Assembly: GCA_017853555.1 (NCBI GenBank)
Contig: JAFMJH010000007.1
Location: forward strand, 1-64,000
Direction: 5' to 3'
Length of the DNA: 64,000 bases
DNA from: Steroidobacteraceae bacterium
Lineage (GTDB): Bacteria > Pseudomonadota > Gammaproteobacteria > Steroidobacterales > Steroidobacteraceae
Shown here one piece after another: positions 1 through 64,000 of this stretch (the first letter of the stretch is position 1; each line of letters opens with the position of its first letter). Made by a program: the position numbers and the translations under genes. The notes below the pieces were generated by a model. The model made no database searches, was not told the DNA's origin, and worked only from the letters and a program-made list of their open reading frames with translations.

Positions 1-1775
1 ATCGCGACGTGATACGACAGCAGCTGCAGCGGGATGGTGTAGATCGCCGGTGCCTGCAGATGGCTCACGTGCTTCGGCATGTGGATGACGGTGACGCCTT
101 CCGAAGGCTCGATGCCCGATTCGGGGTCGGCGAACACGAACAGCTCGCCGCCGCGGGCACGCACTTCCATCAAATTCGACTTCAGTTTTTCGAGCAGGTC
201 GTTGTTCGGCGCGACGGTGATCACCGGCATGTCGGCATCGACCAGCGCGAGCGGGCCGTGCTTGAGTTCGCCCGCCGCATAGGCTTCGGCGTGGATGTAG
301 GAAATTTCTTTGAGCTTGAGTGCCCCTTCCATGGCGATGCAATGCATCGCGCCGCGGCCGAGAAAGAGCGCGTGGTTTTTGTCGGCGAAGCGCAGCGCGA
401 GCTTCTGGATCACGGGGTCGAGCGTCAGCGTCTTTTCCATGAGCCCCGGCAATTCGACCAGGCGTTCGACGAGCGTGCGCTCGCGTTCGGCATCGGCACC
501 GTGGTGCTTGGCGAGCGCGATCACGAGCATCGTCAGCGCGGCGAGCTGGGTGGTGAACGCTTTGGTCGAGGCGACGCCGATCTCGGGGCCGGCCCGCGTG
601 AGCATCACGAGTTCGCTCTCGCGCACCAGCGAGCTCTCGGGCACGTTGCAGATGGCGAGCGACGAGAGATACCCCGCCTGTTTGGCAAGCCGCAGCGCCG
701 CGAGCGTGTCGGCCGTCTCGCCCGATTGCGAGATGGTGACGAACAAGGAATTGCGCGGCACGACGGGGTTGCGATAGCGGTATTCGCTCGCGATCTCGAC
801 GCTGCAGGGAATCTTGCAGATCTGCTCGATGTAATAGCGGGCGACGGAACCGGCGTGGAAACTCGTGCCGCAGGCGACGATGTGCACGTGCTCGGTCTTT
901 TTGAACACGGCCGTGGCCGCGGGGCCGAACGCGGCTTCGAGCAAGCGGCCGTTCGCGACGCGCTCTTGCAGCGTGTCGGCGATGGCGCGCGGCTGCTCGT
1001 GGATTTCCTTGAGCATGAAGTGGCGGTATTGCCCCTTCTCGGCGGCATCGGCCGACAACTCGCTCTCGCGCACGAGGCGCGTGACGAGCTGGCCTTCGCG
1101 ATCGAGCACCTTGATCGAGGTGCGGCGCACTTCGGCGACGTCGCCCTCTTCCAGAAACATGAAGCGACGCGTCACGGGCAGCAGCGCCGCGACATCGGAT
1201 GCGACGAAGTTTTCTTCGACGCCGAGGCCGATGACGACGGGGCAACCTTCGCGCGCGAGAATCACGCGATCGCGATCGGACTCGCTCACCACGGCGAGCG
1301 CATAGGCGCCTTCGAGTTCGGCGACGGTGGCGCGCACGGCCTTGAACAGATCACCCTGCGTCTGCTGATGCATATGGATGCGATGCGCGATCACTTCGGT
1401 GTCGGTTTCGGAGGTGAACAGGTAGCCCGCGCGTTGCAATTCGGCTCGCAGTTCTTCGTGGTTTTCGATGATGCCGTTGTGGACGATGGCGAGTCCGTCG
1501 GACGAGATGTGCGGATGCGCGTTGCGTTCGGACGGCACGCCGTGCGTCGCCCAGCGCGTATGCGCGATGCCGATGCTTCCTTGCGCCGGTGAAGCATCGA
1601 GCGCATCTTGCAGCGCTTGCACCTTGCCGACGGTGCGACGCCGTTGCAGATGTCCGGACGCATCGAGCACGGCGACGCCGGCCGAGTCGTAACCGCGGTA
1701 TTCGAGCCGGCGCAGCCCTTCCATGAGGATGGGTACGATGTTCCGCTCGGCGACGGCTCCGACGATGCCACACAT
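1..1775 (-). CDS. glmS: Glutamine-fructose-6-phosphate aminotransferase (isomerising), C-terminus cut by the window edge
   Basis: Converts fructose-6-phosphate and glutamine to glucosamine-6-phosphate, the first step towards UDP-GlcNAc for peptidoglycan and lipid A. The protein begins [12 protein letters not shown], so Cys2, the N-terminal nucleophile of the glutaminase domain, is exposed after Met removal. The glutaminase half is followed by two SIS sugar-isomerase domains, including the conserved stretch [20 protein letters not shown]. 591 codons are visible and E. coli GlmS has 609 residues, so only about 18 C-terminal residues are missing. It starts 24 bases after the glmU stop, so the two UDP-GlcNAc pathway genes are probably co-transcribed. 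No glmS ribozyme is possible in so short a leader. The reading frame is open to the left edge. Confidence 0.96.
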
Positions 1776-1799
1776 GCTGCGTTGTCCTGCTGGGGAAAG

Positions 1800-3200
1800 T
1801 TACTTTTTAGGGGTTTTCGTGGGCCGTTTCCAGCCGTCGATCGCGACCTGCCGACCGCGAGCGACCGCGAGCGCACCCGGCGCGACGTCTTTGGTGATGG
1901 TGGAGCCTGCGCCCACGGTCGCGCCGGCGCCGATCGTCACGGGTGCGACCAGCACGGAGTTCGAACCGGTGTGCGCGTCGGCGCCGATGTCGGTGTGATG
2001 TTTGTTGGCACCGTCGTAGTTGGCGACGATGGTGCCGGCGCCGATGTTCGCGCGCGCACCGACCGATGCATCACCGACGTAGGCGAGGTGATTGGCTTTG
2101 GCGCCCTCGCCCATCACCGAATTTTTGATCTCGACGAAATTGCCGATATGCACCTCGGCGGCGAGCTTCGCGCCCGGACGCAAACGCGCGAACGGACCGA
2201 CGATCGCGCCGGCACCGACCGACGACTCTTCGAGGACGCTATGGGCGTTGATGCGGGCGTCAGCGGCGATGGTGCAGTCGCGGATGATGCAATGCGGCCC
2301 GATGCGGACCCGGTCGCCGAGCGTCACGCGACCTTCGAAAATGACGTTCACGTCGATCTCGACGTCGCGACCGACGAGCAGTTCACCACGGACGTCGAGC
2401 CGTGCGGGGTCGACGAGCGTGACGCCGGCGAGCATGAGCTCGCGCGCGCGCAAGCGACGATGTTCGGCTTCGACTTCGGCCAGCTGCAGTTTGTCGTTGA
2501 TACCGAGAACCTCGGCCACGGTGGGTGCGACGAGCGGCGCCACGCGCACGCCGTCGGCGACCGCCATGGCGATGATGTCGGTGAGATAGTACTCCCCTTG
2601 CGCATTGGCGTTGCGCAAGCGACCGAGCCAGCGACGCAAGTGCCGCACGGGCACGGCCATCACGCCGGTGTTGCCCTCGCGGATGGCACGTTCGGCGTCG
2701 GTGGCATCTTTTTGCTCGACGATGGCCTGCACGCGACCTTGCGGATCGCGCAGGATGCGGCCGTAGCCGGTCGGATCGTCGAGCATCACGGTGAGCAGCC
2801 CCATGGCCTCGCCCTGCGCAGGGTCGCTCGCGCTCGCGATCAGCTGCCGCAAGGTCTCCGCGCGGACGAGCGGCACGTCGCCGTACAACACGAGCGCGAG
2901 TTCGTCGTCTGCCAACGCCGGCAACGCTTGTTGTACGGCGTGGCCGGTGCCCAACTGTTCGGCCTGCAAAGCCCAGGACGTCACGGGTGCGGCGGCGGCC
3001 AACGTTTCGGCGAGCGTGGCGCGCACGCGTTCGCCGCCGTGGCCGTAGACCACGTGCATCGACGTCGGTGCAAGCGTGCGAGCGGTGTCGATGACGTGCG
3101 CGAGCAGCGGCTTGCCGGCGAGCGGTTGCAATACTTTGGGCAAGTCGGATTTCATCCGTTTGCCCTGGCCGGCGGCCAGAATGACGATCGAGAGCTTCAA
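1800..3200 (-). CDS. glmU: Bifunctional UDP-N-acetylglucosamine pyrophosphorylase / glucosamine-1-phosphate N-acetyltransferase
   Basis: Makes UDP-GlcNAc in two steps: the C-terminal left-handed beta-helix acetylates glucosamine-1-phosphate and the N-terminal Rossmann-like domain transfers UMP. The nucleotidyltransferase motif [17 protein letters not shown] lies at residues 8-24. The hexapeptide-repeat helix occupies roughly residues 250-450. The length of 466 aa is normal for the family (456 in E. coli). The start codon is TTG at 3198-3200; it is chosen because GGGAGG lies 6 bases upstream and the protein opens correctly as (M)[12 protein letters not shown]. It follows atpC by 28 bases and precedes glmS, so ATP synthase and cell-wall precursor genes may share a transcript. 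Confidence 0.96.
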
Positions 3201-3228
3201 AGGGAACCTCCCGAAGATCGAGCGGTGA

Positions 3229-3654
3229 TCAGCCGCGGATCTTGCGCAGCTTTTGCAGCAGCTTCAGTTGTGCGGCCGCGCGCGCGAGTTCGGCGAGCGC
3301 TTCGGCCTGTTCGAGTTTGTCGATCTTGCCGGCGAGGATTTCTTCGGCACGCTGCTTGGCCGCGAGTGCCGCCGCTTCGTCGACGTCTTTGGCGCGCAGT
3401 GCCGTGTCGGCGAGCACCGTGACGCGCTTCGGCTGCACTTCGAGCGCACCACCACCCACGTAGAAAAACTGTTCGTCGCCTTCGGGGGTTTGCACCCGCA
3501 CTTCGCCGGCCTTGATCATGGTGAGCAACGGGGCGTGACGCGGCGCGATGCCGAGTTCACCCTGCGCGGCGGGCACGAACACCATCTTCGCGGGGCCGGA
3601 GAAAATTTCTCCTTCCGCGCTGACGATGTCGCAATGGATGGTGCTTTCGGCCAT
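3229..3654 (-). CDS. atpC: F1Fo ATP synthase epsilon subunit
   Basis: Central-stalk subunit of F1 that binds gamma and can inhibit ATP hydrolysis. The 141-residue protein has the N-terminal beta-sandwich ([15 protein letters not shown], then [14 protein letters not shown]) followed by the C-terminal helical hairpin with an Ala/Glu-rich coiled segment (residues 88-135), as in the family (139 aa in E. coli). ATG at 3652-3654 lies three bases after the atpD stop. It is the last gene of the atp operon; glmU follows by 28 bases without a visible terminator. Confidence 0.96.
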
Positions 3655-3657
3655 GGA

Positions 3658-5115
<1,458 letters not shown>

Positions 5116-5976
5116 TCAGACTGCGGCTGCGCCGCCGACGATTTCCGCCAATTCTTTGGTGATCGCCGCCTGCCGCGCCTTGTTGTAGACGAGTTGCAGA
5201 TCGCCGATCAGTTTGCCTGCGTTATCCGAAGCCGCCTTCATGGCGACCATGCGCGCCGCCATTTCGCAAGCGACGCTTTCGACCACGCCGCGATACACCT
5301 GCGATTCGATGTAGCGCAGCAGCACGCCGTCGAGGATGTCGATGGCGCTCGGTTCGTAGATGTAGTCCCAGTGATCCTGCAGCTCGTCGCCGTCGAGCGT
5401 CTCGACCGGCAGCAACTGCGTGACCGTCGGCTTTTGCGTCATCGTGTTCACGAACTGCGCGTTGACGATGAACAGCCGATCGAGCTTGCCTTCGCGATAC
5501 GCGTCGAGCATCACCTTCACGGCGCCGACGAGATCTTTGGCGTGCGGACGATCGCCCAAACCCGAAGTGCTCGCGAGAATCGGCGCGCCGAGTCTGCGGA
5601 AGAAGGCGTTGGCCTTGCTGCCGAGCAGACAGAGATTGACGGTCGCGCCCTTGCCCTGCCATTCACGCATCACGCCGAGCGTGTTCTTGAAGACGTTGGT
5701 GTTGAGCGCGCCGCACAAGCCGCGATCGGTCGACACGACGATGATGCCGACGTTCTGCACGGCGCGTTCGACGAGGAACGGGTGCTTGTAGTCGGGGTTC
5801 GCCTTGTTCAGATGGCCGATGACCGTGCGGATCTTGTCGGCATAGGGCCGCGCAAGACGCATGCGATCCTGGGCGCGGCGCATCTTGCTCGCCGCGACCA
5901 TCTCCATGGCCTTGGTGATCTTCTGAGTGCTTTTGACACTCGCGATCTTGGTGCGGATTTCCTTTGTGCCGGGCAT
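5116..5976 (-). CDS. atpG: F1Fo ATP synthase gamma subunit
   Basis: Rotor shaft of F1 that couples rotation of the c-ring to catalysis. The protein opens [20 protein letters not shown], and the C-terminal helix carries the conserved [16 protein letters not shown]. The length is 286 aa (287 in E. coli). The frame stays open upstream to 6069, but those 31 extra codons overlap atpA, look arginine-rich and random, and are not part of the family, so the ATG at 5974-5976 is chosen. That leaves a 13-base gap after the atpA stop. Confidence 0.97.
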
Positions 5977-5989
5977 GGTGACTCGCGGA

Positions 5990-7528
<1,539 letters not shown>

Positions 7529-7563
7529 GGATTAAGACCTCTGAAAAACCTGCGTCGACCGGC

Positions 7564-8103
7564 TTACGCGCCGGCCATGGTGTTACCGAGTCGTTCGATA
7601 CGCCCGCGCAGCGAGCCGTCGACGACGAAATCTCCGGCGCGCACGATCGCACCACCGATCAACGAAGCATCGACCTCGGCGTGCAAGCGGACGGTGCGAC
7701 GCAGACGACGCGTCAGCGCCTGCGTCAGCTTCTCGCTTTGCGCCGCATCGAGCGGCAACGCCGAGGTGACCGTCACTTCGACCGTGTTCTCGACTTCGGC
7801 ACGCAACACGGCGTACTGCGTCGCGATCTCCGGCAGCACCGCGAGCCGATTGTTGTCGGCGAGCAGTTGCATGAAGTTGCGCGCGCGCTCGTTGCCGGCC
7901 GCACCGGCCAGATCGAGCACGAAGTCGACGAGCTGCGCACGCTTGACGTGCGGATTGCCGACCAGCGGCGCGACCCGCTCGTCCGCGATCACCACGCTCG
8001 CCTTGGCGAGCAGATCGCCCCAGGCTGCGAGCTGCTGCGCCGCGACGGCATGCTCGAAAGCAGCGCGCGCGTACGGACGGGCGATGGTTGCGGCGTCAGC
8101 CAC
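7564..8103 (-). CDS. atpH: F1Fo ATP synthase delta subunit
   Basis: Peripheral-stalk subunit joining the top of F1 to subunit b. The 179-residue protein opens with the typical ATIARPYARAAFEHA and ends with the family's C-terminal segment DASLIGGAIVRAGDFVVDGS. The start is GTG at 8101-8103, and it overlaps the end of atpF by eight bases, so translation is probably coupled. No other start would keep the conserved N-terminus. Confidence 0.95.
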   Translation of the reverse strand: MADAATIARPYARAAFEHAVAAQQLAAWGDLLAKASVVIADERVAPLVGNPHVKRAQLVDFVLDLAGAAGNERARNFMQLLADNNRLAVLPEIATQYAVLRAEVENTVEVTVTSALPLDAAQSEKLTQALTRRLRRTVRLHAEVDASLIGGAIVRAGDFVVDGSLRGRIERLGNTMAGA

Positions 8104-8575
8104 GGGCGATCTCGTCGGCGAGCTTGTCGAGCAACTGGGCGTGCGTCTTCGCGTCGACTTCGCGCTCGAGCAAGCGCGCAGCGCCGGTCACGACGAGCGT
8201 GCCGAATTCCTTGCGCAGCTGGTCGCGCGCACGATTCGTCTCGCTCGACGCTTCCTCGCGGGCGGCCGAGACGATGCGCGCACTTTCGGTCTGCGCGATC
8301 TGCTTGGCAGCCTCGACGGCTTCGTTGGAACGGCGTGCCGCCTGGTCCTCGATCTGCTTCGCACGCTCGCGCGCTTCGCGAACGATCGCGTCGGCGCGGG
8401 TCGTGGCTTCGGCGAGATCTTTCTGGCCTTTCTCGGCGGCTGCGAGGCCGTCGGCGATCTTGCGGTTGCGGGCATCGATTTCCGCCGCCATGGCTGGCGT
8501 GACGTACTTGGCGATGACCCACAGCAGGATCAGAAAGACGATGATCTGGCCGATGAATGTGGCGTTGATCGTCAT
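8096..8575 (-). CDS. atpF: F1Fo ATP synthase b subunit
   Basis: Peripheral-stalk subunit with a single N-terminal membrane helix (residues 6-24, ATFIGQIIVFLILLWVIAKY) followed by a long charged coiled coil rich in Ala, Glu and Arg. The length of 159 aa is normal (156 in E. coli). There is one b gene and no b-prime copy, as expected outside phototrophs. ATG at 8573-8575 is preceded by the atpE gene with a 47-base gap. Confidence 0.96.
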   Translation of the reverse strand: MTINATFIGQIIVFLILLWVIAKYVTPAMAAEIDARNRKIADGLAAAEKGQKDLAEATTRADAIVREARERAKQIEDQAARRSNEAVEAAKQIAQTESARIVSAAREEASSETNRARDQLRKEFGTLVVTGAARLLEREVDAKTHAQLLDKLADEIARG

Positions 8576-8622
8576 GACCTGTCTCTCCCTTCAGGGAGTC
8601 CGTGCGTTACGTTCGTGATCAC

Positions 8623-9798
<1,176 letters not shown>

Positions 9799-10200
9799 TC
9801 AGCGCGGCAGCGAGCGGGGCGGTTGTCGCGGCGCACTCAGCACCGGCACTGCCCAGAACACCACCATGGTCGTGATGTAGCCGGCCATCAATGCCAACCA
9901 CACCAACTCTTCGCGCTGCGCCACGGCGATGAACATCGCCACGGTCAGCAGCACCTTCACGAACTGGCCGACGAGCAGCCGGTTCAGCGCGACCCCGGCC
10001 GTCCGTGCGGGTCGCAACGCGGCGATGGTCATGTACAGGTTCGCCACCCAACCGATCGCGCCGCCGATCAAAGCGTCGCCACCGGCAGGCAAACCCGCCA
10101 CCACCGCCAGCAGCCCCGCCAGCGCCAACACGACCACCGCCTGCCAGAGCAGGATCCGACCGGCGAGCCGACGTGTCTGCGGATCGCTGGAGGAGGTCAT
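9799..10200 (-). CDS. atpI: ATP synthase assembly protein I
   Basis: Small membrane protein with four predicted helices (133 aa), first gene of the atp operon. In other bacteria AtpI helps c-ring assembly or membrane insertion and is not part of the finished enzyme. The sequence is weakly conserved, as is usual for the family, so the call rests on position, length and the hydrophobic pattern with the Gly-rich segment ALIGGAIGWVANLYMTI. ATG is at 10198-10200. The tail is short and arginine/proline-rich. Confidence 0.88.
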   Translation of the reverse strand: MTSSSDPQTRRLAGRILLWQAVVVLALAGLLAVVAGLPAGGDALIGGAIGWVANLYMTIAALRPARTAGVALNRLLVGQFVKVLLTVAMFIAVAQREELVWLALMAGYITTMVVFWAVPVLSAPRQPPRSLPR

Positions 10201-10272
10201 GGGCCAGAATTCCCGTGGGCCACAAACGTGAAACCGACCCCGCTTTACATGGGCCGGCCGAGAAGGCGCGCG

Positions 10273-10301
10273 ATTATAGGGTTTGCCCCGAGGGGCATCA
10301 A
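10273..10301 (-). promoter_or_regulatory. Sigma-70 promoter of the atp operon, overlapping the parB stop codon
   Basis: Read on the minus strand: a -35 box TTGATG (10301-10296), a 17-base spacer and a perfect -10 box TATAAT (10278-10273). The TGA of parB lies inside the -35 box. Transcription would start near 10266, about 66 bases before atpI. The spacer contains GCCCC-TC-GGGGC, a short hairpin that could also slow transcription coming from parB. Sequence match only; no expression data. Confidence 0.75.
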
Positions 10302-11248
10302 TGGATGTGCGCGAGAATACCGTCGAGTTCGTCGAGCGAGTTGTAGGCGACGACGAGCTTGCCCTTGCCGCTCTGCCCCGAGTGCTCGATCACGACCTTC
10401 GCACCCAGAGTGTCGGCCAGGCGCGTCTCGAGTTCACGGACGTTCGGGTCCTTGCCCGAGCCACGCTCGAAACCTGCGCCACCCTCGTCCTGTTTCGGCG
10501 GATTGATCAGCCGGCGAACCAATGCCTCGGTTTCACGGACCGATAAGCTCTTTTTCGCAACCAATTGGGCGACTTCGAATTGCTGACGCTTTTGGGTGAG
10601 CCCGAGTAAGGCGCGCGCGTGACCCATCTCGAGTTCGCGGCGATCGACCAGTTCGGCGACCTCCGGGGCAAGCTCAAGCAGACGCAGCAGGTTGCTGACC
10701 GAGGCGCGCGAGCGACCGACGGCTTCGGCGGCCTGCTGATGCGTGACGCCGAATTCCTGGATGAGGCGCTGCAGGGCACGCGCCTCTTCGAGCGGGTTCA
10801 GGTTCTCGCGCTGGATGTTCTCGATGAGCGCCATCGCGATGGCCGACTCGTCCGGCACGCGCCGCACGATCGCCGAGATCTCGGTGAGGCCCGCCATCTG
10901 CGCGGCGCGCCAACGGCGCTCGCCCGCAATGATTTCGTAGCGGCTCGCCGCCCCGGGCGCCGCACCCGGCATCTCGATCGGCCGCACCACGATCGGCTGC
11001 ACGACACCCTGCGAACGGATCGAGTTGGCGAGGTCCTCGAGCGACTCGGGACGCATGTCGACGCGCGGCTGATAACGACCGCGTTGCAAAAGGTCGAGCG
11101 GCAACTTGGCCAGTTCGTCGCCCGGCAACCCGGCGGGCGCAGGGGGCGTCGACGCGCCCGGCGCGACGGCCGTCGTCTGACGGTTGGCGGCCATCTGGCC
11201 GAGCAACGCGTCCAGGCCGCGTCCCAAGCTGGGCTTCTTTTGCATCAT
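10298..11248 (-). CDS. parB: Chromosome-partitioning protein ParB (parS-binding CTPase)
   Basis: Binds parS near the origin, spreads as a CTP-dependent clamp and recruits ParA and SMC. The protein opens with the conserved KKPSLGRGLDALLGQ. It carries the CTP-binding box GERRWRAAQMAG and the segment EARALQRLIQEFGVTHQQAA leading into the helix-turn-helix AEAVGRSRASVSNLLRLL. A C-terminal dimerisation domain follows a basic/Gly linker. It is 316 aa long. The first ATG (11246-11248) is used; a second ATG follows directly. Two candidate target sites are present in recF, about 52 kb to the right. Confidence 0.97.
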   Translation of the reverse strand: MMQKKPSLGRGLDALLGQMAANRQTTAVAPGASTPPAPAGLPGDELAKLPLDLLQRGRYQPRVDMRPESLEDLANSIRSQGVVQPIVVRPIEMPGAAPGAASRYEIIAGERRWRAAQMAGLTEISAIVRRVPDESAIAMALIENIQRENLNPLEEARALQRLIQEFGVTHQQAAEAVGRSRASVSNLLRLLELAPEVAELVDRRELEMGHARALLGLTQKRQQFEVAQLVAKKSLSVRETEALVRRLINPPKQDEGGAGFERGSGKDPNVRELETRLADTLGAKVVIEHSGQSGKGKLVVAYNSLDELDGILAHIH

Positions 11249-11255
11249 GGCCGCG

Positions 11256-11283
11256 ATGATAGCGGACTCGGCTCGCGCGTCAC
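11256..11283 (-). promoter_or_regulatory. Possible parB promoter with -10 box seven bases from the ATG
   Basis: On the minus strand GTGACG (11283-11278), a 16-base spacer and TATCAT (11261-11256) precede the parB ATG by seven bases (CGCGGCC). The parA stop codon lies in the -35 box. A start at the usual distance would give a leaderless or almost leaderless parB mRNA. The -35 match is only 4 of 6, so this is a candidate. Confidence 0.42.
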
Positions 11284-12074
11284 GCGCTGCGGGCGGCGGG
11301 GGCGCGTTCCTCGTTGCGGCGGATCATCTCGCCGGCGAGCGCCAGGTAGGCGATCGCGCCGCGGGAGTCCTTGTCGTGCAGCAGGGCGGGTTTGCCGAAG
11401 GAGGGAGCCTCGGCGAGCCGCACGTTGCGCGGCACGATGGTGTTGAACACCTGGTCGCCGAAGTGGGTCAGCAACTGGCTGCTGACTTCGTTGGCGAGGT
11501 TATTGCGCGGATCGAACATGGTGCGCAGCACGCCCTCGATTTCGAGGTCGGGGTTCACGGCGGCGCGGATTTGTTCGATCGTGCCGAGCAGGGCGGTCAA
11601 GCCCTCGAGCGCGTAGTACTCGCACTGCATTGGCACGAGCACGCTGTCGGCGGCCACCAGCGCATTCACCGTGAGCATGTTGAGCGCGGGCGGGCAGTCG
11701 ATGAGTACGAAGTCATACTCGTCACGCACCGCCTTCAAGGCGTTGCGCAATTTCAGTTCGCGGCCGACCGGCAAGCCGAGCAACTGCACTTCGGCGGCCG
11801 TGAGGTCCTGATTGGAGGGGATGAGCGAGATCACCGGTGATTCGAGCGCAAGGATCGCCTCGCGCGCACTGCAATCGCCCACCAGCACGTCGCCGGCGCC
11901 GCGCACGATGTCGTTCTTTTCGACCCCGACGCCCATGGTGGCGTTGCCCTGCGGATCGAGATCGACCAGCAATACGCGTCGGCGCGTCGCGGCGAGCGAA
12001 GCGGCCAGATTGACGGCAGTGGTGGTTTTACCGACGCCACCTTTCTGGTTGGCGACGGCGATGACGCGACTCAT
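11280..12074 (-). CDS. parA: Chromosome-partitioning ATPase ParA (Soj family)
   Basis: Walker-type ATPase that forms a nucleoid-bound gradient and pulls ParB-parS complexes. The deviant Walker A motif KGGVGKTTT lies at residues 10-18 and Walker B is the VLIDCPPAL segment. At 264 aa it is the short chromosomal ParA type without an N-terminal DNA-binding extension. The frame is open upstream to 12260, but that part overlaps rsmG in another frame and is arginine-rich, so ATG 12072-12074 is chosen. This ATG overlaps the rsmG stop codon (ATGA). Confidence 0.97.
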
Positions 12075-12742
12075 GGATGCGAGTCTAGCGTAGGCGCGGG
12101 TGCGGGCGTGCGCTGCAATACGAGTAGGTGACGCTCCTCGGCGAGCCCCGGCACGTGCAAAGCGACGTCGGCTTCGATCTGCCAGCCTTCGGGCACCGCC
12201 GTACGCGCGGTCTCGCTGCGACGTCCTTTCATCGCGAGCACGCGCGTCGCCGGACCGCACAGGCTCGCGATGCGCTCGAGCATCAAAGGCAGCGGCGCGA
12301 ACGCGCGCGCCATCACCGTGTCGTACGGCAGCTGCGCACGATGTGCTTCGGCACGCGCGTGCACGGTGCGCACGTTGGCGAGTCCCAAGGTCCGCGCGGC
12401 ATGCGCGACGAAACGGACCTTCTTGCCGTTCGAGTCGAGCAAGGTGAATTCACGTTCGGGCGCAAGAATCGCCAACGGCAGACCCGGGAAACCGGCCCCG
12501 GTACCGACATCGAGAATGCGCGCACCGCGCAGCCACGGGGCGATCGACCAGCTGTCGAGCACGTGATGCGTGAGCATCGCGTCGCGCGCGTCGATCGACG
12601 TGAGGTTGTAGGCGCGATTCCAATGTTGCAGTTCGTCGAGCAGACGCTGCGTCTGCGCAAGCGCCGCCGGCGTGAGCGCGATTTCGAGCGCGGCCGCGCC
12701 CCGTTCGAGCACGCGAGCCTCCGCGGCGGACGCCGTGCTCAT
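12071..12742 (-). CDS. rsmG: 16S rRNA (guanine-527-N7)-methyltransferase
   Basis: Methylates G527 of 16S rRNA with S-adenosylmethionine; also known as GidB. The SAM-binding motif is [20 protein letters not shown], followed by [13 protein letters not shown] and a [10 protein letters not shown] segment, all diagnostic for the family. From ATG 12740-12742 it is 223 aa (207 in E. coli). The frame opens 30 codons earlier, but those overlap the preceding gene and are not family-like. In many gammaproteobacteria mnmG stands directly upstream; here an AcuI-family reductase does. Confidence 0.95.
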
Positions 12743-12755
12743 CGCGATCGCCCGC

Positions 12756-13751
12756 TCAGCGACCGATGCGCACGACCGTGCGACCGACCACCGTACCTTC
12801 GAGATAGGCCGCGAAGGCCTGCGGCAGCGCATCGAACTCGATGGTGTGCGCGGCGATGCGGTCGAGATGTCGCGGCTTGAGATCCGTGGCGATGCGATTC
12901 CAGACCACGAGTCGCGTGTCGCGCAGCGTCGCCGATGAATTGATGCCGAGCAGATTCACGCCGCGCAGAATGAACGGCATCACGGTGGTGTGCAGCTCGG
13001 CGCTGCCGGCGAGTCCGATGCTCGCGATGTTGCCCCAGGTGTCGACGGTGCGCGTGAGCCAGGTGAGCATGTCGCCGCCGACGTTGTCGATCGCGCCGCC
13101 GAAACGCGCCGCTTCGAGCGGCCGCTTGCCGTAGTCGATGTCCTTGCGCAGCAGCACCTGCGTCGCACCCAAAGATTTCAGATAGTCGATCGAGTCGGGC
13201 TTGCCGGTGACCGCGACGACTTCGTAGCCGCGGGTGGCGAGCATGTCGATCGCGATGCTGCCGACGCCACCGGTCGCGCCGGTGACGACGACCGGCCCTT
13301 TGGACGGGTTTTGACCGTTGTGTTCCATGCGATGGATCGCGAGCGCCGCCGTGAAGCCGGCAGTGCCGAGCGCCATCGCCTTGAAGGTGCCGAGACCCTC
13401 GGGCATCGGAATCACCCACTCGCCGTTCAGGCGCGCGAATTCCGCATAGCCGCCGTCATGCACTTCGGAGAGACCGCAACCGGTGACGAGCACGTGATCG
13501 CCTTTGCGACAACGCGCATCGGCCGACGACTCGACGATGCCGGCGAGATCGATGCCGCCTACCAGCGGATATTTGCGCAGGATCTTGCCCGCACCGGTCG
13601 CGGCGAGCGCGTCTTTGTAGTTGATGTCGGAGTACATCACCCGCACCACGACATCACCCGGCGCGAGATCGTCGAGCGTCAGTTGCTCGAACTTCGCGAC
13701 GATGCGTTTGTCGATTTCGTGGATGCGAAAAGCTTTGAAAGTGTCGGTCAT
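12756..13751 (-). CDS. acuI: AcuI/YhdH-family NADPH-dependent reductase (acrylyl-CoA reductase type)
   Basis: Medium-chain dehydrogenase/reductase without the catalytic zinc. It has the N-terminal segment YSDINYKDALAATGAG, GGIDLAGIV, and the Rossmann motif VVVTGATGGVGSIAIDML around residues 155-170. The length of 331 aa equals the AcuI/YhdH family (324-330 aa). Characterised members reduce acryloyl-CoA to propionyl-CoA with NADPH and protect cells from acrylate. It lies 43 bases after a metallo-beta-lactamase-fold gene and 13 bases before rsmG. The family call is firm; the in vivo substrate is inferred. Confidence 0.86.
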   Translation of the reverse strand: MTDTFKAFRIHEIDKRIVAKFEQLTLDDLAPGDVVVRVMYSDINYKDALAATGAGKILRKYPLVGGIDLAGIVESSADARCRKGDHVLVTGCGLSEVHDGGYAEFARLNGEWVIPMPEGLGTFKAMALGTAGFTAALAIHRMEHNGQNPSKGPVVVTGATGGVGSIAIDMLATRGYEVVAVTGKPDSIDYLKSLGATQVLLRKDIDYGKRPLEAARFGGAIDNVGGDMLTWLTRTVDTWGNIASIGLAGSAELHTTVMPFILRGVNLLGINSSATLRDTRLVVWNRIATDLKPRHLDRIAAHTIEFDALPQAFAAYLEGTVVGRTVVRIGR

Positions 13752-13794
13752 GGTCGCGACTCCGCGTGCGGCGCTGGCGAAAAGAGGGCGCAGT

Positions 13795-14772
13795 TTATTT
13801 GGCGCGTGCCAACCACGCCAGCAAACCGTCGGTGTTCAAATCGATGTCAGCCTCGAGCAGGGCGGCCGCGTCGGCGCTCGAGAGCGCGCAGCCGTGCGAT
13901 CGCACCTCGGCGAGCAGACAGTCGCGCATCGCGCCGCGGATCGCCGCACGAGCCGCATCCTGCGGCGCGCCGATCTGCGCACGGGCGATGGCGGCGAACC
14001 GCAACACCAGTCGCTCGAGATCGACGCCGAGTCGCGCCACGTCGTCGACGCGTCCGAAGTGCGTCAAAAAGGCCGCGTGCGGCGCGCACGCGCAGACGCG
14101 ACGAATCGAGGCGACCAGTTGTTCGGGATCGAACTGGGTAGGCGTCGTGGTCGGTATCACCATGGCACGGCCCTGCACGGTGAACTCGGGGTAGCAGATG
14201 CCGAGCGTATCGCCAGGAAAGACGTTCGCGCCCTGCGCACCGCCGTGGTCGACGAACGCTTGATGATGCAGCGCATGCCCCGGCGTGTGCAGCACTTCGA
14301 ATTCGCGACCGGCGAGCGCGATGCGTTCGCCGTCACGGGTGACATGCACGCGCGCCGCGTCGATCGCGACGATTTCGCCGTACAAGGTCGTGAAATTTTC
14401 GCGACCGTACACGGCGATCGACGCCTCGACGAGTTTCGCGGGATTCACGAGATGCGGCGCGCCGCGCGGATGCAGCACGGCGCGCGCGTTCGGCAGCGCC
14501 TGCATGAGTTGCCCCGCGCCGCCGGCGTGATCGAGATGCACGTGGGTGAGCAACAGCCAATCGACGGCGGCGGGCGCGAGCCCGAGTGTCGCGAGCGCTT
14601 CGAGCACCTGCGGCACCGAGTGCGAAGTGCCCGCGTCGATCAAAGCCGCGCGACCGTCCTGCACGACAAGGTGCACGGCTGCCAGACGCGGCCGCACGTA
14701 ATGCGTGTCGATCGCGTGTATGCCGTCGTGATACGAAATCAGCGGCGCGATTTGTCGAGCACGTCCTTCCAT
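13795..14772 (-). CDS. Metallo-beta-lactamase-fold hydrolase
   Basis: 325-residue protein with the metal-binding motif THVHLDHAGG (HxHxDH) near residue 75, a second histidine in LHTPGHALHHQ, the Asp in FPGDTLG and the His in LTHFGRVDD. This is a complete two-metal set. Such proteins are usually thioesterase- or glyoxalase-II-like. ATG 14770-14772 is chosen because GAGGA lies five bases upstream and no ATG, GTG or TTG occurs between it and the conserved ISYHDGIHAIDTHYVRP. This start lies inside the 3' end of the preceding gene (34-base overlap), so translation is probably coupled. The substrate is unknown; a CoA thioester would fit the acuI neighbour. Confidence 0.8.
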   Translation of the reverse strand: MEGRARQIAPLISYHDGIHAIDTHYVRPRLAAVHLVVQDGRAALIDAGTSHSVPQVLEALATLGLAPAAVDWLLLTHVHLDHAGGAGQLMQALPNARAVLHPRGAPHLVNPAKLVEASIAVYGRENFTTLYGEIVAIDAARVHVTRDGERIALAGREFEVLHTPGHALHHQAFVDHGGAQGANVFPGDTLGICYPEFTVQGRAMVIPTTTPTQFDPEQLVASIRRVCACAPHAAFLTHFGRVDDVARLGVDLERLVLRFAAIARAQIGAPQDAARAAIRGAMRDCLLAEVRSHGCALSSADAAALLEADIDLNTDGLLAWLARAK

Positions 14773-15620
14773 TTTTCCTCGAAGGCCCACACGTCCTCGA
14801 AACCGACCATGCGACAGAAATCGTCGAAGCCGAACAGCGGCACGTCGGGACTCAAACTCGTGCCCTGCGCTTTGAGGTGGTGCATGGCGCGTTCGATCGC
14901 GGCGCTCGCCGACAGCGCGGCCATCGCGGGCCAGATGGCGAGCGCGTAACCGAGCGATTGCAACTCCGCGGCCGGACGGATCGGCGTTTTGCCGCCGTCG
15001 GACATGTTGGCCATCATCGGCGCGCGGATCGCCTTGCAGGCCCGGCGCATCTCGTCTTCGGAATGCAACGCTTCGACGAACACGATGTCGGCGCCCGCTT
15101 CGGCATACGCCTGGCCGCGTCGCACGGCCTCGTCGAAGCCGTGTCCGCCGCGCGCATCGGTACGCGCGATGACCAAAAAATTCGGGTCGGTGCGCGCATC
15201 GACCGCGACGCGCACCTTGGCCACCATTTCTTCGAGCGGCACCACGCGTCGATAAGGCGTGTGACCGCATTTCTTTGGAAATTCCTGATCCTCGATCTGG
15301 ATCGCGGTGACGCCCGCGCGCTCGTAGCCGCGTACCGTGTGATGCACGTTGAGCAATCCGCCGAAGCCGGTGTCGGCGTCGGCGATCACCGGCGCGCTCG
15401 ACTTCTCGACGACTTTGGCCACACGCGCCAGCATTTCGGTGTAGGTCGCGATGCCCGCATCGGGCAGACCGAGGTACGACGCGGTGAGCCAGTAGCCCGA
15501 GGCGTACACGGCATCGAAGCCGACGCGTTCGGCCAGCATCGTCGAGATCATGTCGAACACGCCGGGCGCGACGATGAATTGGCCGGCGGAAATTTTCTGC
15601 TTGAGACGCGGGTCTGCCAT
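14739..15620 (-). CDS. Isocitrate lyase/PEP mutase superfamily lyase (methylisocitrate lyase-like)
   Basis: 293-residue TIM-barrel enzyme with the superfamily's substrate loop FPKKCGHTPYRRV, including the catalytic cysteine of lyases (KKCGH). The Mg-binding acids lie in PVIADADTGFGG, and IQIEDQEFPKKCGH and LVIARTDARG are typical. PrpB, dimethylmalate lyase, oxaloacetate decarboxylase and carboxyphosphonoenolpyruvate mutase share this scaffold. Cys in KKCGH argues for C-C lyase activity. It is the first gene of the run lyase, MBL-fold, AcuI, rsmG, parAB and is divergent from the S9 peptidase (57-base gap). No prpC or prpD is nearby, so methylcitrate-cycle membership is not supported. Confidence 0.82.
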   Translation of the reverse strand: MADPRLKQKISAGQFIVAPGVFDMISTMLAERVGFDAVYASGYWLTASYLGLPDAGIATYTEMLARVAKVVEKSSAPVIADADTGFGGLLNVHHTVRGYERAGVTAIQIEDQEFPKKCGHTPYRRVVPLEEMVAKVRVAVDARTDPNFLVIARTDARGGHGFDEAVRRGQAYAEAGADIVFVEALHSEDEMRRACKAIRAPMMANMSDGGKTPIRPAAELQSLGYALAIWPAMAALSASAAIERAMHHLKAQGTSLSPDVPLFGFDDFCRMVGFEDVWAFEEKWKDVLDKSRR

Positions 15621-15677
15621 GGGAAATCCGGATCAGTGAGGTGGAGACGAACGCAAACGTGCGGCAACATAGCAGAC

Positions 15678-17678
15678 ATGAACGACCGACACATGGCGCG
15701 CCGCGGCGCGCGCTCGATGAAACTCCTCTGCATCACGCTGCTGGCCGCCGCACTGTCCGGCGTCGGCGCACAGGCCTCGGCGGCCGGCCCCGTCGAGACG
15801 CGCGGCACGCTGGTGCTCGACGGCGTCCCGCCGCATTCGGCGGACGTGCAACGCACGCTCGATGCCTGGCTCGTCGGGCGCAGCGCGACGTTCCAGGATT
15901 TTTTGCCGGACGGCAGCCTGCTCGTCACGACGCGCTTCGCGGACGCCGAACAGTTGCATCGCGTGCGGACGCCGCGCGGCGCACGCGAACAGCTGACCTT
16001 CGACGCCGAGCCGGTGGGCGCCACGCGCGCCTCGCCGACCGCAACGCGCACGATTTTTGCGCGCGATACCGGCGGCAACGAAAACGCGCAGTTCTATGCG
16101 CTCGATCCGGATTCGCCGCATGCGCGCCTGCTCACCGACGGACGCTCCCGTCACGGCAGTCTCGTATGGTCACGCGACGGTCAGCGCGTCGCCTTCCAGA
16201 GCAACGCGCGCAACGGCGTCAACCAGGACGTCTACGTGCTCGAGGGCGACGCCGATGCCGCAAGCGCGCGCTTGCTCGTCGCCTCGCAAGGCCAGACCTG
16301 GTCGCCGCTCGATTGGTCGCCGGACGGCACACGACTTTTGATCCTCGATTACGTGTCGGTGAACGATGCGCGACTCGCGCTCGTCGACGTCGCGAGCGGT
16401 GCCATCACGCCGGTGATGTTCACCGCCACGCCGAAGACACGCTCGGGCATCGGCAGTGCGCGCTTTTCCGCGAACGGTCGCGGCATCTGGCTCACCGCCG
16501 ACGCCGGCGAAGAATTCCGCCAATTGCGGTTTTTCGATCTCGACACGCAGCGCTCGCGCTCGCTCACCGCCGACACGCCCTGGGACGTCGATGACATCGC
16601 CGTCGGTGCCGATGGCCGCTACGTCGCCTACGTCACCAACGTCGACGGTTACGACCGACTCACCGTGCTCGACCTCGGCAGCGATCGGCCGCTGCCCGTC
16701 AGCGGACTGCCCGAAGGCTTGATCACGAATCTGCGCTTCGACGCCAACGGCAAGACGCTCGGCATGAGCATCGAGTCCTCGCGCGCGCCGCGCGACGTGT
16801 GGACCTACGAACCCGAACGCAACGTGGCAACGCGGTGGACTTTCAGCGAAACCGGCAGCATCGATCCGCACGGTTTTGCGGTCGCGCAGACGCTGCGTTA
16901 TCCGACCTGGGATCGCGTGAACCGCAAGCCGCGTCTCGTTCCCGCACTCGTCTATCGTCCGACGGATCGCGCGAACGCGCGCGGCAAGTGGCCCGTGCTC
17001 ATCGACATCCACGGCGGGCCGGAAGGTCAGTCGCGCCCCGGTTATTCGGCCTTCACGCAGTATCTCGTCAACGCGCTCGGCTATGCGGTCATTCAGCCGA
17101 ACGTGCGCGGCTCGACCGGTTACGGTCGCAGCTACACCGATCTCGACAACGGCATGCTGCGCGAAGATGCGGTGCGCGACATCGGTTCACTGCTGGTGTG
17201 GATCGCGACGCAACCGGATCTCGACGCCGCGCGCGTCATCGTTTCGGGCGGCTCGTACGGCGGTTACATGTCGCTGGCGACGCTGGTGCACTACGGCGAT
17301 CGGCTGCGCGGCGGCATCGATGTCGTCGGCATCAGCAATTTCGTCACCTTCCTGAACAACACCTCGGCATATCGACGCGATTTGCGACGCGTCGAATACG
17401 GCGACGAACGCGATCCGAAGATGCGCGCGTTCCTGCAGCGCATCTCGCCGCTGTCGCGCGCCGATGCGATTCGCAAACCTTTGCTCGTCGTGCAAGGTCT
17501 CAATGATCCGCGCGTGCCGGCGAGCGAGAGTGCGCAGATGGTGGCAAGCGTGCGCGCGAGCGGCACCCCGGTGTGGTATCTCGCGGCGACGGATGAAGGT
17601 CACGGGTTCCGCAAGAAAGGGAACCGTGACTTTTATTTGAAGACGGTGGCGACGTTCCTGGAACGTCTGCGCGATTAG
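15678..17678 (+). CDS. Secreted prolyl-oligopeptidase-family (S9) serine peptidase
   Basis: Exported peptidase of 666 aa: a signal peptide (hydrophobic core LLCITLLAAALSG, cleavage likely after QASA), a beta-propeller of roughly residues 80-400 with WSPDGTR-type blades, and a C-terminal alpha/beta-hydrolase domain. The triad is Ser526 in GGSYGGYMS, Asp610 in GLNDPRVP and His642 in EGHGF. Members cleave short peptides, often dipeptides, in the periplasm. The start is uncertain: ATGs at 15678, 15693 and 15717 are in frame without a clear ribosome-binding site, and 15717 would place the signal peptide at residue 1. The gene end overlaps the convergent cytochrome gene by four bases. The POT and OPT peptide transporters lie 3-6 kb downstream. 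Confidence 0.9.
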   Translation: MNDRHMARRGARSMKLLCITLLAAALSGVGAQASAAGPVETRGTLVLDGVPPHSADVQRTLDAWLVGRSATFQDFLPDGSLLVTTRFADAEQLHRVRTPRGAREQLTFDAEPVGATRASPTATRTIFARDTGGNENAQFYALDPDSPHARLLTDGRSRHGSLVWSRDGQRVAFQSNARNGVNQDVYVLEGDADAASARLLVASQGQTWSPLDWSPDGTRLLILDYVSVNDARLALVDVASGAITPVMFTATPKTRSGIGSARFSANGRGIWLTADAGEEFRQLRFFDLDTQRSRSLTADTPWDVDDIAVGADGRYVAYVTNVDGYDRLTVLDLGSDRPLPVSGLPEGLITNLRFDANGKTLGMSIESSRAPRDVWTYEPERNVATRWTFSETGSIDPHGFAVAQTLRYPTWDRVNRKPRLVPALVYRPTDRANARGKWPVLIDIHGGPEGQSRPGYSAFTQYLVNALGYAVIQPNVRGSTGYGRSYTDLDNGMLREDAVRDIGSLLVWIATQPDLDAARVIVSGGSYGGYMSLATLVHYGDRLRGGIDVVGISNFVTFLNNTSAYRRDLRRVEYGDERDPKMRAFLQRISPLSRADAIRKPLLVVQGLNDPRVPASESAQMVASVRASGTPVWYLAATDEGHGFRKKGNRDFYLKTVATFLERLRD

Positions 17679-18316
17679 CGTTTGCCGAACGCGTTCTTCG
17701 GTATGGCAGCCAAAACCGAACGCTGCCGCGAGTAGTACGCGGCGAGTTGATCGATATCGTTGGCCGTCAATTGCGCGGCGAAGCCCGCCATGATCGCGTT
17801 CTTGCGACCACCCTTCTTGTAGTCGGTCAGCGCACGCACGAGATAGTCGTCGTGCTGACCGGCGAGCGAAGGGTATTGCGGCGTGATGCCGATGCCGTCG
17901 GTGCCGTGACACGAGACGCAAACGGCCGCGGCCGCGGGCGGCGTGCCGACCGGCTTCGCATCGGCTGCGGGTTTGACCGCGGGACCGGCGAGATACGCGG
18001 CGACGTCGAGGATGTCTTGATCGTTCAGCGAAGACGCATTCGCGTGCATCGTGCCGTGGCTGCGCTCGCCGCTGCGATACGCCTGCAGCGCGCTCACCAA
18101 ATATTCGGCCGACTGACCGCGCAGCTTCGGCACGCGGTAGACGGGGTAGGCATTTTTGTAGTTCGGGATGCCGTGGCAGCCGAGACAGGTGTAGGCGAGA
18201 CGCTCGCCACGCGCCGCGTCGCCCGAGGTTTGCGCCGACGCCGGCGCCGTGGCGAACAGACCGACCCAGCAAAGCACCGCCAGTGCACCGAGACGCGCAA
18301 CCGAAAACTTGCTCAC
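17675..18316 (-). CDS. Periplasmic di-haem cytochrome c (c4-like)
   Basis: 213-residue exported cytochrome with a signal peptide ending near APASAQT and two c-type haem sites, CLGCH (about residue 44) and CVSCH (about residue 132), each followed by a distal Met candidate (SHGTMHA and NAIMAGF). Two tandem cytochrome c domains joined by a Pro/Ala linker are the hallmark of cytochrome c4, which passes electrons to terminal oxidases. It stands alone, without oxidase genes. A 100-base gap separates it from the divergent dtd, and it converges on the S9 peptidase. Confidence 0.87.
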   Translation of the reverse strand: MSKFSVARLGALAVLCWVGLFATAPASAQTSGDAARGERLAYTCLGCHGIPNYKNAYPVYRVPKLRGQSAEYLVSALQAYRSGERSHGTMHANASSLNDQDILDVAAYLAGPAVKPAADAKPVGTPPAAAAVCVSCHGTDGIGITPQYPSLAGQHDDYLVRALTDYKKGGRKNAIMAGFAAQLTANDIDQLAAYYSRQRSVLAAIPKNAFGKR

Positions 18317-18416
18317 CGCAACCCCCGAACCGAAGTCGTTACATGCGTAAAAACGGCCGCGATGTTAAGGTTTCGCGGGCCGAATTACCACCTCGCAGCC
18401 CCTCGAACGGACCCGC

Positions 18417-18878
18417 ATGATCGCCCTCATTCAGCGCGTTTCCTCCGCCAGCGTCCGCGTCGACGACCGGCAAATCGCTGCCATCGAGGCGGGCTTGCTC
18501 GCGCTGGTGGGCGTGCAGCCGCAGGATGACGAAGAGTCCACCCAGCGGTTACTCGACCGACTCCTCGGCTATCGCGTCTTCGCTGACGAAGCCGGCCGCA
18601 TGAACCGCTCCTTGCGCGACTCGAACGGCGGCCTGCTGCTGGTGCCGCAATTCACCTTGGCCGCCGACACTCGCAAGGGCATGCGCCCGGGCTTCAGTAC
18701 CGCCGCGGCGCCCGCGCAGGCCGAACGATTGTTCGAACGGCTGTGTGTTCTCGCACGCAATTCGCACCCGACCGTGGCCTGCGGCCGCTTCGGTGCCGAC
18801 ATGCAGGTGAGCCTCGTGAACGAGGGGCCGGTCACGTTCTGGTTGCAGAGCGGCGGCGGGACCGACGACGGGAACTAA
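18417..18878 (+). CDS. dtd: D-aminoacyl-tRNA deacylase
   Basis: Removes D-amino acids (and glycine mischarged on tRNA-Ala) from tRNA. The 153-residue protein opens [13 protein letters not shown] and has the C-terminal [10 protein letters not shown] (Gly-cisPro motif) that gates the chiral site. The usual SQFTL motif reads PQFTL ([18 protein letters not shown]), that is, Pro in place of the common Ser; the rest of the pocket is conserved, so the enzyme is probably active. The length compares with 145 aa in E. coli. It is followed by tatABC after 75 bases. Confidence 0.94.
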
Positions 18879-18953
18879 ACCGGCCGGCTTTGGCCTATCA
18901 TCTGCCCTCACCCCATTCGTCTATCGAATCAACCGGCATAGCCAGAGGTCGTC

Positions 18954-19208
18954 ATGGGAATCGGAATGCGCGAACTGATCGTCATCCTGCTGGTCGTGCT
19001 CGTGGTGTTCGGCGCGAAGAAGCTGCGCACGATCGGCGAAGACCTCGGGGCCGCCGTCAAAGGTTTCAAGAAGGGCATGGACGACGGCGATGCCGCCGAG
19101 AGCGTGCGCCAGATCAAGCGCGAGTCCGCCGACGCCGACTTCCCCGAAAAGGCGAAGAAGGCCGAGCATGCGGCGCCGGACGCGAAGAACCCCGACCACC
19201 ACGCCTGA
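18954..19208 (+). CDS. tatA: Sec-independent translocase subunit TatA
   Basis: Pore-forming subunit of the twin-arginine translocase. The 84-residue protein has one N-terminal membrane helix (residues 6-20, [15 protein letters not shown]), the [14 protein letters not shown] hinge and amphipathic helix ([10 protein letters not shown]), and a charged tail rich in Lys, Asp and Ala. AGAGG lies 6 bases before the ATG. First gene of tatA-tatB-tatC; tatB follows after 39 bases. Confidence 0.95.
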
Positions 19209-19247
19209 CGCGCGGTCACGACCGCCCGCGGTCGCGACACCCCACTC

Positions 19248-19604
19248 ATGTTCGAAGTCGGCTTCAGCGAATTGCTGGTGATCGCCGGTCTGGCGCTCGT
19301 CGTGCTCGGCCCGGAAAAGCTGCCGAAGGTGGTCGGCGAGATCGGCCGCTGGATGGGCCGCGCACGCGCGATGGCGCGGCAGTTTCGCGAGCAACTCGAA
19401 GAAGAAGCCGCCGAAGTACAACGCAAGACCGAGGCGAAGATCGAAACGCCGTCCACGGTGTCCGAGCCGAGCACACCCATGCCGTTCGACGAGCCGGTGA
19501 TGCCGGATCACGTGCCGACGCACGACACGCCGTCGGTCGCCGAGACGCCCGCCGTGGCCGAGGCACCGGCCGCCACCAAACCGGACGATGAGCACCGAGC
19601 CTGA
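19248..19604 (+). CDS. tatB: Sec-independent translocase subunit TatB
   Basis: Substrate-receptor partner of TatC. The 118-residue protein opens MFEVGFSELLVIAGLALVVL, where the Glu in the membrane helix and the LGPEKLPKV hinge mark TatB rather than TatA. An amphipathic helix (residues 32-65) and a Pro/Thr/Glu-rich unstructured tail follow. The last 17 bases overlap the start of tatC. Confidence 0.94.
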   Translation: MFEVGFSELLVIAGLALVVLGPEKLPKVVGEIGRWMGRARAMARQFREQLEEEAAEVQRKTEAKIETPSTVSEPSTPMPFDEPVMPDHVPTHDTPSVAETPAVAEAPAATKPDDEHRA

Positions 19605-20361
19605 GCAACTGGCCGAAGGCACGCTGATCTCGCACCTGCTCGAGTTGCGCGATCGCCTGTTGCGCGCCTTCATCGCCGTGATCGTCGTGTTCGTGCCCTG
19701 CGCGTTTTTCTCGAACGAAATCTTCACCATCGTCGCGCAGCCGCTCATCGATCAGCTGCCGGCGAATTCTTCGTTGATCGCCACCAGCGTCATTTCGCCG
19801 TTCATGACGCCCTTCAAGCTCGCGTTCTTCGTCGCGCTGTTCGTCGCGATTCCGTACGTGCTGTACCAAATCTGGGCCTTCGTGGCGCCGGGTCTCTACC
19901 GACACGAAAAGCGCTTCGCCGTGCCCTTGCTGGTGTCGTCGATCGTGCTGTTCTACGTCGGCGTGGTGTTCGCCTATTTCTTCGTTTTTCCGGTGATGTT
20001 CGAGTTCTTCGCCGCGACCACGCCGAAGGGCGTGCGCATGATGACCGACATCAACAGCTACCTCGATTTCGTGCTGACGATGTTCTTCTGTTTCGGTCTG
20101 GCGTTCGAAGTGCCGGTCGTGGTGGTGCTGCTCGTGCTCACCAACCTCGTGCAAGTCGAAAAACTCAAGGAATCACGCGGCTACGTACTGATCGCCATCT
20201 TCGTGATCGCCGCGATCCTCACGCCGCCCGATGCCGTCTCGCAGACCATCATGGCGGTGCCGATGTACCTGCTCTACGAAGGCGGCATCATCATGGCGCG
20301 CGTCATGAACGGCATGCGGCGCAAGGATAAAGAAGAGACGGAACCGAAAACCGAGGCCTGA
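19588..20361 (+). CDS. tatC: Sec-independent translocase subunit TatC
   Basis: Twin-arginine signal receptor of the Tat translocase, 257 aa, six membrane helices. The N-terminal segment GTLISHLLELRDRLLRA contains the conserved HLxELRxR. The FVAPGLYRHEKRF loop contains the conserved Glu used in RR-signal binding. ATG 19588 lies inside the last codons of tatB. Together with tatA and tatB it gives a complete Tat system. Confidence 0.97.
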   Translation: MSTEPEQLAEGTLISHLLELRDRLLRAFIAVIVVFVPCAFFSNEIFTIVAQPLIDQLPANSSLIATSVISPFMTPFKLAFFVALFVAIPYVLYQIWAFVAPGLYRHEKRFAVPLLVSSIVLFYVGVVFAYFFVFPVMFEFFAATTPKGVRMMTDINSYLDFVLTMFFCFGLAFEVPVVVVLLVLTNLVQVEKLKESRGYVLIAIFVIAAILTPPDAVSQTIMAVPMYLLYEGGIIMARVMNGMRRKDKEETEPKTEA

Positions 20362-20440
20362 CGGCGCCCGGCGCCTTGCCCGACGGGGCTGGCATCACGC
20401 ACACTCGGACCCCTCATCGGAGGAGTTTTCGGGTAACTGC

Positions 20441-21940
20441 ATGTCACAGGAAAAGACTTTTCTCGGCCACCCGCGCGGCCTCGCCACGCTCTTCATGACC
20501 GAGTTCTTCGAACGCTTCACCTATTACGGCATGCGCGCGCTGCTGGTGCTGTTCCTGGTCACCGCGACCACGGACGCGAATCCGGGTTTCGGCATCGATC
20601 GCGAAGCCGCCGGCGCGATCTACGGCCTCTACACCGGCGCCGTGTTCCTGTTCTCCTTGCCGGGCGGCTGGATCGCCGATCGACTGATCGGCCAACGACG
20701 GGCCGTCTACTACGGCGGTCTCATCATCGCGCTCGGCAACTTCCTGCTCGCCGTGCCCGGCTCGGCCGCCGTGTTTTATTTGGGCCTCGCGTGCATCGTC
20801 ATCGGCGTCGGACTTTTGAAGCCGAACATTTCGGCCATCGTCGGCGCACTCTACGAAGGTCAACCCGGCGCCCGACGCGACGCGGGTTTTTCGATCTTCT
20901 ACATGGGCATCAATCTCGGTGCGTTGCTCGCGCCCTTCGTCGCCGGCACCATCGGCGAATCCTGGAACTGGCGCGCCGGATTTTTCTGCGCCGGTGCCGC
21001 GATGCTCTTGGGCGTGATCCAGTACCGCGCGACCGAACACTATCTCGGTGACGCTGGCGCCGCACCGAAGAACGTCTCCGACGAAGAGCGTGCACGCGGC
21101 TGGCGCAACGTCACCATCGGCGGCGTCTTGGTTGCACTGCTGGCCGTGCTGCTCTACACCGGCGTGATTCCCACCACCATCACCGAGCTTGCGCAATTGT
21201 TCGCAAGCGGCATGGTGGTCGTCGGCTTCGTGTTCTTCGGCTACGTGCTGCTGTTCGGCGGTCTCGATTCGAACGAGAAAAAGCGCGTGTTGCTGATCGG
21301 TTTGTTCTTCCTCTGCGCCTCGTTGTTCTGGGCAGGCTTCGAACAGGCGGCCACGACCTTCAATCTGTTCGCGCGCGATTTCACCGATCGCTCCCTGTTC
21401 GGCGACTCGTTCGCCAACGGCGAGCATCCGGCCGCGTGGTACCAATCGGCCAATCCGATCTTCGTCGTGCTGTTCGCGCCCGTGTTCGCGTGGGTGTGGG
21501 TGGCGCTCGGTCGACGCAATCTCGATCCGTCGTCGCCCGCGAAGTTCGGGCTCGCGCTGGTGCTCGTGGGCGTCGGGTTCTTGGTGATGATGTTCGCCGC
21601 GCAACTCGTGGTTTCCACGGGCGGCAAAGTCGCACCGACATGGTTGCTGCTCACCTATCTGCTGCACACTTTCGGCGAGTTGTGTCTCTCGCCGGTCGGT
21701 TTGTCGAACGTCACCAAACTCGCTCCCAAGCGCTACGTCGGTCAGATGCTCGGCACCTGGTTCCTGGGCGCGGCCGTCGGCAACGCTTTGGCCGGCTTGA
21801 TCGGCGGACACGTCGGTTCGTCCGACGCGACGGCGATGCCCGCACAATTTTTGCAGATGTGCTTCATCGCGGGCGGTGCCGGCATGGTGCTGATCGTCGC
21901 CTCGCCGTGGCTCAAGAAACTCACGGGTGAAGCCTCTTGA
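20441..21940 (+). CDS. POT/PTR-family proton-coupled di-/tripeptide transporter
   Basis: 499-residue transporter of the major-facilitator type with about 14 membrane helices. The proton-coupling signature MTEFFERFTYYGMRALLVLF (ExxER...YYG) is at residues 19-38 and the second PTR2 motif is FSIFYMGINLGALLAPFVAG. Members import di- and tripeptides with protons. GGAGGAG lies 15 bases before the ATG, further than usual, and no better start is present. Its stop overlaps the TTG start of the next gene. Peptides released by the S9 peptidase encoded at 15678 are a plausible substrate, by inference. Confidence 0.93.
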   Translation: MSQEKTFLGHPRGLATLFMTEFFERFTYYGMRALLVLFLVTATTDANPGFGIDREAAGAIYGLYTGAVFLFSLPGGWIADRLIGQRRAVYYGGLIIALGNFLLAVPGSAAVFYLGLACIVIGVGLLKPNISAIVGALYEGQPGARRDAGFSIFYMGINLGALLAPFVAGTIGESWNWRAGFFCAGAAMLLGVIQYRATEHYLGDAGAAPKNVSDEERARGWRNVTIGGVLVALLAVLLYTGVIPTTITELAQLFASGMVVVGFVFFGYVLLFGGLDSNEKKRVLLIGLFFLCASLFWAGFEQAATTFNLFARDFTDRSLFGDSFANGEHPAAWYQSANPIFVVLFAPVFAWVWVALGRRNLDPSSPAKFGLALVLVGVGFLVMMFAAQLVVSTGGKVAPTWLLLTYLLHTFGELCLSPVGLSNVTKLAPKRYVGQMLGTWFLGAAVGNALAGLIGGHVGSSDATAMPAQFLQMCFIAGGAGMVLIVASPWLKKLTGEAS

Positions 21941-23871
21941 CGACGCAACCGGCGCCGCAACTCACCTTCCGCGCGATCGCGCTCGCGATCGTGCTCGCGA
22001 TGGTACTCGCGGCAGCGAACACCTATCTCGGTTTGTTCGCCGGCATGACGATCGCGTCGGCGATTCCCGCGGCCGTCGTTTCGATGGCGGTGCTGCGCGT
22101 GCTCGGCGGCGGCGGCATGCTCGAGAACAACATCGTGCAGACCGGGGCGTCGGCGGGGTCGTCGATCGCCTCGGGCGTGATCTTCACGATTCCCGCGCTC
22201 GTGATCCTCGGTTTCTGGCAAGACTTCGAATACGCCTGGGTACTCACCATCGCAGGTCTCGGCGGAATATTGGGCGTGCTGTTCTCGGTGCCCTTGCGAC
22301 GCGCGCTGGTGGTCGAACAAAACCTCGCGTTTCCCGAAGGGCAGGCGGCCGCCGAAGTGTTGAAGACGGGCGAGAACCCGGCCGCGGGCCTGCGCATCCT
22401 CGGCGGCTCGGCCTTCGGTGGCGCGTTCGCCAAACTCGCCGCCGCAAGCGGCCTGAAATTGATCCCCGACACCGCGGCCGCCGCCGGTTTCGCAGGGCCG
22501 TACATCGCCTATTACGGCACGAATCTCTCGCCCGCCTTGCTAGGCGTCGGCTACATCGTCGGCCTGAACGTCGGCATCGTGAGTCTCGCCGGCGCCATGA
22601 TCTCCTGGAACATCGCGATCCCGGTCTACGCGGCGCACTTTTTGTCGTTCGACCCGGATCTCGCGGGCGCCGCCGCCAATTTGTCGGCCGAAGAACTCGC
22701 CGGATTTCTTTGGTCGAAGCGCATCCGCTATCTCGGCGTCGGCGCGCTGCTCGTCGGCGGCATCTGGACGCTGATCTCGTTGCGTCATTCGCTGGCCTCC
22801 GGCGTACGCAGCGGTCTCGCCGCGGCCCGCGCGAGCGCCGCGGGCGTAGTCGTCGCGCACACCGACCAGGACTTGTCGATGAAGGCGGTGCTGATCGGCA
22901 TCGTGCTGTTCACCCTGCCGCTGTGGGCGCTCTATCAGACCATCGTCGGTTCGCTCGCGGTGAGTTTGCCGATGACCATCATCATGGTCGTCGCCGGATT
23001 TTTGTTCTGTTCGGTGTCGGCCTACATGGCCGGCCTCGTGGGCTCGTCGAACAATCCGGTGTCCGGCATCACCATCGCCACCATCCTGTTCGCGGCAGTC
23101 GTGCTGCTCGGTCTGATGGGCCCCGACAGCGCAGTGGGTCCGGTCGCCGCGATCATGATCGGTGCGGTCGTGTGCTGCGCAGCGTGCATCGCGGGCGACA
23201 ACCTGCAGGATCTGAAATGCGGTTACGTGATCGGCGCGACGCCGTGGCGCCAGCAGGTGATGCTCGCCATCGGCGCAGCGAGCAGTGCGCTCGTGATGGC
23301 ACCGGTGCTCAACCTGCTCTCCAAGGCCTACGGCATCGGCGTGCCCACGGCGGAGCATCCCGACCCGCTGCTCGCACCGCAAGCGACCTTGATGGCGTCG
23401 GTCGCCAAAGGCATCTTCGGCGGCTCGCTGCCGTGGGGAATGATCGGCATCGGCGTGCTGCTCGGCATCGCCATCATCATCGTCGACGAATCTTTGAAGG
23501 CGCGCGGCTCGACCTTCCGCACGCCGGTGCTCGCCGTGGCGATCGGCATCTATCTGCCGCTCGATCTCATGGTGCCGATCTTCCTCGGCGGTTTGCTCGC
23601 GCATCTGGCCGAGCGGCATCTGCGCCGCACGGGTGTGCCGCAAGAACAACTCGAGCATCGCAATCGCAAAGGCATCCTGTTCGCCGCGGGCATGATCACC
23701 GGTGAAGCGCTGATGGGCATCGGCATCGCCGTGCCGATCGTGACCTCGGGCAGTGCCGACGTGCTGGCCTTGCCGGCGGCGTTGCACTTTGGCGGTTTCG
23801 CGGGGCTCCTCGTGCTCGGCGTGCTCGCGTGGTGGCTCTATCGGACGGCGGTGGCGGCCGACAAAGTTTGA
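21937..23871 (+). CDS. OPT-family oligopeptide transporter
   Basis: 644-residue membrane protein with about 15 hydrophobic helices. It opens with FRAIALAIVLAMVLAAANTYLG followed by LFAGMTIASAIPAAVVSM, the signature of bacterial OPT proteins (oligopeptide or metal-chelate importers). Further conserved parts are NLAFPEGQAAAEVLK and LVGSSNNPVSGIT. The start is TTG at 21937, which overlaps the stop of the POT gene (TTGA). The next gene begins in the same way at this gene's stop. Confidence 0.92.
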   Translation: MTTQPAPQLTFRAIALAIVLAMVLAAANTYLGLFAGMTIASAIPAAVVSMAVLRVLGGGGMLENNIVQTGASAGSSIASGVIFTIPALVILGFWQDFEYAWVLTIAGLGGILGVLFSVPLRRALVVEQNLAFPEGQAAAEVLKTGENPAAGLRILGGSAFGGAFAKLAAASGLKLIPDTAAAAGFAGPYIAYYGTNLSPALLGVGYIVGLNVGIVSLAGAMISWNIAIPVYAAHFLSFDPDLAGAAANLSAEELAGFLWSKRIRYLGVGALLVGGIWTLISLRHSLASGVRSGLAAARASAAGVVVAHTDQDLSMKAVLIGIVLFTLPLWALYQTIVGSLAVSLPMTIIMVVAGFLFCSVSAYMAGLVGSSNNPVSGITIATILFAAVVLLGLMGPDSAVGPVAAIMIGAVVCCAACIAGDNLQDLKCGYVIGATPWRQQVMLAIGAASSALVMAPVLNLLSKAYGIGVPTAEHPDPLLAPQATLMASVAKGIFGGSLPWGMIGIGVLLGIAIIIVDESLKARGSTFRTPVLAVAIGIYLPLDLMVPIFLGGLLAHLAERHLRRTGVPQEQLEHRNRKGILFAAGMITGEALMGIGIAVPIVTSGSADVLALPAALHFGGFAGLLVLGVLAWWLYRTAVAADKV

Positions 23872-24794
23872 CCCACGCTGCTGCCCGCCGCCGCGCGACG
23901 GCGATCTTCTGTTTCGCGACCATCTATCTCGTCTGGGGTTCGACCTACCTCACGACCAAGATCGGCGTGCGCACGCTGCCGCCGTTTTTGTTCGGTGGTG
24001 CGCGCTTTCTGCTCGGCGGCCTGTTGTTGTATGCCGTCGCGGTCGCGCTGCGCCTGCGTCGCGGTGAGCCGGCACCTCGACCCACGAGTCGCGATTGGCG
24101 ACATCTGCTGGTCGTCGGATTCGTCGGTGTCTTCGCGTCGAACGGCGGCAACGTCTGGGGCGTGCAGCATCTGGCCTCGAACCAGGCGGCGCTGTTGAAC
24201 GTCTCGGCGACATTTTGGATCGCGCTGCTCGGCACCTTCGGCAAGCGTGCGCATCCGCTCGGCCTGCGCACCGCGACGGGACTCGCGATCGGCTTCATCG
24301 GCACTGCCCTCATCGCCTGGCCGCAAGAGGGCGCTGCCGCGAACTTCGCGCTCGGTGCGGGCACGATCGCCGTGCTGTTCGCCTGCTTCAACTGGGCGGT
24401 CGCGACCACCTATCTGCGCAACATCGACACCACGCTCGATGTCATGACCTTCACCGGACTGCAGATGATCATCGGCGGCGTGATGATGATGACCTTGGGC
24501 TTTGCGCTGAACGAAGCACCGGCATGGAACTGGAATCCGTTGGGGCTCGCCATGCTCGCCTACATGACGCTGTTCAGCTCCTGTCTCGCGTACACCGCCT
24601 ACGGTTGGTTGTCGGTGAACATGACCCCGGCGCAGGTGTCGACCTATGCGTTCGTGAACCCGGCGGTGGCGACGCTGCTCGGCTGGTGGGTACTCGACGA
24701 ACATTTGAACGTCGCGCAGAGCCTAGGGATGGCGGTGATTCTCGGCGCGATGCTGCTCGTCAACTGGCCCGCGGCGCGGGACACCGCGCAATGA
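23868..24794 (+). CDS. EamA/DMT-family transporter
   Basis: Ten-helix drug/metabolite-type transporter (308 aa) with two EamA repeats. The first opens FATIYLVWGSTYLTTKIGV and the second holds the typical PAVATLLGWWVLDEHL. Family members usually export amino acids or metabolites. The start is set at TTG 23868 because it overlaps the OPT stop (TTGA), repeating the upstream junction; a GTG at 23829 is also in frame. The 3' end overlaps a convergent unknown gene by 35 bases. As third gene of a POT-OPT-EamA operon it may export surplus amino acids from imported peptides (inference). Confidence 0.86.
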   Translation: MTHAAARRRATAIFCFATIYLVWGSTYLTTKIGVRTLPPFLFGGARFLLGGLLLYAVAVALRLRRGEPAPRPTSRDWRHLLVVGFVGVFASNGGNVWGVQHLASNQAALLNVSATFWIALLGTFGKRAHPLGLRTATGLAIGFIGTALIAWPQEGAAANFALGAGTIAVLFACFNWAVATTYLRNIDTTLDVMTFTGLQMIIGGVMMMTLGFALNEAPAWNWNPLGLAMLAYMTLFSSCLAYTAYGWLSVNMTPAQVSTYAFVNPAVATLLGWWVLDEHLNVAQSLGMAVILGAMLLVNWPAARDTAQ

Positions 24795-25548
24795 GCGGTT
24801 CGCCGCGCGCGGCGGCGAGATCGACTTTGGTCTCGCGCCGTTCGGCGTTCGGAAAGTCGATCACCGCGATGTGATTCTCGCCCTTGGCGTCGCGCACGTT
24901 GGTGAGACCTTCATAGCGCAACAACACGCGATCGCTTTTGCGATACGACACGTCGATATGCGGCAGAAACCAGCCGATCACGCCCGACAACGCGAGGCGG
25001 ATCACGCTCGCCGGAGCGCCGTCGATCACCGTCTCGTGATGCTTGCGGATTTTGAAGCTGAGCACGTCGAGGCGGCTCGGCACCAGAAACGGGAAGCGGA
25101 CGGTCTGACCCTTTTCGAGTTCGTTCCAGCGCGCGCGGACGAATTCGTCGAAGCCCGCGTCCGCGACGAGCTCGCCACCGGCGGGTACGACCGCTTCGCG
25201 CTGCACGCCGAGTGCATTGGGCTTATGGACGACGCGCAAACCTTTGGCGCTGCGCTGCAAACCTTCGAGGTAGCCGTCGCGGGCGTCCAGAAAATTGAAT
25301 TCGGGTGCGGCGCGCGATGCGCCGTAGGTGAGTTCCTTGCGCGCGAACGCCGGACCGTCCGGCGCGCAACGATAGAGCACGACGCGCTGTTCGCCGGGTT
25401 TGCCGGCATCGTGCACGTGGTGCGACTCGACGTAGAGCAATTGCCGGGTCTGCAGATCACGGGCGATGCCCGTGAAGCGCAGGTCGACCGCTGCGGCGAC
25501 ACCCGCCTGCGAGGCGATCAGCGTCAGGATCAACAGCCGGTTCGGCAT
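24760..25548 (-). CDS. Exported protein of unknown function
   Basis: 262-residue protein that I do not recognise. It has a clear signal peptide (MPNRLLILTLIASQAGVAAA), a mature part rich in beta-type segments, and no membrane helix, cysteine pair or catalytic motif that I can identify. Phrases such as VLYRCAPDGPAFARKELTYG and VIDFPNAERRETKVD suggest a periplasmic beta-rich fold. ATG 25546-25548 is chosen because the signal peptide begins there; a second ATG at 25564-25566 would add six residues and overlap the upstream gene. It follows the small 4-TM gene by seven bases and converges on the EamA gene. Confidence 0.7.
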   Translation of the reverse strand: MPNRLLILTLIASQAGVAAAVDLRFTGIARDLQTRQLLYVESHHVHDAGKPGEQRVVLYRCAPDGPAFARKELTYGASRAAPEFNFLDARDGYLEGLQRSAKGLRVVHKPNALGVQREAVVPAGGELVADAGFDEFVRARWNELEKGQTVRFPFLVPSRLDVLSFKIRKHHETVIDGAPASVIRLALSGVIGWFLPHIDVSYRKSDRVLLRYEGLTNVRDAKGENHIAVIDFPNAERRETKVDLAAARGEPLIARCPAPRAS

Positions 25549-25555
25549 GCGACGC

Positions 25556-25924
25556 TCAACGGCCATCGATACGGACGATCTTGACCGGCGTGGTGATCAA
25601 CGCGCCGACCCAACCGGTGATGCTGACGACCAGCGCACCGCGAAACGCAGCCCAGAAGTTCACGATGTCGAAGCCGGGCAACAACGCCGACACCAGCGCG
25701 ATCATCGCGGCATTCACCACCAATATGAACAGACCCAGACTCACGACCGTGAACGGCAAGGTGAGCAGAATGGCGAGCGGGCGCACGATGGCATTGACGA
25801 CGCCGAGCAGGGTCGCGGCGAGGATCAACGTCGCCGCCGAATCGATGGTGAAGCCGTCCACCCATTCGGTCGCGAGCCACATGCCGAACGCGGCGATCAC
25901 CGCGCGCAACGCGAATGCCGTCAT
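25556..25924 (-). CDS. YvlD/phage-holin-superfamily-like small membrane protein
   Basis: 122-residue protein with four hydrophobic helices and the family pattern ATLLGVVNAIVRPLAILLTL followed by LPFTVVSLGLFILVVNA. This is the DUF/phage-holin 4-TM family also called YvlD. Its function is not established and it is not a phage remnant here. The start is set at ATG 25922-25924 because AGGAGG ends exactly six bases upstream; an ATG two codons earlier sits against the ribosome-binding site. Confidence 0.8.
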   Translation of the reverse strand: MTAFALRAVIAAFGMWLATEWVDGFTIDSAATLILAATLLGVVNAIVRPLAILLTLPFTVVSLGLFILVVNAAMIALVSALLPGFDIVNFWAAFRGALVVSITGWVGALITTPVKIVRIDGR

Positions 25925-26002
25925 GCTCATCCTCCTTACCAGCATTGTGCCACCGCGGTATGCTCTGTCGATACGACGTCAACGTGCTTGGAGGGGTAAG
26001 AC

Positions 26003-26389
26003 ATGGCACAAGTTCATTTGGTGATGCTGCTCGCGCTGCTCGAGTACTTCGGTTTCTCGCTCGCGGTCGGCCGTGCGCGCTACAAATTCGGCGTCAAAGC
26101 GCCGGCGACCACCGGTCAACCGGACTTCGAGCGCTACTACCGCGCGCAGATGAACACCCTCGAGCAACTGGTGATTTTCCTGCCGGCTTTGTGGACCTTC
26201 GCCACGTTCGTGGACGAGAACTGGGCGTCGATCCTCGGGGTGGTGTACATCATCGGTCGTGCACTCTATTTCACCGGCTACGTGAAAGCGGCCGAAAAGC
26301 GCAGCGCCGGTTTCGGCATTTCGACCTTGCCGATGCTGGTGTTGCTGCTCGGCGGCATCTACGGCGCCGCGCGCGCTTTGCTCGGCTGA
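26003..26389 (+). CDS. MAPEG-family membrane protein
   Basis: 128-residue four-helix membrane protein of the MAPEG superfamily (membrane-associated proteins in eicosanoid and glutathione metabolism). The family core is present: RARYKFGVKAPATTG, then FERYYRAQMNTLEQLVIFLPALW (broken by one residue from the usual RAxxNxxE motif). Bacterial members are glutathione-dependent transferases or peroxidases of unknown substrate. GGAGGGG lies six bases before the ATG. It converges on dedA. Confidence 0.87.
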   Translation: MAQVHLVMLLALLEYFGFSLAVGRARYKFGVKAPATTGQPDFERYYRAQMNTLEQLVIFLPALWTFATFVDENWASILGVVYIIGRALYFTGYVKAAEKRSAGFGISTLPMLVLLLGGIYGAARALLG

Positions 26390-26391
26390 CG

Positions 26392-27039
26392 TTATCGGGC
26401 CGACTTGTTGCGCAAGAAGACGACGATCACCGGCACGAACGAGGCGCCGATGATGGCGAGCGTCACCAGGCCGAAGTTGTCGCGCACGAGCGGGATGTTG
26501 CCGAACAGATAACCGCCGCCCAAAAATATCGTCACCCAGAATATCGCGCCGGCGACGTTGAAGGCCTGAAAACGGCCGTAGTGCATGCGGCCGACTCCGG
26601 CGACGAACGGCGCAAAGGTACGCAGCAGCGGCAAGAATCGCGACAACATGACCGTCTTGCCGCCGTGCCGTTCGAAGAACGCTTCGGTGCGCTGCAGATG
26701 TTCGATCTTCAGGAAGCGGTAGCGGCCGCTGAACGCCGGTGTCCCGAGCGCGCGTCCGATCGAATAATTGCAGGTGTTGCCGAGGATGGCGGCGACGATC
26801 AGCAACGGGCCCACGATCGCCATCTCGAGCGTGCCGCTGGTGTCGATCGCGCACAACGCCCCGACGGCGAACAGCAAAGAATCGCCCGGCAACCACGGCG
26901 TCACCACCAAGCCCGTTTCCGAAAAAACGATGATGAACAGGATGGCGTAAATCCACGGGCCGTAGAGCGCGAGCAGCTCGACGAGATGCCGATCCAGATG
27001 CAAGATGAAATCGAGGCCGAATTGCAAAAGTTCGATCAT
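26392..27039 (-). CDS. DedA-family membrane protein (undecaprenyl-phosphate/lipid flippase family)
   Basis: 215-residue polytopic protein. The VTT/SNARE-associated domain shows the motif VFSETGLVVTPWLPGDSLLF at residues 38-57 and the arginine-rich loop LSRFLPLLRTFAPFVAGVG. Both are needed for DedA function in other bacteria. Recent work links the family to undecaprenyl phosphate recycling. ATG 27037-27039 overlaps the stop of ctpA by four bases (ATGA), so it is translated with the envC-ctpA operon. Confidence 0.92.
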   Translation of the reverse strand: MIELLQFGLDFILHLDRHLVELLALYGPWIYAILFIIVFSETGLVVTPWLPGDSLLFAVGALCAIDTSGTLEMAIVGPLLIVAAILGNTCNYSIGRALGTPAFSGRYRFLKIEHLQRTEAFFERHGGKTVMLSRFLPLLRTFAPFVAGVGRMHYGRFQAFNVAGAIFWVTIFLGGGYLFGNIPLVRDNFGLVTLAIIGASFVPVIVVFLRNKSAR

Positions 27040-28310
27040 GCGCGCGGGGCCTTGGTGGTCGAAGCGGTGTGACGACGCGGTGTGGCAACGCGCGGAAATT
27101 CGCGCAAAGCGGCTTTCACCTCGATGTCGCGCAGCGGGTCACCGGGTGCGGTTTCGGGACCCTTGAGCACGACGTCGGGTTGTATGCCGCGTTCGTTGAT
27201 CATCGCCCCGGAGGGCGTGGCGTAACGCGACGTGGTGATCTTGAGCGCGCGGCCGTCACTCAGCGGAATCACGCTTTGCACCAGGCCTTTGCCGTAGGTG
27301 CGTCGCCCGACGAGACGCGCGCGGTGGTTGTCCTTCAATGCACCGGCCAGAATTTCGGCGGCGGAAGCCGAGGCGCCGTTGACCAGCACGACCACGTCGA
27401 CACCGCTGAGCAACTGGCCGGGTTTCGCATCCATGCGAAAGCGCGCATCGGGTGTACGCCCTTCGGCAGACACGATATTGCCGCCGTCGAGCATCGCATC
27501 GGCGACCGCGACCGCCGCTTCGAGCACGCCGCCGGGGTTGTTGCGCAGATCGAGCACGAGACCTGCGATCTGATGGGTTTGTCGCAACGATTTGAGCACG
27601 GCCTCGAGATCGGCGAGGGTGGTATCGCTGAACGCAACGATGCGCACATAGGCGCGGTTCGCAGCGAGCATCTGTCCCGAGACGCTGTGCACTTCGACAC
27701 GCGTCCGCTCGAGCGACACGTCGACCAACTCGCCGCTGCCGGCGCGCCGCACCGTCAAACGCACGCGAGAACCCGCTGGCCCGCGCATTTGTTCGATCGC
27801 TTCTTCGACGTCGCGTCCGACCGGCGCATCGTCGATGCGCACGATTTCGTCGCCGCTGCGCAAACCGGCACGCTCGGCGGGTGAATCGGACAAAGGTCGC
27901 AGTACTTTGATGGCCTTGCCTTCGGCGGCCACCTCGATGCCGATGCCCGGATAGTTGCCGGCGGCACCGCGACGAATTTCTTCGTATTCGCGCTGATCGA
28001 GATAGGCCGAGTAGGCGTCGAGGCTCGACACCATGCCGCGCGCCGCGTCATCGAGCAGTCGCTCGCGCGGCACTTCGTCGACGTACTCGCGCCGCACCCG
28101 CTGCAAAATTTCGGTGAGCCGTTGCTGATCTTGTGCCGTGAGTCCCGACGGCGCCGCGGGCGCCGGCGCAGCCGCACGCGATGGCGCGGCGACGCTCGCG
28201 ACCTTCGCGGCGGGGGCAGGCGGCGTAGCGTTCAGCCACGCGACGGCCGCACCCGCGCCGAGCGCGATGCCGATCACGAGCGTGAGCGTGTGACGTAGGC
28301 CTTGCGTCAT
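27036..28310 (-). CDS. ctpA: C-terminal processing peptidase (S41 family)
   Basis: Periplasmic serine protease of 424 aa anchored or exported by one N-terminal hydrophobic helix (residues 8-26), followed by an Ala/Pro linker, a PDZ domain (about 115-200) and the S41 catalytic domain. The nucleophile serine lies in NGASASAAEIL (311-321) and the general base is Lys341 in TYGKGLVQ. Such proteases trim cell-wall hydrolases and lipoproteins. It starts 29 bases after envC. TAAAAT lies nine bases before the ATG and could be a private -10 box. In Pseudomonas and relatives ctpA also follows an envC-type gene. Confidence 0.94.
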   Translation of the reverse strand: MTQGLRHTLTLVIGIALGAGAAVAWLNATPPAPAAKVASVAAPSRAAAPAPAAPSGLTAQDQQRLTEILQRVRREYVDEVPRERLLDDAARGMVSSLDAYSAYLDQREYEEIRRGAAGNYPGIGIEVAAEGKAIKVLRPLSDSPAERAGLRSGDEIVRIDDAPVGRDVEEAIEQMRGPAGSRVRLTVRRAGSGELVDVSLERTRVEVHSVSGQMLAANRAYVRIVAFSDTTLADLEAVLKSLRQTHQIAGLVLDLRNNPGGVLEAAVAVADAMLDGGNIVSAEGRTPDARFRMDAKPGQLLSGVDVVVLVNGASASAAEILAGALKDNHRARLVGRRTYGKGLVQSVIPLSDGRALKITTSRYATPSGAMINERGIQPDVVLKGPETAPGDPLRDIEVKAALREFPRVATPRRHTASTTKAPRA

Positions 28311-28338
28311 GACTGCGACATTTTATGACGGTTCATCT

Positions 28339-29490
28339 TCAAGGCGCGTTGTTGCGGAACCAGATCGCCGGATCGACCGGTCGCGCGCCCTTGCGGATCT
28401 CGAAATAGAGCGCCGGCTCGCCGCGACCGCCCGTATCACCCACCGAAGCGACGGTGTCCCCGGCAGCGACGCGATCGCCCACGGCACGATACAGATTCTC
28501 GTTGTGACCATAGAGGCTGAGGTAACCGTCGCCGTGGTCGATGATGAGCAAGCGTCCGAGGCCGGCGAGCCAATCGGCATAGACCACCCGCCCCGGATGG
28601 ATCGCTTTGACCGGCGAACCGCGCTCGGCTTCGATCAGCACGCCGTCCCATTTCACCGTGCCCGCCCGCGCCTCGCCGAAACGCGCCACCAGCTTTCCTT
28701 TGACCGGCCACGGCAGTTTGCCGCGCACCGTATCGAGCGGACTCCTGGATTTTTCGGTCGGAAATTTTTGGGCCGCTTTGCGCAACTCGCGCAGCAGTTT
28801 TTCGAGCGCGGCCTGTTCGCGTTGCAGACGCTGCAACGCCGCAGCGCGATTGCGCGCTTCGACGTTCAGTTGCGCGAGCACCTGCCCGCGTTCGAGACGC
28901 GCTTGGTCGAGCCGACTGACTTCGGCCTTGCGTTCGGCTTCAAGCCGCACGAGCCGCTCCTGCTCGGTCTCGAGTTGCGCATCGAGATCGGCGATGTCCT
29001 GCAAATGCCCCTGGATGACGGCGATCTGCGCGGCGCGCGCGCGACCGAAGTAGCCGTAATAGGAGAGCATCCGACCGGCTTCGGCCGGGTCGCGCTGGTT
29101 CAAAAACATTTCGATCGGTTCACGCTTACCGATCATGTAGGCGGCGCGCAATTGCGCCGCGAGGGTCGTGCGCTCGGATGCGAGCGCGCGTTCACGCTCG
29201 GCGCGCTGCCGCGCGAGCATGGCGCGGCGCCGTTCGCGCTCTTCGCGCTCGCCCCGCACCCGATCGAGTTGGTTGCGCGCGGCGCCCGCCGAACGCTCCG
29301 CTTCACGCAGGCTGCGGGCGAGTCGGTCGCGTTCTGCCGCATCTTGAGAGACCTGCGCACGTACCCGCTCGATTTCGGCACGCAACTGCTTCAGTTGGGC
29401 CTCGGTGCGCGTCGCATCTTGCGCCATGAGACTGCCCGAAGCGGCCGATAAGCCTGCGAGCAGCAAAAAAATGAGGCCTTTGCGCAACAT
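28339..29490 (-). CDS. envC: Murein hydrolase activator EnvC (degenerate LytM domain)
   Basis: Periplasmic activator of amidases at the division septum. The 383-residue protein has a signal peptide (LRKGLIFLLLAGLSAASG), a long coiled coil (about residues 25-245, rich in Arg, Glu, Ala) and a C-terminal LytM/M23 domain. The zinc ligands are lost: the first His position reads WDGVLIEA and the HxH reads LYFEIRKG, as in known EnvC, so it activates rather than cuts. ATG 29488-29490 is used; upstream codons lack a signal peptide. It is divergent from yibN (40 bases). Confidence 0.93.
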   Translation of the reverse strand: MLRKGLIFLLLAGLSAASGSLMAQDATRTEAQLKQLRAEIERVRAQVSQDAAERDRLARSLREAERSAGAARNQLDRVRGEREERERRRAMLARQRAERERALASERTTLAAQLRAAYMIGKREPIEMFLNQRDPAEAGRMLSYYGYFGRARAAQIAVIQGHLQDIADLDAQLETEQERLVRLEAERKAEVSRLDQARLERGQVLAQLNVEARNRAAALQRLQREQAALEKLLRELRKAAQKFPTEKSRSPLDTVRGKLPWPVKGKLVARFGEARAGTVKWDGVLIEAERGSPVKAIHPGRVVYADWLAGLGRLLIIDHGDGYLSLYGHNENLYRAVGDRVAAGDTVASVGDTGGRGEPALYFEIRKGARPVDPAIWFRNNAP

Positions 29491-29498
29491 GTGCCGAA

Positions 29499-29504
29499 AT
29501 TGTA
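29499..29504 (-). promoter_or_regulatory. envC -10 box, eight bases before the ATG
   Basis: TACAAT on the minus strand (5 of 6 to consensus), followed by TTCGGCAC and the envC ATG. A start at the usual distance would leave an mRNA with no leader or one or two bases. No good -35 box is seen at 16-18 bases. Confidence 0.45.
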
Positions 29505-29518
29505 ACCGCTGCTGACGA

Positions 29519-29524
29519 TATAAT
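29519..29524 (+). promoter_or_regulatory. yibN -10 box, six bases before the ATG
   Basis: A perfect TATAAT followed by CGCGTC and ATG. Transcription would begin at or beside the A of the start codon, giving a leaderless mRNA. The -35 region overlaps the -10 box of the divergent envC, so the two promoters probably interfere. Confidence 0.55.
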
Positions 29525-29530
29525 CGCGTC

Positions 29531-29962
29531 ATGGATAAACTGCCCGAATACGTCGCAAACCACCCGTGGCTGGTCGCCATCGCCGTGGCGGCATTGCTGA
29601 TCGTGATCGTCTACGAAGTGATCGCACGCCGTGACGACTTCGCTTCGATCTCTTCGCAGGAACTCGTGCGGCTGCAAAATGCCGGCGGGTTGGTGTTGGA
29701 CTTGCGCGATACGGAATCGTTCGCCGCGGGTCACATCGGCGGCGCGCGTCACATGGACTCCGCCGACATCCTCCGCGCCACCGAAAAACTGCCGAAGCAC
29801 AAAGAGAAGCCGGTGATCGTGTACTGCAAATCCGGCACGACGGGTGCCTCGGCGGTGCGTGTCCTCGCGTCACAAGGTTTCACTCAAGCGTTCAATTTGC
29901 GCGGCGGGCTCGCCGCCTGGAGCGCCGAAGGCATGCCGCTCACCCAGGAAGAAAAGGGCTGA
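29531..29962 (+). CDS. yibN: Membrane-anchored rhodanese-like protein YibN
   Basis: 143-residue protein with one N-terminal membrane helix (residues 12-29, WLVAIAVAALLIVIVYEV) and a cytoplasmic rhodanese domain. The catalytic loop is VIVYCKSGTTGASA, with Cys as sulfur acceptor. First gene of yibN-grxC-secB-gpsA, the same order as in E. coli. No ribosome-binding site lies between the -10 box and the ATG, in line with a leaderless mRNA. Confidence 0.9.
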   Translation: MDKLPEYVANHPWLVAIAVAALLIVIVYEVIARRDDFASISSQELVRLQNAGGLVLDLRDTESFAAGHIGGARHMDSADILRATEKLPKHKEKPVIVYCKSGTTGASAVRVLASQGFTQAFNLRGGLAAWSAEGMPLTQEEKG

Positions 29963-29964
29963 TC

Positions 29965-30222
29965 GTGAGCGCGAACGTCGTCATGTACGCGACCTCCTGG
30001 TGCCCGTATTGCGAACGGGCCCGGCAATTGTTCGCGCGCAAGCAGATCGCCTGCACCGAGATCGACATCGACAAAGATCCTGCCCTGCGCGAACAGATGA
30101 TGACGCGCAGCGGGCGGCGTACCGTACCCCAGATTTTCGTCGGCGACGTGCACGTCGGCGGTTGCGACGATTTGCACGCACTCGAGGCCCAGGGCGGTCT
30201 CGATCCTTTGCTCACCCGATAG
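29965..30222 (+). CDS. grxC: Glutaredoxin 3
   Basis: Glutathione-dependent disulfide reductase of 85 aa. The active site is SWCPYCERA (Cys13-Pro-Tyr-Cys16), and the glutathione-binding TVPQIFVGDVHVGGCDDL is complete. GTG at 29965 is the start, two bases after the yibN stop, with AAGGG upstream. It is followed by secB after nine bases. Confidence 0.95.
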   Translation: MSANVVMYATSWCPYCERARQLFARKQIACTEIDIDKDPALREQMMTRSGRRTVPQIFVGDVHVGGCDDLHALEAQGGLDPLLTR

Positions 30223-30231
30223 AGGCTCATC

Positions 30232-30717
30232 ATGTCCGAACCTACCGGCGCCGACGGCGCAGCACCGACCATCGATCCGAACGCACCCGAGTTTTCGTTG
30301 CAGTCGGTGTACCTCAAAGACGTCTCCTTCGAAGCGCCGCGCGGTCCGCGACTCGACAGCGAGTGGAATCCGCAGGTCTCCCTCGAACTCAACACCGGTG
30401 CCGAGCAAGTCGGCGAAAATCTGCACGAAGTCGTGCTGACCATCAGCCTCACCGTCAAAAACGGCGAACAGACTGCATTTCTCGTCGAAGTGAAACAGGC
30501 CGGTCTGTTCGGCGTGCGCAATCTGCCCGAAGAAGACTATCGCCGCGCGGTGGCGAGCCTCGCGCCCGGCGTGTTGTTCCCCTACGCGCGCTCGGTGATC
30601 GCGAGCCTCGTGACGCAAGGCGGTTTCCCGCAGATGTTGCTGCCGCCGATGAACTTCGAAGCGATGTATCTGCAATCGATGCTGCAAGCGCAGCAGCAAG
30701 CCACCCTCAACAGCTGA
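30232..30717 (+). CDS. secB: Protein-export chaperone SecB
   Basis: Tetrameric cytosolic chaperone that holds preproteins unfolded for SecA. The 161-residue protein has the family core FSLQSVYLKDVSFEAP, HEVVLTISLTVKNGEQTAFLVEV and the C-terminal FPYARSVIASLVTQGGFPQ with MNFEAMYLQ. SecB is restricted to Proteobacteria and supports the class assignment. AGAGG lies before ATG 30232. Confidence 0.97.
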   Translation: MSEPTGADGAAPTIDPNAPEFSLQSVYLKDVSFEAPRGPRLDSEWNPQVSLELNTGAEQVGENLHEVVLTISLTVKNGEQTAFLVEVKQAGLFGVRNLPEEDYRRAVASLAPGVLFPYARSVIASLVTQGGFPQMLLPPMNFEAMYLQSMLQAQQQATLNS

Positions 30718-30735
30718 CCGAACGAGCGGCCCTCA

Positions 30736-31755
30736 TTGAGCACCGCGCCCGTCACCACCTCGCCCATCGCCGTGCTCGGCGCGGGCTCCTGGGGCACGGC
30801 GCTCGCCATCCAGTTTGCGCGCGCCGGGCGCACGACGCGTCTGTGGAGTCGGGACCGTCAGCAAAGCGTCGCGATGGCGCAGACACGCCGCAACGACCGT
30901 TATCTGCCCGAGGCGGCGTTTCCCGCGGGACTGACCGTCGCCGCGGATCTGCCCGTCGCGCTCGATGGTGCGGCAGACGTACTCATCGCCGTGCCGAGTC
31001 ACGGTTTGCGCGCGCTGCTGCGCGAGATCGCGCCGCTGTTGCGCGCCGAGACGCGTCTGGCCTGGGCGACCAAAGGTTTCGAACTCGACACCGGCTTGCT
31101 GCCTCACCAAGTCGCCGCCGAAGTGCTCGGCACCGCAAGACCGCAAGCCGTGCTCTCCGGTCCGACTTTTGCGCGCGAGGTCGGCGCGGGTCTGCCCACG
31201 GCGATGACGGTGGCTTCGGCCGATGCCGGTTACGCCGCAACGCTCGCACAAAGTCTGTCGTCCGAAAAATTCCGCGCCTATACCTCGACCGACATCGTCG
31301 GCGTGGAAGTCGGTGGCGCGGTCAAGAACGTGCTCGCCGTCGGCGCGGGACTCACCGACGGTCTCGGCTTCGGCGCCAACACGCGCGTCGCGCTCATCAC
31401 GCGCGGCCTGCTCGAAATGACCCGCCTCGGCGAAAAACTCGGTGCACGCCGCGAAACCTTCATGGGGCTCGCCGGTCTCGGCGATCTGGTGCTCACCTGC
31501 ACCGACGATCAATCGCGCAATCGTCGCTTCGGATTGTTGCTCGCGGCAGGGCGCAGCGTGCCGCAAGCGCTCGCGGACATCGGTCAGGTGGTCGAAGGTT
31601 ATCTCGCGGCCGCGGCCGTGCATCGCGTGGCGAGCAGGCTCGGCGTCGAAATGCCGATCTGCGAAGGCATCCATCGCACCTTGTACGAAGGTGCGCCGCC
31701 GCGTGAAGTCGTGCGTGATTTGATGGGGCGACCGATCCGCCCCGAGTTCGACTGA
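30736..31755 (+). CDS. gpsA: NAD(P)-dependent glycerol-3-phosphate dehydrogenase
   Basis: Makes sn-glycerol-3-phosphate from dihydroxyacetone phosphate for phospholipid synthesis. The dinucleotide motif GAGSWGTALA starts near residue 15. The catalytic Lys is in VGGAVKNVLAVGAG, followed by GLGDLVLTCTDDQSRNR. The length is 339 aa. The start is TTG 30736, because the next in-frame ATG would delete the nucleotide-binding motif. The ribosome-binding site is poor (GAGCGG). It lies 18 bases after secB, and convergent trmL ends one base past its stop. Confidence 0.95.
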   Translation: MSTAPVTTSPIAVLGAGSWGTALAIQFARAGRTTRLWSRDRQQSVAMAQTRRNDRYLPEAAFPAGLTVAADLPVALDGAADVLIAVPSHGLRALLREIAPLLRAETRLAWATKGFELDTGLLPHQVAAEVLGTARPQAVLSGPTFAREVGAGLPTAMTVASADAGYAATLAQSLSSEKFRAYTSTDIVGVEVGGAVKNVLAVGAGLTDGLGFGANTRVALITRGLLEMTRLGEKLGARRETFMGLAGLGDLVLTCTDDQSRNRRFGLLLAAGRSVPQALADIGQVVEGYLAAAAVHRVASRLGVEMPICEGIHRTLYEGAPPREVVRDLMGRPIRPEFD

Positions 31756-31756
31756 C

Positions 31757-32224
31757 TCAGCCGTAGCCGTTCTGGCGCCACGCCTCGTAGAGTACGAGGC
31801 TCACCGAGTTCGACAAATTGAGACTGCGATTGCCGGCGCGCATCGGGATGCTCGCGATCGCCTGCGGTGCGAACTGCGCGAGAATCTCGGGCGGCAGACC
31901 GCGCCCCTCCGAACCGAACAGCAAGACGTCACCCGGCCGATACGCGATCTGATCGTAACGTCGATCACCGCCGGTTTCGATCGCGTACCACGCCGCCTGC
32001 GGCACCTGCTGCGCGAGCGCCGCCCGACAGGCCGCGAAATCGTCGTGCACGTGTACCGCGGCCATCCAGCGATAGTCGAGTCCCGCCCGCCGCAACGAGC
32101 GCCGGTCGAGATCGAAGCCGATCGGTTTCACCAGATGCAAGGTCGCACCGGTGTTGGCGGACAGGCGGATCACGTTGCCGGTATTCGGCGGAATCTCGGG
32201 TTCAAAGAGCACGAGGTGAAACAT
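31757..32224 (-). CDS. trmL: tRNA (cytidine/uridine-34-2'-O)-methyltransferase TrmL
   Basis: SPOUT-class enzyme that methylates the wobble base of tRNA-Leu isoacceptors. The 155-residue protein opens MFHLVLFEPEIPPNTGNVIR, has LLFGSEGRGLPPEIL in the SAM-binding knot, and ends with the diagnostic RSLNLSNSVSLVLYEAWRQ. The frame runs open to 32461, but ATG 32222-32224 is the family start. In E. coli trmL also lies near gpsA and secB. Confidence 0.95.
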   Translation of the reverse strand: MFHLVLFEPEIPPNTGNVIRLSANTGATLHLVKPIGFDLDRRSLRRAGLDYRWMAAVHVHDDFAACRAALAQQVPQAAWYAIETGGDRRYDQIAYRPGDVLLFGSEGRGLPPEILAQFAPQAIASIPMRAGNRSLNLSNSVSLVLYEAWRQNGYG

Positions 32225-32231
32225 GGGCGAG

Positions 32232-32237
32232 ATCATA
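32232..32237 (-). promoter_or_regulatory. trmL -10 box, seven bases before the ATG
   Basis: TATGAT on the minus strand (5 of 6), followed by CTCGCCC and ATG. It predicts a leaderless trmL mRNA. It lies eight bases from the pyrD -10 box that points the other way. Confidence 0.4.
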
Positions 32238-32245
32238 GCCTGTGC

Positions 32246-32251
32246 GATAAT
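32246..32251 (+). promoter_or_regulatory. pyrD -10 box, six bases before the ATG
   Basis: GATAAT (5 of 6) followed by CGCGCC and ATG, the same layout as upstream of yibN (TATAATCGCGTC-ATG). It predicts a leaderless mRNA. The -35 region is weak and overlaps the trmL start. Confidence 0.4.
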
Positions 32252-32257
32252 CGCGCC

Positions 32258-33214
32258 ATGGTCGATGCCCAGCCCGCCACCGATCCCTCGCTGCAATTTC
32301 GCTTCCTCGGGATGGCGTTCGCCTCGCCCATCGTGTTGCTGTCGGGCTGCGTCGGTTTCGGCGAGGAATACACCCGCATCGAAGGTTTCTCGAATCGCGA
32401 TACCGGTGCCGTCGTGCTCAAAGGCACGACGCTCGATCCGCGGCTCGGCAATCCGCCGCACCGCGTCTACGAAACGCCCATGGGCATGCTCAACGCCATC
32501 GGCCTGCAGAATCCCGGAACCGACAACGTGGTGCGCGACATCCTGCCCGCACTCGATTTCGACGAAACGCGCTTCATCGCCAACGTCTCCGGTTCGACCA
32601 TCGAAGAATATGCCGAAGTCACGCGCCGCTTCGACGACTCGCCGATCGACGCGATCGAAATCAACATTTCCTGCCCGAACGTCAAAGAGGGCGGCGTCGC
32701 CTTCGGCAACTACCCCGAGATGTCGGCGCGCGTCGTCGCCGCCTGCCGCGCGGTCACCAAAAAACCGCTGATCACCAAGCTATCGCCGAATCAAACCGAC
32801 ATCAAAGAAAACGCCCGCTTGTGCATCGAAGCAGGCAGTGACGGTCTCGCCGTGATCAACACGGTGATGGGCATGGCGATCGACGTCAAATCCCGCAAGC
32901 CCGTGATCGGCAACGTGCAGGGCGGTCTGTCGGGGCCGGCGATCAAGCCGATTGCGCTGCTCAAAGTGCATCAGGTCTACGACGTCGCCAAAAAACACGG
33001 CGTGCCCATCATCGGGCAGGGCGGCATCGTCAACGCGACGGACGCACTCGAGTTCATCATCGCCGGCGCGAGCGCCGTGGGCGTCGGGACGTCGCTGTTC
33101 TACGACCCGATGAGTTGCAAGAAGATCAACGCCGGCATCGCCGATTATCTGCGGCACAACGGTTACGGCAACGTCACCGAACTCGTCGGCAGCCTGACGA
33201 TCCCGCCGCGCTGA
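32258..33214 (+). CDS. pyrD: Dihydroorotate dehydrogenase, class 1B-like catalytic subunit
   Basis: FMN enzyme of pyrimidine synthesis, 318 aa. The active-site base is a cysteine in INISCPNVKEGG, the class 1 hallmark, where class 2 enzymes have serine. The length and the segments IGLQNPGTDNV and GQGGIVNATDALEF match class 1B (PyrDB). That class normally works with the iron-sulfur/FAD subunit PyrK and NAD; no pyrK is in the window. Gammaproteobacteria usually carry the membrane-bound, quinone-linked class 2 enzyme. ATG 32258 is used; 33 bases separate it from divergent trmL. Confidence 0.88.
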   Translation: MVDAQPATDPSLQFRFLGMAFASPIVLLSGCVGFGEEYTRIEGFSNRDTGAVVLKGTTLDPRLGNPPHRVYETPMGMLNAIGLQNPGTDNVVRDILPALDFDETRFIANVSGSTIEEYAEVTRRFDDSPIDAIEINISCPNVKEGGVAFGNYPEMSARVVAACRAVTKKPLITKLSPNQTDIKENARLCIEAGSDGLAVINTVMGMAIDVKSRKPVIGNVQGGLSGPAIKPIALLKVHQVYDVAKKHGVPIIGQGGIVNATDALEFIIAGASAVGVGTSLFYDPMSCKKINAGIADYLRHNGYGNVTELVGSLTIPPR

Positions 33215-33221
33215 ACGCGGC

Positions 33222-34289
33222 TCAGGGCGCGGCGTTGCGCACGATCAGGGTGCGCGTCGGATACGCGAATTCGATCCCTTGTGCGGCAAACGTCGCATGG
33301 ATGCCGCGCAGCACGAGGTCGTTGACGCGGTTGTATTTGAGCCTCACGTCGTTCGGATCCGGCACGAAATACACCAGCTCGAACTGCAGGGCCGAGTCGC
33401 CGTAGGTTTTCAGATAACAGTATTCGAAGCGCGTACCGTCGACCGCGTGAACCGCGCGCTCGACGAGACTCGATACGGTGGCGAGCTTGTCCGGCGAGGT
33501 TTCGTAGGCGATCCCGATCGTCATCAGAGTACGCCGCTCGGACATGCGGCCGAGGTTGTGTACGCGACTTTTGAGCATGTCCGCATTCGAGATGATGATC
33601 TGCTCACCCGACACGCTGCGAATGCGCGTGCTGCGTATGCTGATGAATTCGACCGCACCTTCGATGTCGTCGACGCGCAGCCAGTCGCCGACTTCGTAGG
33701 GACGATCGAGCGTGATCGACAGCGAACCGAGCACGTCGCCGAGTATGGTCTGCACGGCCAGCGCGACCGCGATGCCGCCGACGCCGAGACCCGCGACCAG
33801 CGCGGTGATGTTGACGCCGAGGTTGTCGAGCGCGAGCAGTATCGCCGTCGAAAACAGCAGCAGGCGGGCGACGAACATCAAGATGTTGAGCGAGCCTTCG
33901 GAACGCGCTTCGCCGCTCGCCACGGCGCGCTCCTGACGTTGTCGCAAGGCGAAGCCGACGGCAGTCGTGCCCCACAGCGCCGCCTGCAGCCACACCACCA
34001 ACACGAGCACGGTGGTGGAGACGCGATCGATCTTCGGCGGCAGCTGCAGGAAACGTTCGGCGGCGTAGATGGCGAGTGCGATGAGGAAAAATCGGCTCGT
34101 CTGCCGGATCAGCAGCAGCGTCAGTTCAGCCCAAGGCGCGAGCCCGCCGGTGGCGAGCGCGGCGCCGCGCGCGACCACGTAACGTCGCAACACAGGCAGT
34201 ACGGTGAACACCACCGCGAACGCGACGGCTGCGAGCAGCCAGTCGGCGACGGGATTGCCAAAGTAAATGCGCGCGAGTAGTTCGTTCAT
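33222..34289 (-). CDS. MscS-family mechanosensitive channel
   Basis: 355-residue membrane protein with four N-terminal helices, the pore-lining helix ALVAGLGVGGIAVALAVQTI and the cytoplasmic beta domain (PYEVGDWLRVDDIEGAVEFI). It belongs to the small-conductance channels that open on osmotic downshock. ATG 34287-34289 overlaps the ntrC stop (ATGA), so it is translated together with the nitrogen regulatory genes. Whether it serves nitrogen-linked solute release is unknown. Confidence 0.9.
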   Translation of the reverse strand: MNELLARIYFGNPVADWLLAAVAFAVVFTVLPVLRRYVVARGAALATGGLAPWAELTLLLIRQTSRFFLIALAIYAAERFLQLPPKIDRVSTTVLVLVVWLQAALWGTTAVGFALRQRQERAVASGEARSEGSLNILMFVARLLLFSTAILLALDNLGVNITALVAGLGVGGIAVALAVQTILGDVLGSLSITLDRPYEVGDWLRVDDIEGAVEFISIRSTRIRSVSGEQIIISNADMLKSRVHNLGRMSERRTLMTIGIAYETSPDKLATVSSLVERAVHAVDGTRFEYCYLKTYGDSALQFELVYFVPDPNDVRLKYNRVNDLVLRGIHATFAAQGIEFAYPTRTLIVRNAAP

Positions 34290-35722
34290 CCGGCCGGCAA
34301 CGCATCCTCGGCGTCGCTGGCTTCGGCATCCGACATGCCGAGTTCTTTGAGCTTGCGCGTCAAGGTGTTGCGTCCCCAGCCTAGCAGTTTGGCGGCTTCC
34401 TGACGATGACCGGCCGTGTGCTTGAGTGCGATGCGTATCAAAGTGCGCTCGAATTCCGGCATCGCGGTGTCGAGCAGAGGCGGCGCATCGGCGCGTTGCG
34501 ATTCGGATTCGGCCCAGCGCGCCAGCCGCTCGCTCCAGGCGTCATCATTCGTCGCCGCTTTCGCACCCACGATTTCCGCCGGCAGATCTTCGGCGTGTAT
34601 CTCGCTGCCCGGCGCGAGTACCGACATGCGACGGCAAAGATTCACGAGTTCGCGCACGTTGCCCGGCCACGAATACGCTTCGAGGATGGCGCGCGCGTCG
34701 GCCGCCATCGCTTTGGGTTCGACGCCGAGTTCGTTCGCCGCGACGCGCAAATAATGATCGAGCAAGTCACCGACGTCCTCGCGACGGGCGCGCAGCGGCG
34801 GCAATTCGATGCGGATCACGTTGAGGCGATGGAACAGATCTTCGCGGAAGATGCCGCGCGCGACGCGGTCTTCCAGATCCTGATGCGTGGCAGCGACCAC
34901 GCGCACGTCCACCCGCACGGGCACCTGGCCGCCGACGCGATAGAACTCGCCCTCGGCGAGCACGCGCAGCAAGCGCGTTTGCAGCGCCGTCGGCATGTCT
35001 CCGATTTCGTCCAGGAATAGAGTGCCGCCGTCGGCTTGTTCGAAACGTCCGCGGCGCAAGGCGTCGGCGCCGGTGAAGGCGCCTTTCTCGTGACCGAACA
35101 ATTCGGATTCGAGCAACTCGGACGGGATGGCCGACGTATTGAGCGCGACGAAAGGTTTGCTCGCGCGCGGACTGTGCTCGTGCAAGGCGCGTGCGACCAA
35201 TTCTTTGCCCGTGCCCGATTCGCCGGTGATGAGCACCGTGACGCTCGAGCGGGCGAGTCGACCGATCGCGCGAAAGACCTGCTGCATCGCCGGCGCACGA
35301 CCGAGCAGCTCGGGCACACCTTCGAGCGCGGGCGTCGCCTGCGCGCCTTCGGTACCTTGCGCGGCGCGGCGCACGAGATCGACCACCTGGTCGATGTCGA
35401 AGGGCTTGGGCAGATATTCGAACGCGCCACCTTCATAGGCCGACACGGCATTGCCGAGATCGGACTGCGCGGTCATCACGATCACCGGCAAGCGCGGCCG
35501 CGTCGCGCGGATCTTGCGCAGCAATTCGAGGCCGGATTGTCCGGGCATGCGGATGTCGGTGAGCAGCACGTCCGGCGTTTCACCGCGCAAGGCCTCGAGT
35601 GCGGTCTCCGCAGATTCGAAACTGCGCGGCACGAGACCGCCACCCTGCAGCGCGCGCTCGAGCACCCAGCGAATCGACGCATCGTCGTCGACGATCCAGA
35701 CTTGCAAGCGCATCTTGCTCAT
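34286..35722 (-). CDS. ntrC: Nitrogen regulation response regulator NtrC (NR-I)
   Basis: Sigma-54-dependent activator of 478 aa. Receiver domain with Asp56 in LLTDIRMPG; AAA+ domain with Walker A GESGTGKE (167-174) and the sigma-54 contact loop GAFTGA (214-219); C-terminal Fis-type helix-turn-helix ending KLLGWGRNTLTRKLKELGM. Phosphorylated by NtrB when nitrogen is scarce. The last four bases of ntrB overlap its ATG, and mscS-like overlaps its stop. Sites resembling its operator lie upstream of glnA. Confidence 0.96.
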   Translation of the reverse strand: MSKMRLQVWIVDDDASIRWVLERALQGGGLVPRSFESAETALEALRGETPDVLLTDIRMPGQSGLELLRKIRATRPRLPVIVMTAQSDLGNAVSAYEGGAFEYLPKPFDIDQVVDLVRRAAQGTEGAQATPALEGVPELLGRAPAMQQVFRAIGRLARSSVTVLITGESGTGKELVARALHEHSPRASKPFVALNTSAIPSELLESELFGHEKGAFTGADALRRGRFEQADGGTLFLDEIGDMPTALQTRLLRVLAEGEFYRVGGQVPVRVDVRVVAATHQDLEDRVARGIFREDLFHRLNVIRIELPPLRARREDVGDLLDHYLRVAANELGVEPKAMAADARAILEAYSWPGNVRELVNLCRRMSVLAPGSEIHAEDLPAEIVGAKAATNDDAWSERLARWAESESQRADAPPLLDTAMPEFERTLIRIALKHTAGHRQEAAKLLGWGRNTLTRKLKELGMSDAEASDAEDALPAG

Positions 35723-36777
35723 AGCGGCAGCAACACGGAGAACACCGTGTTGCCCGGTTCGCTCGCGTATTCGATCGCACCGCCGTTGCGATGGATCATC
35801 TCCTGCGCGACGGCGAGGCCGAGACCCGTGCCGTTCGGACGCGCCGTCACGAGCGGCAGGAACAAACTGCCGCGAATTTCTTCGGGCACGCCGGGACCGT
35901 CGTCGATGACGTCGATGCGCACCGCGAGCCGCTCGCGTCGTGCACCGATGTGCGAATTGGTCACGGCCCGCGTACGCAACACGATGCGACCCGCATCACC
36001 CACGGCCTGCAAGGCGTTGCGCGCGAGATTGAGCAGCGCTTGCACGAGTTGATTGCGGTCGAAGCAACCTTCGGGAACGCTGGGGTCGTAATCGCGCTCG
36101 ACGCGGACGCCGGCTTTTGCTTCGGCGGTGAGCAGACGGAACACGTGCTCGCAGACTTCATGCACGTTGAGCAACTGTTTTTGCGGTGGACGCGCCGAAC
36201 CCGACATGTTGTCGACGAGGGCCGTGAGGCGATCGGCTTCGGCGATGATGATCCGGGTGTATTCGCGTTGCGCGCGCTCGGGCAGTTCGCGTTCGAGCAA
36301 CTGCGCCGCTCCGCGCAGTCCGCCGATGGGATTTTTGATTTCATGCGCGAGTTGACGCGTCATCAAACGACTGCCGTCGAGGCGCGCACGCAGTTCGGAG
36401 TCGCGGTTGAGGCGGCGACGCTGCGTGGCGTCGCTGAACTCGAGCAGCAAATCGCGACCGGCGACCGCACCGTCGAGTGGCGTCACGGTGACGTCGAAGA
36501 CCCGCGCATCGCGCGGCGCGGCGACGGTACGCACGATCACCTCGCGTTCGGCGATCACTTCAGCGTGTTCGGAGGCGCGGCGCAACATCGCCGGCAGACC
36601 GTTCGCATCGGCGAACCAGTCGATGAAAGGCTTGCCATGAGCCTTGTTCAGACTCATGGCAAGCAGACCTTGGGCAGCGACGTTGGCGTGGATCACGTTG
36701 AAATGTCCGTCGAGCAACACGACCCCGGTGGTGAGTGCATCCAGCAGCTCCGCATGGTCGAGTCGCCCGGCGGCCAC
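35719..36777 (-). CDS. ntrB: Nitrogen regulation sensor kinase NtrB (NR-II)
   Basis: Cytoplasmic histidine kinase/phosphatase controlled by PII, 352 aa. An N-terminal PAS domain (about 10-120) is followed by the phosphorylated His145 in QLAHEIKNPIGGLRGAAQLL and a HATPase domain with IDVIDDGPGVPEE and GTGLGLAVAQEM. The start is GTG 36775-36777, ten bases after the glnA stop. That gap is too short for the separate ntrB promoter and terminator found in E. coli, so ntrB should depend on glnA transcription. Confidence 0.94.
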   Translation of the reverse strand: MAAGRLDHAELLDALTTGVVLLDGHFNVIHANVAAQGLLAMSLNKAHGKPFIDWFADANGLPAMLRRASEHAEVIAEREVIVRTVAAPRDARVFDVTVTPLDGAVAGRDLLLEFSDATQRRRLNRDSELRARLDGSRLMTRQLAHEIKNPIGGLRGAAQLLERELPERAQREYTRIIIAEADRLTALVDNMSGSARPPQKQLLNVHEVCEHVFRLLTAEAKAGVRVERDYDPSVPEGCFDRNQLVQALLNLARNALQAVGDAGRIVLRTRAVTNSHIGARRERLAVRIDVIDDGPGVPEEIRGSLFLPLVTARPNGTGLGLAVAQEMIHRNGGAIEYASEPGNTVFSVLLPL

Positions 36778-36787
36778 GCCCAGACCG

Positions 36788-38197
36788 TCAGAGGCTGTAG
36801 TACATGTCGAGCTCGACCGGATGGGTGGTCATGCGGAACCGCGTGACTTCCTGCATCTTCAGATTGATGTAGGCGTCGAGCAGGTCGTTGGTGAACACGC
36901 CGCCGCGGGTGAGGAACTCGCGGTCCTTGTCGAGGTGCTCGAGCGCCATGTCGAGCGAATGGCACACCGTCGGGATGTGCTTCGCTTCTTCGGGCTCGAG
37001 ATCGTACAAATCTTTGTCCGCCGGGTCGCCCGGGTGGATCTTGTTCTGGATGCCGTCGAGGCCGGCCATCATCATCGCCGCGAATGCGAAGTACGGATTC
37101 GCGGACGAATCCGGGAAGCGCACTTCGATGCGACGCGCCTTCGGGTTCGACACCCAGGGGATGCGGATCGAGGCCGAACGGTTGCGTGCCGAATAGGCGA
37201 GCATCACCGGCGCTTCGAAGCCGGGCACCAGACGCTTGTAACTGTTGGTGCCGGCGTTGGTGAGCGCGTTGAGCGCCTTGGCATGCTTGATGATGCCGCC
37301 GATGTAGTAGAGGGCGAGGTCGGACAGACCGCCGTACTTGTCACCGGCGAACAGCGCTTTGCCGTCCTTTTGCAGCGATTGGTGCACGTGCATGCCCGAA
37401 CCGTTGTCGCCGACCAGCGGTTTCGGCATGAAGGTCGCAGTCTTGCCGAAGCCGTGCGCGACGTTCTGCACCACGTACTTCAGAATTTGAACCTGGTCGG
37501 CCTTCTTGATGAGACCGCCGGCACCGACGCCGATTTCGCACTGGCCGCCGGTGGCGACTTCGTGGTGATGCACTTCGACCACGAGACCCATTTCTTCGAG
37601 TGCCGAGCACATCGCGCTGCGGATGTCCTGGAACGCATCGACCGGCGGCACGGGGAAGTAGCCACCTTTGAGGCCCGGACGATGGCCCATGTTGCCGCCT
37701 TCATAGGCAGTGTTGCTGTTCCACGAGCCCTGCACGGAGTCGATTTCGTACGTGCTGCCATTGATCTTCGAATTCCAGCGCACGCTGTCGAAGATGAAGA
37801 ATTCGTTTTCGGGTCCGAAGGTCGCGCCGTCGGCGATGCCGGTGCTCTTCAAATAAGCTTCGGCACGCTTGCCGAGCGAACGCGGGTCGCGCTCGTAGCC
37901 CTGCATGGTGGCCGGCTCGATGATGTCGCAACGGATGTTCACCGTCGCCTCGGCGAAGAACGGATCGACCACCGCGGTCGAGGCATCGGGCATCAGGATC
38001 ATGTCCGACTCGTTGATGCCCTTCCAACCGGCGATCGACGAACCGTCGAACATCTTGCCGTCGCGGAACAGCCCCTCGTCGACGACCGACGCAGGCACGC
38101 TGACATGCTGTTCTTTGCCGCGCGTGTCGGTGAACCGCAGGTCAGCCCATTTGATTTCTTTGTCTTTGATCAGCTTGATGACGTCACTGGCGCTCAT
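36788..38197 (-). CDS. glnA: Glutamine synthetase type I
   Basis: Assimilates ammonium into glutamine; forms a dodecamer. The 469-residue protein equals E. coli GlnA in length. Metal and glutamate-binding segments [24 protein letters not shown] and [11 protein letters not shown] are present, as is the ATP region. The adenylylation site Tyr398 lies in [10 protein letters not shown], so GlnE control is expected. ATG 38195-38197 has CGGAG upstream; the open frame further upstream covers the promoter. First gene of glnA-ntrB-ntrC-mscS. Confidence 0.98.
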
Positions 38198-38246
38198 GTT
38201 CGCTCCGTCTGAAGTCCGGTTGGGTTGAATTCGGGCGTTATTATGA

Positions 38247-38263
38247 TGCACGCGCCGTGCCAG
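38247..38263 (-). promoter_or_regulatory. glnA: Sigma-54 promoter of glnA
   Basis: On the minus strand CTGGCACGGCGCGTGCA matches the sigma-54 consensus YTGGCACGRNNNTTGCW at every fixed position except one T (GTGC for TTGC). The GG and GC elements have correct -24/-12 spacing. The start would lie near 38236, giving a leader of about 39 bases before the ATG. Confidence 0.85.
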
Positions 38264-38324
38264 TGCAAAAAAGGCGGAAATTCAGTCGGTTGGCACGATT
38301 GATGGCCGGCTCGGGCGTCTATAT

Positions 38325-38341
38325 TGCACTAAAAAAATGCA
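38325..38341. promoter_or_regulatory. NtrC-binding-like site, promoter-proximal
   Basis: TGCACTAAAAAAATGCA, a 17-base interrupted dyad resembling NtrC sites (TGCACY-N5-RGTGCA). The left arm is good and the right arm is TGCA only. Its centre is about 97 bases upstream of the predicted glnA start. Confidence 0.6.
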
Positions 38342-38354
38342 ATGACATATAGAT

Positions 38355-38371
38355 TGCACCAAATCAGAGCA
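38355..38371. promoter_or_regulatory. NtrC-binding-like site, promoter-distal
   Basis: TGCACCAAATCAGAGCA has a strong left half-site (TGCACCA) and a weaker right half. Its centre is 30 bases, about three helical turns, from the proximal site, as in the E. coli glnA enhancer. It overlaps the stop codon of the phospholipase D-like gene. Confidence 0.55.
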
Positions 38372-39764
38372 TGGCTTCGAAAGGTGCCCACCTCAAGAGG
38401 CCGGCGATCGCCCGTTGGCTCCAGCTCGTGCCGGGTTCCACTTCGTGCACCTGCGTGGCCCCCTCGGCCTGCCATCGCAAATGACCGCGCGCATCGAGCG
38501 TGACCCGATAGGCGGCGCGCGGCACGTACTCGTCGAAGGCCGCCGACAGCGTCGCCGCGAGCGGCGAGTGCAACAGCAAGCCGAGCTCGGTGTTGAAGAA
38601 GGCCGAGCGCCAGTCGAAGTTGAACGAGCCGATGCACAAGCGATCGCCGTCGACCGCGAATACTTTGGCGTGCAGGCTGGCGTGCGAGCCCGCACGCACG
38701 CCGGCGCGCGGCTGCAGCGCGCCGAGCGCCGCTCGCCGCAATTCGAACAGTTGCACGCCGCCTTCGAGCAACGCGCGTCGATAGCGTGCATAGGCGGCGT
38801 GTACGGCGACCACGTCGGTCGATTCGAGTGCGTTGGTCAGCACGCGCACGCGCACGCCGCGTGCCACGTGATCGAGCAACAGCTGCGTGCCCGCGCGGCC
38901 GGGCACGAAATAGGGCGAGACGATGGTCAGATCGCGGCGCACCTCGCCGTCGAACGCGCGTTGCAATTTGTCGAGCAGATAGTCGCGGCGTGCCGCCCGA
39001 CCGAATACTTTGGCCGGCGGATCGACGACCAATTTGGCCGCTGCCCATTGGAAGCCCGATTCCGCGACGAAATGCGACAACGGGTTGCGACGCAGAGCGG
39101 CGAGATAATCGGCCGCTTCGCGCCCGCGCGCGGCTGCGAGTTCGCGCGCGAACGAGACGTTGCGCCAGGCCTGCCCGCGCCAATGCAGCAACCGTTGCGC
39201 GCGGATGCTCGCGGCGCTGCGCCAATAGGCTTCGAAGGCTTGCGAAACTTCGGTCGCGGCCGGCCCGATGGCCAGCACGTCGAGATCGACGAAGCCGAGC
39301 GTGCGCGTGGCCGCGAAGTATTCGTCGCCGATGTTGCGACCGCCGACCACGGTGAGCAGGCCGTCGGCGGTCAAAGATTTGTTGTGCATGCGCCGATTGA
39401 GACGCGTGAAATCGGTCAGCAAACCGAAGCTGCGCAAGATGCGGCGCGAGAACGGATTGAACAATCGCACTTCGATGGTCGGATGCGCATCGAGTTCGGC
39501 GAGCACCCGATCGAGCCCCGAGGTGTGGTGATCGTCGAGCAGCACGCGTACCCGCACGCCGCGGGCGGCGGCGGCCACGAGCGCATCGAGCAACACCCGC
39601 CCGGTGAGATCGTCGCGCCAGATGTAGTACTGCGCATCGATCGTACGCTCGGCAGCCTCGATGAGCGCGAGTCGCGCGGCGAACGCGTCTTCACCGCTCA
39701 ACAGCGGACGGACACCGGTGAGACCGGGGTGCGCAGCGAGCAGTGGTGCCAGCATCCGATCCAT
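38364..39764 (-). CDS. Phospholipase D-like protein (cardiolipin synthase ClsC type)
   Basis: 466-residue protein with two HKD motifs: His127-Lys129-Asp134 in [10 protein letters not shown] and His365-Lys367-Asp372 in [11 protein letters not shown], each followed by the family's GGRNIGDEY and GSFNFDWRS. This arrangement, without N-terminal membrane helices, fits ClsC-type cardiolipin synthases or periplasmic/cytosolic phosphatidyltransferases. The start [14 protein letters not shown] has no clear signal peptide. Its 3' end reaches into the glnA enhancer; its 5' end is divergent from glyQ (81 bases). Confidence 0.88.
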
Positions 39765-39845
39765 GTGCGCGACTCTACGTGGTCGCGGCGCTCAGCCGCT
39801 ATACTGTGCGACCGCAATTTTTCGCTGTGGACGCCGCCCAAAGTC

Positions 39846-40748
39846 ATGCCGCGCACGTTTCAAGAGCTGATCTTCGCCCTGCAGAAATACTGGTCCGATC
39901 AGGGCTGCGTCATCCTGCAGCCCTACGACATGGAAATGGGTGCCGGCACCTTCCACACCGCGACCTTCCTGCGTTCGATCGGCCCCGAACCCTGGAGCGC
40001 CGCATACGTACAACCGTCGCGCCGTCCCACCGACGGGCGCTACGGCGACAACCCGTTTCGTCTGCAGCGGTATTACCAATTCCAGGTGGTGATCAAGCCG
40101 TCACCGCTCGACATCCTCGACCGCTACGTCGGCTCGCTGAAAATGCTCGGCTTCGATCCGCTCACCCACGACATCCGCTTCGTCGAGGACAACTGGGAAT
40201 CGCCGACGCTCGGCGCCTGGGGTCTCGGTTGGGAGGTGTGGCTCAACGGCATGGAAGTGACGCAGTTCACCTACTTCCAGCAAGTCGGCGGACTCGACTG
40301 CCGCCCCGTCACCGGCGAGATCACCTACGGTCTCGAGCGTTTGGCGATGTACTTGCAGGGCGTCGACAGCGTGTTCGACATCGTGTGGACCGACGGTCCG
40401 CGCGGCAAAGTGACCTACCGCGACGTTTATCACCAGAACGAAGTCGAGCAATCGGCGTACAACTTCGAACATGCCGACACGGCGGTGCTGTTGCGGCATT
40501 TCGATGAATACGAAGCGGCGTGCACGCGATTGCTCGAAGCCAAGCTCGCCTTGCCCGCCTACGAACAGGTGTTGAAGGCGTCGCACACCTTCAATTTGCT
40601 CGATGCGCGTCGTGCCATTTCGGTGACCGAGCGACAAAGATTCATCCTGCGCGTGCGCACGCTCGCGCGCGGCGTCGCGCAAGCCTATTACGAATCGCGC
40701 GAAGCTCTCGGCTTTCCGATGGTCGCCGCCCACAAGGGTGCCGCATGA
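39846..40748 (+). CDS. glyQ: Glycyl-tRNA synthetase alpha subunit
   Basis: Catalytic class II subunit of the alpha2-beta2 glycyl-tRNA synthetase found in most bacteria. The protein opens [20 protein letters not shown] and has the family's [18 protein letters not shown]. Its 300 aa compare with 303 in E. coli. ATG 39846 is the only family-consistent start, although the frame is open far upstream over the antisense strand of the phospholipase gene. TATACT at 39800-39805 is a candidate -10 box. Its stop overlaps glyS (ATGA). Confidence 0.97.
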
Positions 40749-42811
40749 GTACGCGCGACTTTCTGTTCGAACTCGGCACCGAAGAATTGCCGCCGCTCGC
40801 GTTGCCCGAACTCGAGCGTTCGCTCGCCGCAAGCATTCGTGCGGGACTCGAAGCCGCCGGCCTGCCGCACGGCGCGCTGCACGCATATGCCGCGCCCCGC
40901 CGTCTTGCCGTGCTGGTGCGCGAGCTCGTCGACACGCAGCCCGAGCAACGCATCAAGCGCCGCGGTCCACCGGTCAACGCCGCCTTCGACAAACAAGGCG
41001 CACCGACGCGAGCCGCGACGGCATTCGCAGACAGTTGCGGCGTCGCGCTCGACGCGCTCGGCCGCATCACCGAAGGCAAAGGCGAATTTCTGTACTTCGA
41101 AGGCAGCAAACCCGGCGCGAGCACGGCATCGCTGTTGCCCGGCATCGTGCAAGCGGCGCTCGATGCGCTGCCCATCCCGAAGCGCATGCGCTGGGGCGCG
41201 AGCGACGCCGAATTCGTGCGTCCCGTGCATTGGCTCACGCTGCGCTTCGGTGACGACGTCGTCGCGGCGCGGCTGCTCGACACCGACGCCGGCGCGAACA
41301 CGCGCGGCCATCGCTTCCATGCGCCGCAAGAACTGGCGCTGCGCTCGCCTTCGGCCTACGCCGACACGCTGCGCGAGCACGGCTACGTCATCGCCGATTT
41401 CGCCGAGCGTCGCGAGCGCATACGCACGCAAATCACCGCCTGCGCCACCCGACTCGGCGGGCGCGTGGTGCAAGACGACGCCTTGCTCGACGAAGTGACT
41501 GCGCTCGTGGAGTGGCCGATCGCGGTCGAGGGCCGATTCGAAGATCGCTTTCTCGCCTTGCCGCGCGAAGTGCTGATCTCGACGCTGCAAGAACATCAAC
41601 GCTATTTTCCCGTCGAAGATGCACACGGCGCACTCACGCCGTGGTTCATCACCATCAGCAACATCGACAGCCGCGAACCGCAACGCGTCCGCGAGGGCAA
41701 CGAACGCGTCGTGCGACCGCGGTTGTCCGACGCCGCGTTCTTCCACGCGCAGGATCGCAAGCAGGCGCTGCATGCGTGGCGCGCGGGTCTCGACCGCGTC
41801 ACCTTCCAAACCAAGCTCGGCTCGATCGGCGACAAGGTGCGTCGCGTGCAAGACCTCGCGACCCACATCGCCACTGCGCTCGGCGGCGACGGTGCGCGCG
41901 CCGCACGCGCGGCCGAATTGTGCAAATGCGATTTGCTGTCGGCGATGGTCGGCGAGTTCCCGGAGCTGCAAGGCATCATGGGGGCTTACTACGCCGCTGC
42001 CGACGGTGAAGACGCCGAAGTGGCCGCTGCGGTACGCGAACATTACCTGCCGCGCGGTGCGGGTGATGCGTTGCCGACGACGCGCACGGGCAGCATCGTC
42101 GCGCTCGCCGACAAACTCGACACGCTCGCCGGCATTTTCGCCACCGGTCAAAAGCCGAGCGGCAACAAGGACCCGTTCGGTTTGCGTCGCGCCGCGATCG
42201 GCGTACTGCGCATCGTGCTCGAACAAAAACTCGATCTCGATCTGGCGGAACTCGCGAAGATTGCCGTCGCGGCCCAACCGGTCGGCACCGAAGACACGGC
42301 GCGTGAGGTCCTCGATTACGTCATGGAACGCGCGCGCGCGTACTACGCCGACCACGGCTACGCCGCCGAACTGTTCGACGCCGTACTCGCGACCGGTGTC
42401 TCGCGGCCGCTCGACTTCGATGCGCGCATGGCAGCGCTCGCCGCCTTCGGCCGCTTGCCCGAAGCGGAGAGTCTCGCCGCCGCCAACAAGCGCATCGCGA
42501 ACATCCTGCGCAAATCCGAAAGCCCCGCGAGCGCGGCCATCGACGCGACGTTGCTGCAAGAGCCCGCCGAACGCGCGCTGCATGCGGCACTCGAAGCGCT
42601 GTCGGCGGACGTCACCGCGGCGCTCGCCGCACGACACTACGACGCGGCGTTGACGCGACTCGCGTCGCTGCGGCCTTCGGTCGATGCGTTCTTCACCGAC
42701 GTGATGGTCAACGCCGACGACGCGGCCTTGCGGGCCAATCGTCTCGCGCTGGTTGCGCGCGTGCGCGCCTTGTTCTCGGGCGTGGCGGATCTGTCGCGCT
42801 TGCCCGGCTGA
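40745..42811 (+). CDS. glyS: Glycyl-tRNA synthetase beta subunit
   Basis: Large tRNA-binding subunit partner of GlyQ, 688 aa (689 in E. coli). It opens [20 protein letters not shown], and carries the HD-type segment and the C-terminal anticodon-binding helices. ATG 40745 overlaps the glyQ stop by four bases. Its stop shares one base with the next ATG (TGATG). No frameshift is seen. Confidence 0.97.
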
Positions 42812-43527
42812 TGCAGGCACTCGGCTCGCTGCTGTTCACGCTGTTCATGATCGCGTGGACCTTGTTCTACGCAATCCTGTTCGTGCTGGTCGGTGGCCTG
42901 ATGTCGCTGCCGAAGCGTTTCGGTTTCATCGCGTTTTATGCGCATTGCATGCTCGGCGGATTGCGCCTGCTCTGCCGCCTCGACTACACCGTCGAGGGCT
43001 TGCAGAACATTCCGGACGAACCCCACGTCGCGTTGTGGAAGCACAGCTCCGCCTGGGAAACCTTCGCGCAATTTTTGCTCGGGCCGCCGAAGGTGCTGGT
43101 GCTCAAGCGCGAGCTCATGTGGATTCCGTTTTTCGGCATGGGGCTCGCGCTGTTGCACTCGATCGCCATCGATCGTCGCGCCGGTGCATCGGCCGTGAAT
43201 CAGGTCGTCGACCGGGGCCGGACACGCCTCGCCGAAGGTTTGTCGGTGCTGATTTTTCCGGAGGGCACGCGCGTCGCGGCCGGCGAGACGCGGCGCTACG
43301 GCGTGAGTGGCGCGCTGCTGGCGAGTCGCGCAGGCTGCAAAGTCGTGCCCATCGCGCACGATGCGGGATTTTATTGGCCGCGCCGCGGCATATTGAAAAA
43401 GCCCGGGATGGTACGCGTATGCATCGGCCCGGCGATCGAAGCGGCCGGTCGCGACCCGCGCGAAATCAACGACGAAGCGCAAGCGTGGATCGAAACTGCG
43501 ATCCGGCGCATGCGCACCGACGCTTAG
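42811..43527 (+). CDS. 1-acyl-sn-glycerol-3-phosphate acyltransferase (PlsC family)
   Basis: 238-residue membrane-bound acyltransferase with an N-terminal hydrophobic stretch (residues 3-31). Motif I reads KHSSAWET, so the catalytic pair is H-x4-E rather than H-x4-D, a variant seen in one PlsC subgroup. Motif III is VLIFPEGTRVAAGE. It makes phosphatidic acid from lysophosphatidic acid. ATG 42811 shares a base with the glyS stop; translation is coupled. In relatives a heptose phosphatase gene (gmhB) often lies between glyS and plsC; here it is absent. The end overlaps the convergent gene by four bases. Confidence 0.9.
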   Translation: MQALGSLLFTLFMIAWTLFYAILFVLVGGLMSLPKRFGFIAFYAHCMLGGLRLLCRLDYTVEGLQNIPDEPHVALWKHSSAWETFAQFLLGPPKVLVLKRELMWIPFFGMGLALLHSIAIDRRAGASAVNQVVDRGRTRLAEGLSVLIFPEGTRVAAGETRRYGVSGALLASRAGCKVVPIAHDAGFYWPRRGILKKPGMVRVCIGPAIEAAGRDPREINDEAQAWIETAIRRMRTDA

Positions 43528-44519
43528 GCGTCGAGCGCGAGCGTCTCGCCGAGCCCCAGGCGCTCGGCTTCGCGCAGGGCGACCAAGCCCGCCGCCAGAT
43601 CCTGCGTCGTCACGCCCAAAGATTTGTAAATCGTGATCTCCGACGCCTCGCGTCGCCCGCTCGCGGCGCCGGCGAGCACTTCGCCGAGTTCGCCGACGAC
43701 GTGCGCTTCGGTCACCAGCCCGGCCGCGATCGCGTTGCGCAACTCGCCGGCTTGGGCGTACGCGGCCTCGCGGTAATCGACGAAAAATCGGCCGCGCCGC
43801 ACGGTCTCGACGTCGACCTCGGCTGTCGTCGGAATCGCCGAGCCGACCAGATTCAAATGCGCGCCCGCCGGCAGCCACTCGCCGCGCAAGAACGGTTCTT
43901 TGGCCGACGTCACCGTGCAGATGACGCAAGCCTGCGCCACCGCAGCCGACAAGTCGGTCGCCACGCTCAACTTCGGCGCGTGCGGCAAAGCAATCGTCGC
44001 CAACCGTTGCGACAAGCCTTGCGCGTGCGCGGCGTTGCGTCCCCAGATCGTGATCACTTCGAACGCGCGCACTTGGGCGAGCGCCCGGGCGTGATACCAC
44101 GCCTCTTCGCCGGTGCCGACGATCAGCAGGCGACGCGCATCGCGACGCGCGAGCGCGTCGGTGGCGAGGGCGGTCGTCGCGGCAGTACGAATCGCGGTCA
44201 AGGTGCCGCCTTCGAGCAGCGCGAGCGGCAAGCCGTGCTCGGCGTCGAACAGCATCACCGCCCCGACGTGCGAACCGTGCGGGTCGCCGGCGGCCCGCTC
44301 GAATTTGCTGACGATCTTCACGCCGAAGCATTCGCCGTCGCCGCCGATGTAACCGGGCATCAAACCGAGTTTTCCGGCGCGCCCGGGGATGGGCATGAAC
44401 TGCCGCAGCGGCAACACGCAATCGCGACGCGAAGTCGCCAGCATCGCGGCGCGCACGGCGTCGATGCAGCGCTCGAACGACAACACGCGCTCGAGGGTCG
44501 CGCGACTCAGAACGCGCAT
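43524..44519 (-). CDS. Ornithine cyclodeaminase / mu-crystallin family protein
   Basis: 331-residue NAD(P)-binding protein with the N-terminal family segment and the Rossmann motif LLIVGTGEEAWYHARAL near residue 130. Conserved family parts are GGTLTAIRTAATTALATDAL and HLNLVGSAIPTTAEVD. The catalytic region lacks the GGDCPGKTEL block of true ornithine cyclodeaminase, so alanine-dehydrogenase- or ketimine-reductase-type chemistry is more likely. It is the last gene of the minus-strand arm of the accessory cluster, 13 bases after the cupin gene. Confidence 0.85.
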   Translation of the reverse strand: MRVLSRATLERVLSFERCIDAVRAAMLATSRRDCVLPLRQFMPIPGRAGKLGLMPGYIGGDGECFGVKIVSKFERAAGDPHGSHVGAVMLFDAEHGLPLALLEGGTLTAIRTAATTALATDALARRDARRLLIVGTGEEAWYHARALAQVRAFEVITIWGRNAAHAQGLSQRLATIALPHAPKLSVATDLSAAVAQACVICTVTSAKEPFLRGEWLPAGAHLNLVGSAIPTTAEVDVETVRRGRFFVDYREAAYAQAGELRNAIAAGLVTEAHVVGELGEVLAGAASGRREASEITIYKSLGVTTQDLAAGLVALREAERLGLGETLALDA

Positions 44520-44532
44520 CGGCTCTGCCGGC

Positions 44533-45030
44533 TCAACTGCGCGGCGGCACGAAGCGCATGCGTTGCTGCACTTCGGCCACGTTGGCGGGTCGATCGAAGG
44601 GCGGTGGCATCGGCTCGCCCGGCTTGCGCTCGCGACCGATCGCGTCGAACCAGTCTTCGAGGCCGGGCGGCATGAACACCCAGAAGAGTTTCATGTCGAC
44701 GCTGCCGGTGTTGTCGATGCGATGCCGTGCATAACGACCGAACAACACCGCGGAGCCCGGGGCTAGCGGCGTGGTTTCGTCTTCGATGGTGACAGTGCCC
44801 GTGCCTTCATAGACGAACACCAGCTCGTGATTTTGACGATGCCCGTGCTCGCGGATGTGGCAACCGGGCGGCAACAGCTGTACGCCCGAAGAAAAGCCGT
44901 CGTAGGGTGTGTTCTCGGGCGAGAACTTCACGGTGACGTAACCGCGCGAAGGCAACGGCTGCCACAGCGAGCGGCCGTCTTCGGGGCCGCTCACGACCGC
45001 ACTCGGCGTTTTGAAATCGTCGCTCTTCAA
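44533..45030 (-). CDS. Cupin-domain protein
   Basis: 165-residue single-domain cupin. Motif 1 is PPGCHIREHGHRQNHELVFVYEGTG with three His and one Glu as metal ligands; motif 2 ends with APGSAVLFGRYARHRIDNTG. It could be a dioxygenase, isomerase or a sensor; the sequence does not decide. The start is set at TTG 45028-45030 because it overlaps the hydrolase stop (TTGA), a junction type used repeatedly in this window. GTG at 45051 is an alternative. Confidence 0.78.
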   Translation of the reverse strand: MKSDDFKTPSAVVSGPEDGRSLWQPLPSRGYVTVKFSPENTPYDGFSSGVQLLPPGCHIREHGHRQNHELVFVYEGTGTVTIEDETTPLAPGSAVLFGRYARHRIDNTGSVDMKLFWVFMPPGLEDWFDAIGRERKPGEPMPPPFDRPANVAEVQQRMRFVPPRS

Positions 45031-45842
45031 GGCTGCCGACTCCGCAAGAACCCGAGCACCGCCGCGTTGTAGCGCTCGGTGACGGTGACCGGACAAAAGT
45101 GTCCGCCGGAGTCTAGCAAATGCAATGTCGCGCCCGGGATGCGCGCGGCGAGTTCTTCGGAGAGCCCGGGCGGCGTCAGCTGATCATCGCGCGCGCCGAT
45201 CACGAACGTCGGCACACGGATGTCCTGCAGCTGATGGCGCAGATCGTGGCGCATCACGGCGTTCAATCGGCCGAGCTCGATCTCGAGACCCGGAAATTCG
45301 GCGAGCCGTTCGCGGAAATAGGTTTCGGTATTTTTGAAATTCGGGCCAAGGTGCCAGGTCGGCGTCGCGAGCAAAGTGCCGACCATCAGGTAATCGAGCG
45401 GGCCGCAGTTGATGAGCACGTTGCGGCGCGTATGGAAGGTTTGCACGAACAGCGGCGTCGGCCCGCCCCAGCTCGCGCTCAGCACCAAAGAATTCAAGCG
45501 CTCGGGCGCCTTGAGGGCGATGTGCTGCCCGATGGCACCGCCGGTCGAGTGGCCGACCAGATCGGCCCGCTCGATGCGCAGCGCATCCATCAAACGCAGC
45601 ACGTCGTCGGCCATTTCGGCGGCGCTGGATATCAGCGGGCCGGGGCCCGAGCGGCCCACGCCACGGTGATCGTGCAGGATCACGCGATGATGTTCGGAAA
45701 ATGCGCCGACCTGTGCGCGCCAAAACTTGCCGCTGCCGCCGAGACCGGCGACCAGCAGTACGGGCGCGCCCTCGCCGTGCTCTTCGACGTACAGCTCGGC
45801 GTGACCGATCGAAACCCGTCGCCCTTTGACCAATTCGTCCAT
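45027..45842 (-). CDS. Alpha/beta-fold hydrolase
   Basis: 271-residue hydrolase with nucleophile Ser in VGHSTGGAIGQ, Asp in IGARDDQLTPP and His in SGGHFCPV, a complete catalytic triad. The oxyanion segment is LVAGLGGSGKFW. It resembles RutD and 3-oxoadipate enol-lactonase types, which open lactones or amides, but the substrate is unknown. The start is ATG 45840-45842; an ATG at 45884 is possible. An 18-base perfect hairpin begins at its start codon. First gene of the arm hydrolase-cupin-cyclodeaminase. Confidence 0.86.
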   Translation of the reverse strand: MDELVKGRRVSIGHAELYVEEHGEGAPVLLVAGLGGSGKFWRAQVGAFSEHHRVILHDHRGVGRSGPGPLISSAAEMADDVLRLMDALRIERADLVGHSTGGAIGQHIALKAPERLNSLVLSASWGGPTPLFVQTFHTRRNVLINCGPLDYLMVGTLLATPTWHLGPNFKNTETYFRERLAEFPGLEIELGRLNAVMRHDLRHQLQDIRVPTFVIGARDDQLTPPGLSEELAARIPGATLHLLDSGGHFCPVTVTERYNAAVLGFLRSRQP

Positions 45843-45859
45843 GCGGAAATTCTTCCGCA
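45842..45859. promoter_or_regulatory. Perfect inverted repeat at the hydrolase start codon
   Basis: TGCGGAA-ATTC-TTCCGCA, seven-base arms and a four-base loop. On the hydrolase mRNA it would form a hairpin directly before or over the ribosome-binding region. It may be an operator or a translation-control hairpin. Confidence 0.4.
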
Positions 45860-45894
45860 GCGGCCATGGGCCTCGCCAATACATTCCGTCCCGT

Positions 45895-45919
45895 CTGCCA
45901 TGCACCTGCCTTATGGCAG
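45895..45919. promoter_or_regulatory. LysR-type operator-like dyad (T-N11-A)
   Basis: CTGCCAT-N11-ATGGCAG, a perfect seven-base dyad with the T-N11-A core of LysR-family binding sites. It lies between the divergent hydrolase (53 bases away) and oxygenase (77 bases away) genes. The LysR regulator at 50654-51574 in the same cluster is the obvious candidate. Confidence 0.5.
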
Positions 45920-45996
45920 GCCGCGTCGATTCGATTGTCCTCGCATGCACAGGGTTGGTTGAATGCCCGGAAATTCGCCGACTCGCAGGAATCGTC

Positions 45997-46938
45997 ATGG
46001 CCCTCAATCGCTCGCCCCTCGAACCGATCACCCAGGAACACATCGACACCTATCGTCGCGACGGCGTGGTCTGTCTGCGTCGCGTCTGCAACGAGGAGTG
46101 GGTCGAAAAGCTGTTGCCGATCGCCAAGCGCATCACCGCCGACAAGGAAGACTTCGGCTTGTTGCCGAGTTATCCCGGGCGCTACATGTCGCGAGTGATT
46201 CAGGAATTCCGCGAGCTCGCGTTCGATTCGCCGCTCGCCGAAGCGGCCTGTCGCGTGATGGAATCGAAAGAAGCGCGGTTCTTCTTCGACGAGATCTTCG
46301 CCAAGCCGCCGCGCTCCGAAGAAAAAACCATCTGGCACACCGACCGCATGGGCTGGCCGGTCAGCGGCAAAATGGTGCCGTCGCTGTGGATGCCGCTCAC
46401 CAAAGTCACCAAAGCGAATTCTTTGGAGTGCGTCGCGGGCACGCACGAGCAGGATGTGCGCTACTGGTTGTTCTCGCCGAACGCGCGCAAGATGATCAAA
46501 CCGGCCGACCGCGTGCCGCATATCGACTGCGAGCCGTGGCGCAACGACCCGACCAAACGTTTTCTCACCTGGGACATGGAGCCGGGCGATCTGCTGGTCG
46601 TGCATCCGTGGACGCTGCACTACTCCGGCGGCAATCCGAACGACATCTGGCGGATCGCGATTTCGATGCGCATCTTCGGTGACGACATCCGCTGGGATCC
46701 GCGCCCCGACTGCGTGAATCTCGCCGGCGTGAGTTTCGACGAGATGATCCAGGGCGAACGCCCCGAAGGACCGCTGTTTCCGTTGGTGTGGTCGGCGGAC
46801 GGCCGTCGCGAATCGACGGAGAGTTTTCCGCACGGCTTCGCGACCCGCTGGACACGCGCTCGCAAAGCGGATGTCAACGAGTATGATCTGTTCGCGAAGA
46901 ATCTCGCCGATTCCCGCGCACAGGAAAAACGCTCATGA
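45997..46938 (+). CDS. Phytanoyl-CoA dioxygenase (PhyH)-family Fe(II)/2-oxoglutarate oxygenase
   Basis: 313-residue oxygenase. The facial triad is His114-x-Asp116 in IWHTDRMGW and His208 in WTLHYSGGN; Arg219, eleven residues later, is placed to bind 2-oxoglutarate. All ligands are present, so it should be catalytic. PhyH proteins hydroxylate unactivated carbons of lipids and natural products. ATG 45997 has AGGA upstream; the frame opens earlier but covers the control region. It begins a four-gene operon with overlapping starts (ATGA to the methyltransferase). Confidence 0.88.
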   Translation: MALNRSPLEPITQEHIDTYRRDGVVCLRRVCNEEWVEKLLPIAKRITADKEDFGLLPSYPGRYMSRVIQEFRELAFDSPLAEAACRVMESKEARFFFDEIFAKPPRSEEKTIWHTDRMGWPVSGKMVPSLWMPLTKVTKANSLECVAGTHEQDVRYWLFSPNARKMIKPADRVPHIDCEPWRNDPTKRFLTWDMEPGDLLVVHPWTLHYSGGNPNDIWRIAISMRIFGDDIRWDPRPDCVNLAGVSFDEMIQGERPEGPLFPLVWSADGRRESTESFPHGFATRWTRARKADVNEYDLFAKNLADSRAQEKRS

Positions 46939-47948
46939 ATCGTGGCCACATCGGCGTGTTGCCCCGGGCACCGCGCCTCGAAGAGGACAGCTATCTCGAG
47001 TTCATGGAGAGCGTGCGCAACTTCAACATCCGCACGCTGTTTCCGAAGATCGTGCCGCGCACCTTCGAGCCGCAAGGCGAGCAGTCGACCGAGATCCGCA
47101 GCTGGAAGCGCCTCATGCGCAGCCAGCAACAACAGACCTGGCAAAAGATCCAGGATGGCTACGCCGCCGAACGCGCCCGCTACGAAGCCGAACTCGACGC
47201 CGCCGAACGCGCGCGACCGAATCGCCTGCATTACGACCCGAATTTCGTCGTGCCGCGCTATGCGACGCTCGACATCCACCTGCAACCGGGGGGATACGTC
47301 GGCGATTCACTCGCCGGCTATGTCTTCCACCACGGTACGAAAGTCTTCTATCAAGGCGACAACGACCAGGATGAATTGCATCGGCAAGTCGTCGACATGG
47401 TCGCCGCGCCCGCCGACGGTCGCGTCGTGCGCGTCATCGATTTCGGTTGTTCGATCGGCCAATGCACCACGGCGCTCAAGCAGCGCTTTCCGCAAGCGGA
47501 GGTCACCGGCCTCGACGTCGGCCTGCCCTTGCTGCGCTATGCGCACAAGCGCGCCGTCGATCTCGACGTCGACGTGCACTTTCGACACGGACTCGCCGAA
47601 GACACCGGTCTGCCGTCCGAATCGTTCGACGTCGTGCTGTGCTACATCCTGTTCCACGAGGTGCCTGAGCGTCTGTTCCCGGTGATCCTCGCCGAAGCAC
47701 GTCGCTTGTTGCGACCGGGCGGCACGCTCACCGTCGTCGACGCGCCGAACGACAGCAATCTGCCGGCGCCAAATCGCATGTGGCTCAAGTTCGATGCCCT
47801 GCACAATTGCGAACCGTACTCGCCGGCCTTCGTGGCGAGCGACTTTCGCAAGCTGATCGAGGACGCCGGTCTGCGCATCACGCACGTCGGGCCGACGCCC
47901 ACCTTCCTCCATCTCACCACGGCCGTGAAGGATGTCGCAGGCGGCTGA
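46935..47948 (+). CDS. SAM-dependent class I methyltransferase with a long N-terminal extension
   Basis: 337 aa. The SAM-binding motif VVRVIDFGCSIGQCTTAL lies at residues 164-181, with VTGLDVG, VVLCYILFHEVPERLFPV and LLRPGGTLTVVDAP following in the usual order. The first 140 residues are an extension that I do not recognise, rich in Arg, Gln and Glu (about 55-95) and ending in an aromatic/Gly region (PGGYVGDSLAGYVFHHG). The acceptor (O, N or C) cannot be told. Start overlaps the oxygenase stop; the end overlaps the next gene by 17 bases. Confidence 0.86.
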   Translation: MNRGHIGVLPRAPRLEEDSYLEFMESVRNFNIRTLFPKIVPRTFEPQGEQSTEIRSWKRLMRSQQQQTWQKIQDGYAAERARYEAELDAAERARPNRLHYDPNFVVPRYATLDIHLQPGGYVGDSLAGYVFHHGTKVFYQGDNDQDELHRQVVDMVAAPADGRVVRVIDFGCSIGQCTTALKQRFPQAEVTGLDVGLPLLRYAHKRAVDLDVDVHFRHGLAEDTGLPSESFDVVLCYILFHEVPERLFPVILAEARRLLRPGGTLTVVDAPNDSNLPAPNRMWLKFDALHNCEPYSPAFVASDFRKLIEDAGLRITHVGPTPTFLHLTTAVKDVAGG

Positions 47949-49497
47949 CGTACTCGCCGCGTTTCGCGACGTCGTCGGCAGCGAGCACGTGCTGGTCGCG
48001 GACGACGCGCGAACGCTCGCGTCGCAAGACGTCTATCGCGCCGGGAGTCTGCCGCTCGCCGTGCTGCGACCGCAGTCGACGGCGGACATCGCGCAACTCG
48101 TCCGCCTCGCGCGTGCCGAACGTCTCGCCGTGCACGTCCGTGGCGGCGGTATGTCGTACACCGACGCCTATCTGCCGCAGCACACGCACTCCATCGTGCT
48201 CGACATGCGCGGTCTCGATCGGGTGCGCGAAATCGTCGCCGACGATCACATCGTCACCGCCGAGGCCGGTTGCACCTGGGCGGCACTCGACGCCGCAGTC
48301 GCGCCCCGTGGCTTGCGCGCACGCTTCTGGGGGCCGATGTCCGGCGCGCTGGCGACCTTGGGCGGCGGTTTTTCGCAAGGCGCGGCGACCTTCGGTTCCG
48401 CGCGACACGGCAGTTCGGCGAGCACGGCGCTCGATTTCGAAGTGGTGCTCGGTGACGGTTCGATCCTGCATACCGGCCGCGCGGGAAATGCCGCACGGCC
48501 GGCATTTTTCAGACCATACGGGCCCGATCTCACCGGTCTTTACACGGGCGACGCCGGTGCCCTCGGCATCAAAACGGCCGTCACGCTGCAACTCGAACAA
48601 CGCCCGGGCGCGCAGGGCAGTCTGTCATTCGCCTTCAAAGATTTCACCACCATGCGCGCCGGCGTATCGGCGGTGGCGCGCTCCGGACTCGCGACCGAAA
48701 TCTTCGGTTTGGAGACCGCACTCGCGCGACTTGCGGCCGGCGACGCTGCACTCGTGCAGGATGCGACGACGCTCTGGCAGATGATGCGCGCGCAACGCAC
48801 GCCGCTCGCGGCGCTGCGGCAAGCATGGCGGACGACGCGGGCCGGTCGGACGTTCCTCGCCGAATCCGAATGCATCGCCAACGTGTTGTGCGAAGCCCGT
48901 GATGCGACCCGGCTAACTCTCACGCTCGATGACGTCCGGCGCGTGCTGCAGCCGTACGGCGTCGAAGTCGCCAACACGATGGCGGCGGTCGTGCAAGCCA
49001 CGCCTTTCCCGCCACCGATGGTCGTCGGTCCGCGCGGCATGCGCTTGCTGCCGCTGCACGTGATATTGCCGCACTCGGCTGTCGACGGCTTCCATGCGGC
49101 ATTCGAGATCCTGCGTGCGCACGAGCAGGTGCAACTCGAGCGGCATCGCGTGCAGATGTTCGTCGTGTTCGCCGGCGTCGGCGAATCGGCGTTGCTGTAC
49201 GAGCCCGTCATCTACTGGGAAGACGAGTGGTTGCCCTTGCACCACGCGGTGTTGCCTGCCGCGCTGCGCACGCAGCTCGCGCCGGCGCCGGCCAATCCGG
49301 AAGGTCGGCGCTATGTCGAATCTTTGCGTGTGCGCCTCATCGAACTCATGCATGCCCACGGCGGCGTGCATCTGCAAATCGGGCGCGCCTATCCGTACTT
49401 GCGCGAGCGCACGCCGGCGTTCACCGAACTCGTCAAAGCTTTGAAGCATGCGGTGGATCCGGACGGATTGTTGAATCCCGGAGCGCTCGGCCTGTGA
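47932..49497 (+). CDS. FAD-linked oxidase (PCMH-type FAD-binding domain)
   Basis: 521-residue flavoprotein of the vanillyl-alcohol-oxidase/glycolate-oxidase superfamily. The FAD-binding domain has VHVRGGGMSYTDAYLP, VTAEAGCTWAALDAA, and GPMSGALATLGGGFSQGA; the cap domain ends with DPDGLLNPGALGL. It would oxidise an alcohol, amine or hydroxy acid. ATG 47932 overlaps the methyltransferase by 17 bases and has GAAGG almost adjacent; a different start is possible but none fits better. The stop overlaps the next GTG (GTGA). Confidence 0.88.
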   Translation: MSQAADVLAAFRDVVGSEHVLVADDARTLASQDVYRAGSLPLAVLRPQSTADIAQLVRLARAERLAVHVRGGGMSYTDAYLPQHTHSIVLDMRGLDRVREIVADDHIVTAEAGCTWAALDAAVAPRGLRARFWGPMSGALATLGGGFSQGAATFGSARHGSSASTALDFEVVLGDGSILHTGRAGNAARPAFFRPYGPDLTGLYTGDAGALGIKTAVTLQLEQRPGAQGSLSFAFKDFTTMRAGVSAVARSGLATEIFGLETALARLAAGDAALVQDATTLWQMMRAQRTPLAALRQAWRTTRAGRTFLAESECIANVLCEARDATRLTLTLDDVRRVLQPYGVEVANTMAAVVQATPFPPPMVVGPRGMRLLPLHVILPHSAVDGFHAAFEILRAHEQVQLERHRVQMFVVFAGVGESALLYEPVIYWEDEWLPLHHAVLPAALRTQLAPAPANPEGRRYVESLRVRLIELMHAHGGVHLQIGRAYPYLRERTPAFTELVKALKHAVDPDGLLNPGALGL

Positions 49498-50687
49498 CCT
49501 TCGCGTCGCGTCGGCCCACCGTCGCCATCATCGGTGCGGGAATCGGCGGTCTGTCGGCGGCCATCGCGCTGCACCGTGCGGGCCTCGCGACCCGCGTGTT
49601 CGAACAAGCGACCGACATCGGCGAAGTCGGTGCGGGGCTGTCGCTCACGCCGAATGCGGTCAAAGGTCTCGGTTGGTTGGGCGTACGCAAGGCGATCGAA
49701 ACGCTCGCCGACGAACCGCCGCAGCAGATCACGCGGCACTATGAAAGTGGCGAGATTCTGGTGCGCTTCGATCGCAGCGACACCGTCGCGCGTTACGGCG
49801 CACCCTATCTGCAGATGCACCGTGCGGATCTGCACGCGGTGTTGCTCGAGCACTATCGCGAGCACTGCCATGGCCGCGTCGTCACCGATCGGCGCTTGCG
49901 CAGTCTGCAAGAGTCCGGCGACGCCGTGACGCTCGAATTCGAAGGCGGAATCACCGCGCACGCATCGGCGGTGATCGGTGCGGACGGTTTGAAATCGGTG
50001 ACGCGGCGCGTGTGTTTCGGTGACGATGCACCGCGATTCGCGGGCTTCGTCGCCTGGCGCGGCCTCGTGCCGCAAGCGCGACTGGCCGCGCTCGACCTGT
50101 CGCCGGGCTCGGCGGTGTTCGCCGGCCCCGGACGTTTGTTCGTCCGTTATCCGGTGCGACACGGCGCACTGCAAAACTTCGTCGCGTTCGCGCGCGTCGA
50201 CACCTGGGCCGGCGAGAGCTGGTCGCAAACCGGTGACATCGCCGAACCGCGCGCGGTATTGCAGGGCTTCCATCCCGAAGTGCACGCCATCCTCGACGCG
50301 GCACCCGATGGCCGCTGTCACAAATGGGGTTTGTTCGCGCGCGAACCGTTGGCGTCCTGGACGCGCGGCGGCATCACGCTGCTCGGCGACGCGGCGCATC
50401 CGATGTTGCCCTGGTTCGGGCAAGGCGCGGCCTCGGCCATCGAAGATGCGGTAGTACTCGGGCGCTGTTTGCTCGACTCAGGTACGACCGCGGAGCTCGG
50501 CGCGGCATTCGCCCGTTATGAGCGCAGCCGCAAAGCGCGCGTCGGCATGTTGCAGCGCGAATCAGCCGCGGGCGGTGAACGCCTCGTCGGCATGCGTCCC
50601 GAATTGCTCAGCAATGCCTCGATCGTGAACGAGGACTCGCTCGGCATCTTCGCCTACGATCCGGTGCTCGATTCTTTGACGAACTGA
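49494..50687 (+). CDS. FAD-dependent monooxygenase (salicylate hydroxylase-like)
   Basis: 397-residue group A flavoprotein monooxygenase. The FAD motif is VAIIGAGIGGLSAAIALHRA, the DG motif is VIGADGLKSVTRR, and the GD motif is LLGDAAHPMLPWFGQGA. Relatives hydroxylate aromatic acids using NAD(P)H and oxygen. The GTG start at 49494 overlaps the preceding stop. It is the last gene of the oxygenase operon; its end overlaps the convergent lysR gene by 34 bases. Confidence 0.9.
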   Translation: MTFASRRPTVAIIGAGIGGLSAAIALHRAGLATRVFEQATDIGEVGAGLSLTPNAVKGLGWLGVRKAIETLADEPPQQITRHYESGEILVRFDRSDTVARYGAPYLQMHRADLHAVLLEHYREHCHGRVVTDRRLRSLQESGDAVTLEFEGGITAHASAVIGADGLKSVTRRVCFGDDAPRFAGFVAWRGLVPQARLAALDLSPGSAVFAGPGRLFVRYPVRHGALQNFVAFARVDTWAGESWSQTGDIAEPRAVLQGFHPEVHAILDAAPDGRCHKWGLFAREPLASWTRGGITLLGDAAHPMLPWFGQGAASAIEDAVVLGRCLLDSGTTAELGAAFARYERSRKARVGMLQRESAAGGERLVGMRPELLSNASIVNEDSLGIFAYDPVLDSLTN

Positions 50688-51574
50688 TCGCAGACCCGTC
50701 GGTATTCGGCCAGCACGTGCTGCATCGCCGGACGCGCAGCGGCACCCTTGCGATAGATGAGGCCCGCCTGCCGCTCGATCACGTCGCCGGCGAGCGGCAA
50801 CCGGCGTATGTCGCCGCTCAGAACCTGCGCGCGTACCACGTGCTCGGGCAACATACTCAAAAATCGCCCCGATTCGACCAGGTGTCGCATCAAGCTGAAA
50901 GAGTTGGTGCGAAACACGTCGCGTGGCGCCGGGACGCCGTCGGTGGCGAAATATTTTTCGAAGGTGTCGGCGGCGTGCGGCTGATCGGCGATCACCCAAC
51001 GATGATCGACGAGATCCGCGCGCGTGACTTCGCGACGTTTGGCAAGTGGATGGCTGCGCCCGGCGACCACGTGCGAACGCACCTTCAGCAGCGGCTCGAT
51101 CACGAAATCCGCCGACGCGGGAAACTGCGGGAAATTCGAGAAGATGAGATCGAGACGGCCGTCGTGCATGCGGCGCATGAGGTCTTCGAAGAACGCGTCC
51201 GTGACGACGACCGCGAGACGCGGATATTGCTGCGCAAGATTTTCGGCGACCTGCGCCGTGATGTCGGTCGAGAACATCACCGCCACGCCGATGTGCACCA
51301 TGCCGGTGACGCCGCGTTCGAACTCGCGCACTTCACGCGTCAAACGCTGGCAGGCGTTCAGCACCACTTGTGCATGGTGATAGAGCGCAAGACCCGCTTC
51401 GGTGGGCGAGACGCCGCGCGGCTTGCGGTCGAGCAACTCGACCCCGAGCAATTCCTCGAGGTTCTTGATGCTGCGCGTGAGTGCCGGCTGGCTGATCGCC
51501 ACGCGCTCGGCAGCGCGCGACAGATTGCCCATGTCGACGACGGCGACGAAGTGACGCAACTGACGCAGTTCCAT
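50654..51574 (-). CDS. LysR-family transcriptional regulator
   Basis: 306-residue regulator. The N-terminal winged helix-turn-helix reads LRHFVAVVDMGNLSRAAERV followed by AISQPALTRSIKNLEELLG, and a periplasmic-binding-type effector domain fills residues 90-300. The effector is unknown. It is divergent from the GMC dehydrogenase (129 bases) and likely controls that operon; a LysR-type dyad at 45895-45919 suggests that it also controls the oxygenase and hydrolase arms. Confidence 0.94.
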   Translation of the reverse strand: MELRQLRHFVAVVDMGNLSRAAERVAISQPALTRSIKNLEELLGVELLDRKPRGVSPTEAGLALYHHAQVVLNACQRLTREVREFERGVTGMVHIGVAVMFSTDITAQVAENLAQQYPRLAVVVTDAFFEDLMRRMHDGRLDLIFSNFPQFPASADFVIEPLLKVRSHVVAGRSHPLAKRREVTRADLVDHRWVIADQPHAADTFEKYFATDGVPAPRDVFRTNSFSLMRHLVESGRFLSMLPEHVVRAQVLSGDIRRLPLAGDVIERQAGLIYRKGAAARPAMQHVLAEYRRVCDQFVKESSTGS

Positions 51575-51618
51575 GTCTCGCTACCCGGGGATTCCGTTCG
51601 TGGGGCGCGCGATGCGGC

Positions 51619-51628
51619 CCATGCATGG
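51619..51628. promoter_or_regulatory. Palindrome in the lysR-GMC intergenic region
   Basis: CCATGCATGG is a perfect ten-base palindrome in the 129-base gap between the LysR start (51574) and the GMC dehydrogenase start (51704). It could be an operator, but it lacks the T-N11-A spacing of the dyad at 45895. A ten-base palindrome can also occur by chance. Confidence 0.25.
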
Positions 51629-51703
51629 ATTCTGCCTTGGAAACGATCAGCTTGGCTATGCTCACGCTTACGATGCGATAAACGTCGCGTGCAAGGGGGA
51701 TCG

Positions 51704-53302
51704 ATGCGCGAGTGGGACTACATCATCGTCGGCGCCGGCTCATCGGGTTGCGTGCTGGCCAACCGGTTGTCGGCGACGGGCTTGCGCGTACTGCTCATCG
51801 AAGCCGGCCCGCCGGATCGTTCACCCTACATCCACGTGCCTGCGGCACTCATCAAGACCATCGGCAACCCGCGACACGACTGGTGTCTGCTCGCCGAACC
51901 CGACGCATCGCGACACGGCAAGGTGGATTTGTGGCCCGCAGGTCGGACCTTGGGTGGTTCGAGCTCCATCAACGGCATGTTGTACGTGCGCGGTGCGCGC
52001 GAAGATTTCGACGCCTGGGCGGCGCTCGGCAATCCGGGTTGGGGATACACCGACGTACTGCCCGCGTTTCGGCGCATCGAACGCACGCACTTCGGCGAAG
52101 ACGCGGTGCGCGGACGCGAGGGGCCCATGCATGTGCAGGCGCTGCGTACCAAGCACGAACTCGGCGACGTATTCCTGCAGGCGGCGGCGCAATGCGGCGT
52201 GCCGTTCAATCCCGATTACAACGGTACGGTGCAGGAAGGCGCCGCCGAACCGCAGGTGACGCAACGCGACGGTTGGCGCTGGAGCAGCGCGCGCGCGTTC
52301 CTGAACCCGGTGCGCAGTCGCGCCAATCTGCACATCGAAACCGGCGTCACCGTCGAACGCCTCGAATTCGACGGCGTGCGATGCACGGGCGTACGCCTCG
52401 CCGCACGCGGCGGTGACGATGCGCTGCGGCGCCTCGCCGCCGGTGGCGAAGTGGTCCTCGCCGCCGGCACGCTCGCCTCGCCGAAAATCCTGATGCATTC
52501 GGGGATCGGCCCGGCCGCCGTGCTGCAGCAATACGGTATCCCGGTACGCGTCGCGCGCGATGCGGTCGGCGCGGATCTGCAGGAGCACCCGAATTCTTTG
52601 GTGTGCGCGAGCGTCAACGTACGCACCTTCAACATGGACGCGACGCCCTGGCGCATGTTCCGCAACGCGGTACGCTGGATGTTCACCGGTCGCGGCCCGG
52701 CCTCGAGCCCGTATCCGCACGCGGTCGCGTTCCTGCGCTCCTCCCCCGATGAGCCGCGCCCCGATCTGCAGTTTTTGTTCGGCCCGTTCGCGTTTTCGTT
52801 CGACGAGCGCGGCGTCGTGCCGTATCTCGGTCCGGCGGTGTCGATCGTGTTCAACACCTGTCGCCCGCAAGGGCGCGGCCGTCTGACTCTGCGCTCGGGA
52901 GACCCCGCCGCACCGGTGCGCATCGAACATGCCTTGCTCGCGCACCCGGACGATCTGCGGCGCCAGATCGCTGGCTCGCGCATCGCGCGCCGCATCCTGC
53001 AAGCGCCAGCGTTCGCACCGTTCGCGCCACGCGAATATCTGCCCGGCCCTGCGATCGACGATGACGAGGCGTGGGCCGAACACATCCGCCGTACCAGCTT
53101 TCTCGGCTACCATCCGGTGGGCACTTGCCGCATGGGCAGCGACGAACAGGCGGTCGTCACCCCTGAGTTGCAGGTGCGCGGCGTGGCCGGGCTGCGCGTC
53201 GCCGATGCGTCGATCATGCCGCGACTCGTGTCGGCGAATACCAACGCCGCGGCGATGATGATCGGCGAACGGGCTGCCGAAATGATGCTCCGAACGAGGT
53301 GA
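51704..53302 (+). CDS. GMC-family FAD-dependent alcohol dehydrogenase (choline dehydrogenase-like)
   Basis: 532-residue GMC oxidoreductase. The FAD motif YIIVGAGSSGCVLANRL begins at residue 6, and the GMC signatures WPAGRTLGGSSSINGMLYVRG and GTLASPKILMHSGIG are complete. The active-site His470 lies in GYHPVGTCRMG, and the partner Asn in SANTNAA (512-514). It oxidises a primary or secondary alcohol. ATG 51704 has AGGGGGA upstream. The open frame upstream is antisense to lysR. It is followed by an MFS transporter two bases after its stop. Confidence 0.93.
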   Translation: MREWDYIIVGAGSSGCVLANRLSATGLRVLLIEAGPPDRSPYIHVPAALIKTIGNPRHDWCLLAEPDASRHGKVDLWPAGRTLGGSSSINGMLYVRGAREDFDAWAALGNPGWGYTDVLPAFRRIERTHFGEDAVRGREGPMHVQALRTKHELGDVFLQAAAQCGVPFNPDYNGTVQEGAAEPQVTQRDGWRWSSARAFLNPVRSRANLHIETGVTVERLEFDGVRCTGVRLAARGGDDALRRLAAGGEVVLAAGTLASPKILMHSGIGPAAVLQQYGIPVRVARDAVGADLQEHPNSLVCASVNVRTFNMDATPWRMFRNAVRWMFTGRGPASSPYPHAVAFLRSSPDEPRPDLQFLFGPFAFSFDERGVVPYLGPAVSIVFNTCRPQGRGRLTLRSGDPAAPVRIEHALLAHPDDLRRQIAGSRIARRILQAPAFAPFAPREYLPGPAIDDDEAWAEHIRRTSFLGYHPVGTCRMGSDEQAVVTPELQVRGVAGLRVADASIMPRLVSANTNAAAMMIGERAAEMMLRTR

Positions 53303-53304
53303 AC

Positions 53305-54621
53305 ATGCACGCGAACGACTCACGCGACGACTGGCCGAACGAAGCTTACGGTTGGTACGTGGTGTTCGTGCTGTGCATCTGCAGTATCGTCGCGTTCATC
53401 GATCGCCAGATCATCAACCTGCTCGTCGAAGACATCAAAGCCGACTTGCAACTCAGCGACACCGACATCGGCATGTTGCAGGGGCTCGCGTTCGCACTCT
53501 TCTATGCGTTTGCGGCGATTCCGCTCGGGCGACTCGCGGATACCGGCAACCGACGTCGCATCATCGCCTTCGGCATCGCCGTGTGGACGGCCGCTGCAGC
53601 AGCGTGCGGTCTGGCGCGTTCGTTCGCGCAATTGTTCGTCGCGCGCACCATGGTCGGCGTCGGCGAAGCGACGCTCACGCCATCCGGGTTTTCGATGCTT
53701 GCCGACTATTTCCGTCCGTCGCGGCTTTCTTTGCCGCTCGCGGTGATGACCGGTTCGAGTTTCTTCGGCTCCGGCGTCGCCTTGTTGATCGGCGGCTACG
53801 TGATCGCCTCGCTCGGGCGCGTCGAGCAGGTGACGTTGCCGTTGTTCGGTGCACTCGCGCCGTGGGAAGCCGCGTTCATCATCGGTGCCTTGCCCGGGGT
53901 CTTCGTCACGATTCTGTTTCTGCTCACCGTGCGCGAACCGGCGCGTCGCGGCAGCGCCGGTGACGTCGTCGCCAATCCGCCGCTCGGCGAAGTGCTCGGC
54001 TTCATGGTGCAGCACCGGGGCGTGTTCGGCGCGGTGTTTCTAGGCGTATCGGTTCTCGCGGCCGTGCAGTTTTGTCTCGGCGCCTGGGTGCCGGCGCATT
54101 TCATCCGCAATCTCGGCTGGACCGCGCCCGAAGTCGGCTATGCCTACGGGCTGATTTTTTTGTTCTGCGGCACCGGTGGCGTCATCGCCGGCGGTTGGCT
54201 CGCCGATCGCCAGTTCGCGCGCGGACAACTCGACGCCCATTTGCGCACGGTGCGTTTGTCGGCATTCGCGGCGCTGCCGTTCGTGATCACCTTTCCGCTC
54301 ATGACCGACGGGCGTGCCGCCGTGGCGCTGCTTGCGCCGGCGGTGTTCTTCGGCACCATGGCGTTCGGCGCGGGTCCGTCGCTGATCCCGGTGATTTGTC
54401 CGCCGCGCATGCGCGGACTTTTGATCGCCATTTATCTGCTGATCGCCAACATCGTCGGCCAAGCCGGCGGTCCGCTGATCGTCGCTTTGTTCACCGATCG
54501 CGTGTTCGGCGCGCCCGAACTCGTGCGCTATTCTCTGGTCGTCGCGCCGGCCGCGCTGCTATTGCTCGGCGCATTGCTCGTCTCGATGGGATTGCGCGGC
54601 TTGCGGGAATTTCGCGCATGA
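53305..54621 (+). CDS. MFS transporter (Spinster/aromatic-acid-type)
   Basis: 438-residue twelve-helix major-facilitator protein. The loop motif LGRLADTGNRRRIIAFGIAV is typical, and DRQIINLLVEDIKADLQLSD in helix 1 is common in transporters for aromatic or hydroxylated acids and sphingolipid-like compounds. ATG 53305 is used because GAGGTG lies four to nine bases upstream; GTG 53299, overlapping the GMC stop, is the alternative. Its stop overlaps the next start (ATGA). The cargo is probably the pathway substrate. Confidence 0.88.
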   Translation: MHANDSRDDWPNEAYGWYVVFVLCICSIVAFIDRQIINLLVEDIKADLQLSDTDIGMLQGLAFALFYAFAAIPLGRLADTGNRRRIIAFGIAVWTAAAAACGLARSFAQLFVARTMVGVGEATLTPSGFSMLADYFRPSRLSLPLAVMTGSSFFGSGVALLIGGYVIASLGRVEQVTLPLFGALAPWEAAFIIGALPGVFVTILFLLTVREPARRGSAGDVVANPPLGEVLGFMVQHRGVFGAVFLGVSVLAAVQFCLGAWVPAHFIRNLGWTAPEVGYAYGLIFLFCGTGGVIAGGWLADRQFARGQLDAHLRTVRLSAFAALPFVITFPLMTDGRAAVALLAPAVFFGTMAFGAGPSLIPVICPPRMRGLLIAIYLLIANIVGQAGGPLIVALFTDRVFGAPELVRYSLVVAPAALLLLGALLVSMGLRGLREFRA

Positions 54622-56492
54622 CGCAAATGGCCGAGTACGCGCGTTGGCGCAACGATCCGGAAGGCTATTGGCTCGACGCGGCGAACGCGATTTCGTGGCT
54701 GCGACGACCCATCGTCGCCTGCGATCACGCGGCGAAACCCGCGGCGCGCTGGTTTCCCGACGGCATCACCAACGCCTGTCACAACGCCGTCGACCGTCAT
54801 GTCGAAGCAGGCTTCGGGGCGCAGGCCGCGCTCGTGCACGTGAGCGCGATGACCGGCAGCGAGCGCACTTTCACCTACGCCGAGCTGCAGCACGAAGTCG
54901 CGCACGTCGCCGGCGCGTTGCGCAGGCTTGGCGTCGCGGCCGGCGATCGCGTGGTGATCTACATGCCGATGGTGCCCGAGGCGGTTTTCGCGATGCTCGC
55001 CTGCGCGCGACTCGGCGCGATTCATTCAGTCGTGTTCGGCGGTTTCGCGGCCCGCGAACTTGCCGTGCGCATCGACGATGCGACACCGAAAGTCGTGTTG
55101 TCGGCGTCGTGCGGACTCGAGCCGGGTCGCGTGATCGACTATCACTCGCTGCTCGATCGCGCGCTGCAATTGGCTACGCATCGCCCCGAACGTTGCGTGA
55201 TCCTGCAACGGCCGCAACTGCAGGCGCCGCTCGTCGCCGAACGCGATCTCGACTGGGTCGAGTTTCTGCGCGATGCCGCCGCGGCCGAGTGCGTGCCGAT
55301 GCCGTCGACCGCGCCGCTCTACATCCTCTACACCTCCGGCACCACCGGCAAACCCAAAGGCGTCGTGCGCGACACCGGCGGTCATCTGGTCGCGCTCGCC
55401 TGGTCTATGCACAACGTGTACGACGTCTCGCCGGGCGAAACGTTTTGGGCCGCCTCGGACATCGGTTGGGTCGTCGGTCATTCGTACATCGTCTACGGTC
55501 CTTTGGTGCAGGGTTGCACGACGATCCTGTACGAAGGCAAACCCGTCGGCACGCCCGACGCCGGTGCCTATTGGCGGATCGCGGAAAAGTATCGCGTCGC
55601 CGCCTTGTTCACCGCGCCGACGGCGATACGCGCGATCAAGCGCGACGATCCCGACGGCCAACTGATGCGCGACCGCGATTTGTCGAAGTTGCGCACCTTG
55701 TTTCTCGCCGGCGAACGCGCCGATCCGGACACCGTGCGCTGGGCGGGCGAACGCCTCGGCGTACCCGTCATCGATCATTGGTGGCAAACGGAAACCGGCA
55801 GTCCCGTGGTCGCGAACTGCATCGGACTCGGTGCGTTGCCCGTGAAGCCCGGCAGTCCGACGCGTCCGGTACCGGGTTTTACGCTCGAGGTACACGATGG
55901 CGATGGCGTCGTGCGCAAGCCGAACGTGCAAGGAGCGTTGCTGCTCAAAATGCCGCTGCCGCCGGGCTGTCTGCCGACGCTGTGGAACGACGACGAAGGT
56001 TTCGAGCGCGCGTATTTGCGCGCCCACCCCGGGTATTACACGACGGGCGACGGTGGATACGTCGATGCCGAGGGTTACGTGTACGTGATGGGACGCATCG
56101 ACGACGTCATCAACGTCGCGGGTCACCGACTGTCGACGGGCGAACTCGAACAGGCGATCGCCGGACATGCCGCGGTCGCCGAATGCGCCGTCATCGGCGT
56201 GGCCGACTCGCTCAAAGGCACGGTGCCCGTCGGACTTGCGGTGTTGAAAGCCGGCGTGACTGCCGCACGCGACGTGCTCGCGCAAGAATTCGTCGCACGG
56301 GTCCGTGACGAGGTCGGCGCGGTCGCGAGTTTGCAACGCTGCTACATCGTCACGCGCTTGCCGAAAACCCGTTCGGGCAAGGTGCTGCGCGCCACCATGC
56401 GCGCGATCGCCGACGGTCGCCCTTACGAGGTGCCGGCGACGATCGAAGACCCTGCGGTACTCGACGAAATCGCCACCGCGCTGCGCGGCTGA
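54618..56492 (+). CDS. Acyl-CoA synthetase (PrpE/ACSS3-like)
   Basis: 624-residue AMP-forming acid:CoA ligase. The P-loop-like A3 motif YTSGTTGKPKG lies at residues 238-248, HWWQTETGSP gives motif A5, YYTTGDGGYVD gives A7, and the C-terminal lysine that GNAT acetylases control is in RLPKTRSGKVLRATMR. The N-terminus (PEGYWLDAANAISWLRRP) matches propionyl-CoA synthetases. It activates a short acid with ATP and CoA. ATG 54618 overlaps the MFS stop. It ends the operon, one base before the convergent gene. Confidence 0.92.
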   Translation: MTQMAEYARWRNDPEGYWLDAANAISWLRRPIVACDHAAKPAARWFPDGITNACHNAVDRHVEAGFGAQAALVHVSAMTGSERTFTYAELQHEVAHVAGALRRLGVAAGDRVVIYMPMVPEAVFAMLACARLGAIHSVVFGGFAARELAVRIDDATPKVVLSASCGLEPGRVIDYHSLLDRALQLATHRPERCVILQRPQLQAPLVAERDLDWVEFLRDAAAAECVPMPSTAPLYILYTSGTTGKPKGVVRDTGGHLVALAWSMHNVYDVSPGETFWAASDIGWVVGHSYIVYGPLVQGCTTILYEGKPVGTPDAGAYWRIAEKYRVAALFTAPTAIRAIKRDDPDGQLMRDRDLSKLRTLFLAGERADPDTVRWAGERLGVPVIDHWWQTETGSPVVANCIGLGALPVKPGSPTRPVPGFTLEVHDGDGVVRKPNVQGALLLKMPLPPGCLPTLWNDDEGFERAYLRAHPGYYTTGDGGYVDAEGYVYVMGRIDDVINVAGHRLSTGELEQAIAGHAAVAECAVIGVADSLKGTVPVGLAVLKAGVTAARDVLAQEFVARVRDEVGAVASLQRCYIVTRLPKTRSGKVLRATMRAIADGRPYEVPATIEDPAVLDEIATALRG

Positions 56493-56493
56493 G

Positions 56494-57036
56494 TCACCAG
56501 GCCGAGCGCGCCTTGTGCGCGCGGATCTCCTCGTCGGACAAGCCCTGCAACTCGTGCGGGAACACCAACCACGCGGCCGTTTCGTGCACGAAAAAATCCG
56601 GACGCAGCGTGCTGCGATTGCGCGCGGGTTTGTAGTACACCGTGGCGATGCGCAGCTCCTGCGGCAGACGCGCACCGCAGCGCTCGCGCAAGGTGGCCTG
56701 CACCGCTTCGAGGCTGCGTCCCGAATCGAACACGTCATCGACGATCAGCAATCGATCGGCGGCGGTGAGTTTGGACACCAGATAATCGAGGCCGTGTACG
56801 CGCACGGTTTTGCTCTGCTGATCGATGCCCGTATACGAAGAAGTGCGAATCGCGATGTGGTCGGTCGGTACGCCGCGATGTTCGAGCAATTCCTGCACGG
56901 CGATGCCGACCGGTGCGCCGCCGCGCCATAGCGCCACGATGAAGGTCGGTCGAAAGCCTGCAGCTAGAACGCGCGAGCCGAGTTCGAAGGAATCGGCGAG
57001 CAACGAATCGGCGGAAATATAGAGTTTTTCGGTCAA
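56494..57036 (-). CDS. Type I phosphoribosyltransferase (hypoxanthine/guanine type)
   Basis: 180-residue enzyme. The PRPP-binding motif is LLIVDDVFDSGRSLEAVQATL, preceded by IVALWRGGAPVG and a flexible RTSSYTGIDQQ region. It resembles purine phosphoribosyltransferases of about 180 aa; the exact base cannot be told. TTG 57034-57036 is chosen with GAGG nine bases upstream; GTG 57051 is also in frame. TAGAAT at 57067-57072 on the minus strand is a candidate -10 box. The gene is divergent from the next one (97 bases). Confidence 0.86.
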   Translation of the reverse strand: MTEKLYISADSLLADSFELGSRVLAAGFRPTFIVALWRGGAPVGIAVQELLEHRGVPTDHIAIRTSSYTGIDQQSKTVRVHGLDYLVSKLTAADRLLIVDDVFDSGRSLEAVQATLRERCGARLPQELRIATVYYKPARNRSTLRPDFFVHETAAWLVFPHELQGLSDEEIRAHKARSAW

Positions 57037-57133
57037 CGTGCGCTGCCTCACCGGTACAAGACCGTATTCTATCGAAGCTCTCGCTCCGCGACGATCGGAC
57101 CGCAATGTCGCCGTATCAAAACCGGAGCTCGTC

Positions 57134-57583
57134 ATGTCTGCCATTCGTGTCGTCGTCGCCGATTCGTCCCGCGCGGAAATCTTCGCGATGGCGAGTGCCC
57201 ACGCACCGCTGCAAAAGCTCGCCACGGTCGCCAATCCCTATACCGCGCGTCACGAACGCGATCTTGGCGCCGATGCGCCCGGACGCGTCGTCAGTCGACA
57301 AGGCATCCAGCACGCGCTGGCACCCCGGCATCTTTTGAAAAAGCAGGCCACCGAGAAATTCGCGCGGCTGCTCGCCGAACGCATCGAGACCGAAACCCGA
57401 CACGCCGAGATCGCCGGCGTCATGCTGGTGATCGCGCCGCGCTTGCTTGCGCAAGTGCATTCGTTCTTGTCCAAGGAGGCCAAGCGACGCATCCTCGGCG
57501 AAGTGAAGCGCAATCTCGTCGAGTCGCGACGACTCGAATTGCAACGTCAGGTCGAGGCGGGACTCGGCGCCGCTGCGCGCTGA
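57134..57583 (+). CDS. Host-attachment-family protein (archaeal eRF1/Rtt-like fold)
   Basis: 149-residue soluble protein of the family named after Agrobacterium proteins needed for attachment to host cells. It opens RVVVADSSRAEIFAM, followed by RHERDLGADAPGRVVS and a C-terminal part IAPRLLAQVHSFLSKEAKRR that is conserved in the family. The name does not prove a role in adhesion; members occur widely in free-living Proteobacteria and their biochemical function is unknown. GGAG lies ten bases before ATG 57134. It stands alone, between divergent and convergent neighbours. Confidence 0.8.
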   Translation: MSAIRVVVADSSRAEIFAMASAHAPLQKLATVANPYTARHERDLGADAPGRVVSRQGIQHALAPRHLLKKQATEKFARLLAERIETETRHAEIAGVMLVIAPRLLAQVHSFLSKEAKRRILGEVKRNLVESRRLELQRQVEAGLGAAAR

Positions 57584-57618
57584 AGCGGCGCACCATCGCG
57601 CGTTCTGCCAAGGACTCG

Positions 57619-57945
57619 CTACGGCCGGATCGGGTTTGCCGCGAGCGCACCGACCACGGTTTGCCATTCACGCACGCGCCAATGCGTGACGAGACCGTGA
57701 CGCACGTAGGGATCAGCGTGCGCAAACCGTTCAGCGACGGTCGGCGAATCGCCGCGAAACAGCAACAACGCGCCTTGCGGCTCGCCGGGCTCGCGTGCCG
57801 GCAAGAGGGTGTCGCCCAAGGCCCCGCCGAGTACGAGTTCGCCGCGCGCTTCGGCCGCCCACGCGAGCGCGAGGTGCTCGGCGCGAAACTGCGCGCGCCG
57901 CTCGCGATAATCGGGTGCCACGTCGTAGATCAAAAAATAGTTCAC
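57619..57945 (-). CDS. YciI-like protein
   Basis: 108-residue protein of the YciI fold (dimeric alpha/beta, structurally like muconolactone isomerase). It opens NYFLIYDVAPDYRERRAQFR and has FAHADPYVRHGLVTHWRVREW, where His-Asp of the family's putative active site is kept. The function is not established. The start is GTG 57943-57945 with GGGCGGG upstream, nine bases after the ribokinase stop. Last gene of the run lipoprotein-argG-rbsK-yciI. Confidence 0.85.
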   Translation of the reverse strand: MNYFLIYDVAPDYRERRAQFRAEHLALAWAAEARGELVLGGALGDTLLPAREPGEPQGALLLFRGDSPTVAERFAHADPYVRHGLVTHWRVREWQTVVGALAANPIRP

Positions 57946-57954
57946 GTCCCGCCC

Positions 57955-58839
57955 TCACTCGAGTTCGAAAACATGCGGCATCGCCGGTGCCGCACCCACG
58001 CGCGTCACCGCGAGACTCGCGGCACGCACCGCGCGCGGCAACGCCGCGCGGATGTCACTGCCTTGTGCGAGCGTCGCGGCCAGCGCACCGCAAAAACAAT
58101 CGCCGGCGCCCGTGGTGTCGACCACCTGCACCGCCGGCGCCGCTTCATGGTGGAAGGTGTGGCGCGTCGCGGCCACGGCGCCCGCGGCACCGAGCGTGAC
58201 GATGACGGTCTGCCCATCGCGATCGCAGAGCCTGCGAGCGAGTTCGCCATACGCTTGCGGCGTGTGCGCCGCGGACTGCGTGTAGTACGCGAGTTCGGTT
58301 TCGTTGAGCACGATGACGTCGGCGTGCACGAACAATGCGCGCGTTTGCGGCAACGCGGGCGCAGGGTTCAGCAAGGTGACGGCGCCGTGCTCGCGTGCGA
58401 CGCGCAAAAATTCGGCGACCGTCGCGCTCGGCGTCTCGAGCTGCGCGAGCGCGACGCGCGTCGGTGCCCAATCCAGCTCGGCGATACGCAAAGTGCCGTT
58501 CGCGGCCGAGTGCACGACGATGGCGTTCTCACCCGAATCGGCGACCAGCACTTGCGCAAGACCCGTCGCGCATTCGCTGCGACGCTGCACGCGCGAATGA
58601 TCGACCTGCTCGTGCGCCAGCGTCGCAAGCAAAGCCGCACCGTCGGCATCGTCGCCGCAGGCACCGATGATCGCCGTGCGTGCGCCGAGGCGTGCGGCGG
58701 CGATCGCCTGATTCAATCCTTTGCCACCGGGCAAACGCTGCAGGCTCGTACCCGCGACGGTTTCGCCGGGGCACGGCAAGTGCGCCACGCGCGCGACCCA
58801 ATCCATGTTGAGACTGCCGCAGACGAGTACGTCGTACAT
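57955..58839 (-). CDS. rbsK: Ribokinase-family (PfkB) sugar kinase
   Basis: 294-residue kinase. It has the N-terminal GSLNMDWVARV, the PfkB signature 1 LPGGKGLNQAIAAARLGA (the usual PGGKGAN reads PGGKGLN) and the anion-hole/catalytic Asp in VDTTGAGDCFCGAL. Members phosphorylate ribose or related sugars and nucleosides. It is not next to ribose transport genes; it lies seven bases after argG. The substrate is therefore open. Confidence 0.85.
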   Translation of the reverse strand: MYDVLVCGSLNMDWVARVAHLPCPGETVAGTSLQRLPGGKGLNQAIAAARLGARTAIIGACGDDADGAALLATLAHEQVDHSRVQRRSECATGLAQVLVADSGENAIVVHSAANGTLRIAELDWAPTRVALAQLETPSATVAEFLRVAREHGAVTLLNPAPALPQTRALFVHADVIVLNETELAYYTQSAAHTPQAYGELARRLCDRDGQTVIVTLGAAGAVAATRHTFHHEAAPAVQVVDTTGAGDCFCGALAATLAQGSDIRAALPRAVRAASLAVTRVGAAPAMPHVFELE

Positions 58840-58846
58840 CGGCGCC

Positions 58847-60585
<1,739 letters not shown>

Positions 60586-60624
60586 GTCGGGACGATGATA
60601 TCGCGGCGCGGCGCGCCGGCGGAA

Positions 60625-63072
<2,448 letters not shown>

Positions 63073-63100
<28 letters not shown>

Positions 63101-64000
63101 ACGTGAAACACGTGTTCGGGAGTGCCGAAAAGACGCTGGTCGCGATCGAGCGCGGTCACCACGAGTTGGGTTTGCAAACCCTGCACGCGAGCGATGAATC
63201 GCGACAACCGCTGCTGATCAAGCTCGGCCGACGGATCGTCAAGCAGCAAGGTTGGCGACAGTGCAAATTCCTGTTTCAGGTACTCAAGCTGGCACAGACT
63301 GAGCGCAACGGCAGCGAGCTTCTGCTGACCACGAGACAAGACCTCCCGGGCGAGTTTGCCTTGTACCCGCAAACCGATATCGGCCCGATGCGGCCCCTGC
63401 ATCGTGGTTCGTCGCTCTCGGTCGCGACCTAGGCCGGCAGCCAGGACGTCGGCCAAGGCGTGACTGCGATCCCAACCGGCGGCAAAGCTGAGCGTCGGCT
63501 CGAACCCCAGCAAGTCGCCCGCGATGGATTGCCAGTACGGCAGGAGCGCCGTAACCACCCGTGCGCGGGACTCGGTAAGCGCCTCGCCTTCTTTGGCGAG
63601 CTCAGGGTCCCAAACCGCCACCTGCTCGGCGCCGATCCGCAAAGCCGCATTGCGTTGCAACAGCGCACGTTGGTAACGGCTCCAGGCGCCGGCGAAACCA
63701 GGTTCCACGTGGAACACCGCCCAGTCCAACCAGCGCCGGCGCCGCGCCGACGCGTCTTCGATGAGTTTGTGCGCATCAGGATCCAGCACCTGCACCGGGA
63801 ACGCCACGGCCAATTCTGCAAGGCTGCGCGGTGTCTGGGCGTCCAAACGAGCTTCGGTGCCGTCCTCGCGCCGAATTTCGATGCCAAGCGCATGATCTCG
63901 ACCGTCCGGCACTCGGGTCCGTCCCAGAACGCGGCTCAAGGGCGCCGTGTGTCGGATCAAGCGTTCGTTGAGGCGGGTTCGAAAGGATCGCCCCCGTCCG
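63073..64000 (-). CDS. recF: DNA replication and repair protein RecF, N-terminus beyond the window
   Basis: SMC-like ATPase of gap repair. 308 residues are visible and E. coli RecF has 357, so about 50 N-terminal residues with the Walker A motif lie to the right. The first visible residues, GRGRSFRTRLNERLIRHT, match the family's SRGRSFRT. The signature reads LSRGQQKLAAVALSL and Walker B reads LLLDDPSAELDQQRL. A TTG at 63958-63960 is not the true start because conserved residues precede it. Two parS-like sites lie in its coding region. Confidence 0.95.
63095..63110. promoter_or_regulatory. parS: parS site 1 (ParB-binding), in the 3' end of recF
   Basis: TGTTCCACGTGAAACA, a full match to the bacterial parS consensus TGTTNCACGTGAAACA. 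It lies in the last codons of recF (EHVFHVEQG) and touches the gyrB promoter. ParAB is encoded at 10298-12074. Confidence 0.88.
63701..63716. promoter_or_regulatory. parS: parS site 2 (ParB-binding), inside recF
   Basis: GGTTCCACGTGGAACA; the inner 14 bases GTTCCACGTGGAAC form a perfect palindrome and only the first base departs from the symmetric 16-mer. It encodes AVFHVEPG of RecF and lies 606 bases from site 1. Confidence 0.82.

What the first reader, a model, noticed from the sequence alone, without database searches (positions are those of the whole stretch)
29488..32260. -10 boxes 6-9 bases before ATG: predicted leaderless mRNAs
yibN (TATAAT-6 nt-ATG), envC (TACAAT-8 nt-ATG), trmL (TATGAT-7 nt-ATG) and pyrD (GATAAT-6 nt-ATG) share the layout; parB (TATCAT-7 nt-ATG at 11256) and ctpA (TAAAAT-9 nt-ATG at 28320) follow it too. 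In a GC-rich sequence such AT-rich hexamers at one fixed distance are unlikely by chance. Several have no Shine-Dalgarno sequence.
Basis: partly seen in the sequence, partly recalled or inferred. Interest (0 to 1): 0.55.

Follow-up and report, generated by a model that had tools for sequence, protein, structure and literature searches.

The report
Promoters abutting start codons: leaderless genes
In this uncultured bacterium a minority of genes carry their promoter so close to the start codon that the messenger RNA should begin at the start codon itself, and the layout is kept in related species, which makes it a solid new example of a known way of starting genes rather than a new one.

Summary
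A genus relative shows the same (81 of 981; 26.8 expected); one genome of another family does not (6 of 316; 6.9 expected). Other AT-rich hexamers are depleted there. In the genus the box-to-ATG distance stays at 6-9 nt while flanks and intergenic lengths change: parB 19 of 19 genomes scored, yibN 21 of 22, pyrD 18 of 18. ctpA is the weakest case. The leaderless reading is well supported, but no RNA was seen. The net share, about 5%, is within the published gammaproteobacterial range of 3.0-5.7%. One addition: two divergent pairs in the window have start codons 40 and 33 bp apart, so their predicted promoters overlap. In 11 of 22 genus members the yibN/envC boxes are merged into ATTGTATAAT inside a 25-bp gap, a predicted two-way promoter for two leaderless genes.

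The parts
29519..29524 (+). -10 box TATAAT of yibN, 6 nt before the ATG at 29531
   Evidence: TANNNT at 6-8 nt in 21 of 22 genus members scored
29531..29962 (+). yibN, rhodanese-domain protein, predicted leaderless
29499..29504 (-). -10 box TACAAT of envC, 8 nt before the ATG at 29490
   Evidence: TACAAT at 7-9 nt before an in-frame ATG in 20 of 22 genus members scored; one has none and one only a TTG with TACACT
28339..29490 (-). envC-like M23 peptidase, predicted leaderless
32246..32251 (+). -10 box GATAAT of pyrD, 6 nt before the ATG at 32258
   Evidence: TATAAT or GATAAT at 6-8 nt in 18 of 18 genus members scored
32258..33214 (+). pyrD, class 1 type dihydroorotate dehydrogenase, predicted leaderless
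32232..32237 (-). -10 box TATGAT of trmL, 7 nt before the ATG at 32224
   Evidence: TANNNT at 6-8 nt in 15 of 17 genus members with the divergent pair
31757..32224 (-). trmL, SpoU-family methyltransferase, predicted leaderless
   Evidence: start taken from homology; my gene caller chose 32236 instead
11256..11261 (-). -10 box TATCAT of parB, 7 nt before the ATG at 11248
   Evidence: at exactly 7 nt in 19 of 19 genus genomes scored
10298..11248 (-). parB, predicted leaderless from a promoter in the 31 bp behind parA
12082..12087 (-). possible -10 box TAGACT of parA, 7 nt before the ATG at 12074 (not in the finding); it lies inside the end of the preceding gene (12071-12742), so it is less certain
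   Evidence: same box and spacing in G001
28320..28325 (-). -10 box TAAAAT of ctpA, 9 nt before the ATG at 28310; weakest of the six
   Evidence: kept in the closest relative (TAAGAT-9 in L203), patchy in the rest of the genus
29491..29530 (.). 40-bp envC/yibN intergenic region with two divergent -10 boxes 14 bp apart; the boxes are fused in a 25-bp gap in 11 of 22 genus members
32225..32257 (.). 33-bp trmL/pyrD intergenic region with two divergent -10 boxes 8 bp apart

Best explanation
The boxes are -10 elements of housekeeping-type (sigma-70-like) promoters with little or no -35 element. RNA polymerase starts RNA about 7-9 bases downstream of the box, at or within a few bases of the A of the start codon. 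The mRNAs of yibN, envC, trmL, pyrD and parB, perhaps also of parA and ctpA, then have no leader and are translated by a ribosome that binds the 5'-terminal AUG. About 5% of genes in this genus are of this kind, beside a majority without the signal. Where two such genes diverge, the promoters overlap, so polymerase can occupy only one of the two at a time. Shown: position, enrichment, conservation and promoter-like sequence. Inferred: the transcription starts, the absence of a leader, leaderless translation, and exclusion between the divergent promoters.
For: Enrichment at gaps 6-9 in the own genome and G001, not in G034. TANAAT and G at -14 over-represented among near-start boxes in own and G001. 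AT-rich hexamers that are not -10-like are depleted there, 81 against 101.7 in own. Boxes are commoner at divergent starts (32 of 192) and 21-60 nt behind a co-directional gene (11 of 95) than within 20 nt of one (6 of 284). Of 22 TA-led own genes with an orthologue in G001, 12 are TA-led there too, against 18 of 245 of the others, at a median protein identity of 66%. Spacing is kept in parB, yibN, envC, pyrD and trmL in the genus while yibN/envC start codons lie from 25 to 70 bp apart. In pyrD of genomes from a named collection, NATAAT lies at gap 6 or 7 in 30 of 71 scored, at gaps 8-12 in none, and at no other gap up to 49 in more than 4; outside the 11 genus loci it is 20 of 60.
Against: No transcript data. 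No -35 enrichment: mean best match 2.67 of 6 in both sets, though 5-of-6 matches were 4 against 0.6 expected. Starts more than 60 nt behind a co-directional gene, which should also have promoters, carry the box in only 3 of 112. A control window, gaps 40-43, also showed shared boxes (3 of 12 against 4 of 255, p = 0.002), while gaps 20-23 and 30-33 showed none. The strongest patterns at gaps 6-9 are Shine-Dalgarno pieces, so TA-led genes are a minority. SD-like cores are rare in TA-led genes, 1 of 52 against 214 of 640, but a box there leaves little room for one, so this adds little. Starts come from a simple codon-model caller that misplaced the trmL start. Ten of 22 TA-led own genes are not TA-led in G001; in 5 of these the called starts differ by more than 3 residues and in 3 the identity is under 35%. 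The genus counts for envC, pyrD and trmL allowed any in-frame start codon near the homology start.
Confidence: 0.87

Rival explanations
1. The boxes are real promoters, but the main mRNAs of some of these genes come from further upstream (parB as part of parAB, ctpA behind envC), so leaderless RNA is a secondary product there.
For: parB starts 31 bp behind parA and ctpA 28 bp behind envC on the same strand; ctpA's box is patchily conserved.
Against: parB's box is at 7 nt in 19 of 19 genomes scored. For the divergent pairs a leadered transcript would have to start inside the opposite gene, which begins 33-40 bp away.
Confidence: 0.3
2. Transcription starts 1-5 nt upstream of ATG, at a base of the stretch between box and ATG, giving very short leaders rather than none.
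For: At gaps 8-9 the usual distance from the box to the start falls just before the ATG; stretches such as cgcgcgc contain G.
Against: At gap 6 the A of ATG is at the usual distance, and in some pyrD relatives there is no purine before it (cccccc in L028 and L066).
Confidence: 0.35
3. AT-rich, unstructured translation-start regions, not promoters.
For: The hexamers are AT-rich in a genome of about 65% GC.
Against: AT-rich hexamers that are not -10-like are below expectation there, 81 against 101.7 in own and 174 against 209.8 in G001, while AT-rich -10-like ones are 44 against 9.7 and 47 against 15.7.
Confidence: 0.03
4. Chance, or an artefact of start calling.
Against: The caller used no upstream motif; 52 genes observed against a maximum of 19 in 200 shuffles; the same caller finds no excess in G034; starts placed by homology show the same spacing.
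Confidence: 0.01

Closest known systems
TA-led (leaderless) genes of bacteria, Zheng et al. 2011 (PMC3160421; outline, abstract and passages seen)
   Same: TANNNT signal about 12 bp upstream of the start, read as a -10 box; their table gives 15 of 239 gammaproteobacterial genomes, 3.0-5.7% of genes, with most in Xanthomonadales and Legionellales.
   Different: Here a genus known from metagenome-assembled genomes, about 5% net, so an ordinary level; conservation of the spacing is followed gene by gene. I did not check which lineages they covered.
Leaderless mRNAs mapped by RNA sequencing, e.g. Cupriavidus metallidurans (PMC7563307, passages seen: 4.67% of primary starts have a 5' UTR under 5 nt)
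   Same: Similar share in a proteobacterium.
   Different: There from RNA; here predicted from DNA.
Bidirectional promoters with symmetric -10 elements (PMC10268837 and PMC12825309, passages seen; Warman et al. 2021 known only as they cite it)
   Same: Divergent -10 elements that overlap, with starts on opposite strands 7-25 bp apart, 18 bp most common. The fused ATTGTATAAT core of 11 of 22 genus members shares a TA between both boxes.
   Different: In the window the boxes do not overlap (14 and 8 bp apart). In the fused form the register differs from the common 18-bp one (predicted distance about 23-26 bp), and both products would be leaderless mRNAs.

Membership tests
Leaderless (TA-led) genes | -10-like box about 10-12 bp upstream of the start codon, enriched at that distance in the genome | tested here: met
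   on 31% of the genome
Leaderless (TA-led) genes | No Shine-Dalgarno sequence | tested here: met
   None in the six by eye; 1 of 52 TA-led starts has an SD-like core, partly forced by lack of room
Leaderless (TA-led) genes | Transcription start at or within a few nt of the start codon | not testable with these tools
   No RNA data held
Leaderless (TA-led) genes | Start codon correct | tested here: met
   Homology supports the starts of yibN, envC, trmL, pyrD and parB; ctpA is less certain
Sigma-70-type promoter | -10 consensus beyond the searched letters | tested here: met
   TANAAT 18 of 52 against 11 of 140; G at -14 32 of 52 against 57 of 140
Sigma-70-type promoter | -35 TTGACA with a 15-19 bp spacer | tested here: not met
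   No difference in mean match; many bacterial promoters have a poorly conserved -35 (PMC10268837 passage)
Bidirectional promoter (7-25 bp definition) | Divergent starts 7-25 bp apart with overlapping -10 elements, window pairs | tested here: not met
   Boxes 14 and 8 bp apart; if RNA starts at the A of each ATG the starts are 41 and 34 bp apart
Bidirectional promoter (7-25 bp definition) | Same, for the fused yibN/envC core of relatives | tested here: inconclusive
   Boxes overlap by 2 bp in 11 of 22 genomes; the predicted start distance of about 23-26 bp straddles the limit

The most novel reading that the evidence does not exclude
This genus uses minimal divergent promoters in which two leaderless genes face apart across 25-40 bp, and in half of the species scored a single 10-bp symmetric element, ATTGTATAAT, is the promoter for both envC and yibN. 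The intergenic DNA then holds only the two -10 boxes and the short stretches between box and start, each start codon is also a transcription start, and any -35 contact lies in or beside the opposite gene's start. A change in the shared TA should silence both genes at once.
Probability: 0.55. Interest if true: 0.6.

Novelty: new member of a known kind. Interest (0 to 1): 0.42.

Why it matters
It adds leaderless genes, with gene-by-gene conservation, in an uncultured gammaproteobacterial genus, and shows that the box-to-ATG distance is held while the surrounding DNA changes. It helps gene-start annotation in such genomes. The double-leaderless divergent pairs, if confirmed, are a compact system for testing how two overlapping promoters share one stretch of DNA.

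Tried and rejected
Chance and AT-richness were rejected by shuffles and by the control with AT-rich hexamers that are not -10-like. A -35 element was sought and not found as an enrichment. An excess of divergent pairs with both genes TA-led was tested: 4 of 96 pairs against 2.67 expected in own, 7 of 126 against 3.67 in G001, 1 of 42 against 0.15 in G034, so no clear excess (the window's trmL/pyrD pair is not among the 4, because GATAAT does not fit the pattern and the trmL start was misplaced). A caller-free count of TATAATN{6,7}ATG over 117 genomes of the order gives more hits than the reversed control in many genomes (own 5 against 0, G006 15 against 1, but also G034 7 against 0, against my negative result there), and none in others (G072 3 against 6, G125 8 against 12, both of the same family); it is too sparse to place the origin of the trait. 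Conservation of parA across the genus could not be scored because the flanks were cut (1 of 18 rows usable, the own one); only G001 supports it. ctpA as a clean case was rejected.

Papers: searches. In the listings (capped, e.g. 20 of 92) I saw no title or abstract start about a promoter serving two leaderless genes; two papers hold both 'pyrD' and 'leaderless' and were not opened. Warman 2021 and a Xanthomonas start-mapping paper are not held. Absence from print is not claimed.

Rows dropped: 12 of 705 genes (open or too near an edge); searches used 692 starts because they need 90 nt upstream. One search, two G001 stretches under 2 kb (L235, L236) not used., L173 (start not covered); L031 (pair not divergent) left out for trmL., 9 of 80 loci (no ATG or edge)., parB: L194 skipped as too short (its visible end fits by eye), and L201 is the same genome as L199, so the tool's 20 is 19 genomes. 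The genus has 24 held genomes including the own one; pyrD gave 18 scored loci, yibN and envC 22, parB 19. Eleven of the 80 named loci are genus genomes already, judged by equal contig lengths; hence the separate count outside the genus.
Full report
What was claimed. Six genes were said to carry a -10-like hexamer 6-9 bases before ATG, hence leaderless mRNAs.

Observation. All six are as described. Family models support the identities: dihydroorotate dehydrogenase, SpoU/TrmL-type methyltransferase, rhodanese domain, M23 peptidase closest to EnvC, S41 C-terminal peptidase, ParB. TrmL and EnvC fall below their NCBIfam equivalog cut-offs.

Genome and lineage. The window lies in a 2.48 Mb assembly of 74 contigs, 94% complete; the window is 65% GC. 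Its nearest relatives by PyrD in a named collection are metagenome-assembled gammaproteobacteria; several titles suggest lakes (Erken, Baikal). With the own one, 24 genomes of the genus are held.

Enrichment. I called genes with a simple in-frame hexamer model that uses no upstream motif, on 779 kb (31%) of the genome. For 693 starts, TANNNT sites at gaps 6-9 number 53, against 16.5 expected from gaps 14-53 and 3.9 from internal ATGs; the peak is at gaps 6 and 7 (17 each); the best other four-wide window holds 28. Dinucleotide shuffles of the 20 upstream bases give 11.3 +/- 3.2 genes, maximum 19 in 200, against 52 observed; 47 of the 52 lie outside the window. The net share is about 5%. The same analysis gives 81 sites for 981 starts against 26.8 expected (best other window 38) in a genus relative, G001, and 6 for 316 against 6.9 in G034, of another family in the order. 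The pattern ATNNNA shows no significant enrichment in any of the three. The reversed pattern TNNNAT is mildly enriched in own (45 against 24.6), as expected since TATAAT also fits it. A scan of three-letter patterns at gaps 6-9 is headed by Shine-Dalgarno pieces, so SD is the stronger signal in this genome.

Promoter character. Near-start boxes read TANAAT in 18 of 52 cases against 11 of 140 for boxes further off, and have G at -14 in 32 of 52 against 57 of 140; in G001 23 of 81 against 22 of 229, and 49 of 81 against 82 of 229. AT-rich hexamers that are not -10-like are depleted at that place. No -35 enrichment was seen. By context the box precedes 32 of 192 divergent starts, 11 of 95 starts 21-60 nt behind a co-directional gene and 6 of 284 within 20 nt of one; but only 3 of 112 starts more than 60 nt behind a co-directional gene, where promoters are also expected.

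Conservation. Between own and G001, 273 reciprocal best hits have a median identity of 66%. Of own TA-led genes 12 of 22 are TA-led in G001, of the rest 18 of 245 (odds ratio 15, p = 1.3e-7). Control windows at gaps 20-23 and 30-33 show no shared case, but gaps 40-43 show 3 of 12 against 4 of 255 (p = 0.002), perhaps promoters of leadered genes. Gene by gene in the genus: parB has TATCAT at exactly 7 nt in 19 of 19 genomes scored. yibN has TANNNT at 6-8 nt in 21 of 22. envC has TACAAT at 7-9 nt before an in-frame ATG in 20 of 22. pyrD has TATAAT or GATAAT at 6-8 nt in 18 of 18, although the distance from ATG to the conserved core varies. trmL has TANNNT at 6-8 nt in 15 of 17 divergent pairs. 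ctpA keeps a box in the closest relative and in some others with shifted starts, and lacks it in many. Of 12 loci from other families of the order read (L039-L050), only L047 has TATAAT 6 nt before the pyrD ATG; L045 has TAGAAT 9 nt before a later ATG; none has it for trmL. Among 71 usable pyrD genes of the named collection, NATAAT sits at gap 6 or 7 in 30 and at gaps 8-12 in none; outside the 11 genus loci 20 of 60, among them three labelled Steroidobacteraceae (L072, L076, L092); the two Thioalkalivibrio loci lack it.

Divergent pairs. In the window the envC/yibN start codons are 40 bp apart and those of trmL/pyrD 33 bp, each gap holding two outward-facing boxes, 14 and 8 bp apart. Each promoter's -35 region then falls on or beside the other gene's start, so the two should compete for space (inference). 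In 11 of 22 genus members the envC/yibN gap is 25 bp and the boxes share a TA in ATTGTATAAT, flanked by 8 and 7 nt. This resembles the bidirectional promoters of E. coli and Salmonella, where starts 7-25 bp apart share a symmetric -10 element (PMC10268837, PMC12825309, passages), but the register is not the common 18-bp one, and both RNAs would be leaderless. Divergent pairs with both genes TA-led are not clearly in excess, so this is a property of a few conserved pairs.

Mechanism. Polymerase recognises the -10 box, opens the DNA and starts 7-9 bases downstream, at or beside the A of ATG. The RNA has a 5'-terminal AUG that a 70S ribosome can bind directly, as reviewed in PMC9031893 (passages). 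Position, sequence and conservation are shown; transcription starts and translation are inferred.

Known or new. Zheng et al. 2011 (PMC3160421, passages) read such signals as leaderless genes and found them in 15 of 239 gammaproteobacterial genomes at 3.0-5.7%. [quoted passage not shown] The finding is a well-supported new member of that kind. The fused double-leaderless promoter of relatives is the one part that may be a new variant.

Noticed in passing
L153-L155, L157, L158, L161, L163, L164, L166-L168: yibN/envC start codons only 25 bp apart with fused -10 boxes ATTGTATAAT. The window species and G019 have a 40-bp version, G016 37 bp, others 61-70 bp, so the promoter region has been rebuilt within one genus while both box-to-start distances stayed at 6-9 nt.
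   Followed up: partly
L181-L201, upstream of parB: The bases just before parB's TATCAT (TCCGC or TCCGT, TTCGC in L182) are nearly invariant in the genus although DNA further upstream varies; G at -14 is constant. Could be an extended -10 or another site.
   Followed up: no
L002:14318-15142 (contig C55 98318-99142) and L002:5240-7108 (C55 89240-91108): A gene that looks like pyrF and one that looks like mnmG (both named by eye from their N-termini, no family search) are TA-led in own and in G001, so two pyrimidine genes, pyrD and this one, may share the layout.
   Followed up: no
L055: A genome held as a member of this genus (contig length equal to that of G006) is titled Klebsiella pneumoniae MAG (CAMCBU010000013.1); its pyrD is 89% identical to the window's. 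Probably a mislabelled bin.
   Followed up: no
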